Below, piece by piece: positions 1-31,653 of a stretch of 31,653 bases of DNA. The position numbers and the translations under genes are program-made. Position 1 is the first letter of the stretch, and the number at the start of each line of letters is the position of its first letter. The notes under the pieces were generated by a model, which saw nothing but the letters and a program-made list of their open reading frames with translations, was not told the DNA's origin and searched no databases. The stretch lies in the IMG/VR virus record IMGVR_UViG_3300027977_000127, positions 1 to 31,653 of that record; one strand, 5' to 3'. Origin of the DNA: a virus.

Positions 1-1
1 G

Positions 2-340
2 CTGCCAAGTTTTAGACCAAATGGGCCGACCTACCGAATTACGGTTCCGGCTTCCGCTTCAACCGCCCTGGCAATCGAACCCAAATCGAATGTTGAAAAT
101 AATTACGTGTCGTTGATTAACACCGGCAGCGCGTCCGTTGTTGTGACGCTGGGAACCACGGCTGCCAGCACGGCAACACCGGCTGTTCCAACGACCGGCA
201 ATTCAACGCCTGGTGTGATTTTGCCGCCCAGCATGAATTACCCAATCGTGATTCCAGCCCCACGCAACACGTTTTACATCCGCATCATTGGCACGGCTGC
301 AAACGGCGAATGCTTTGTGACACCGTTGGCCGCGGGGTAA
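2..340 (+). CDS. Small virion-region protein, 5' end cut by window
   Basis: The reading frame is open from base 2 to the stop at 338-340, so the gene begins before the window; the first possible internal start (GTG at 107) lies in the middle of continuous coding sequence and is probably not the true start. About 112 residues are visible. They are rich in Thr, Ala, Val and Pro and look like an all-beta protein: a VPASAS strand region, an INTGSASVVVTLG segment, a Pro/Thr loop and a closing FYIRIIG...FVTP strand. Small proteins of this look are common in phage head and tail operons, often near the major capsid gene. I do not recognise a defined family. It ends 3 nt before the first fibre gene. 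The function is unknown; a decoration or accessory virion role is an inference from position. Confidence 0.6.
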   Translation: MPSFRPNGPTYRITVPASASTALAIEPKSNVENNYVSLINTGSASVVVTLGTTAASTATPAVPTTGNSTPGVILPPSMNYPIVIPAPRNTFYIRIIGTAANGECFVTPLAAG

Positions 341-343
341 ACC

Positions 344-2557
344 ATGGCCAATCAGGTCGCCAACAAACAGACCACCAACATCGTTCCGGTTCAGGGCGTT
401 TTTGATCCTGAACCAACGTTTGCGCTGCAATATTTTGTTGGCCCCGCGGGAACGCCTTTTTTTGCCCCAATTGACCCCGTTCAATCAGGGTTAACCATTA
501 CAAATTCGACGATTGATTCGTCCGTAATTGGTGGCAACACCCCCGCGGCAGCGTATTTCACAACCGCCCAGGTGGCCGCAGCGCCAACCGCGGACGCTGA
601 CGTGGCCAATAAGGCATACGTTGATTCGGTCGCCCAGGGTTTGGATATCAAGGCGTCGTGTTTGTACACGACCACCAACAACATTACGTTGACGGGCCTT
701 TCTACCCAGGCTGGTGGCGATTGGCCATCCGCGCTGACCGCCGGTGATCGCATCCTAGTCAAAAACCAAACCAGTCAGGCGCAAAACGGTATTTATGCAG
801 CCAGCGCCAGCGGATGGACGCGCACCGCGGACATGAACAACTGGTCGGAAGTGCCAGGCGCGTTTACGTTCATTGAAGCCGGAACATCATTGCTGAACAC
901 CGGTTGGGTTACGACCGCGGCATCGACCGGCACGATTGGCGTCACCGCGATGCCCTGGACGCAGTTTTCGGGCGCGGGAACGTACAGCGCGGGTACGGGT
1001 TTATCCCTAATCGGCACAACATTCAGTATTGCCAACACCGGTGTATCGGCTGCGTCGTATGGCGGCGCCAGCCAAACATTGACCGCAACCGTCAACGCCC
1101 AGGGCCAATTAACCGCCCTGGCCGCGACCAGCATTGCAGTTGCCGCCAATCAAATCACCAGCGGAACCATTGACACCGCCAGGATCAGCGGCGCTTACAC
1201 CGGCATTACGGGTGTTGGCACATTACTGGATTTAACCGTTACCAATACGATCACAGGATCAATCAACGGCAACGCGGCCACGGCAACAACCGCTGGAAGC
1301 GCCACAACAGCCACCACGGCGACAAATTTGGCTGGTGGTGGGGTTGGTTCAGTACCGTATCAATCGGGCGCTGGCGCCACTTCTTTTTTGGCTGCTGGGG
1401 CAAATGGCCAAGTGTTAACCTTGGCTGGCGGTGTTCCATCCTGGGCGACGCCTACGGTTGGCACGGTAACGTCGGTTGGTGGCACAGGTACGGTGTCCGG
1501 CATCACGCTGTCCGGCACGGTCACCAGCAGCGGCAATTTGACGCTGGGCGGCACGTTGGATTTGTCAGCGCCCCCCGCAATTGGCGGCACGACGGCCAAC
1601 ACAATCAAAGGCACAACCGTAACTGCCACGACCAAGTTTGTCGGCCCGTTTTTTGATGCGGCCACAAGTGCTGGCGGCGCTTTGCGAAACGCGGGTGGCA
1701 CGGCCCAACTGCAATGGGGCGCCGGTGGCGGCAATAATTTGTCTTTGGATGTTTCGACCAACATGAATGGTGCGAACGCGCAAATTGACATAAGCCCGAC
1801 CGGAACGGGTCACGTTCACATCAAGCCAACCGGCGCGGGATCAATTGAAATTGCGCCGACAAGCCTTGGCACGATCAACAATATGTCGATTGGCGCCACT
1901 ACGGCGGCATCGGCAAAATTCACAACCATTGATTTCAGCAGCACGTTGGCGGTGTCCGGTTCAACCGGTTCGGCTGGCCAGGTATTGCAGTCAAACGGCG
2001 CCAGCGCTCCAACTTGGGTGACGCCCGTGGCTTATGCGACGGTAACCGATGACACCACCACCAACGCGGTGCGTTATCCGCTGTTTGCCAGCCAAACAAC
2101 TGGCAACTTGGCCACCGAATACGTCGCTTCTACCAAATACCAATTCAACCCTTCGACCGGCATTTTGACGGCCACGGGCTTTGCTGGCGCTGGTACAGGG
2201 TTGACCGGCTTGCCCGCGGGCGAACTGACCGGCACGATCCCGTCATCCGTCCTGGGCAATTCGTCGCTGCACATCGGCACGACCACCATTGCGTTGAACC
2301 GCGCCAGCGCGATCCAGTCGTTGACTGGCGTTTCGATTGACGGCAGCGCGGGAAGTGCTGGCAGCGCAACAAACGCAACAAACGCAGCGAATATTGCAAT
2401 CACCGACGACACATCGACAAACGCGGACGAATACCTGGTTTGGGTGACAAATTCAACAGGAAACTTGCCCGCTTATGTGTCATCGACTAAACTTAAATTC
2501 AATCCATCCACAGGTATTTTTACCGCAACGGGTGGAACTGGCGGGGGCAACTTTTAA
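344..2557 (+). CDS. Tail fibre-like protein with beta repeats
   Basis: A 737-aa protein, very rich in Gly, Ala, Thr and Ser, typical of elongated trimeric phage fibres. Near residues 50-100 there is a TIDSSVIGGNTPAAAYFTT unit followed by ANKAYVDSVAQGLD, a segment widely seen in phage tail fibres. The middle has a Gly/Ala/Thr collagen-like stretch (NAATATTAGSATTATTAT). The C-terminal third holds two diverged copies of a unit that starts TDDT(T/S)TNA and ends KFNPSTGI(L/F)TATG. No catalytic motif or S74 chaperone is visible. Its stop overlaps the next start by one base (TAATG). Likely role: an adsorption fibre or a shaft to which other receptor-binding proteins attach. The family assignment is by composition and repeats, so the exact attachment site on the virion is unknown. 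Confidence 0.8.
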   Translation: MANQVANKQTTNIVPVQGVFDPEPTFALQYFVGPAGTPFFAPIDPVQSGLTITNSTIDSSVIGGNTPAAAYFTTAQVAAAPTADADVANKAYVDSVAQGLDIKASCLYTTTNNITLTGLSTQAGGDWPSALTAGDRILVKNQTSQAQNGIYAASASGWTRTADMNNWSEVPGAFTFIEAGTSLLNTGWVTTAASTGTIGVTAMPWTQFSGAGTYSAGTGLSLIGTTFSIANTGVSAASYGGASQTLTATVNAQGQLTALAATSIAVAANQITSGTIDTARISGAYTGITGVGTLLDLTVTNTITGSINGNAATATTAGSATTATTATNLAGGGVGSVPYQSGAGATSFLAAGANGQVLTLAGGVPSWATPTVGTVTSVGGTGTVSGITLSGTVTSSGNLTLGGTLDLSAPPAIGGTTANTIKGTTVTATTKFVGPFFDAATSAGGALRNAGGTAQLQWGAGGGNNLSLDVSTNMNGANAQIDISPTGTGHVHIKPTGAGSIEIAPTSLGTINNMSIGATTAASAKFTTIDFSSTLAVSGSTGSAGQVLQSNGASAPTWVTPVAYATVTDDTTTNAVRYPLFASQTTGNLATEYVASTKYQFNPSTGILTATGFAGAGTGLTGLPAGELTGTIPSSVLGNSSLHIGTTTIALNRASAIQSLTGVSIDGSAGSAGSATNATNAANIAITDDTSTNADEYLVWVTNSTGNLPAYVSSTKLKFNPSTGIFTATGGTGGGNF

Positions 2558-2877
2558 TGAATACGACCTGGAAAATCCTGGGCATCAAAGCGGATGGTGA
2601 CTTAATCACCCAGGCCAGGTATTTTGTTCGCGCTGAAAACAAAACCGCAGCCGTTGAAACGGAAGGCAATTGGTTTTTCCGCGAACCTAAAATGACCGTA
2701 CCGTTTGACCAGGTGACCGAAGCCATGATCGTGGAATGGATCAAAGCCGAAACCATGGCCGATGGCAAAAACATGATCGAAGCCCGCCTGGCTGAACAAA
2801 TGGTCAACGTGGTGGAACAAGAAGACCGCCCGCTGCCCTGGGCGCCCCAGGTGTTCACACCCAAATTTGAGGAATAA
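2557..2877 (+). CDS. Small conserved phage protein, DUF7936-like
   Basis: A 106-aa, mixed alpha/beta, acidic protein. It starts MNTTWKILGIKADGDLITQA, continues with alternating strands (ARYFVRAENKTAAVETEGNW), then a helical half (TEAMIVEWIKAE, MIEARLAEQM) and a Pro/Trp-rich end (PLPWAPQVF). This order matches small phage proteins of the DUF7936 type, usually encoded beside fibre genes. Their function is not established. The start overlaps the fibre stop by one base, so the two are probably translationally coupled. Sitting between two receptor-binding proteins it may be a fibre-assembly or virion accessory factor, which is inference from position only. The family name is from memory of the pattern and was not searched. 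Confidence 0.6.
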   Translation: MNTTWKILGIKADGDLITQARYFVRAENKTAAVETEGNWFFREPKMTVPFDQVTEAMIVEWIKAETMADGKNMIEARLAEQMVNVVEQEDRPLPWAPQVFTPKFEE

Positions 2878-2879
2878 AC

Positions 2880-4955
2880 ATGGCAGTCAACTTATCCCCC
2901 GTTTTCGGCGTCGCCGGACAAGTATTTAACGACAATGGCGATCCGCTGGCTGGCGGCAAGATTTACACCTACCTGGCCGGAACGACTACAAACGCTGCCA
3001 CCTACACCACCAACGCGGGAACAATTGCCCACAGCAACCCCATCATTTTGGATGGCGCGGGCCGTGTGCCGTCGGGTGAAATTTGGTTGACCGATGGCAT
3101 TTCATACAAGTTTGTTGTTGAGGATTCCGTTGGCGCGTTGATTGGAACTTACGACAATTTGGTGGGCATCAATTCCAATTTTGTAAATTACACAGCCCAA
3201 CAAGAAATTCAAACCGCAACGGCTGGTCAAACGGTGTTTAACCTGACCACCATGCAATATCAACCAGGCACAAACAGCCTGTCGGTGTTTGTGGATGGCG
3301 TGAACCAATATGGCCCTGGCGCTCAATACGCATACGTTGAAACTGACCAGGACACAGTAACTTTTGTGTCCGGCCTTCACGTTGGCGCGTCGGTGAAATT
3401 TACGACCACCGCAATCAATTCGGCTTCGTATGGCAACGCGTTTCAGATTTCCTACACCCCGCCATTTACAAACAGCGCGACAACCAACGTTGGCGCAAAA
3501 TTGGCCCAATATGTCAGCGTAAAAGATTTCGGTGCAGTTGGAACAGGTGGGGCAGACGACGCAACAGCAATTCAAGATGCAATTGATTCATTGACCAATG
3601 GCGGCGTAGTTTATTTTCCCGCGGGAACGTATTTGGTCAACAGTCAAATTGTTGTCAGCGCCAAAGTGCATTTGGTTGGTACAGGTTACGCAACTGAAAA
3701 TGGCACGAGTTCATCGTTGCGCGGCGCCACTTGCATTTTGCGCGGGTTTTCAAATTCGGATGCAACAGTCGCATTGAATGGCGATGGTTGTGGCATGGAT
3801 TTAATCGACGTTGATGGCGCATTGCAAGGAACTGGTGATGGCGTCCAGGTTTGGGGAAGCCGCGTAAGCATTGGTTCAATCAGCACCCGAAACCACGGCG
3901 GCGATGGTTTGCGAATTGGCAAAACCGAGGCGGGGCCATCAACTGTAAATTGCAACTTTTGGCGCGTTGAATATTTGATTACTTGCGGCAATACCAAAAA
4001 CGGTTTCCGCATTGACCAAACCAACACATCAACAACAACCAGTTATCCATTGGGCTTAAGTGATTGCAACGCTGGATATTGCGGATTGCTTGACGCCCGT
4101 TCAAATGGCGAAGACGGCTTGCAACTTGGCAACTGTAATGACAACGTGTTTGCCAACGTTGGTTCGCAAACCAACGCTGGCATTGGCATTCACTTTAAAA
4201 CGGATGGCACAAATTCCGGCCCGCGTTGCAACACAATTTTGAGTAATGATTCCGAAGCCAACGTTGGCAATGACATTCAAATTGATGCCGCAACGCTGCC
4301 TATTTCCGGCCCAGGTCTTTACAACAAAATCTATGGCAACCGTTCTGTTGCTGTCAATTCTCGAATTGTTGATAACAGCACAGGCAGTTTAATTTTGCAA
4401 TGGAACAACAATGTCGGTCAATACTCATTTAACAACCGAATTGCCGTAAGAAATTCATCTGCCGGTGGCGCCGCCGTGTACGATTTTTATGCCGATACAG
4501 GAGAAAACAACGTAGCGGGTATGCGCGGAATTCTTGATGGCGTATCTGGTGGGAAATGGGAGTTGTATACCAAGCGGGATGGCAACACTATTGCTTTGGC
4601 GCTTTCCGTTAACAACAAAGGCATTTTGGTTCAGCACCGAAATTACAACGCGCAAACCGTTCAGCCAAACGTACTTATTGATGTAGCGGCTGGAACATTT
4701 GTCAACATTGATGTGACAAGCACCAGCGCATTTCAAATCAACAGCCCGACCAATGACGGTGCAAACGGTCAGCAATTGACCATTTGCGTCAAGAACACAT
4801 CCGGCGGTGTTATGGGTACGATCACATGGGGTAGCGAATACAAACTCGCAGCATGGACAAACCCAGCAAACGGATTCAGCCGATCCATCAGTTTCTTCTA
4901 CGACGGAACAAACTGGATTGAAACATCGCGCACCGCGGCTGACATTCCAAACTAA
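2880..4955 (+). CDS. Tailspike with pectate-lyase-type beta-helix
   Basis: A 691-aa protein with the layout of a depolymerase tailspike. Residues 1-100 form a head-binding-like domain (GDPLAGGKIYTYLAGT, NPIILDGAGR, IWLTDGISYKFVV). Residues 105-180 look like a second beta domain (TVFNLTTMQYQPGTNSLSVFVDG). Residues 214-235 carry the entry motif of the Pectate_lyase_3 superfamily, VKDFGAVGTGGADDATAIQ, followed by a right-handed beta-helix region to about residue 500 and a C-terminal beta domain. It probably binds and may cleave a host surface polysaccharide. Catalytic residues cannot be assigned from sequence alone. An SD-like GAGGAA lies just upstream of the ATG. The beta-helix part looks somewhat more AT-rich than the virion genes downstream, as often seen in exchanged receptor-binding domains; I did not compute this. 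Confidence 0.88.
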   Translation: MAVNLSPVFGVAGQVFNDNGDPLAGGKIYTYLAGTTTNAATYTTNAGTIAHSNPIILDGAGRVPSGEIWLTDGISYKFVVEDSVGALIGTYDNLVGINSNFVNYTAQQEIQTATAGQTVFNLTTMQYQPGTNSLSVFVDGVNQYGPGAQYAYVETDQDTVTFVSGLHVGASVKFTTTAINSASYGNAFQISYTPPFTNSATTNVGAKLAQYVSVKDFGAVGTGGADDATAIQDAIDSLTNGGVVYFPAGTYLVNSQIVVSAKVHLVGTGYATENGTSSSLRGATCILRGFSNSDATVALNGDGCGMDLIDVDGALQGTGDGVQVWGSRVSIGSISTRNHGGDGLRIGKTEAGPSTVNCNFWRVEYLITCGNTKNGFRIDQTNTSTTTSYPLGLSDCNAGYCGLLDARSNGEDGLQLGNCNDNVFANVGSQTNAGIGIHFKTDGTNSGPRCNTILSNDSEANVGNDIQIDAATLPISGPGLYNKIYGNRSVAVNSRIVDNSTGSLILQWNNNVGQYSFNNRIAVRNSSAGGAAVYDFYADTGENNVAGMRGILDGVSGGKWELYTKRDGNTIALALSVNNKGILVQHRNYNAQTVQPNVLIDVAAGTFVNIDVTSTSAFQINSPTNDGANGQQLTICVKNTSGGVMGTITWGSEYKLAAWTNPANGFSRSISFFYDGTNWIETSRTAADIPN

Positions 4956-4964
4956 GGGTAAAAC

Positions 4965-6299
4965 ATGGCACAAACCGGTTACACCCCAATCCTGATTTAC
5001 AGCAGCAGCACGGCAAGCAATTTGCCGTCCGCTTCAAATTTGACCAACAGCACGTTGGGTTCCGAACTGGCCATCAACATTGCTGACGGCAAACTGTTTT
5101 ACAAAGACACGTCAAACGCCGTCCAGGTCATTGGCTGGAAAGTCACGCCAACATCCGCGGGCGGCACGGGCCTGACTTCTTACGCCGCGGGCGATATGCT
5201 TTATTACGCCAGCGGCACAACATTCACAAAGTTGGCAATTGGCGCAACTGGCCGTTATATGTCCAGCAGCGGAACGGCGCCCCAATGGACGGCGCCAGCA
5301 GCCCTTACAAAGACCGACGACACCAACGTGACATTGACCTTGGGTGGCAGCGCCAGCACCGCTTTGTTGAATGCCGCATCGTTGACCCTTGGATGGACGG
5401 GAACGCTGGCCACCACCCGCGGCGGCACAGGCTTGTCGTCGTTTACGGCAAACGGTGTGTTCTACGCCACCAGCACTTCAGCAATTGGTCAAAGCGCCAA
5501 CCTTACATTTGACGGGACAACCCTTGCAACAAACGGTTTGACGTCAAACGGTTTGACCGCATCAGGTGAAATTATTTCCACCACTAACAACGCCCGTTTT
5601 TCGTTGTACCGTTCAGCCGGAACCAATTATTTTGATTGGGCCAGCGGGCAATCGCTTTATTTCAGCACCCAAACTTCACAAGGCGGGGCTGGACGAAGCA
5701 CAAAAGTTGCATTTTTTGATTCGGGTGGCGTTTCAATTGGCAACACAACCGATCCTGGCGCGTCAAATTTATTTGTTACTGGCAGCGTTTTGTGCGGTGG
5801 TTCCAGCACCAGTTACGGCAATTTGTCATCGCAAACAACATCGGCGGCGGGGTATGCGGTTGGTTCTCAAACCTCCGGCGCTGGCGCTAGTTTGTATGGT
5901 GGTTGGTCAGGAACTACCAATGTTTATGCGGTGTTTGGAAACGGCGACGTTGTCAACACCAACAATTCATACGGGCCAATTTCAGACGTAAAACTGAAAG
6001 AAAACATCGTTGACGCAACACCAAAACTTGATGACTTAATGAAGGTTCGCGTTGTCAACTACAACCTGAAACAAGAATTGGGGTTTGAGCCGCACAAACA
6101 AATTGGTGTGATCGCCCAGGAACTTGAAGAAATTTTCCCTGGCTTGGTGGACAGTCATGTTGACACAGACGAAGACGGCAACCAACTGGACACACAAACC
6201 AAATCCGTAAAAATGACTGTATTCATTCCGATGCTGATTAAAGCCATCCAGGAACAACAGCAAATTATTGAGCAACTTAAAGCAAAGGTGGGCCTATAA
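4965..6299 (+). CDS. Tail fibre with C-terminal S74 autoprocessing chaperone
   Basis: A 444-aa fibre. The body is Gly/Ser/Thr-rich with typical fibre phrases (SAGGTGLTSYAAGDMLYYAS near residue 66 and TRGGTGLSSFTANGVFYA later). The last 105 residues form a peptidase S74 intramolecular chaperone: it begins with SDVKLKENI at residue 340 and contains IGVIAQELEEIFPGLV and a C-terminal coiled coil (AIQEQQQIIEQLKAKV). In characterised members the chaperone trimerises the fibre and cuts itself off just before the Ser; the Ser340/Lys345 spacing fits the Ser911/Lys916 dyad of the K1F endosialidase. Mature fibre would thus be about 339 residues. A good SD (AAGGGT) precedes the start. Substrate and receptor are unknown. 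Confidence 0.9.
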   Translation: MAQTGYTPILIYSSSTASNLPSASNLTNSTLGSELAINIADGKLFYKDTSNAVQVIGWKVTPTSAGGTGLTSYAAGDMLYYASGTTFTKLAIGATGRYMSSSGTAPQWTAPAALTKTDDTNVTLTLGGSASTALLNAASLTLGWTGTLATTRGGTGLSSFTANGVFYATSTSAIGQSANLTFDGTTLATNGLTSNGLTASGEIISTTNNARFSLYRSAGTNYFDWASGQSLYFSTQTSQGGAGRSTKVAFFDSGGVSIGNTTDPGASNLFVTGSVLCGGSSTSYGNLSSQTTSAAGYAVGSQTSGAGASLYGGWSGTTNVYAVFGNGDVVNTNNSYGPISDVKLKENIVDATPKLDDLMKVRVVNYNLKQELGFEPHKQIGVIAQELEEIFPGLVDSHVDTDEDGNQLDTQTKSVKMTVFIPMLIKAIQEQQQIIEQLKAKVGL

Positions 6300-7568
6300 A
6301 TGTCACTAACCAAAGTTTCCTATGCGATGATAAATGGCGAAAACGCCAACGTCCTTGACTTTGCTGCCGATCCCACAGGCGTAGCCAACAGCAGCGCAGC
6401 GTTTGATGCCGCCGCGGCCACATCCACCGTTGTGATTATTCCTGACGGCGGCACGTACAAGTTGGACACGGATGTGACCAGCGCGTCGCTGTTTATCAAT
6501 TACGGATCAATATTCAGCAACAAAGTGCCGCCTGTTATGTTGGATTTTTCAACTGTTGGCGAACTGCGTTTTGACGGGGACATGATTGTTGATTCAATCA
6601 ATGGCGGCCCTTTGGCTGGGACAAAAAACCCAATCATCAACGGCGCTTTTGACATTTGGCAACTTGGAACATCATTCACGTTTGGCCCAAGTTTACAGAA
6701 AAATGCTGATCGTTGGAATTTTGACTTTAACGGCACAATTGGCACAGGATTGATCCAACGGCTGCAAGTGCCATCGTCAGAATACACCGCCGACTTTCAC
6801 CCAATTTATGCCGCAAATCCAAAAATTACGGTTGCTGGATCGGCTAACACGTTTATTGACCTATCCACACAAATCGAAAATGCGCGTATTTTTTCAGGCA
6901 AACAAGTCACCATTTCGTTTTTTGCAAAATCTTTAAGCGGGTCATCACAAGCCATTACCGCAATCAAAACCGAACAATTTTTTGGGTCAGGCGGTTCGCC
7001 TTCCGCGCCAGCATTTACGACCAGCGCCGCCATCACAATTGGCACAACCTGGCAGCGTTATTCCGTTACGGAAACGCTGGCTTCAGTTACTGGAAAAACG
7101 TTTGGAACCAACGGGGACAGCACGTTAAACGTCATCATCACATTGCCTTTGAATGTGACGTTTGACTTGGCTTTCACCATGGTTCAAATTGAACTTGGCC
7201 CCGTCGCAACGCCGTTTGAATACAAGCCCGTGGCCGATACGATGGAAGAATGCCAACGTTATTTGCAATCATCGTATGACGACAGCGTGGCGCCTGGTAC
7301 GGTAACGTCAACTGGCGCCATCGTGTTTACGCAGCCAAACGCAACAACTGTAACCACAATCCAATTGAAGACGCCTATGCGAACACCGCCCGCGCTTGCG
7401 GTTTACAACCCTGTAACCGGCGCGTCAGGAACGTGGAATAACGGTGGCAACGCAAGAACCGCAGCCTTGGATCAATCAGGCATGAAAAACGTATCCGTTC
7501 AAACAACTGGCGGTTCAGACGGCACATTTATCAACGGCCATTACATTTTGCAAGACCCGTTACTGTAA
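6300..7568 (+). CDS. Tail fibre/receptor-binding protein, jelly-roll type
   Basis: A 422-aa protein starting directly after the previous stop. Residues 1-60 resemble the start of a pectate-lyase-type tailspike (NVLDFAADPTGVANSSAAFDAA) but no beta-helix follows. From about residue 109 it switches to a domain common at the ends of phage fibres: NPIINGAFDIWQLGTSF, then ADRWNF, and later the signature FEYKPVADTMEECQRYL near residues 305-320. Such domains look like carbohydrate-binding jelly rolls. It may therefore be a non-enzymatic receptor binder carried on a tailspike-like N-terminus. No S74 or catalytic motif is visible. It is followed by a tail assembly chaperone gene with a strong SD, which fits a fibre needing an assembly helper. 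Confidence 0.78.
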   Translation: MSLTKVSYAMINGENANVLDFAADPTGVANSSAAFDAAAATSTVVIIPDGGTYKLDTDVTSASLFINYGSIFSNKVPPVMLDFSTVGELRFDGDMIVDSINGGPLAGTKNPIINGAFDIWQLGTSFTFGPSLQKNADRWNFDFNGTIGTGLIQRLQVPSSEYTADFHPIYAANPKITVAGSANTFIDLSTQIENARIFSGKQVTISFFAKSLSGSSQAITAIKTEQFFGSGGSPSAPAFTTSAAITIGTTWQRYSVTETLASVTGKTFGTNGDSTLNVIITLPLNVTFDLAFTMVQIELGPVATPFEYKPVADTMEECQRYLQSSYDDSVAPGTVTSTGAIVFTQPNATTVTTIQLKTPMRTPPALAVYNPVTGASGTWNNGGNARTAALDQSGMKNVSVQTTGGSDGTFINGHYILQDPLL

Positions 7569-7577
7569 GGAGAAAAA

Positions 7578-7934
7578 ATGCGTCGCAATTACACATACAG
7601 ATTGACGGGCAAAAATTACGTTGTCCGTGTTGAAGACGAAATGATGATGAACGTCGATCATCCGGTTTTTTTGAACTGGTTGCTGGATGGAAATAAACCA
7701 TTACCGCCAATTGAAGAAGTCGTCACGGCAATACAAAATAAGCGCAAGGCCCAGGAACTTTTGGCCGAAACGGATTGGGTTGAATTCGCATCAGTAAGCG
7801 ATCCAGCGCAACCCAAATATTTGACCAACCTGGATGAATTTATTGTTTACCGAAATGCTTTGCGTCAAATTATGTTGGCCCCGCAAGATGGCGACATAGA
7901 CTGGCCTAAAAAACCATCGGTCAAATGGTCTTAA
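7578..7934 (+). CDS. Tail fibre assembly chaperone-like protein
   Basis: A 118-aa protein preceded by a near-ideal SD (AAGGAG, spacing 6). The C-terminal half has the hallmark of phage tail assembly chaperones: RKAQELLAETDWVEFASV, then a short linker, then YRNALRQIM; a common family form is LLAxTDWxxL...YRQALRDI. The N-terminal half is specific to this phage (YTYRLTGKNYVVRVEDEMM). Proteins of this kind help fold or trimerise the neighbouring fibre and are usually not virion parts. Its place directly after three receptor-binding genes supports that. Which fibre it serves cannot be told from sequence, though the adjacent 422-aa protein, which lacks its own S74 chaperone, is the natural candidate. 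Confidence 0.75.
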   Translation: MRRNYTYRLTGKNYVVRVEDEMMMNVDHPVFLNWLLDGNKPLPPIEEVVTAIQNKRKAQELLAETDWVEFASVSDPAQPKYLTNLDEFIVYRNALRQIMLAPQDGDIDWPKKPSVKWS

Positions 7935-7946
7935 AAGGGAAATCTA

Positions 7947-8927
7947 ATGACAACGCCCTATGACATCATCACCCGCGCCATGAAGGACATTGGCGCGTTG
8001 GCCGCTGGCGAAAACCCGACAGCAGACGAAGCCCAGGATGGCTTGGATATGCTGAACGACATGATTGCCCAATGGTCAAACGAAAACATGATGGTTTTCT
8101 ACCGAACCGAAATCATTTTCCCGTGCGTTCAAAACCAAGTGCAATACACCATTGGCCCAAGCGGTAATGTTGGGTCAACGTTTACCGGTTCAATCAGCGG
8201 CACAACCCTAACCGTTCCAGCCAACGCAGTCACGTCCGGCGCCATCACCATGGGCATGACCCTAACGGGTTCCGGTGTGTTGGCTGGAACAACCATTGTG
8301 GCATTTGGAACTGGCGCTGGCGGCAACGTCAACGAAGGCGGCACATATACCGTCAGCCGGACGCATACAACGCCCGTGGTTAGCCAAACGATCACCGCTT
8401 ATTACGAACGCCCGTTGACCATTGAAAGCGCGTTTGTGCGCGTCAGTACAACTTCCAACGGCGTTCCTATTTATGGCGGTGGCCTAGATTATCCAATCAG
8501 CATTTTGAGCCTGGAAGAATACGAATCCATCGGCTTGAAATCATTGAACGGCCCATGGCCAAAAGCCATTTATTACCAGCCATCGGAATTGCTGGGAACG
8601 ATTTACGTTTGGCCAAACCCCGCCCAAGGCGAATTGCACCTGTTCACGCAAACCATTTTCCGTGAGTTTGGCGACCTGTACGGCACGATCCAGTTTCCCC
8701 AGGGCTACAACATGGCGCTGCGCTGGTGTTTGGCTGAACGATTGATGCCAATGTACGGCAAAATCAACCAAATCCAGGTGCAGCAGATTTCGGCTTACGC
8801 CGCCCAGGCAAAGGCCACGATCAAGCGCACCAACATGAAACCGCCGCAAGTGTCGAAGTACCCTGACGTGTTGATGACCGGCAGACCAAAAGACGCTGCG
8901 TTTATCCTGGACGGGGGATTTAACTAA
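7947..8927 (+). CDS. P22 gp4-like head-to-tail joining protein with insert
   Basis: A 326-aa protein. The N-terminus (YDIITRAMKDIGALAAGENP, then QDGLDMLNDMIAQWSNE) matches the P22 gp4-type tail accessory factor that binds below the portal and closes the DNA channel after packaging. The body resumes with RPLTIESAFVR, a GGGLDYPI segment, YIYYQP-like strands and the helix FPQGYNMALRWCLAERLMPMYG. Between about residues 77 and 152 there is an extra Gly/Thr-rich module (SISGTTLTVPANAVTSGAIT ... GTGAGG ... GTYTVS) that related proteins as I recall them do not have. It runs into the gp10-like gene with a one-base TAATG overlap, the P22 gene order. SD: AAAAGGGAAA before the start. Confidence 0.82.
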   Translation: MTTPYDIITRAMKDIGALAAGENPTADEAQDGLDMLNDMIAQWSNENMMVFYRTEIIFPCVQNQVQYTIGPSGNVGSTFTGSISGTTLTVPANAVTSGAITMGMTLTGSGVLAGTTIVAFGTGAGGNVNEGGTYTVSRTHTTPVVSQTITAYYERPLTIESAFVRVSTTSNGVPIYGGGLDYPISILSLEEYESIGLKSLNGPWPKAIYYQPSELLGTIYVWPNPAQGELHLFTQTIFREFGDLYGTIQFPQGYNMALRWCLAERLMPMYGKINQIQVQQISAYAAQAKATIKRTNMKPPQVSKYPDVLMTGRPKDAAFILDGGFN

Positions 8928-10399
8928 TGCCTGACTTTGGTTTTGTCGGTGCGTCGTACACCACCAGGTCAATCTACCAGGATGACCAGGAGTGCATCAA
9001 TTTTTACCCCGAAATCGACCCGACTAAACAGCCAGGCGAACGCGGTATTGTTGCCCTGTACCCTACCCCTGGACTGGTGACCGAAATCACGTTCCCGATC
9101 CCCGCGGAAGTGCGTGGAATGCGGGCGCTGTCCGGCCTTCAATACGCCATCGCCGTATGCGGCAATCGCGTGTACCGGATTGACACCAGCCTGGCCTACA
9201 CCCAAGTTGGAACGCTGACCACCAGCACGGGGCCGGTGTCGATTTCCGACAACCAAATGACCACCCAGGGGTTGACGGCGTATATTGTGGATGGCCCCAA
9301 CCGTTATTACTACGTGGTGGCCACCAACACGTTTGTCACGCTGCCATCGACCGACGGCCCGTGGCAAGGCGCAACCGTCACCGACGTGGTGGACGGATAT
9401 GTGATTTACAACGAACCCAACACGCAAAACTGGTCATCGACTGACTTGGATTCGCCCCTGTCCACGCAAGCCTGGTTCGGCACAAAGAATGGGTCACCCG
9501 ACAACATCGTGTCGTTGATCGTTGACCACCGCCAGGTTTACTTGTTGGGCGAAGTCACCACCGAAGTTTGGGTGGACGTTGGCAGCCAAATCACCGGCTT
9601 GTTGACGTTCCCCTTCCAGCGTGTTTCCGGCACGTCGTCGCAAAACGGTTGCGGCGCTGCGTTTTCGGTGGCCCGTTATGCTGATTCGTTTATGTTCCTG
9701 GCCCGTGACACCCTTGGCACGGCAACCATTGGCATCATGCAAGGCTACGAATACAAACGCCTATCCACCCATGCTGTCGAAAACAGCCTGGTGGGAGTGG
9801 ATGTGACCGACGCCCGCGCCTGGACTTACCAGGTTGAAGGCCATGAGTTTTACGTCATCACGTTCCCAAATGCCGACCTGACCTGGGTTTATGACTTGGC
9901 CACGCAGCAATGGCATAAATGGTTGTATTGGGATTCGCCAACGGCCACATACCACCGCCACCGCGCCAACTGCGGCATTGCGTTTGCCAACAAAAACCTG
10001 GTGGGCGATTGGGAAAACGGCAAGATTTACAGCCTGGACTTTGACCAGTACACCGATGCGGGCAATCCGATCCGTCGGCTGCGTCGCGCCCCCCACATCA
10101 CAACCGACTTGCAACGCCAGTATTTTGAGGAATTCCAAATCCAATTCCAACCTGGCGTAGGGCTTACAACTGGCCAAGGCGAAAACCCCCAGGCTATGTT
10201 GCGCTGGTCAAACGACGGTGGTTCCACCTGGTCGAACGAGCATTGGACAAGCATTGGCCGCCAGGGCGCCTATCAAAACCGCGCCATTTGGCGTCGCATG
10301 GGTTGGTCGCGTGATCGCATTTTTGAAATGGCCATCACCGATCCAGTCAAAGCCGTGGTCGTGTCCGCAAACCTGAAAGCATCCGCTGGGGATAATTGA
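8927..10399 (+). CDS. P22 gp10-like packaged DNA stabilisation protein
   Basis: A 490-aa protein. The start (GFVGASYTTRSIYQDDQECI, then NFYPEI, then GERGIVALYPTPGL) is characteristic of the phage stabilisation family containing P22 gp10, a hexameric tail factor below gp4 that helps keep DNA in the head and carries the needle and spikes. The rest is a long series of beta strands in keeping with a beta-propeller-like fold (GMRALSGLQYAIAVCGNRVY, AYIVDGPNRYYYV, VYLLGEVTTEVWV, FLARDTLG). Length is close to the usual ~470 residues. It overlaps the gp4-like gene by one base and the next small gene by one base (TGATG), so the three are likely co-translated. High confidence from the N-terminal motif and context. 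Confidence 0.88.
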   Translation: MPDFGFVGASYTTRSIYQDDQECINFYPEIDPTKQPGERGIVALYPTPGLVTEITFPIPAEVRGMRALSGLQYAIAVCGNRVYRIDTSLAYTQVGTLTTSTGPVSISDNQMTTQGLTAYIVDGPNRYYYVVATNTFVTLPSTDGPWQGATVTDVVDGYVIYNEPNTQNWSSTDLDSPLSTQAWFGTKNGSPDNIVSLIVDHRQVYLLGEVTTEVWVDVGSQITGLLTFPFQRVSGTSSQNGCGAAFSVARYADSFMFLARDTLGTATIGIMQGYEYKRLSTHAVENSLVGVDVTDARAWTYQVEGHEFYVITFPNADLTWVYDLATQQWHKWLYWDSPTATYHRHRANCGIAFANKNLVGDWENGKIYSLDFDQYTDAGNPIRRLRRAPHITTDLQRQYFEEFQIQFQPGVGLTTGQGENPQAMLRWSNDGGSTWSNEHWTSIGRQGAYQNRAIWRRMGWSRDRIFEMAITDPVKAVVVSANLKASAGDN

Positions 10400-10638
10400 T
10401 GGCCACGATCAGCAACATTCGGTTCCCAACATCGCCGTTTATTGAACAAACGACAGGAAGACCGTCGCGTGAATGGATCATTTGGCTGCAAAATCCGCAG
10501 TTGGTATCGCAAACAATTAACTACGTCATCATCAATGGCGGTGAAATCAACAACACCACCATTGGTTTGACAACGCCGGAAGCCGGTAAATTTACCGACC
10601 TGACGGCATTAAACGGAATCGGTGGAGGTACATTTTGA
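10399..10638 (+). CDS. Short fibre-motif protein at the tail-needle position
   Basis: A 79-aa protein. I chose the ATG at 10399, which overlaps the gp10-like stop as TGATG; a TTG three bases earlier is possible but less likely. The N-terminal half (FIEQTTGRPSREWIIWLQNP) resembles short N-terminal segments of phage fibre or needle proteins. The C-terminal half carries a fibre unit, INNTTIGLTTPEAGKFTDLT, of the same type as units in the 737-aa fibre. In P22 the gene after gp10 encodes the tail needle gp26; this product is far too short to be a full needle and has no long coiled coil. It may be a reduced needle/plug or a fibre adaptor. Both ideas are inference. An SD (GGAGG) near its end serves the next gene. 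Confidence 0.6.
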   Translation: MATISNIRFPTSPFIEQTTGRPSREWIIWLQNPQLVSQTINYVIINGGEINNTTIGLTTPEAGKFTDLTALNGIGGGTF

Positions 10639-11093
10639 ACGTCAGACAAGCAACCGCGGCAGACTTGGACAGATACATTGAATTGCTGGCCGATTTTCAC
10701 GCCGCTTCGCCCATGGTTGGGGTTGCTGATTTTGACCCACCAAAAACCCGTGCATTTTTGGCAGCATCGTTGGAAAATACCAGTATTCTTTTGCTGGTTG
10801 GTGAATTGGATGGCGAAATTGTTGGGGTTACTTCTTGTTTGTTGTACCCGCTTTATTTCAGCCCCGATAACCAGGTGGCACAGGAATTGTGGTGGTGGCT
10901 GACACCCGCGGCCAGGGGCAGCGGTATTGGCCACGCAATGTTCAGGGAAATTGAAGCCTGGGCAAAGAATAAAAACGCAAGGGCGCTGTTTATGATTGCA
11001 TTAGAAGATGAACGCGCAGCAGCAATGGAAAAAGTTTACTTTCGGGCTGGCTTTAGACCGCTTGAAAGGACGTTCATTAAGGAGTTGAAATAA
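10635..11093 (+). CDS. GNAT-family N-acetyltransferase
   Basis: A 152-aa GNAT-fold enzyme. It begins NVRQATAADLDRYIELLADF (beta1-alpha1), has the central strands ILLLVGELDGEIVGVTSCLL, the acetyl-CoA pyrophosphate-binding loop ARGSGIG followed by helix HAMFREIEAWAKNK, and the late YFRAGF segment. The start is a TTG overlapping the previous stop, supported by a strong SD (GGAGG at 10624-10628, 6 nt upstream). GNAT enzymes move an acetyl group from acetyl-CoA to an amine, on proteins or small molecules. In this position, between tail-tube and ejection proteins, it could modify a virion protein or a host target. The substrate cannot be predicted. The insertion of an enzyme gene into the tightly coupled virion operon is notable. 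Confidence 0.85.
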   Translation: MNVRQATAADLDRYIELLADFHAASPMVGVADFDPPKTRAFLAASLENTSILLLVGELDGEIVGVTSCLLYPLYFSPDNQVAQELWWWLTPAARGSGIGHAMFREIEAWAKNKNARALFMIALEDERAAAMEKVYFRAGFRPLERTFIKELK

Positions 11094-11734
11094 TGGCAAT
11101 CGGAACCGGAACCGCACTACTGTTGGGGGCTGGCGCTGGCTTATTTGGCGCCGGTATGCAATCAAGCGCCGCAAAATCGGCTGCACAAACCCAGGCAAAC
11201 GCATCGAATTATGCTGCTGACGTTCAGCGGCAAATGTTTGAAACCGTCAACGAACAGCAAAAGCCGTATCGTGAAGCCGGTTATGGCGCCCTGACCCGCA
11301 TTGGTGAATTGCTGCCTGGCTTGACTTCGCCTGTCAGCAAAGAGGAAATCCTTGGCCTTCCTGGTTACCAGTTTGCGATTGACCAAGGTGTTGGCGCATC
11401 GCGTCAAAACGTCAACGTTGGTGGCGGCGGTTCAAACGTGGATCGCGCTGCACAAAAGTTTGCGCTGGATTACACGCTGGGAACCGCAATGCCCCAGGTG
11501 ATCGCGCAACGCCAAAACATTTACAACACGCTGGCGGGTATTGCTGGCATCGGCCAAACCGCGCAAGGTCAAACGACAACAGCCAGCCAAAACGCTGCAA
11601 CCAATATTGGCCAGGCTGCCATTGGTAGCGCAAGTGCAATTGGCGCTGGCCAGGTTGGTTCGGCCAATGCTTACGCAAACGCATTTGGCAACATCGGCAA
11701 CAGCGCGTTGATGTATTCGTTGCTGAAAGGATAA
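11093..11734 (+). CDS. Ejection protein, P22 gp7-like (DNA transfer)
   Basis: A 213-aa protein starting with a Gly/Ala-rich hydrophobic segment (LLLGAGAGLFGAGMQSSAAK), a helical region (NASNYAADVQRQMFETVNEQ) and a set of phrases common in phage DNA-transfer proteins: KPYREAGYGALTRIGELL, GLPGYQFAIDQG and NTLAGIAGIGQTAQGQ. The C-terminus is Ala/Gly/Asn-rich. In podoviruses of this type the gene follows the tail-tube genes and encodes an internal virion protein released with the DNA to form a conduit across the envelope. Gene order agrees (gp4, gp10, small gene, then this). Overlap TAATG with the GNAT gene. Family assignment is by pattern. Confidence 0.78.
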   Translation: MAIGTGTALLLGAGAGLFGAGMQSSAAKSAAQTQANASNYAADVQRQMFETVNEQQKPYREAGYGALTRIGELLPGLTSPVSKEEILGLPGYQFAIDQGVGASRQNVNVGGGGSNVDRAAQKFALDYTLGTAMPQVIAQRQNIYNTLAGIAGIGQTAQGQTTTASQNAATNIGQAAIGSASAIGAGQVGSANAYANAFGNIGNSALMYSLLKG

Positions 11735-11738
11735 GAAC

Positions 11739-13370
11739 ATGGCAGACCTAACCTTAACCCCTGTCGCGCAAAACATTAAGCCCGTCCCAGGTATGAGCCT
11801 GGGCGAAATGGTCAACTTTGCCCGCGGCGTTCAAGACTACAAAACCGGCGAAATCGGTTTGACCCTGGAAAAGCAAAAAGAACAAGAACGCAACCGCATC
11901 ACAGAATTTTTGTCGCGCCCTGAAAACTTCCAAACGGAAGGTCGCGTCGATATCAACAAACTGAACGCTGAAATTCCAAAGATCGCCCCGCTGACCGGCG
12001 CGGACTGGATGAGCAAATACACAACCCTGGGCAACGCGCAAACGCAAGCCGTCCAGGCAGCGCAAAACTTAACGCAAACCCAACGCGAAATGATCGCGTC
12101 GCGCTTGTCGCTTATGGGCCGTTTGGGCGTCAAAGACAAACGCGCATATATTGGCGAACTGGATCAGTTGGTTAAGGAAAACCCTAACAACCGCGAACTG
12201 CAAAACCTGGTCGGCGCATACAAAACCACGATTGACGTGTTGCCTGGCGATGCGGATTTGCCTTCGTTGGCCATTTCCGGCGCCAATTCGTTGCTGAACC
12301 CACAAACCCAGCAGCAGTTGTTTGCCCCCCAGGCTGGCACGGCCAGCAGCGGCGCAGCGACTTTCCAAACAACCACCCGTCCGTCGGTGGCTGGCGAAGC
12401 ACCTGTCACCACCGTGGCGCAACAGCCATTGGTTACCGCGCAACTTGCCCCAGGCAGCCGCGAAGTGCCAACCGGCCAGGTGGACGTCAACAACAACCCA
12501 ATCGTCAACGTGTTCGACGCCAACGGTCGATTCCTTGGCCAACGCGCTGGCACGGGTACACCTGGCGCTGGCGAATTGCCTGGCGGCCAAATGCCGCGTC
12601 CTGTTTCAACGGCCCCTGGCGCCCCCGCCCCTGGTGTGCAAGTTGGTGGCCCAATGCAGCCATCAACCGTTCAGGGGCAAAATTTGCCGCCCGTTGCTGC
12701 CCCTGGCGGCACGACGCCCGTGGCGCGGATGCGTCCTGGCGAAACACCGCAAACATTGGAAGCGGCCAACAACCTACGCACCAGCAGCATGAACGCCGCC
12801 CAGCAAGTGCCATTGCAGACGTTCAACAACAATCAGATCATCAAACTGGCCGATGACGTAATCACCGGTAAAGGCGCAAGTTTTGTCGGCAATTTGACTG
12901 GCGGTTATGCGGCCATTCCGTTCACCAGCGACAACGCCACCAACTTGAACCAGTTGGGCCATTACATGGCGCTGCAAACCGCATCGCTGGCCAATTCGTC
13001 GGGCCTTGGCGGTACGGACGCTGCCCGCGGTATTGCTGGCGAAATTTCCGGCACAACCAGTTGGACGGCGCCAGCCATCAAACAGACCGCCCGCGTCAAC
13101 CGTGCGTTGTCCACCGCGACCGACCTGTTCAACCAGGGCGTTCAAAATTCATTCAGCAAATCCAAAGATCCGTTTGCTGCCCGCGACTTCCAAAACAAAT
13201 GGTCGCAGACAGTTGACATCAACGCGGTTCGCCTGTTTGATGCAATGAGAAACAACGACAAAGACGCCATCCGCGAAGTGGTCACCGCAGCCGGTGGCCC
13301 GAATTCGGCTGGCTACAAACGCCTGGTGGATAACATCGGCAGAATGCAGCAACTTATCAGGGGGCAATGA
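11739..13370 (+). CDS. Internal virion/ejection protein (second of three)
   Basis: A 543-aa protein. The first 170 residues are helical and charged (GEMVNFARGVQDYKTGEIGL, KQKEQERNRITEFLSR). Residues about 210-360 are a long Pro/Gly/Ala/Thr/Gln linker with low complexity. The rest is again helical (NNNQIIKLADDVITGKG, DLFNQGVQNSFSKSKDPFAA, NDKDAIREVVTAAGG). I recognise no enzyme motif. By position between a gp7-like protein and a very large protein with a peptidoglycan-related N-terminal domain, it fits the role of P22 gp20, an ejection protein packaged in the head. This is inference from synteny. SD: AAAGGATAAGAAC upstream of the ATG. It overlaps the next gene by 4 nt (or 1 nt if the second ATG is used). 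Confidence 0.7.
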   Translation: MADLTLTPVAQNIKPVPGMSLGEMVNFARGVQDYKTGEIGLTLEKQKEQERNRITEFLSRPENFQTEGRVDINKLNAEIPKIAPLTGADWMSKYTTLGNAQTQAVQAAQNLTQTQREMIASRLSLMGRLGVKDKRAYIGELDQLVKENPNNRELQNLVGAYKTTIDVLPGDADLPSLAISGANSLLNPQTQQQLFAPQAGTASSGAATFQTTTRPSVAGEAPVTTVAQQPLVTAQLAPGSREVPTGQVDVNNNPIVNVFDANGRFLGQRAGTGTPGAGELPGGQMPRPVSTAPGAPAPGVQVGGPMQPSTVQGQNLPPVAAPGGTTPVARMRPGETPQTLEAANNLRTSSMNAAQQVPLQTFNNNQIIKLADDVITGKGASFVGNLTGGYAAIPFTSDNATNLNQLGHYMALQTASLANSSGLGGTDAARGIAGEISGTTSWTAPAIKQTARVNRALSTATDLFNQGVQNSFSKSKDPFAARDFQNKWSQTVDINAVRLFDAMRNNDKDAIREVVTAAGGPNSAGYKRLVDNIGRMQQLIRGQ

Positions 13371-15904
13371 TGACCGTCGAATTCCTAGACCCCGCCCAAA
13401 TTGAAGCCGCGGTGGGCGATGCGTTCGGCATGAAACGAAAGCCAGCGCCAGCCCCCGCCGCTGCACCGAAAACCCCAGCGCCTATTCGCACCAACAACCC
13501 TGGCGCTTTGATGCCTGGCGGCAAGTTGGCCGAGTTTGGCAGCATGGAAGAAGGTTTGGCGGCCCTGGACAAAAACCTGAAGGGCTACAAAAAGCGCGGC
13601 ATCAATACGCTGGAAGGCGTGATTTCGACCTGGGCGCCGCCCAACGAAAACGACACCAAGGCATATATCGCCCACGTTGCCCGCGTGACGGGCCTTGATC
13701 CAAAGCAACAAATCGACCTGGACAGCCCGCTGGTGCGCCAACAATTGGCCGCTGGCATCACGCAAATGGAAAGTGGCCGCAAGGCCGTATTTGGTCACCA
13801 GGGATCAGCAGCAGCACCAGGCGCAGCGCCAGCAGCCGCGCCAGCGGGTAAAGCGCCCGAAGGTCAATTGACCATGGACGACTTGATGAATCCTGACGCC
13901 ATCAACGCAGCGGTAACTGACGCGTTTGGCGAAAAACCAAAACCAGGCAAAGTGGCCAGTAAGGTCACGGGCATTTTGCGCGGATCAGCGGCTTTGGCTG
14001 ACACGATTTATGGCGTTGTGCCTGGCGTGGCTGGCATGGCCACCTATGCTGGCGCCCGTGCTGTTGGCCAATCACCCGAAGAAGCCGCAGCCACCCAAGC
14101 CAAAGTATCGGGCGCAATTGAAAAGCCGTTTGGCAAAGCGTTTGGCATTACCGAAACACCCGAATATAAAGGCGAAGCCACGCAGCAGTTAATGAATTTT
14201 ATTGGCGAAAACGTTGGCAAGGGCGCGGACTGGATCAGCAAACAAACCGGTATGCCAAAACAAGACGTGGAATATTACATGAACCTGGGTATGACAACCG
14301 CCCCGTTCAGTAAGACCGTTCGCACCGAAGCCGGACTAGCCACGCAAGCGGTAAAACAAGCCGGTGGCAAGGTTGTAAGCGCCGTGGCTGACGTCACCCC
14401 CGCACCCGTGCGCCGCGCCGTAACCGGAACAGTTGAAGCAATTGCGCCAGGAACCACCAAAGCACCCGCTAGGGCGCCAACGTTGGGCGTTCCAGGCCAA
14501 CCCACAGTACCAGGTATGCCCGTGCCGCCACAGGCCGTTCCACCCGCTGGCCGCGCCAGCGTGGGCGCTGCCGGTGTACCTGACGCCACCATTGTTCGCC
14601 AAGCATTAACAAGCGCCACGCCTGAATTCCAGCAGTTGTACGGCAATATGCCCCTGGACAAAGTCAACACGCCTGTTGTGTTGCGGCACTTGGAAGCCGA
14701 TTCTTTGCCCGTGCCTGTCAGGTTGACAAAAGGCCAATCGACCGGCGACGTGGTGCAATTGTCCAAAGAACAAAATTTGCGCGGCAGCCAACCGGATTTT
14801 GCGCGTCGTTTTAATGAACAAAACAAACAATTGGTTGATAACGTACCGTTGATTCGTGAACGCGCAGCGCCGGACGTGTACGCAACCAAAACCATTGAAT
14901 CAAGCCAGGCCATTATTGATGCATACAAGGCCCTAGATGACACTCGCAGCGCGGACATTTCCAAAGCATATAAAGCGTTGGAAGACGCCGCCGGTGGTGA
15001 ATTCCCCGTGGATGGCGTGACCCTGGTTAAAAATGCTGAAGCCGGTTTGGCCAAAAAACTAAAAAGCGACTTTTTGTCGCCAGCAATTAAAAACCAATTG
15101 GATCGTTTTAAAAACGGCGAACCAATGACGTTTGAACAGTTTGAAGCCATGCGGACAAACTTGGCGGCTGAAATCCGCAAAGCCGAACGTAGCGGTGACG
15201 GTAATGCAGCCATGGCAGCCAGCATTGTGCGCGATGCCTTGGAAGGTTTGCCGCTGAAAGCCGAAGCCCAAAACTTCAAAGGATTGGCTGATACGGCCCG
15301 CGGTTTGGCCAAAGCCCGTTTTGATGCGTTGAAAAAAGACCCAGCCTATAAAGCCGCGGTCGATGACGCCGTACCCGCTGACAAGTATTTTGACAAATTT
15401 GTGGTCAACGGCGTAAACAAAAACATCAACACTATGGTGGACACGTTGGGCCGCGATTCGGCTGCCCACCAGCACATGAAGGCCGGAACCATCAATTGGT
15501 TGTCGGATAAGGCTGGCATTGTGGATGGCAAGGGTAATTTCAGCCAATTTAATTACAACAAAGCCGTCAAAAAATTAGACGACGTAAACAACTTTGGGGC
15601 TATCTTTGATCTCGAAAGCCAGTTGCAACTTCGCACCCTGGGCAACGTGGCTGCGTACACACAATTCCAGCCCCGTGGATCGTTTGTCAACAATTCCAAC
15701 ACCCTGGTGGGCTACCTGGCCAACAAAGCCGCTGGTGGCGCGGAACAAGTCGGCAACGTCATTGGTTTAAAAACAGTCGGATACCCGCTTGGCAGCGAAG
15801 CCCGCCGCGTAATCCGAACATCCCGTGAACGCAAGGAAGCCGCGGAAGCATTAAAACCAGGCGCCGGAAGCACATTAGATGAAATCAGCAAAAAAGGAAA
15901 GTGA
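13367..15904 (+). CDS. Large ejection protein with N-terminal muralytic-like domain
   Basis: An 845-aa protein. Residues about 38-145 form a domain seen at the start of many phage virion proteins: TNNPGALMPGG, EFGSMEEGLAALDKNLKGY, INTLEGVISTWAPPNENDTK, AYIAHVARVTG. It resembles transglycosylase/lysozyme-like virion domains, so local peptidoglycan opening during entry is plausible though a catalytic acid is not obvious. Residues 145-420 mix a hydrophobic helical part (ILRGSAALADTIYGVVPGVA) with Pro-rich linkers; residues 430-800 are long amphipathic helices. Position corresponds to P22 gp16. Two ATGs in tandem (13367 and 13370) precede the coding region; GGGG at 13361-13364 fits the second somewhat better. 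Large minus-strand open frames opposite this gene are shadows. Confidence 0.78.
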   Translation: MMTVEFLDPAQIEAAVGDAFGMKRKPAPAPAAAPKTPAPIRTNNPGALMPGGKLAEFGSMEEGLAALDKNLKGYKKRGINTLEGVISTWAPPNENDTKAYIAHVARVTGLDPKQQIDLDSPLVRQQLAAGITQMESGRKAVFGHQGSAAAPGAAPAAAPAGKAPEGQLTMDDLMNPDAINAAVTDAFGEKPKPGKVASKVTGILRGSAALADTIYGVVPGVAGMATYAGARAVGQSPEEAAATQAKVSGAIEKPFGKAFGITETPEYKGEATQQLMNFIGENVGKGADWISKQTGMPKQDVEYYMNLGMTTAPFSKTVRTEAGLATQAVKQAGGKVVSAVADVTPAPVRRAVTGTVEAIAPGTTKAPARAPTLGVPGQPTVPGMPVPPQAVPPAGRASVGAAGVPDATIVRQALTSATPEFQQLYGNMPLDKVNTPVVLRHLEADSLPVPVRLTKGQSTGDVVQLSKEQNLRGSQPDFARRFNEQNKQLVDNVPLIRERAAPDVYATKTIESSQAIIDAYKALDDTRSADISKAYKALEDAAGGEFPVDGVTLVKNAEAGLAKKLKSDFLSPAIKNQLDRFKNGEPMTFEQFEAMRTNLAAEIRKAERSGDGNAAMAASIVRDALEGLPLKAEAQNFKGLADTARGLAKARFDALKKDPAYKAAVDDAVPADKYFDKFVVNGVNKNINTMVDTLGRDSAAHQHMKAGTINWLSDKAGIVDGKGNFSQFNYNKAVKKLDDVNNFGAIFDLESQLQLRTLGNVAAYTQFQPRGSFVNNSNTLVGYLANKAAGGAEQVGNVIGLKTVGYPLGSEARRVIRTSRERKEAAEALKPGAGSTLDEISKKGK

Positions 15905-15905
15905 A

Positions 15906-16145
15906 ATGGCGCAATTTGAAGAATCCGGAATTGATCCGGTCAAATATGGCGTGTTGTGGCAAAAGGTTCAAGACTACGAACGCCGATTTGACGACATGGA
16001 CAAGAAAATGGACAAGATGGAAAACAACCTGGAAAAACTGATTGCATTGGCCAACCAGGGTCGCGGGGGGTTTTGGGCTGGGATGGCCTTGGTGTCGGCT
16101 GCGTCCAGCGTCATCGGATACCTGTCTAGTTATTTTCATAAGTGA
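15906..16145 (+). CDS. Coiled-coil, C-tail-anchored protein, XhlA-like
   Basis: A 79-aa protein. An upstream in-frame ATG at 15879 lies inside the previous gene; I chose 15906 because an AAGGAAA SD stands 7 nt before it and one base separates it from the previous stop. Residues 18-50 form a heptad-rich charged helix (YERRFDDMDKKMDKMENNLE). Residues 58-75 form one hydrophobic segment (GFWAGMALVSAASSVIGYLS). This layout, coiled coil then C-terminal membrane helix, resembles XhlA-type proteins that act with holins. It opens the four-gene lysis cassette. A holin accessory or antiholin role is an inference; homology was not tested. Confidence 0.6.
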   Translation: MAQFEESGIDPVKYGVLWQKVQDYERRFDDMDKKMDKMENNLEKLIALANQGRGGFWAGMALVSAASSVIGYLSSYFHK

Positions 16146-16151
16146 GGTGAT

Positions 16152-16421
16152 ATGAATTGGGCCGATGTTTTAAAAGCAGTAATCCCCGTAATTGTTGCGT
16201 CGCTTGCGTGGCTGCTGGGCCAGGTCGCGGATTTTTCCACGCGCCTGACACGAATTGAAGGCGCCATGCCCGCGTTGATTACTAAGGAAGGCGTACCAAC
16301 CGACAGCCCGATTTCCGCTGAACGACGTGCCATTCAAAAAGAAGCGTTGATGTTGCATATCAATGAATTGCAAGTCAAAGTCAGATTGTTAGAAGAACGC
16401 GAAAAAATGGGGAAAAAATAA
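16152..16421 (+). CDS. Small membrane protein of the lysis cassette, spanin-like layout
   Basis: An 89-aa protein with a strong SD (GAGGTGAT just before the ATG). Residues 7-24 are a membrane helix (LKAVIPVIVASLAWLLGQV); the remainder is soluble and charged with a predicted C-terminal coiled coil (EALMLHINELQVKVRLLEER). The layout, N-terminal anchor and coiled-coil ectodomain, is that of an inner-membrane spanin (Rz-type), but the protein is shorter than usual and no overlapping Rz1-type lipoprotein gene was found. It could instead be a holin regulator. It overlaps the holin start by one base (TAATG). The ISAERRAIQ and MPALIT segments are familiar from uncharacterised proteins of other phages. 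Confidence 0.55.
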   Translation: MNWADVLKAVIPVIVASLAWLLGQVADFSTRLTRIEGAMPALITKEGVPTDSPISAERRAIQKEALMLHINELQVKVRLLEEREKMGKK

Positions 16422-16831
16422 TGTTTCCATTAACTGCATTGCTTGAAGTTGGCGGCAAACTGATTGACAAGTTAATTCCCGATCCTGAAGCCAAAGCCAA
16501 AGCCCAATTAGATTTGGCCAAAATGGCCCAGGATGGTGAACTGGCTAGGATGGCCAACGACACCAAACTGTTTGAAACCGAAATGAACAACGTGTCGGAT
16601 CGCTGGAAAGCCGATATGTCGTCCGATTCCTGGTTGTCAAAAAACATTCGCCCCATGGCGCTAATTGCCATTTTTGTGGCTTATTTTGTGTTTACCATGA
16701 TGAGTGCATACGGCTATCATGCCCAGGAATCCTACGTGCAGTTGTTGGGCCAATGGGGCCAAATTATTTTCCTGGCTTACTTTGGTGGCCGCACCGTTGA
16801 AAAACTTGCCGATATGAGGTCAAAAAAATGA
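16421..16831 (+). CDS. Holin, 3-TM superfamily
   Basis: A 136-aa protein with the plan of the 'holin of 3TMs' family (Holin_3TM type, also in gene transfer agents): an N-terminal amphipathic or partly buried segment (LLEVGGKLIDKLIPDPEAKA), a long charged helix (AQLDLAKMAQDGELARMAND), the conserved turn DSWLSKNIRPM, then two clear membrane helices (ALIAIFVAYFVFTMMSAYG and a Gly-rich IIFLAYFGGRTVEKL). Holins form holes in the inner membrane and let the endolysin reach the wall. The next gene, an endolysin, overlaps it by 4 nt (ATGA), the expected partner. Good confidence. Confidence 0.85.
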   Translation: MFPLTALLEVGGKLIDKLIPDPEAKAKAQLDLAKMAQDGELARMANDTKLFETEMNNVSDRWKADMSSDSWLSKNIRPMALIAIFVAYFVFTMMSAYGYHAQESYVQLLGQWGQIIFLAYFGGRTVEKLADMRSKK

Positions 16832-17256
16832 GCCTGTCCAAACATTTCAGCCTGGAAGAATTGGCCCACACCGATCACCGCCAACTGGACAACATCCCCA
16901 ACGTTGACGAAACCGCCAACCTGGTTCGATTGGCTGAATTTTTGGAAGAAGTCAGGACGATTTTGGGCGACAAGCCCATTATGGTTAATTCGGCATTTCG
17001 CAGCAAAGCAGTCAATGATGCGGTTGGATCAAAAGACACCAGCCAGCACCGGATTGGTTGCGCTGCCGACATTCGTGTGCCAGGCATGACGCCCGACCAG
17101 GTGGTGCGGGCGGTAATTGCTGCGGGCATTGGGTACGATCAAATAATCCGAGAATTTGATCGTTGGACGCATATAAGCATTCCAAGCAATCCTGGCGACA
17201 AGCCGCGCCAGCAAGCATTGATTATTGACAAGGCCGGAACGCGTTTGTTTGCTTAA
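16828..17256 (+). CDS. Endolysin, peptidase M15 family
   Basis: A 142-aa zinc peptidase of the M15 type (D-Ala-D-Ala carboxypeptidase-like, M15A/M15_3). It opens with KHFSLEELAHTDHRQLDNIP, typical of this group. The metal site is visible: S-x-H74 in TSQHRIGCAADI with D81, and H115 in WTHISI. The SAFRSKAVNDAVGS segment before it is also standard. It would cut peptide cross-links of peptidoglycan once the holin opens the membrane. No signal peptide or wall-binding domain is present, so export through the holin is expected. It is the last gene on the plus strand here; its stop overlaps the end of a convergent 34-aa minus-strand gene by 4 nt. Confidence 0.92.
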   Translation: MSLSKHFSLEELAHTDHRQLDNIPNVDETANLVRLAEFLEEVRTILGDKPIMVNSAFRSKAVNDAVGSKDTSQHRIGCAADIRVPGMTPDQVVRAVIAAGIGYDQIIREFDRWTHISIPSNPGDKPRQQALIIDKAGTRLFA

Positions 17257-17357
17257 TCAAACAGCATCCAAAGCGCCCAGGCCAGCAAAACCAAAATCAA
17301 CAGCGACAGGCCAAGCCAAATCAATACCAAGCCAACGTCGATGTAAATGACGTTCAT
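17253..17357 (-). CDS. 34-aa single-span membrane peptide
   Basis: A short gene on the minus strand. The ATG (17355-17357) overlaps the TGA of the upstream 170-aa gene as ATGA, and the TAA (17253-17255) overlaps the endolysin stop from the other strand. The product starts MNVIYIDVG and is then almost entirely hydrophobic (about 22 Leu/Ile/Val/Ala/Trp residues with three Trp), ending LFD: one membrane helix with a short periplasmic or cytoplasmic tip. No SD is seen, consistent with coupling to the upstream gene. Function unknown; tiny membrane peptides of this kind may affect host membrane proteins or lysis timing. Last gene of the early minus-strand operon. Confidence 0.65.
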   Translation of the reverse strand: MNVIYIDVGLVLIWLGLSLLILVLLAWALWMLFD

Positions 17358-17866
17358 AACTTAACCGCATTCAGGTTGTAATTGTCGGCCATCACTTCGT
17401 CGTAATTGAAATAACGGCCAAAGCAATCCCTAAACGAAACGCATTCGTGCGACCAGCCTTCAACGGCATTGTTGTAAATATACGCCTTTTTGGGAACTGT
17501 AATGGTTCCGCAAATGAAGTGCAGCCCCTTGGCCGTAATACGCCAGGCGCCGTCGGATTTTTTGGTTTCGTCCGTGTGTGCGCCAGGTTCAACAAACCCC
17601 CAATGCTGAAGGGTTGTGTGCGTTTTGCCCCGCAATAACCATCGCGGGCCAATACGCGGCACATCCACCCACCCGTCAGCATCGGAAGGTGCGCGGGAAA
17701 GCCACAAAAGGGCCAGGGCGCGTGTTTCGTTCATGCCCTGGGGGCTTATCTTGCCCCACTTGCCGCAACAGGGGCAATGGCCCCCATCGCTTTCAATTGT
17801 GGTTCGCCAGTTTTTTTTCAGTTGCGCGAGAAATGCCGAAGCATCACCGAAAAAATCTAACTGCAT
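17354..17866 (-). CDS. Conserved phage protein with CPCC zinc-knuckle-like motif
   Basis: A 170-aa protein with a good SD (AGGGGG). The N-terminus FFGDASAFLAQLKKNWRTTI leads to a GGHCPCCGKWGKI motif (Cys31, Cys33, Cys34) and a helix MNETRALALLWLSRA; the middle WVDVPRIGPRWLLRG...TTLQHWGFVEP reads like a winged-helix-type segment, and a beta-rich ending follows. Proteins with this start and CPCC motif occur in other phages, usually in early regions, and have no known function. Nucleic-acid binding is possible given the Cys cluster and winged-helix-like middle. It lies in the recombination operon, 12 nt after the SSB-like gene, and is coupled by ATGA to the 34-aa peptide. Confidence 0.65.
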   Translation of the reverse strand: MQLDFFGDASAFLAQLKKNWRTTIESDGGHCPCCGKWGKISPQGMNETRALALLWLSRAPSDADGWVDVPRIGPRWLLRGKTHTTLQHWGFVEPGAHTDETKKSDGAWRITAKGLHFICGTITVPKKAYIYNNAVEGWSHECVSFRDCFGRYFNYDEVMADNYNLNAVKL

Positions 17867-17878
17867 GGCGACCCCCTA

Positions 17879-18142
17879 TTACCCGAAGTCAGGCAAATCG
17901 TCGTCGGGGAAGTCGTTGGCCTGGCGGCGCGGCTGCGGCTGGTCATCCTTCGGGCGCGGTTCGTTGATGTACGCCCAGCCATCCCAGGAACCTTCCTTCA
18001 ACGGGATCACGTCAATTTTGAGCATTGGCCCGTTTTTGGTTTCGATGATCGAACCAATGCGCTGATACCGCTTTTTGTGTTCGCCCTGGCTGTTGGTGTA
18101 TTCGCCAACGATGCAACTGATTTCCTTAATTATTTTTGACAT
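17879..18142 (-). CDS. Small protein with SSB-like acidic tail
   Basis: An 87-aa protein, 3 nt after the YqaJ stop, SD GGGGAA. The first ~60 residues look all-beta (IKEISCIVGEYTNSQGEHKK, YQRIGSIIETKNGPMLKIDV, WDGWAYINEP), compatible with a small OB-type or similar barrel, followed by a basic/Pro/Gln linker (RPKDDQPQPRRQ) and an acidic end, NDFPDDDLPDFG. The end resembles the acidic protein-interaction tip of single-strand DNA-binding proteins. With an annealing protein and an exonuclease directly upstream, a single-strand DNA-binding or recombination-mediator role is reasonable, but it is inference; small proteins like this beside Erf/YqaJ genes are usually annotated hypothetical. Confidence 0.6.
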   Translation of the reverse strand: MSKIIKEISCIVGEYTNSQGEHKKRYQRIGSIIETKNGPMLKIDVIPLKEGSWDGWAYINEPRPKDDQPQPRRQANDFPDDDLPDFG

Positions 18143-18145
18143 GAT

Positions 18146-18772
18146 TTATTCCCCAATGATTTTTTTGAGTGCTGCAACCTTGGCATCGACTTCGGCCAAG
18201 AACTTTACGACTTCCGCTTCAGTTGCGGCCAGCCATTCGTCGTCGCGTTCAACGCGATCAATGAATAATTGCGCCTTGGCGGGCATCCGTGGATCAAACA
18301 CCACGTAATCGCACCAGGAACGATCCGCACAACGCATTTGCCATTGCATTTGCGCGAAATATTTACTTTCCACCGGATTGTCAGACAGCCAGCATTCCAA
18401 GGCCGTTTTACTGTCAGGGCATTTGATTTCCACCATGCCATCGTCGCCCACCAGGCCGTCAGGTGACGCGCCAGCGGCTTCAATGGTCGGGTGAGGTATA
18501 AACCCCACTTCGTCCACCATAACGCCCTTGGCGGCTTCGTATGCGCCCCTGGCAAATGGTTCCTGGTCAATGCCCCATTGCATGGCTGCGTTGGTGTAAG
18601 AATCGGCTTTATTGCCGGTCACGCGTTCCAGGACAAGTTGCGTCATGTAATTGCCGCGGTCGGCCCCATAACCTGTTTTGGTTTTGGCCAGGACTTTGTG
18701 AAGTGACGATGCGGTGACTTTGCCCAGGCGGGCGGCAAACCAGTCGTCGGTGCGTTGTTCGATATCAGACAT
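18146..18772 (-). CDS. YqaJ-family (lambda Exo-like) recombination exonuclease
   Basis: A 208-aa nuclease. I start it at the ATG at 18772 because an AAGGA SD lies about 8 nt before it and the family begins RTDDWFAARLGKVTASSLH; an in-frame ATG nine codons earlier lies within the Erf gene. PD-(D/E)xK residues are visible: E71 in WGIDQEPFAR, D105 in GASPDGLVG, and E115/K117 in VEIKCPDS. The late YFAQMQWQM segment is also standard for YqaJ/lambda Exo proteins. It would degrade one strand of a DNA end 5'-to-3' so the annealing protein can pair the exposed strand. It overlaps the Erf stop by 8 nt, so the pair is co-expressed. Confidence 0.92.
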   Translation of the reverse strand: MSDIEQRTDDWFAARLGKVTASSLHKVLAKTKTGYGADRGNYMTQLVLERVTGNKADSYTNAAMQWGIDQEPFARGAYEAAKGVMVDEVGFIPHPTIEAAGASPDGLVGDDGMVEIKCPDSKTALECWLSDNPVESKYFAQMQWQMRCADRSWCDYVVFDPRMPAKAQLFIDRVERDDEWLAATEAEVVKFLAEVDAKVAALKKIIGE

Positions 18773-19352
18773 TTGCTTTTTCCTTTTTAGCGCGTTCAAT
18801 ACGGGATTTTTTGGCTGCGATCACTTTGGCCTGAAGTTGCTGGTTGCCCTTGCAAGCGTCATACGCGGCTTTATAGGCTGCGGCCAATTCATCGCTGCTG
18901 GCCGTTGCGTCAATTGCTGCCAGGTGATCGGTAATATCGGGCGTTGGGATTGCTGGCGCTGCTGGGCGTTTGCTGGCTGCGTTGCCGTCGTCATCTTCCG
19001 GCGCAATGCCACAGGCTGCCATCAATGAATAGCGGCGGGCGTAGGTCAACGCGCTGCCGTAACCCTGGGCATCTTGTTTGGTGGCCGGAACGTGCAGTTG
19101 GCCGCAATTGATAATTTCGCCGGATTCGTGAATGAACACGGTTTCGACGATCACACCGTTGTCGGACGGGCTGACGCGCTGCGTCAATGCAATGCCGTTG
19201 TTGTTGAGTGCGTCCACTACGGCTTCAACACACGCGGCCAGGTCGGCATAACGCGATTTGAAATGCGGATTGCTGGATGACTTCAGCGCGGGGCCAAATT
19301 CTTTTTGCGCTTTGACCAGGGCCGCGGCGACTTTGTTAAATGATTGTTCCAT
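18765..19352 (-). CDS. erf: Erf-family single-strand annealing protein
   Basis: A 195-aa protein with the ERF superfamily core: SFNKVAAALVKAQKEFGPAL, then NPHFKSRYADLAACVEAV, NNNGIALTQ, and the conserved end KQDAQGYGSALTYARRYSL. P22 Erf is the model: it forms rings, anneals complementary strands and circularises terminally redundant phage DNA. After the core (about residue 120) there is an Ala/Pro-rich linker and a Lys/Arg-rich C-terminus (AAKKSRIERAKKEK). SD AAAAGGAAAA is close to the ATG. It forms the recombination pair with the YqaJ nuclease; such a system suits a phage that packages from concatemers or circularises by homologous ends. Confidence 0.92.
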   Translation of the reverse strand: MEQSFNKVAAALVKAQKEFGPALKSSSNPHFKSRYADLAACVEAVVDALNNNGIALTQRVSPSDNGVIVETVFIHESGEIINCGQLHVPATKQDAQGYGSALTYARRYSLMAACGIAPEDDDGNAASKRPAAPAIPTPDITDHLAAIDATASSDELAAAYKAAYDACKGNQQLQAKVIAAKKSRIERAKKEKANV

Positions 19353-19362
19353 GATTTTCCTT

Positions 19363-19698
19363 TTAATATTTCGGGGCGCAAGTCACATCCACCACAATGT
19401 CGGTTGTGTAGTTGTTGACCTTGCGTTTGCCATAAAGCATCACAGCGCGAAGGCCGCTGGATGTGCATTCAGTCACCGCGGTGATGACTTCGTTACGCGA
19501 CATTGGCTGCACCTGTTTGTCCAGGATCAGTTGTTGTTGCGCGTCCACCGTTGTGTTGGGTGGCAGACTATTGCAGCCTGACAGCAACAACACGGCGGCG
19601 CCAGCAGCCACCGCAACAGCGATGGCCACATAACGTTTGGTTGGTGGGGATTTGGCCACGAACGGGCCTTCGATACCGTAAGGTAAAAGTTTTTTCAT
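19363..19698 (-). CDS. Predicted early lipoprotein
   Basis: A 111-aa protein. I start it at the ATG at 19698, 7 nt after an AGGAAG SD; a longer frame to 19743 would cover the promoter. The N-terminus is long and polar for a signal (about 22 residues, MKKLLPYGIEGPF...), followed by a hydrophobic stretch (VAIAVAVAAGAAVLLLSGCN) with a lipobox LSGC, Cys42 as the lipidated residue. The mature part, about 70 residues, is polar with DAQQQLILDKQ and an alternating-strand end (NNYTTDIVVDVTCAP). As the first gene after its own promoter in the early operon it could be a superinfection-exclusion or envelope-modifying lipoprotein, by analogy with T5 Llp; this is inference. Confidence 0.7.
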   Translation of the reverse strand: MKKLLPYGIEGPFVAKSPPTKRYVAIAVAVAAGAAVLLLSGCNSLPPNTTVDAQQQLILDKQVQPMSRNEVITAVTECTSSGLRAVMLYGKRKVNNYTTDIVVDVTCAPKY

Positions 19699-19739
19699 TG
19701 CATAACTTCCTTTCTTAAAAGACCGTTTCCGGCATGGTT

Positions 19740-19916
19740 TCATTGTAAGCCCGCTTTACCAAGCAAGTCAACAGGATTTGCAAATATTTTTGCAAACCCT
19801 TCGCGGACTGCTATTGCTTCGCGCAATTCTTTTTCGCTGACGCGTTCGATGTACACGCCGTTCCGATAGATGGCAAAGAAAACTTTGCCAGCCCGATGTA
19901 CTCTAAAAATTCTCAT
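19740..19916 (-). CDS. 58-aa early protein, unknown
   Basis: A minus-strand gene of 58 codons plus TGA. The product starts MRIFRVHRAGKVFFAIYRNG, continues VYIERVSEKELREAIAVREG and ends with a short helical tail. It looks like a small beta-hairpin followed by one helix. The SD (AAGGGG, 6 nt from ATG) is strong, and the junction TAA-GGGG-T-ACGAC-ATG is almost identical to that of the gene before it. Its 3' end contains the promoter of the lipoprotein gene, so the two transcription units overlap. No family recognised. Confidence rests on the SD and tight 10-nt spacing after the 32-aa gene. Confidence 0.6.
   Translation of the reverse strand: MRIFRVHRAGKVFFAIYRNGVYIERVSEKELREAIAVREGFAKIFANPVDLLGKAGLQ
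19742..19771 (-). promoter_or_regulatory. Early promoter P2 (lipoprotein-erf-yqaJ operon)
   Basis: On the minus strand -35 TTGACT (19771-19766) and -10 TACAAT (19747-19742) stand 18 bp apart (17 bp if read as TTACAA). It lies in the 3' end of the 58-aa gene, just before the lipoprotein. Upstream is an AT-rich UP-like tract with two TTTGCAAA palindromes near 19779-19796. The spacer carries the 10-bp core AAGCGGGCTT shared with promoter P1. Confidence 0.7.
19744..19759. promoter_or_regulatory. Candidate repressor operator O2
   Basis: The core AAGCCCGCTT (19747-19756, plus strand) is identical to that in O1 and sits at the same place relative to the -10 box of its promoter. The outer bases depart from symmetry, so this looks like a weaker site. 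Binding by the Cro-like protein is inferred. Confidence 0.5.
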
Positions 19917-19926
19917 GTCGTACCCC

Positions 19927-20025
19927 TTAAAACAGCGCCATGGCCAACCACAGCAAAACGTAGATCACGGGCGCCGCGACCAGCGCCATCAAAAAAACTT
20001 CCCAATCAGTTGGTTCGCGGTTCAT
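19927..20025 (-). CDS. 32-aa single-span membrane peptide
   Basis: A minus-strand gene of 32 codons plus TAA, 10 nt after the LPD29 gene with a clear SD (AAGGGG, 6 nt before ATG). The product begins MNREPTDWEV and the rest is a single hydrophobic helix (FLMALVAAPVIYVLLWLAMA) ending LF. It has no similarity I can name. With the 34-aa peptide at the far end of the same operon, this phage makes at least two very small early membrane peptides. A role at the host membrane is likely in general terms; nothing more can be said from sequence. Confidence 0.55.
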   Translation of the reverse strand: MNREPTDWEVFLMALVAAPVIYVLLWLAMALF

Positions 20026-20035
20026 GTCGTTCCCC

Positions 20036-20587
20036 TTATGCTGCCAACCGGCCAACGGCGCCGTAACCGTAACCATCGTCACCTAGGAACCCGACACGGG
20101 CCAGGGTGGCGCTTTCGCTGGTGGCCACCAGGCTGATTTCGGAAACTTTGGCCATGATGCGACGGTTAACTTCGTAATCCAACCGGTCGGCAATGTAAGC
20201 GCCTGAATAAACGCTGCTGGTAATTGCTGGCATTGCATAACCGTAGTATTCGCAAGCGGCCTTCACATTGCTTTCCAAAAATCCAAGGCTGAAATCACGG
20301 TTTACAAAAATGAAATCAGCGCCAAACCGAACTTCGTTGCCGTCCAGGCTGCCGTAATTCAAGCCTTTGTAATCTGTCATGCCGTCAAAATAAGCGCCTT
20401 CAAACATACCGGCCACGGCTTTGACTTGTTCGTAAGTTGGGCCGTCGGTGTAGCGAATGTTAATGCTGGCGCCGCCTGAATAGACGCTAGAACGAACGCT
20501 AAATTTCACGCCTGGGAATGATTCTTTGAGAGCCGCACGAATCAATTTTGCGGTTTCAGAGCAAGAGAGGTATTCACGATTTGACAT
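20036..20587 (-). CDS. Stand-alone LPD29-type domain protein
   Basis: A 183-aa protein with SD AAAAAGGAAA. It carries what I recognise as the LPD29 domain (large polyvalent protein-associated domain 29) of mobile elements: YLSCSETAKLIRAALKESFP, GVKFSVRSSVYSGGASINIR, the AGMFEGAYFDGMTD segment and VRFGADFIFVNR. A second half (ACEYYGYAMPAITSSVYSGA, then a short Gly/Tyr-rich C-terminus) repeats the SSVYSGA phrase. LPD domains are usually found inside giant polyvalent proteins injected by phages or conjugative elements; here it is the first gene behind the strongest early promoter. The function is unknown; a host-takeover or anti-defence role is a guess from position. Confidence 0.75.
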   Translation of the reverse strand: MSNREYLSCSETAKLIRAALKESFPGVKFSVRSSVYSGGASINIRYTDGPTYEQVKAVAGMFEGAYFDGMTDYKGLNYGSLDGNEVRFGADFIFVNRDFSLGFLESNVKAACEYYGYAMPAITSSVYSGAYIADRLDYEVNRRIMAKVSEISLVATSESATLARVGFLGDDGYGYGAVGRLAA

Positions 20588-20641
20588 TTTGATTTCCTTT
20601 TTAAAAGACCCGTTAGGGCGTTGTCATCTACTACGGTTCCC

Positions 20642-20670
20642 ATGTTAAGCCCGCTTAACTGCCATGTCAA
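20642..20670 (-). promoter_or_regulatory. Early promoter P1 (LPD29 operon)
   Basis: On the minus strand -35 TTGACA (20670-20665, full consensus) and -10 TAACAT (20647-20642) are separated by exactly 17 bp, with an A/T-rich tract upstream (plus-strand 20678-20692). It drives the LPD29 gene and probably the two tiny genes behind it. The 5' leader contains GGGTCTTTTAAAAAGGAA, nearly the same as the leader after P2. Confidence 0.75.
20644..20659. promoter_or_regulatory. Candidate Cro operator O1, 7-2-7 palindrome
   Basis: GTTAAGC-CC-GCTTAAC is a perfect inverted repeat with 7-bp arms and a 2-bp centre. It covers the -10 box and part of the spacer of P1, so a protein bound here would block RNA polymerase. 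A 16-bp site suits a small HTH dimer such as the Cro-like protein encoded 75 bp away. Confidence 0.65.
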
Positions 20671-20698
20671 GCCCCCTTACAAAATATTTTTTGGGGTG

Positions 20699-20727
20699 TT
20701 GCAAAAAAACGAAAGTTGGCTTACCAT
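20699..20727 (+). promoter_or_regulatory. Candidate promoter for the Cro-like gene
   Basis: TTGCAA (20699-20704) and TACCAT (20722-20727) are 17 bp apart. The -10 region TGGCTTACCAT resembles the -10 regions of P1 (GGGCTTAACAT) and P2 (GGGCTTACAAT), so the same repressor half-site may be present. The predicted start of transcription falls at or next to the ATG at 20734. Confidence 0.5.
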
Positions 20728-20733
20728 GCGAAC

Positions 20734-20892
20734 ATGGACACACAACAAGCAATCGAAAAAGCGGGCAGCGCGTTGGCCCTGGCCAAGTTGCTGGGGATCA
20801 CGCGACAGGCAATCAGTCAATGGGGCGACAAGGTTCCCCAGGCCAGGTTGTGGCAGTTGAAGGCGTTGAAGCCGTCCTGGTTTAGAAAATAA
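20734..20892 (+). CDS. cro: Cro-like repressor
   Basis: A 52-aa helix-turn-helix protein. The HTH is plain at residues 15-31 (LAKLLGITRQAISQWGD), followed by VPQARLWQLKALKPSWFRK, the usual ending of Cro/YdaS-type proteins. These bind short palindromic operators as dimers and turn down early transcription. It is the first plus-strand gene, divergent from the LPD29 operon, with a palindromic site between them. No SD precedes the ATG and the candidate promoter would start the message at the ATG, so it may be leaderless. No CI-type partner was found in the window. Too short for many gene callers, but the motif is convincing. Confidence 0.82.
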   Translation: MDTQQAIEKAGSALALAKLLGITRQAISQWGDKVPQARLWQLKALKPSWFRK

Positions 20893-20896
20893 GTTT

Positions 20897-20982
20897 TGGA
20901 ACCAGGATAGGGTGGAAGTCGCGAGCCACCCGAAAGGCGATCCCACCCCGCTTTCCTTGGTTCCATCCTTTTTGGGTGGGAT
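20897..20982 (+). ncRNA. Candidate structured RNA leader with pseudoknot
   Basis: The non-coding stretch between the Cro-like and DUF1376 genes can fold into a three-way junction. P1: 20897-20904 with 20958-20965 (8 perfect pairs, TGGAACCA/TGGTTCCA, plus G-U and G-C inside). P2: 20910-20915 with 20926-20931 (GGGTGG/CCACCC, 10-nt loop). P3: 20932-20939 with 20949-20955 (GAAAG-G-CG/CGCTTTC, one bulge). The whole 9-nt P3 loop ATCCCACCC (20940-20948) is exactly complementary to GGGTGGGAT at 20974-20982, one base before the likely SD of the DUF1376 gene. The second GGGTGG could also compete with P2. No known RNA class is recognised; cis-regulation of replication protein synthesis is inferred. Confidence 0.5.
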
Positions 20983-20995
20983 GAAAGGGTGCGTC

Positions 20996-21712
20996 ATGAA
21001 TTTTTACCAGTTTCACGTTGGCGACTACGCCAAACACACAGCCCATTTGACGGCAGAGGAAGACCTTGCCTATCGTCGGCTGCTGGATTTGTACTACGAC
21101 ACGGAATCACCAATACCCAACGATATCCCACGGGTTTCCCGTCGGATACGGGTGGGTTCCGAAGCGGTGTCAAATGTGTTGATCGAATTCTTTGAACTGA
21201 CCCCCGAAGGGTACAGAAACCGTCGTGCAGACGCGGAAATCGAAAAATACTACACGTTCCTGGCCAAGCAAAAAGCCAATGGAATCAAGGGCGGGCGCCC
21301 GAAAAAACCCATGGGTAACCCAGGGCTAACCCAAACCGAACCCAAAAAAACCCTAACCAATACCCAATACCCAATAACCAATAAAGAAAAAGAAAAAATA
21401 AAAAAAGAAAAATTGACCTGTCCTGATGGTGTTCAACAAGAAACCTGGGAATCGTTCCTACAAGCCCGAAAAGCCAACAAGGCGATAGTGACCCCCACCG
21501 TGGTCAAAAGAATCGCCCAGGAAGCCCAAAAAGCGGGTTGGTCGCTGGATAACGCGCTGTCGGAATGTGTCGCACGGGGCTGGCGCGGGTTTAAGGCTGA
21601 ATGGGTTGCTGACAAGCAAAACAAAAACGTTGGTGAACGCAACCGCGACACCATGGCGGGATTGACCCGCGGATTGATAGGGGGTGGCCACGATGTCAAA
21701 TTACTCAAGTGA
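20996..21712 (+). CDS. DUF1376 replication-initiation-type protein
   Basis: A 238-aa protein. The start at 20996 is set by the DUF1376 N-terminus: MNFYQFHVGDYAKHTAHLTA, EEDLAYRRLLDLYYDTESPI, then IPRVSRRIRVGSEAV, a winged-helix-like DNA-binding domain (YdaU type). Longer frames run through the folded leader and are unlikely. After residue ~100 comes a low-complexity Asn/Thr/Lys linker (about residues 105-145), then a C-terminal helical domain (TWESFLQARKANKAIVTPTV, GWSLDNALSECVARGWRGFK) like that of phage initiators and DnaT-like proteins. By analogy with lambda O it would bind origin repeats and recruit a helicase loader; the next gene looks like lambda P. SD AAAGGG is moderate and directly follows the pseudoknot strand. 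Confidence 0.8.
   Translation: MNFYQFHVGDYAKHTAHLTAEEDLAYRRLLDLYYDTESPIPNDIPRVSRRIRVGSEAVSNVLIEFFELTPEGYRNRRADAEIEKYYTFLAKQKANGIKGGRPKKPMGNPGLTQTEPKKTLTNTQYPITNKEKEKIKKEKLTCPDGVQQETWESFLQARKANKAIVTPTVVKRIAQEAQKAGWSLDNALSECVARGWRGFKAEWVADKQNKNVGERNRDTMAGLTRGLIGGGHDVKLLK
21316..21414. other. Candidate replication origin inside the DUF1376 gene
   Basis: Within the linker of the DUF1376 gene, (T/G/A)AACCC-type boxes start at 21316, 21327, 21338 and 21348 (10-11 bp apart). They are followed by four tandem 7-bp units, CCAATA(C/A), starting at 21357, 21364, 21371 and 21378, and then by about 30 bp of almost pure A with a few G and T (21385-21414). Iterons followed by an AT-rich unwinding tract inside the initiator gene is the arrangement of the lambda origin in gene O. 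Function is inferred. Confidence 0.5.
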
Positions 21713-22100
21713 ATGGCGTGAACAGGATTTTTGCCAAGTCGAACAGGGCTTGGATTACATCTTTGCCAGGATGGGCGCCATCTACGGCGCGGTGTTTGTT
21801 CGGCATTGGGAGGGCGTGGATCACACCCTGGTTCGCCAGGTATGGGCAGAGGAATGCGGGCGCGGCCTGACGTACCGGCCAAAATTGGATTACGCCTTGA
21901 AGCACATGAACCCCGACCGCCCGCCGTCAGCATTGCAGTTTGCCAAACTGCTGAACGATGGCCCGCGCATTCCTGACAAGCCGCACACCCTGATAACCAG
22001 GCAGCCGACTGTTCACGAAAGGATCGCGACAGAAAAAGCCAAACAGGAAGCCTTGGCCAAGTTGCGCGAACTGACCCAGCAAATGAGGATGCCCAAATGA
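21693..22100 (+). CDS. Lambda P-like helicase-loader candidate
   Basis: A 135-aa protein. I use the ATG at 21693, about 8 nt after AGGGGG; an in-frame GTG at 21684 is inside that SD. It overlaps the DUF1376 gene by 20 nt. The central part (GLDYIFARMGAIYGAVFVRH, WEGVDHTLVRQVWAEECGRG, YALKHMNPDRPPSALQFAKL) follows the pattern of the C-terminal part of phage replication protein P: a YG...W segment, VRxxWA, then a PP(T/S)LxxF motif. P-type proteins bring the host DnaB helicase to the origin. The end is a Lys/Glu/Gln-rich helix. Neighbouring an initiator-type gene strengthens the call, but no ATPase is present and the similarity is weak by eye. Confidence 0.6.
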   Translation: MSNYSSEWREQDFCQVEQGLDYIFARMGAIYGAVFVRHWEGVDHTLVRQVWAEECGRGLTYRPKLDYALKHMNPDRPPSALQFAKLLNDGPRIPDKPHTLITRQPTVHERIATEKAKQEALAKLRELTQQMRMPK

Positions 22101-22312
22101 GCAGCATTCGACCAACACTTTCCAAACAAACCCCGCGTGGCATGAGCATGATGCGAGTGGGTTCAAGACAGCAGCGTGAATTTATTGAAGCCGAGGCAAT
22201 CGACATTTTCACAACAATGACCAATGGCGGTTGCACATTTCAGCAAGCATTGGCGGCAATATTTTTAAGCGGCATGAGTGCGGCGCGTGAGGTGATGAAT
22301 GACACGCGATGA
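22097..22312 (+). CDS. Small helical protein, unknown
   Basis: A 71-aa protein coupled to the previous gene by an ATGA overlap. It begins with a basic, Ser/Thr/Arg-rich arm (SSIRPTLSKQTPRGMSMMRV), followed by two predicted helices (REFIEAEAIDIFTTMTNGGC and FQQALAAIFLSGMSAAREVM). The second half resembles a small helix-turn-helix (short helix, turn GGCTFQQ, longer helix). I recognise no family. Its location between replication and recombination genes suggests a small regulatory or DNA-binding role, but this is only inference. Confidence 0.6.
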   Translation: MSSIRPTLSKQTPRGMSMMRVGSRQQREFIEAEAIDIFTTMTNGGCTFQQALAAIFLSGMSAAREVMNDTR

Positions 22313-22610
22313 AGGCCACGCGTTGCTGAACCAAATCAGGGAAGGCCAAACGTTTGAATACGAACAAATCACCGCAGCCCTTATCGCAACCGGCGACCTT
22401 GCCGGATGGCGAGAAACACACCTGGTCGGAAGCCTGGCGGCGGGAATGCGAAGCCAGGGATTGGATCAGGCGGTACAAATTGCACGTAAAACAACGCGGA
22501 ACACGCCTAGCGAATGCCTGGTGGGCGCAGACGAAGGAAGGTATTGCGAAAGCACGTGGCCAGGCTGGTCTAAATATCTTGATTACGGAAATAAACAGGA
22601 TCAAAAATGA
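22299..22610 (+). CDS. Small replication-region protein, overlaps next gene widely
   Basis: A 103-aa frame starting with ATG inside the end of the previous gene (14-nt overlap) and ending ATGA at the VRR-NUC start. Only the first ~38 residues look conserved: MTRDEGHALLNQIREGQTFE, then ITAALIATGDL, a pattern seen in short phage proteins. From codon ~20 on, the other frame (22354-22629) is also open and looks like the better coding sequence. So the second half of this protein may be a run-on tail without function, or the two frames are both used. Unknown function. Confidence 0.45.
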   Translation: MTRDEGHALLNQIREGQTFEYEQITAALIATGDLAGWRETHLVGSLAAGMRSQGLDQAVQIARKTTRNTPSECLVGADEGRYCESTWPGWSKYLDYGNKQDQK

Positions 22611-22629
22611 GAAGGGCGGCAAAAGTTGA
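22354..22629 (+). CDS. Small phage protein, DUF7696-like
   Basis: A 91-aa protein starting with TTG at 22354, about 8 nt after an AGGGAAGG SD. Its core, EKHTWSEAWRRECEARDWIR, then KLHVKQRGTRLANAW and a Lys/Gly C-terminus, resembles a family of short phage proteins with an RxxCExR motif (DUF7696 as I recall it), usually in the same place among replication and recombination genes. Function unknown. It shares 257 nt with the 103-aa frame, in another register, and overlaps the VRR-NUC gene by 23 nt. I favour this frame as the real gene in the shared part because of its motif and natural amino acid mix. Confidence 0.6.
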   Translation: MNTNKSPQPLSQPATLPDGEKHTWSEAWRRECEARDWIRRYKLHVKQRGTRLANAWWAQTKEGIAKARGQAGLNILITEINRIKNEKGGKS

Positions 22630-22897
22630 TGCGAACCAGGAACAAATTGTTGAGGCACTACGAGCAGTTGGGGCCACGGTACAAACTTTGGCGGCAGTTG
22701 GCAAAGGCGTCCCTGATTTGCTGGTGGGTTACCAGGGGAAAACCCTTTTGCTTGAAGTTAAAGACGGTCGCCGCCCGCCTTCGGAAAGGCGATTGACTGA
22801 AGACCAATTGGCTTGGCACGGCGCCTGGCGCGGTGGCCCTTTAGCCGTCGTCGATGGTGTTAACGCTGCGTTGCGGGCGCTGGGGGCGATCAAATGA
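22607..22897 (+). CDS. VRR-NUC domain nuclease
   Basis: A 96-aa stand-alone VRR-NUC (PD-(D/E)xK) nuclease. The helix QEQIVEALRAVGATVQ leads to the signature GKGVPDLLVGYQGKTLLLEV: Pro36-Asp37, Glu50 and Lys52 form the metal site; later LTEDQLAWHGAWRGGPLAVV is also standard. Such small phage enzymes are thought to cut branched DNA, in the manner of Holliday junction resolvases, and so may clear recombination or replication junctions before packaging. It starts with an ATGA overlap of the 103-aa frame and passes on to NinB with another ATGA, part of a recombination/processing block. Confidence 0.9.
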   Translation: MRRAAKVDANQEQIVEALRAVGATVQTLAAVGKGVPDLLVGYQGKTLLLEVKDGRRPPSERRLTEDQLAWHGAWRGGPLAVVDGVNAALRALGAIK

Positions 22898-23295
22898 TTT
22901 TTGAACTGCACACACCTGAACAAGCCAAAATTTTGATGGAACGGTTGTGGCCCGAAATCAAAACCAACCTGGCAGCCGGTCAACGAATGCGCCTGGAAAT
23001 CAAAAAGGCCACACGCAGCCTGGATCAAAACGCCAAGTTTCACGCCATGATTGGCATGGTTGGCGCAGCCACGCGCCAGGCTGGATCAACCTGGACTGAC
23101 GACGACTGGAAACGCCTGTTGATTGACCAATGGGCGCACGAAACCGGACGCAAGATTGGCCGCGTGGCGCCCAGCCTGGACGGCGAAAGGGTTGTCCAGT
23201 TGGGGTGGCAAAGCCACAAATTCACCGTGGAAGACGCCAGCGAATTTATTGAATGGCTATATGCCTGGGCAACCGAAAAGGGCATCGAAATATGA
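22894..23295 (+). CDS. ninB: NinB-family recombination protein
   Basis: A 133-aa protein matching NinB (Orf of lambda): ELHTPEQAKILMERLWPEIK, then the conserved TRSLDQNAKFHAMIGMVGAA, the middle DDDWKRLLIDQWAHETG, and the C-terminal SSS/HKFT...ASEFIEWLYAWATEKGI. In lambda, Orf binds single-stranded DNA, helps load annealing proteins past SSB and can substitute for RecFOR. It is coupled to VRR-NUC (ATGA) before it and to an HNH protein (ATGA) after it. Length is near the usual ~140 residues. Strong assignment. Confidence 0.9.
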   Translation: MIFELHTPEQAKILMERLWPEIKTNLAAGQRMRLEIKKATRSLDQNAKFHAMIGMVGAATRQAGSTWTDDDWKRLLIDQWAHETGRKIGRVAPSLDGERVVQLGWQSHKFTVEDASEFIEWLYAWATEKGIEI

Positions 23296-23663
23296 CCGCT
23301 TACCTAAAACACGCCTACATCCGCAGCAAAAAGTTGTTGCGTTTGGTGGCCAGCCTGGATTGCCAATTGTGCGGCAGCGGGCATTTTGTACAGGCGGCCC
23401 ATACAAATTGGGGCGGCGGCAAGGGGCGCGGTATTAAGGCCGATGACAACCTGGTGGCTGCGCTTTGCATGACCTGTCATTACGAAATTGACCAGGGCAG
23501 CAAATGGACAAAACGGGAAAGACAACAAGCCTGGTGGATTGCCCACCGCAAAACCGTAGAACACCTGGTCGAAACAGGTAAATGGCCTATTGACGTGCCT
23601 TTGCCTAATGAACGAGAATGGGAACGGCTGATTGACAGTTGCCAAACTTTAAGCCAAGTTTAA
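23292..23663 (+). CDS. HNH-like zinc protein, DUF1364/YbcO type
   Basis: A 123-aa protein; the start at 23292 overlaps the NinB stop as ATGA. Zinc and HNH-like residues are visible: C24-x2-C27 (SLDCQLCG), H37 in VQAAHTNWGGG, D51/D52 in KADDNLVAALC, and C59-x2-C62-H63 (ALCMTCHYEIDQG). The pattern C-x2-C...AH...D..ALC..CH is that of the small lambda-type YbcO/DUF1364 nucleases that sit beside NinB. The C-terminus is helical. It may nick or cut DNA, perhaps at branches. It is the last gene before a strong intrinsic terminator, so the replication/recombination transcript ends here. Confidence 0.8.
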   Translation: MTAYLKHAYIRSKKLLRLVASLDCQLCGSGHFVQAAHTNWGGGKGRGIKADDNLVAALCMTCHYEIDQGSKWTKRERQQAWWIAHRKTVEHLVETGKWPIDVPLPNEREWERLIDSCQTLSQV

Positions 23664-23664
23664 T

Positions 23665-23690
23665 GGGGGGCTACCACCCCCCGTTTTTTT
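23665..23690 (+). terminator. Rho-independent terminator
   Basis: GGGGGG (23665-23670), loop CTACCA, CCCCCC (23677-23682), one G, then seven T (23684-23690): a textbook intrinsic terminator for the plus strand, directly after the HNH gene stop. It separates the replication/recombination unit from the accessory and packaging unit. Confidence 0.92.
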
Positions 23691-23706
23691 CCTTTATCAT
23701 CACCAC

Positions 23707-24066
23707 ATGGAAAACGACGCATCCGAATTTATTGCCGCATTACTGCACAGCAGTACGGTGACACATTTCATGCACCTATCGACCGATTCATATTCGGTTC
23801 ATAAGGCGCTGGGAAAATACTACGTCGAAATAATTGATTTAACAGACGATTTTGCCGAAGCCTTCCAAGGCCGATACGAAAAAATTAAAAAGTACCCTGA
23901 AGAATTCCACAACGCCAAAGACCCTGTAAAGTATTTGGAATCGTTGCAAAAATTTGTGGATGACGCCAGGGAAGACTTGCCCCAAGATTCTGAACTTCAG
24001 AATATCATTGACGAAATTGTTTCGTTGATTGACAAAACGTTGTATCGTTTGAAATTCCTAAACTGA
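23707..24066 (+). CDS. DUF5856-type ferritin-like helical protein
   Basis: A 119-aa, mostly helical protein. The first half has the pattern THFMHLSTDSYSVHKALGKY, YVEIIDLTDDFAEAFQGRYE, with His and acidic residues spaced as in ferritin/Dps-like helical bundles; this matches DUF5856 proteins known from many phages. The second half is a charged helix pair (KYLESLQKFVDDAREDL, ELQNIIDEIVSLIDKTLYRL). Role unknown; DNA-protection or structural ideas are guesses. No clear SD is present; the gene starts 16 nt after the T-run of the terminator, with a TATCAT box at 23695-23700 that could be a -10, but the -35 position is poor. Confidence 0.7.
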   Translation: MENDASEFIAALLHSSTVTHFMHLSTDSYSVHKALGKYYVEIIDLTDDFAEAFQGRYEKIKKYPEEFHNAKDPVKYLESLQKFVDDAREDLPQDSELQNIIDEIVSLIDKTLYRLKFLN

Positions 24067-24077
24067 AAGGAAAAGCC

Positions 24078-24299
24078 ATGAAAAAAGATAACGCCGAAAT
24101 GCAGCCTATGGGCTACGGTACTAGCGCCAAGGCGCCCGCTGGCGCAACTGCCAGCGACAATTCCGGTGAACGCCGTGAACGCGTTGTGAACGGTGTTGCC
24201 ATGGGCAAAGCCGATGCAACTGGCCCTGACCACAAATTTGACGGTGGCCGCAGCAAGGGCGTTTGCTACACACACGGTCGCAAGTCGTACCAAAAATAA
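24078..24299 (+). CDS. Conserved small phage protein, unknown
   Basis: A 73-aa protein with a strong SD (GAAAGGAAAA, 4-5 nt before the ATG region). It is polar and probably unstructured (MKKDNAEMQPMGYGTSAKAP, Ala/Gly-rich), ending in a conserved-looking KFDGGRSKGVCYTHGRKSYQ. Short proteins with this end occur in other phages near packaging genes, with no known function. Its TAA overlaps the start of the zeta-like gene (TAATG), so they are translated together; an antitoxin-like partnership is conceivable but the protein has no typical antitoxin features. Confidence 0.65.
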   Translation: MKKDNAEMQPMGYGTSAKAPAGATASDNSGERRERVVNGVAMGKADATGPDHKFDGGRSKGVCYTHGRKSYQK

Positions 24300-25228
24300 T
24301 GGCCATCCCGCTGTCGCAACTGGCAGCGGCGGGTCAACAACAGGCAGCGCCCCAGGGCGCCGTGCCTACCCAGGCCAGCCTGGCTTCGCTTGTCCCGCAG
24401 CCTACGCTGCCCCAGGTTCCTAGTCAGTCGGACAACCCGATTGAACAGGCGTATTTCGACCGCCTGGCAAATGACTACACCGGCCTGGCCAGCGAATACG
24501 CGGCTTTGCCATCAACTGACGGTGGACGCATCCTGAACACGGATGACGCCCGCGAAATGTCGCCTGAATACCGTGCAGATCGCACCAGGTCGGCTGACGT
24601 TCACGAACCGTCATCGGCGTTTGTCAAACAAATGTACGCCGAAAAATTGTCCAAAGACACGCCGCCAGGCAAAGACAACACCGTGTTGTTTACCGCTGGC
24701 GGTACTGGCGCCGGTAAGACCACCGGACTTCAGGAAGCCCAAAAAGTCAGCCAGGGCATCCGTGACGCGGAAATGGTGTATGACACCAACATGAACACGT
24801 TTGAATCCGCGGACAAAAAAATCCAACAAGCCCTAAAAGCCGGTCGTAAGATTGGCGTTGTTTATACCTACCGCGACCCCGTGGAAGCCATGGAAGGCGG
24901 CGCATTGAAACGCGCCAGCCGCATGGAAGCGGAAATGGGGACTGGTCGCACCGTGCCGATTGACGAGCATTTCAAAACCCACATGGGTTCGCGTGAAGTG
25001 ATGGATCGGCTGCAAGAAAAATACGGCGACGACCACCGGTTCCACATGATGGTGATCGACAACAGCCGCGGCCCAGGCAATGCAACTGTTGTAAGCGGAC
25101 TTGACAAGTTGCCGCGCCTGGATCACAATGAAGTGAGGAAAGGATTAAATGATGCCCTTGAAAAAGCCTATCGAGGCGGCAGTATCAGCCAAGCCATCTA
25201 TGAAGGGACGCGAGGCAACGCCCGCTGA
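24299..25228 (+). CDS. Zeta-toxin-like P-loop kinase
   Basis: A 309-aa protein. The start at 24299 overlaps the previous stop; a longer frame to 24263 is unlikely. Residues 1-45 are a Gln/Ala/Pro-rich, disordered leader. Residues 129-141 hold a Walker A loop in a zeta-like setting (VLFTAGGTGAGKTTGL, GGTGAGKT at 134-141), followed by MVYDTNMNTFESADKKIQQA, a strand (KIGVVYTYRDPVEAMEGG) and an Arg/Lys-rich RASRMEAEMGTGRTVP lid-like helix, as in zeta toxins, which phosphorylate UDP-N-acetylglucosamine. The fold is probably a P-loop kinase; the substrate cannot be inferred. It lies in the accessory block upstream of the terminase. The next gene starts within its last 80 nt. Confidence 0.75.
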   Translation: MAIPLSQLAAAGQQQAAPQGAVPTQASLASLVPQPTLPQVPSQSDNPIEQAYFDRLANDYTGLASEYAALPSTDGGRILNTDDAREMSPEYRADRTRSADVHEPSSAFVKQMYAEKLSKDTPPGKDNTVLFTAGGTGAGKTTGLQEAQKVSQGIRDAEMVYDTNMNTFESADKKIQQALKAGRKIGVVYTYRDPVEAMEGGALKRASRMEAEMGTGRTVPIDEHFKTHMGSREVMDRLQEKYGDDHRFHMMVIDNSRGPGNATVVSGLDKLPRLDHNEVRKGLNDALEKAYRGGSISQAIYEGTRGNAR

Positions 25229-25331
25229 ACATCGTATGAAGCGGATGCACGAAGCAAAAGTGCGTTCGGTTGCTGAAGACATGGCCGCAGCCCTGAACGC
25301 TGCTGTACGTGCTGGAAAGCCCGTGCGATGA
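25149..25331 (+). CDS. 60-aa helical basic protein, unknown
   Basis: The ATG at 25149 (a second follows at 25152) lies 80 nt inside the zeta-like gene, with a very good SD (GAGGAAAGGATTAA, AAAGGAT 4 nt before). The 60-residue product starts with a Lys/Pro/Ala-rich arm (MMPLKKPIEAAVSAKPSMKG) and then a basic helix (AEHRMKRMHEAKVRSVAEDM, AAALNAAVRA). It ends ATGA at the next gene. The long overlap plus strong SD argue that it is a real gene. No family recognised. Confidence 0.6.
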   Translation: MMPLKKPIEAAVSAKPSMKGREATPAEHRMKRMHEAKVRSVAEDMAAALNAAVRAGKPVR

Positions 25332-25582
25332 GTGACGTTCGTTGCAAGACCTGTAAATTTTTTGTCACAGGCCAGGTGATGGGCGCTTGCCGTCGTTACC
25401 CTGAAATGCAAAACAAGCACGAAATGGATTGGTGCGGTGAACACCAAATCAAAATGGTGGCGCTGCCCGTGTACGACATTACGACGGACGAAACCAAAGT
25501 GGCCGAAGTGCCAGCCGCGGTTGCGCCCGAATTTAAAAAGCCTGGAAGGAAGCCAAAGAATGCAAATTCGTCCGCTGCATGA
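25328..25582 (+). CDS. Small four-cysteine (zinc-ribbon-like) protein
   Basis: An 84-aa protein coupled by ATGA. Four cysteines could hold a metal: C6-x2-C9 (VRCKTCKFF), C21 (GACRRYP) and C36 (DWCGEHQ), spaced like compact phage zinc or Fe-S fingers. The middle is acidic (VYDITTDETKVAEV) and the C-terminus Pro/Lys/Asn-rich (FKKPGRKPKNANSS). Function unknown. The end overlaps the GroES start by 23 nt, so translation of GroES may depend on it. Confidence 0.65.
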   Translation: MSDVRCKTCKFFVTGQVMGACRRYPEMQNKHEMDWCGEHQIKMVALPVYDITTDETKVAEVPAAVAPEFKKPGRKPKNANSSAA

Positions 25583-25820
25583 CCGCGTGTTGGTCAAACC
25601 GTTTGTCAGAAAACTGTCGGACATTATTTATGTGAACAACACCGAAAAATTCAACGAAGGCGAAATTGTGGCCATTGGCCCCCAAGTGTACGAAGCCAAG
25701 GTGGGCGACAAAATCAAATACGGCAACGGAACGTACCTGGATTGGCCCGTGCATCATTTTGAAGGCCAGGATTACCAAATCATCCAGGAAGCGGACATTG
25801 CTTGCGTGGTGGAAGAATAA
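25560..25820 (+). CDS. groES: Phage GroES-like co-chaperonin
   Basis: An 86-aa GroES (Cpn10) protein; bacterial GroES has 97. It opens MQIRPLHDRVLVKP, the family's first strand, followed by a short mobile-loop region, GEIVAIGP, KVGDKIKYGNG and the closing ADIACVVEE. The mobile loop is shortened: the usual GGIVL contact is replaced by SDIIY, and part of the roof hairpin seems to be missing (QVYEAKVG directly after IGP). It would form a heptameric lid on host GroEL and help fold virion proteins, as T4 gp31 does. The start has a GGAAGGAAG SD inside the previous gene. Located in the accessory block just before packaging genes. Confidence 0.88.
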   Translation: MQIRPLHDRVLVKPFVRKLSDIIYVNNTEKFNEGEIVAIGPQVYEAKVGDKIKYGNGTYLDWPVHHFEGQDYQIIQEADIACVVEE

Positions 25821-25848
25821 CCACGATACTTTGTAAAAAGGAAAAGAC

Positions 25849-26124
25849 ATGGCCAAAGGACACGATAAACCGATTGCGCGAACCACGACCGGAAAGGGTA
25901 AGAACTACAACCCGACGGAAAAGGGCGCCGGTATGACTGCCAAAGGCCGTGCCGAATACAACGCAAAGAACAATGCAAATTTGAAGCCGCCAGCACCAAG
26001 CCCAAAAACAAAAGCCGATGCCGGTCGAAAAGCATCGTTTTGTGCCAGGATGGAAGGGGTGGTTAAAAACGCGAAAGGCCCCGCGGAACGGGCTAAAGCC
26101 AGCCTAAAAAACTGGAATTGTTAA
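25849..26124 (+). CDS. DUF6321-like small basic protein
   Basis: A 91-aa Lys/Ala/Gly-rich protein with SD AAAAAGGAAAA. The conserved parts are GAGMTAKGRAEYNAKNNANL, then KPPAPSPKTKADAGRKASFC and ARMEGVVKNAKGP...SLKNWNC, which match small phage proteins annotated DUF6321 (they share FCARM near the end). Strongly basic, so nucleic-acid or capsid contact is plausible. Function unknown. It sits between GroES and a beta-rich structural-type protein, in a region where several unrelated short genes have collected. Confidence 0.7.
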   Translation: MAKGHDKPIARTTTGKGKNYNPTEKGAGMTAKGRAEYNAKNNANLKPPAPSPKTKADAGRKASFCARMEGVVKNAKGPAERAKASLKNWNC

Positions 26125-26155
26125 ACCCTTTTGGAAATGATAAAGGAAACCCAAA

Positions 26156-26752
26156 ATGTCAAACACTAAAGCAATTGGCGTCGCATACGCCGACCCAGCA
26201 TTCGATTCGGTTCAGGTTGGTACATCCAGCGCCCCGATCACCATCACCAAATCCGGCATCCTGAACGGCGCATACGCGACGACCAGCGCCACATCCGGCG
26301 ACACCCGCTTGACTTACCAAAAACTGACCTGGACTTCTACCGGTTCCGGTGAAGTTGTCCGTGGTTTTGCCGTGGTCAAAGGTGCAAGCGGCGCAACTGC
26401 TGGCACGATCAACGGCGCCCATTTCAGTTGTGAAATGCAAGGCGGTTCGATTTCCGGCGCTGCCAACGCTGTTCGCGCAACCATTGGTGGCACAACTGCT
26501 GCCCCTGGCGGTACTTTGGCTGCATTGCAACTGGATAGCAACTTTGGCGCCGGTGTAACGTTGCCTGGAAGCGCAGCATTTTTGCGCGTAACCAACAGCG
26601 GTGCAACCCAACTTGGCAGATTTGCCCTGTTTCCCGCCGCTGACGTTGCCGGTGTATTCCGTGCAGCAGTTGGTACGCCAGCCGCCACGCATACCATTCC
26701 GGTGGTCAGCGGCGGCACGACGTACTACATCATGGTTTCGACAATTGCCTAA
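26156..26752 (+). CDS. Beta-rich virion/decoration-type protein
   Basis: A 198-aa Gly/Ala/Thr-rich protein without Cys clusters or helices of note, SD AAAGGAAACC. It reads as a series of strands (ITITKSGILNGAYATTSATS, GEVVRGFAVVKGASGATAGT, GGSISGAANAVRATIGG, VTLPGSAAFLRVTNSGATQL) ending TTYYIMVSTIA. Phage genomes often carry a protein of this kind, annotated as a hypothetical or head fibre/decoration protein, sometimes starting with the same AYADPAFDSV phrase. A capsid decoration or head-fibre role is inferred. No catalytic motif. The gene lies 5' of the terminase, an accessible place for added virion genes. Confidence 0.6.
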   Translation: MSNTKAIGVAYADPAFDSVQVGTSSAPITITKSGILNGAYATTSATSGDTRLTYQKLTWTSTGSGEVVRGFAVVKGASGATAGTINGAHFSCEMQGGSISGAANAVRATIGGTTAAPGGTLAALQLDSNFGAGVTLPGSAAFLRVTNSGATQLGRFALFPAADVAGVFRAAVGTPAATHTIPVVSGGTTYYIMVSTIA

Positions 26753-26755
26753 ACC

Positions 26756-26956
26756 ATGTTGAAGCATCCTGACTCTGAAGTGCAATTCCTGGTTGAAATG
26801 CTGGAAGGTCAACGGGATCAGGCGGTGGCCCAGGCTGCCGCCTTTTTCCGCACCATCAAGGAATTGGAAACACAAGTCGAACAATTGAAAGCAAGCACAT
26901 TTAAAGCCAAGGACGAAGATTGCCAAGGTTTTGAAAAGATAGGGGGAACTGACTGA
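26756..26956 (+). CDS. Small coiled-coil protein, unknown
   Basis: A 66-aa protein 3 nt after the previous stop. It is almost wholly helical with heptads (EVQFLVEMLEGQRDQAVAQA, FRTIKELETQVEQLKAST) and an acidic, Gly-ended tail. The stop overlaps the next start by one base (TGATG). No SD of note, so coupling from the gene before it is likely. I recognise no family. Short coiled-coil proteins are common immediately upstream of terminase genes in phages of this kind, with no assigned role. Confidence 0.55.
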   Translation: MLKHPDSEVQFLVEMLEGQRDQAVAQAAAFFRTIKELETQVEQLKASTFKAKDEDCQGFEKIGGTD

Positions 26957-27114
26957 TGGCCGATGGACTATATGCAAACATTCATGCCAAGCGTGAACGT
27001 ATTGAGAAACAAAAAGCCGCGGGCAAAAAACCCGAACGTATGCGAAGCCCTGGGGACAAAGGCGCCCCCACGGCCAAAGCCTTTAAACAAAGCGCCAAGA
27101 CAGCGAAAAAATAA
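26956..27114 (+). CDS. 52-aa basic protein of a recurring phage family
   Basis: The ATG at 26956 overlaps the previous TGA, with GGGGG about 10 nt upstream. The 52-residue product starts MADGLYANIHAKRERIEKQK, goes on with a short Gly/Lys segment (ERMRSPGDKGAPTAKAF) and ends FKQSAKTAKK. The same LYANIHAKR...ERMR..G.KGAPT..AF..SAKTAK outline is very common in small phage genes near packaging genes. Function unknown; it is highly basic. Missed by length filters, but the conserved outline supports it. Confidence 0.72.
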   Translation: MADGLYANIHAKRERIEKQKAAGKKPERMRSPGDKGAPTAKAFKQSAKTAKK

Positions 27115-27306
27115 ATGACACCGGAACAAATTGCTAAACGCCTGGCTGAACTGCAAGAACTGGCGAAGCAACATGAAGCCATCTTGTTGCAGATCAGCGG
27201 GGCCATCCAGGAATACAACAACGTGCTGGCGCAAATAAGCCAGGACAAAGCCCAGGAAGGAACTAACCATGCCGCTGACGAAATCACCCAGCAAGAAAGC
27301 GTTTGA
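27115..27306 (+). CDS. 63-aa coiled-coil protein, unknown
   Basis: The ATG follows the previous TAA directly. The product is a single amphipathic helix ([40 protein letters not shown]) with a Gln/Glu-rich tail. No SD besides the A-rich end of the previous gene. The last 38 nt overlap the next small gene in another frame. No family recognised; a structural or regulatory coiled coil is all that can be said. Confidence 0.5.
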
Positions 27307-27412
27307 AAAGAACGTTAAGGCCGAAATTAAAGCCGGTAAGCCACCCAAGCAAGCGGTGGCCATTGCCTATTCGGTAAAGCGCGAAGCCGCCAAACCAAAG
27401 GCCAAAAAATGA
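27269..27412 (+). CDS. 47-aa basic protein of a recurring phage family
   Basis: A short gene with SD AAGGAA about 7 nt before the ATG at 27269. The product is [40 protein letters not shown] and a Lys-rich end. The outline MPL.KS.S.KAF..N...[17 protein letters not shown] is one of the most repeated small-protein patterns in phage genomes. Function unknown, strongly basic. It overlaps the previous gene by 38 nt and the TerS start by 4 nt (ATGA). Confidence 0.78.
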
Positions 27413-27984
27413 TGACCGACGCACCCGTAAAAAAGCGGGGGCGCCGTCGTCACGATGACACGCCCAAGGACAAGCCCGACCGCGTAGAGCCAAAGAACCT
27501 GGGGGGAAGACCCACCAAATATCGCGAGGAATTCGTGGATATGCTGCTGGAGTTTTTCAGCCAGCCATCAACCAGGGAAGTAACCGTCAAAGACGCCAAG
27601 GGAAATGAAACCGTCCAGGAATTGCCTGGATCGTTCCCGACCCTGGCGCGATTTGCCACCAATATTGGGGTTACTACTGAAACGCTGCACGATTGGGCAA
27701 CGGCAAAAAACCCAGACGGAACCCAAAGAAACCCACCGTTTTCTTATGCCTATAAAAAGGCGAAGGATTTGCAGCAAGCCAACCTGGTCGAAGGAACCAT
27801 GAAAGGCGCGTACAACAGCACGTTTGCCATATTTACGGCAAAGAACGTCCTGGGCTGGCGCGACAAGATCGAACAGGAAATCACCGGCAAGGATGGCGCC
27901 CCAATCGGGCCATCGGTTATTGCAATCCAATTTATGAACCCCGATGGAACAATCGCAAACATTGACGGACACCCAGCAAATTGA
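27409..27984 (+). CDS. terS: Terminase small subunit
   Basis: A 191-aa protein. Basic N-terminal arm ([16 protein letters not shown]), then [20 protein letters not shown], a typical start for small terminase subunits, [20 protein letters not shown] (helix-turn-helix), and the central [40 protein letters not shown]. TerS binds the packaging start site as a ring and hands the DNA to TerL. The tandem ATGs at 27409 and 27412 both fit; the first gives an ATGA overlap with the previous gene. It overlaps TerL by 41 nt. Strong assignment from motif and context. Confidence 0.88.
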
Positions 27985-29245
27985 CCAGGCGATTGCCAAG
28001 GCGCAATTTCCAGTCAAACTGCAAGGATTGTTCAGGGCCAGCCGGTACAAAGTGTTGTACGGCGGGCGCGGTGGTGCGAAGTCATGGGGGATTGCCAGGG
28101 CGCTGTTGATTAAGGGCGCCAAAAAGCCCATCCGCGTGTTGTGCGCCCGTGAGTATCAAACCAGCATCAAGGATTCCGTTCACAAACTGTTGTGCGATCA
28201 AATCGAAGCATTGGGGTTGTTGGGTTTTTACGACGTTACCCAGGCCACCATCCGCGGCGCCAACGGGACTGAATTCGCGTTTATTGGCCTGAAAAACAAC
28301 CCGACAAACATTAAGTCGTTTGAAGGCGTGGATGTGTGCTGGGTTGAGGAAGCGCAGACCGTCAGCCGCTTGTCCTGGAACATCCTGATCCCGACTATCC
28401 GCAAACAGGGCAGCGAAATTTGGGTGTCGTTCAACCCCGAATTGGAAACCGACGAAACTTACCAACGGTTTGTGGTCAAACCCCCGCGGGATTGCATAAG
28501 CATCAAGATCAACTGGAATGACAACCCTTGGTTTCCTGAAACGCTGGCGCTTGAAAAGGACGCGCTGAAGGCCCGCGATCCCGAAGCCTACAACCAAGTA
28601 TGGGAAGGGCTATGCCGCCAAACGGTGGATGGCGCTATCTTTGCAAAAGAACTGGCCCAGGCTGACCGCGACGAACGCCTGACCAAAGTGCCGTATGACC
28701 CAACCAAGCCTGTTCACGCCGTTTGCGACCTGGGCTGGGCCGATGCCACCGCCTGGTGGTTTGTGCAGTTTGTGGGCATGGAAACTAGGTTGATTCGGTA
28801 TTTTGAAGACACGCAGCGCACCATGACCAGTTACCTGGCGCAACTGCAAACGTTTGGGTATGTGTACGACACCATTTGGCTGCCGCACGACGCCCAAAAC
28901 AAAACCCTGGCCGCAGCCGGTCGCAGCATTGAAGACATTGTGCGCGGCGCTGGGTACAAAACACGCATCCTGGAACGCGTACCGGTGGCCGATTCGATCA
29001 ACGCGGCCCGAACAATATTTACAAATTGTTATTTTGATCGCGAAAATTGCGCGGACGGATTAAACTGTTTGCGACATTATCGGTATGAAGTTGATCCCGA
29101 CACGGGCCAATTCAGTCGAACACCGTTGCATGACCATTATTCGCACGGCGCAGACGCATTCCGATATATTGGATTGATGATTAAGGAACCAGTCAAAATC
29201 CGCAAGAAAACGCCTGTTGCTATGGGCGGTGGATGGATGGGATAA
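27944..29245 (+). CDS. terL: Terminase large subunit
   Basis: A 433-aa packaging motor. Walker A GGRGGAKS at 40-47, C-motif region VLCAREYQTSIKDSVHKLLC, Walker B VDVCWVEEA (129-137) with Glu135/Glu136, the coupling SFNPELETDE segment, and an RNase-H-like nuclease: D262 in AVCDLGWADATA, D316 in WLPHDA, D404 in SHGADAFRY. Length and motif order are those of P22/Sf6-type gp2 proteins. It pumps DNA into procapsids and cuts the concatemer; headful cutting would be expected for this type, an inference. Its start lies within TerS (41-nt overlap), no strong SD, so coupling is likely. Confidence 0.95.
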   Translation: MEQSQTLTDTQQIDQAIAKAQFPVKLQGLFRASRYKVLYGGRGGAKSWGIARALLIKGAKKPIRVLCAREYQTSIKDSVHKLLCDQIEALGLLGFYDVTQATIRGANGTEFAFIGLKNNPTNIKSFEGVDVCWVEEAQTVSRLSWNILIPTIRKQGSEIWVSFNPELETDETYQRFVVKPPRDCISIKINWNDNPWFPETLALEKDALKARDPEAYNQVWEGLCRQTVDGAIFAKELAQADRDERLTKVPYDPTKPVHAVCDLGWADATAWWFVQFVGMETRLIRYFEDTQRTMTSYLAQLQTFGYVYDTIWLPHDAQNKTLAAAGRSIEDIVRGAGYKTRILERVPVADSINAARTIFTNCYFDRENCADGLNCLRHYRYEVDPDTGQFSRTPLHDHYSHGADAFRYIGLMIKEPVKIRKKTPVAMGGGWMG

Positions 29246-29267
29246 TCCTGGACAAAGGGGATAATTT

Positions 29268-31487
29268 ATGGCATGGCAAGACACAGACATGGATGGCCGC
29301 ATCGGGGATGCGATTAAGTTTTTGCGATTGGTTTCGGAAGCCGATTCCCAAAACCGCGCCGAAGCCCTGGGCGACCTGAAGTTTGCCGGTGGCGATCAAT
29401 GGCCGGTTGAAATTCAAAACAGCCGCAACCTGGAATCGCGCCCTTGCCTGACGATCAACAAAATTGACGCCTACATTCGCCAGGTTACCAACCAGCAGCG
29501 CCAGCAGCGCCCCCGCATTAAGGTTCACCCCGTCAACAACGAAGGCGACTTGAAAATCGCCCAGGTGGTCGAAGGAATCACGCGCCACATTGAAGTCAAT
29601 TCCAACGCGGACACCGCTTATGACACCGCGTTTGAATACGCTGTCCGCATGGGTTGGGGATATTGGCGCGTGACCACCAACTACACGTCGGAAGACAGTT
29701 TCGACCAGGAAATTTACATTGAACCGATTGATGATCCGTTCAGCGTGTATTTCGACCCCAACAGCGTGTCACCCGACGGGGCCGACGCCGAAAAATGCCT
29801 GGTCACCACCGTTATATCCAAGCGGGCATTTCGTGAACAATACCCTGAAGCCGATGACGGTTCGGGCTTTTTGCCCCGCGGAACTGGTGATGACACCGCA
29901 GAATGGGTGACCCGTGAGGATATTCGGATTGCCGAATACTGGTACGTTGAACGCGAACGCGTCACGTTGGTGATGCTGTCCGACGGCACAAAGTTGTTTG
30001 AAAATGAATTGCCCAGCCCTGAATTGCTGGATGCCAGCAAAATCACCATCATGGACAAGCGCCCGTCCTACCGCAAAAAGGTCAAGTGGTGCAAGATGAC
30101 CGCCATGCAAATCCTGGAAGAAAAGGAATGGGCGGGCAAATACATTCCAATCATTCCGTGCTATGGCGCACAAATGATTATCGAAGGAAAGCGCAAAAAA
30201 TACGGTTTGGTGCGGTTTGCAAAAGACCCGCAGCGGATGTATAACTTTTGGCGCACCAGCATGACCGAAAGCATCGCCCTGGCGCCCAAGCCAAAGTGGT
30301 TGATTGCCGAAGGCCAGGACGAAGGCCACGAATCCGAATGGGCGATGGCCAACATCAAATCCACGCCTGTTTTACGTTACAAACAAAAAGACATTGAAGG
30401 CGTACCGGCGCCCGTGCCAACGCGTATCCAGCCCGAACCACCGCCCGAAGGAATCATGGTGGCCGCTGGCGCCATTGCTGACGACCTGAAAACCGTGCTG
30501 GGTATTTTTGACCCATCCCAATCATTGCCAGGCAACATTTCCGGCAAAGCATTGCAAGGGCAGCAGCAGCAAGTGGACATGAGCAATTTCCACTTTTACG
30601 ACAACATGACCCGCAGCATTAAGCACACGGGCAAAGTGATCCTAGATTTGATCCCCAAAATTTACGACACCCAGCGCGTTTTGCGGATTATCGGCGTGGA
30701 TGGCAAACCCGACCTGGTGACAATCAACGAAGTGGAAGCCACCGGCGAGGTTATGAACAACGTCACGGTTGGTTTGTACGACGTGGTGATGGACACCGGC
30801 CCAGGCTACAACAGCAAGCGTCAGCAAGCCGTCGAAGCCATGATGCCGTTGATGGTCGAACCCCAGGTATTCCAGGCCGCGGGCGACTTGTTGTTCCGCA
30901 ACATGGATTTCCCTGGCGCCGATATCATTGCCGACCGGTTGGCAGCCATGAACCCGCTGTCAAAAATCGACGAAAAATCAGATATCCCGCCGCAAGCGCA
31001 AATGCAAATGCTGGCGCAGCAGCAGCAAATTGCCCAAATGGAACAGCAAATGATTGCGTTGCAGTTGGAAATCAACAACCGCGGCCAGGTGGCGCAAATG
31101 AAGGAAGACGGCAGCAACCGCCGCAAGTTGATGGACGTGATTTCACGCGCCTACAACACCGACACAATCAACGAAGCCAAGGTCAACCAGTCAAACATGA
31201 AAGCGGTTACCGACCAAAACAAAATGGAATTGGACGTTATGACCCGCTTGATATTGGCTGGTATTACGCCCGAAGCATTGGCCGCGGAAATGCAACGACG
31301 CGACCAAGAGCAACAGCAAGCGTTTGCGTTTGCCGAAATGGAAGTCAATCAAACGCAAAACCCGTTCATTCAGGCTGGCCAAGAATTGATGCAGCCGCAA
31401 CCCATGATGCAGCCGGAAATGCAGCCACCAATGCAGCAGCCGCAGCAGCCTGGAATGCAGCCTAATATGCAACCTGGCATGATGTGA
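29268..31487 (+). CDS. Portal protein, P22-type
   Basis: A 739-aa protein; SD AAAGGGGAT before the ATG. The start (ADSQNRAEALGDLKFAGGDQ, WPVEIQNSRNLESRPCLTIN, KIDAYIRQVTNQQRQQRP) and YWRVTTNYTSEDSFDQEIYI match P22 gp1-type portals, which are of similar size (about 725). The middle keeps the wing/stem pattern (FDPSQSLPGNISGKALQGQQ). The last 60 residues are Gln/Met/Pro-rich (MQPQPMM, MQQPQQPGMQ), an unusual low-complexity end in place of the helical barrel of P22. The portal is the dodecameric channel through which TerL pumps DNA, later closed by the gp4- and gp10-like proteins. The gene after it begins at 31570. Confidence 0.93.
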   Translation: MAWQDTDMDGRIGDAIKFLRLVSEADSQNRAEALGDLKFAGGDQWPVEIQNSRNLESRPCLTINKIDAYIRQVTNQQRQQRPRIKVHPVNNEGDLKIAQVVEGITRHIEVNSNADTAYDTAFEYAVRMGWGYWRVTTNYTSEDSFDQEIYIEPIDDPFSVYFDPNSVSPDGADAEKCLVTTVISKRAFREQYPEADDGSGFLPRGTGDDTAEWVTREDIRIAEYWYVERERVTLVMLSDGTKLFENELPSPELLDASKITIMDKRPSYRKKVKWCKMTAMQILEEKEWAGKYIPIIPCYGAQMIIEGKRKKYGLVRFAKDPQRMYNFWRTSMTESIALAPKPKWLIAEGQDEGHESEWAMANIKSTPVLRYKQKDIEGVPAPVPTRIQPEPPPEGIMVAAGAIADDLKTVLGIFDPSQSLPGNISGKALQGQQQQVDMSNFHFYDNMTRSIKHTGKVILDLIPKIYDTQRVLRIIGVDGKPDLVTINEVEATGEVMNNVTVGLYDVVMDTGPGYNSKRQQAVEAMMPLMVEPQVFQAAGDLLFRNMDFPGADIIADRLAAMNPLSKIDEKSDIPPQAQMQMLAQQQQIAQMEQQMIALQLEINNRGQVAQMKEDGSNRRKLMDVISRAYNTDTINEAKVNQSNMKAVTDQNKMELDVMTRLILAGITPEALAAEMQRRDQEQQQAFAFAEMEVNQTQNPFIQAGQELMQPQPMMQPEMQPPMQQPQQPGMQPNMQPGMM

Positions 31488-31516
31488 TTGACAATGTAAG
31501 TATTCGGGTTGAAAAT
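31488..31516 (+). promoter_or_regulatory. Candidate promoter for the gene after the portal
   Basis: TTGACA (31488-31493, full consensus) and GAAAAT (31511-31516) are 17 bp apart, directly after the portal stop. It would drive the next gene and probably the capsid genes beyond the window. Confidence 0.5.
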
Positions 31517-31548
31517 CAACCCAAAGCCTACCAATGGGTTTTCATTGG
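31506..31548 (+). other. Two adjacent hairpins in the post-portal leader
   Basis: GGGTTGA/TCAACCC (31506-31512 with 31516-31522, 3-nt loop) and CCAATG/CATTGG (31531-31536 with 31543-31548, 6-nt loop). AACCCAA at 31518-31524 could instead pair with TTGGGTT at 31546-31552, so the two states exclude each other. No T-run follows, so neither is an intrinsic terminator; an SD (AGGA) follows at about 31559. Confidence 0.4.
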
Positions 31549-31569
31549 GTTAATTCTTAGGATAAACCT

Positions 31570-31653
31570 ATGTCGGAAGTGCAAGAACGCCTGGCGAGTA
31601 ACATCGTAACAAGCGAAAATTTAGCGGAATTCACAGCCCAAAAACTTGGTTTA
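31570..31653 (+). CDS. Start of scaffold-like gene, cut by window end
   Basis: An ATG at 31570, 8 nt after an AGGA SD, opens a frame that is still open at the window end. The 28 visible residues start MSEVQERLASNIVTSENLAE and are acidic and helical. In P22-like genomes the gene after the portal encodes the scaffolding protein, and a helical acidic N-terminus would suit that, but so little is visible that this is inference from position only. Confidence 0.5.
   Translation, partial: MSEVQERLASNIVTSENLAEFTAQKLGL

Follow-up and report, generated by a model that had tools for sequence, protein, structure and literature searches.

In the stretch of viral DNA analysed here (IMG/VR virus record IMGVR_UViG_3300027977_000127, positions 1 to 31,653, hereafter the window), two genes on the plus strand are separated by an intergenic gap of 103 bases. 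The upstream ORF encodes a P22 Cro/YdaS-like regulator (20734..20892; Pfam P22_Cro, E 3e-13), and the downstream gene encodes a DUF1376 protein (20996..21712; Pfam DUF1376, E 5e-24) with the conserved start M[NH][FY]YQ. Divergent from the Cro-like ORF, on the minus strand, lies a gene (20036-20587) whose product carries an LPD29 domain (large polyvalent protein associated).

The gap can be read, on the plus strand, as three helices followed by two short sites. The outermost helix, P1, begins 4 nt after the end of the Cro-like stop codon: its 5' strand (GGAACCAGGA together with T20897; 20897..20907) pairs with its 3' strand (20954..20965) over 11 bp, with a single bulge at T20957. After the conserved junction J1/2 (UA, 20908..20909) comes hairpin P2 (20910..20931), in which GGGTGG at 20910-20915 pairs with CCACCC at 20926-20931 over 6 bp, leaving a loop of 10 nt. 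Junction J2/3 (20932..20936) is GAAAG in the window and GAAAA in most relatives. Hairpin P3 (20937..20951) closes with GCG/CGC and presents the anti-Shine-Dalgarno-like loop ATCCCACCC (20940-20948), and junction J3/1 (20952..20953), UU in the window and CU in most relatives, leads back to P1. A linker (20966..20973), predicted to be single-stranded from the position of the next site in relatives, separates P1 from site R1 (20974..20982), whose sequence GGGTGGGAT is the exact 9-nt complement of the P3 loop. Site R2 is the Shine-Dalgarno region GAAAGGGTG (20983..20991), just ahead of the DUF1376 gene, which is the presumed target. A sequence-only reading of this DNA had proposed the three helices and the 9-nt pairing; P1, P2 and the pairing are indeed present in the sequence.

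Comparative support for the three-way junction

The same reading had judged this amount of complementarity to be far beyond chance, a judgement that the single sequence does not bear out. The minimum free energy of the leader has a z of only -1.8, and 11 of 200 shuffled sequences are equally or more stable. An exact helix of at least 9 bp occurs in 41 of 2000 dinucleotide shuffles. The nested minimum-free-energy structure is, moreover, a different fold from the three-way junction. Given that fold and that z, we set single-sequence folding aside as an arbiter.

We compared the region with its relatives instead, beginning with six DUF1376 relatives and extending to 80 in IMG/VR. A covariance model built from 23 sequences matches 57 of 82 loci, nearly all of them about 95 nt ahead of the DUF1376 start. 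Among 52 distinct relatives, 18 of the 19 pairs of P1-P3 show changes on both sides, and 95.2% of cells are paired. Fitting the alignment to the model biases it towards the structure; even so, slid controls reach just 38-53% paired, a very large difference, and none of 500 shuffle controls equals the observed pairing. P1 covaries, and the hairpins behave likewise when taken singly: P2 is paired in 98.9% of cells, with both-side changes in 6/6 pairs, and P3 in 98.7%, with both-side changes in 2/3 pairs. A further model, R3, built without the window and without loci L002, L004 and L015, recovers the window copy at 65 bits (E 2e-18). It is this comparative evidence, rather than the stability of one sequence, that leads us to accept the fold: judged across relatives, P1-P3 is real. 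P3 had originally been drawn as 7 bp with a bulge. Of that helix, the GCG/CGC part (20937-20939 with 20949-20951) is supported by the relatives, while its AAA/TTT extension is not; the extension overlaps the conserved junction letters GAAAA and CU, and it competes with P1.

The sequence-only reading had also staked the element on the helices being conserved and covarying in relatives, and on the region being non-coding there. Alongside the covariation just described, the relatives indicate a non-coding region. A small ORF was considered, for the frame is open in the window from an in-frame GTG at 20912, and an ATG lies inside the P2 loop in L002, L003 and L006. However, the frame varies between relatives and L004 has no start, and the small-ORF reading was rejected. 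Within the same open frame, an ATG at 20981 (MKGCVMNFYQ...) precedes the conserved DUF1376 start; since the frame varies among relatives, this ATG is probably there by chance.

Membership of the int-alpA RNA family

The element had been described as matching no recognised class. It does match one: int-alpA RNA (RF02996) of Rfam, at full length, and this is the sole sensible match in an Rfam scan of the region (E 0.0029). Compared directly with the window, RF02996 aligns over its positions 1-71 with 25.6 bits (E 9e-4), which is below the curated cut-off of 35.8 bits. Two orthologues exceed the cut-off, L005 with 44.3 bits and L006 with 38.0 bits. Covariance models of the two groups also find each other's members. 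(The labels R1 and R2 serve both for these models and for the sequence sites, which are distinct things; we always write 'model' for the former.) That is, model R1, of the window's clade, finds canonical int-alpA copies at the right places, and model R2, for which 25 canonical copies were used, places its matches correctly in ten DUF1376-type loci and finds an eleventh only weakly (E 0.15); model R2 does not reach the window copy itself. Because the orthologues pass and the models find each other's clades, we file the window RNA under int-alpA: by sequence comparison it is a divergent clade of that family, assigned through its orthologues, with the window copy itself below the cut-off. A search for DNA similarity to annotated phages and plasmids returned only matches to DUF1376 coding sequence and one distant canonical copy.

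The window RNA shares with int-alpA the three-way junction of P1, P2 and P3 in the same order, with junctions UA, GAAAA and CU in the family against UA, GAAAG and UU in the window. It also shares a 3' tail that carries the R1 partner of the P3 loop (in the window, the 9-bp exact match) and a setting on mobile elements. Canonical members show both-side changes in 13/16 pairs. On the other hand, P2 is mostly longer in the window's clade, and the neighbours in the window are the Cro-like and DUF1376 genes rather than an integrase. A hairpin enclosing the Shine-Dalgarno sequence (hairpin P4), found in canonical members with z of 5.2 and 9.2, could not be detected in the window's clade (z -0.1).

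An intrinsic terminator or attenuator, or a self-cleaving ribozyme, would be another way to read such a fold, and one to which we give practically no credence. There is a U-run after P1 in the window and its clade, and a three-way junction with GAAA is reminiscent of hammerheads. But most canonical members lack the U-run, and a terminator was rejected because the run is not conserved. The hammerhead was rejected because its core CUGANGA is absent before stem II, J1/2 consisting of UA alone in the window and in nearly all relatives; the Rfam scan of the region, moreover, returned no ribozyme family at E<=10.

The family is widespread. RF02996 is found above its cut-off in 80 of 399 sampled Burkholderiales genomes, and model R2 matches in 38 of 398 genomes of the phylum. 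Some genomes hold several copies: in Achromobacter insuavis (G004:C2), two copies of opposite orientation, L104 and L108, lie 3 kb apart, both above the Rfam cut-off, and at L251 (G425:C33, about 1150-3660) three same-strand copies fall within 2.5 kb, two of which look decayed in the part holding R1 and R2.

The int-alpA RNA was reportedly first described in 2017. The Rfam model stops at R1, so that the Shine-Dalgarno partner R2 lies outside it. That stopping point makes it possible that the authors of the description already know part of this, chiefly the pseudoknot.

Two downstream partners of one loop

In the window, the CACCC of the P3 loop (20944-20948) is complementary not only to R1 but also to GGGTG at 20987-20991, within R2; pairing with R2 excludes pairing with R1. 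The sequence-only reading had pointed to a second GGGTGG and a second CCACCC that might exchange partners, and had merely hinted at pairing with the Shine-Dalgarno sequence itself. The repeat turns out to be partly meaningful, in that the GGGTG of the ribosome-binding site gives this loop a second partner; the second site as a family-wide feature is found here.

We assessed the two complementarities by a swap test, in which each loop is matched to its own leader and to the leaders of other loci. The two-site search always returns some match, and the swapped controls underwent the identical search. Across 108 loci, the best match scores 15.8 with the loop's own leader versus 11.5 with swapped leaders, and the second-best 12.3 versus 9.2, giving z values of 19.5 and 19.1, which overstate independence because the sequences are related. 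For this reason we also considered dissimilar loops and held-out loci. Among 30 loops at least three edits apart, z remains 11.3 and 9.9, and none of 20000 permutations reaches the observed value. The excess also holds within groups, with z for sites 1 and 2, respectively, of 12.8 and 11.2 in the DUF1376 clade, 3.9 and 6.3 in Burkholderiales copies, and 11.5 and 11.1 in virus copies. The match between loop and R1 lies above all permutations.

The held-out set comprised 40 further matches and ten loci from the genome search with the canonical model; the parser read 31 of these 50, of which 27 were usable. A site 1 of at least 5 bp is present in 26/27 and a site 2 of at least 4 bp in every one (z 6.8 and 8.4); in all 27 loci the two draw on overlapping loop bases. 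For example, L208 contains TTGAAGG twice and L209 contains TGAAAGG twice, with a complementary loop in each. For loci that the parser missed and for extra copies, we took the reading from the covariance model instead; the effect persists (z 4.6 and 4.8), although a few copies look decayed. The proposal of a structured RNA upstream of DUF1376 whose loop forms a pseudoknot with the leader is thus confirmed by covariation and by the swap tests. What is new, on this comparison of sequences, is that the P3 loop has, throughout the family, two complementary sites downstream, R1 and R2.

Both sites keep characteristic positions. Measured from where the P1 3' strand begins, site 1 mostly starts at a distance of 14-18 nt; for site 2, the usual end point is 4-9 nt ahead of the start codon, the position of a Shine-Dalgarno sequence. 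At least three loop bases are common to both sites in 94 of the 96 two-site loci, and since the same bases are used, the two pairings would be mutually exclusive. Site 1 is the stronger in 64 of these 96 loci, and the two are tied in 14. As isolated duplexes, the window pairings have energies of -16.4 kcal/mol (loop-R1) and -7.7 kcal/mol (loop-R2). Extending the loop-R2 pairing into the 3' arm of P3 did not improve specificity, and the extension was dropped. In the closest relative, L002, the full 9-bp R1 pairing is not kept and a 5-bp GGGTG core remains.

It could be argued that the pseudoknot is constitutive, insulating the downstream gene or aiding ribosome loading without any switching, and that R2 resembles R1 simply because both are Shine-Dalgarno-like. 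The tight position between two ORFs, the usually greater strength of R1, and upstream and downstream genes that are unrelated from phage to phage would all suit such an element. Nonetheless, we regard it as improbable, for R2 tracks the loop specifically, both in swaps within clades and among the 30 dissimilar loops, and likeness to a Shine-Dalgarno sequence is by itself insufficient to account for this.

Alternatively, an excisionase, a Cro-like protein or some similar regulator might bind the DNA at three repeated sites, namely R1, R2 and, inverted, the P3 loop. There are three short co-varying copies, and integrase or Cro-like genes adjoin them. G-U flanks are no commoner than expected; this fits DNA sites, but the test does not discriminate between them and RNA pairing. 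But P1-P3 co-vary as RNA helices, one copy always lies in an apical loop and another at the Shine-Dalgarno sequence, and we consider DNA sites a very improbable explanation.

Beyond these two sites, we find no excess of loop complements 60-600 nt upstream, and none inside the downstream gene, where one of three stretches reaches a z of 2.3 that we take as noise. The upstream result bears on the resemblance to C4 antisense RNA. The immunity RNA of phages P4 and P1 is a processed antisense RNA with upstream target copies, a1 and b1. As a positive control, the phage P4 immunity region matches the C4 family (RF01695) with 74.9 bits, and inspection by eye shows complementarity between its P3 loop AUCCUGUGAAG and UUCACAGGA, which lies at the Shine-Dalgarno sequence of the next ORF. 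C4 RNAs, including the CI RNA of phage P4, are thus similar to the window element in being compact, in having three helices, and in this complementarity. However, the junctions differ, the window family has no upstream a1/b1 targets and C4-type target copies were rejected for lack of upstream complementarity, the loop of the window family has two downstream partners, and RF01695 has no match in the window up to E 10. We conclude that the principle is like that of the C4 antisense RNA of P4 and P1, and that the window element belongs to a separate family. At phage P4 (L200, 8615-8692, minus strand), the C4 target region a1/b1 also matches isrK RNA (RF01394) with 60.8 bits, above its cut-off, so that the isrK and C4 families of Rfam overlap there.

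The C4 precedent raises the further possibility that the P1-P3 body is excised as a small RNA and acts in trans on R1 and the Shine-Dalgarno sequences of related transcripts, perhaps in addition to acting in cis. Rfam, indeed, files int-alpA as 'Gene; sRNA', the P4 immunity region offers both the RF01695 match and the loop complementarity noted above, and the loops are highly variable on a constant body, as would be expected of diverging specificity groups. Yet the spacing between P1 and R1 is fixed, which an intramolecular pseudoknot requires but a target in trans does not; no upstream target copy exists, unlike in C4; and genome G471 has two copies with identical loops, so that copies are not always kept distinct. 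We therefore think that a trans-acting RNA, while a serious candidate, is unlikely.

A candidate translational switch between genes

The genomic setting also bears on the question. Of 108 loci, 100 have a same-strand ORF that ends near P1, usually 4-18 nt upstream, and because the upstream ORF ends so close, we take the element to be intercistronic rather than a free-standing gene with a promoter gap of its own. Among 64 upstream ORFs scanned in relatives, 27 are integrases, and Cro-like regulators and structural genes also occur; adjacency to an integrase, which the window replaces by its Cro-like ORF, is common and not constant. The genes found downstream vary greatly and include DUF1376, several HNH-type and AP2 proteins, and many of unknown function. 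Their diversity gives no hint of a ligand or signal, and we know of no ligand for the int-alpA element. At L009, L012, L024 and L105, a small gene of 75-77 aa stands between the RNA and DUF1376; there the RNA keeps its place next to the first gene and that gene's Shine-Dalgarno sequence. Downstream genes like HNH-type, NUMOD4 and AP2 endonucleases, some assigned by Pfam and others by eye, occur at L007, L148, L149, L153, L171, L193, L194 and L196. These neighbours suggest that the RNA travels with homing endonuclease genes.

We consider it probable, from the sequence comparisons, that 20897-20995 is an intercistronic, divergent int-alpA element that controls translation of the DUF1376 gene in cis through a loop with mutually exclusive partners R1 and R2. 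The proposal builds on what the comparison of loci supplies, namely the helices, both complementarities and their covariation with the loop, the fixed positions, the overlap on the loop, and the intercistronic setting. Control of replication-protein synthesis had been suggested at the outset; control of the DUF1376 gene, which occupies a replication-gene position, is the part of that suggestion that the comparison favours as the best reading.

In the switch we propose, the three-way junction of P1-P3 would present the anti-Shine-Dalgarno-like loop on P3. A pseudoknot between the loop and R1, just after P1, would occupy the loop and leave the ribosome-binding site open, while pairing between the loop and R2 would hide the ribosome-binding site and so repress translation. 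R1 would thus be a decoy, and the ON state the default, because R1 is usually the stronger partner, lies nearer, and is transcribed first. In the window, where the R2 pairing is only 5 bp and about 9 kcal/mol weaker than that with R1, the OFF state might therefore rarely form without help.

Several signals might shift the balance. Translation of the upstream gene is a natural candidate, since its stop codon is so close to P1 (usually 4-18 nt) that a ribosome terminating there would sit on the P1 5' strand. A ligand or protein could instead act by binding to the conserved junction, or the transcript could be cut within the linker that separates P1 from R1, releasing a trans-acting RNA with a free loop. 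Pseudoknots that sequester the Shine-Dalgarno sequence are known from the preQ1-II and SAM-II riboswitches. The element proposed here resembles such leaders in linking a pseudoknot to Shine-Dalgarno access, and differs from them in using, as its pseudoknot strand, a decoy next to the Shine-Dalgarno sequence, in being intercistronic, and in the diversity of the genes it would control.

int-alpA is a described but orphan family, and the co-varying triad of loop, decoy and Shine-Dalgarno sequence supplies it with a concrete, testable mechanism, one that argues for control in cis over a free-standing sRNA. In Proteobacteria, phages and integrative elements carry the same module ahead of replication genes, HNH endonucleases and many genes of unknown function. 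It is quite possible, though we hold this more tentatively than the reading of the window, that the int-alpA family as a whole is more than an sRNA gene, namely a portable translational switch of three strands (the loop, the decoy R1 and the Shine-Dalgarno site R2), placed by phages and integrative elements between unrelated genes. Such a switch would sense a common signal, which might be ribosomes ending upstream, a ligand or protein that binds the junction, or another copy of the RNA acting in trans.
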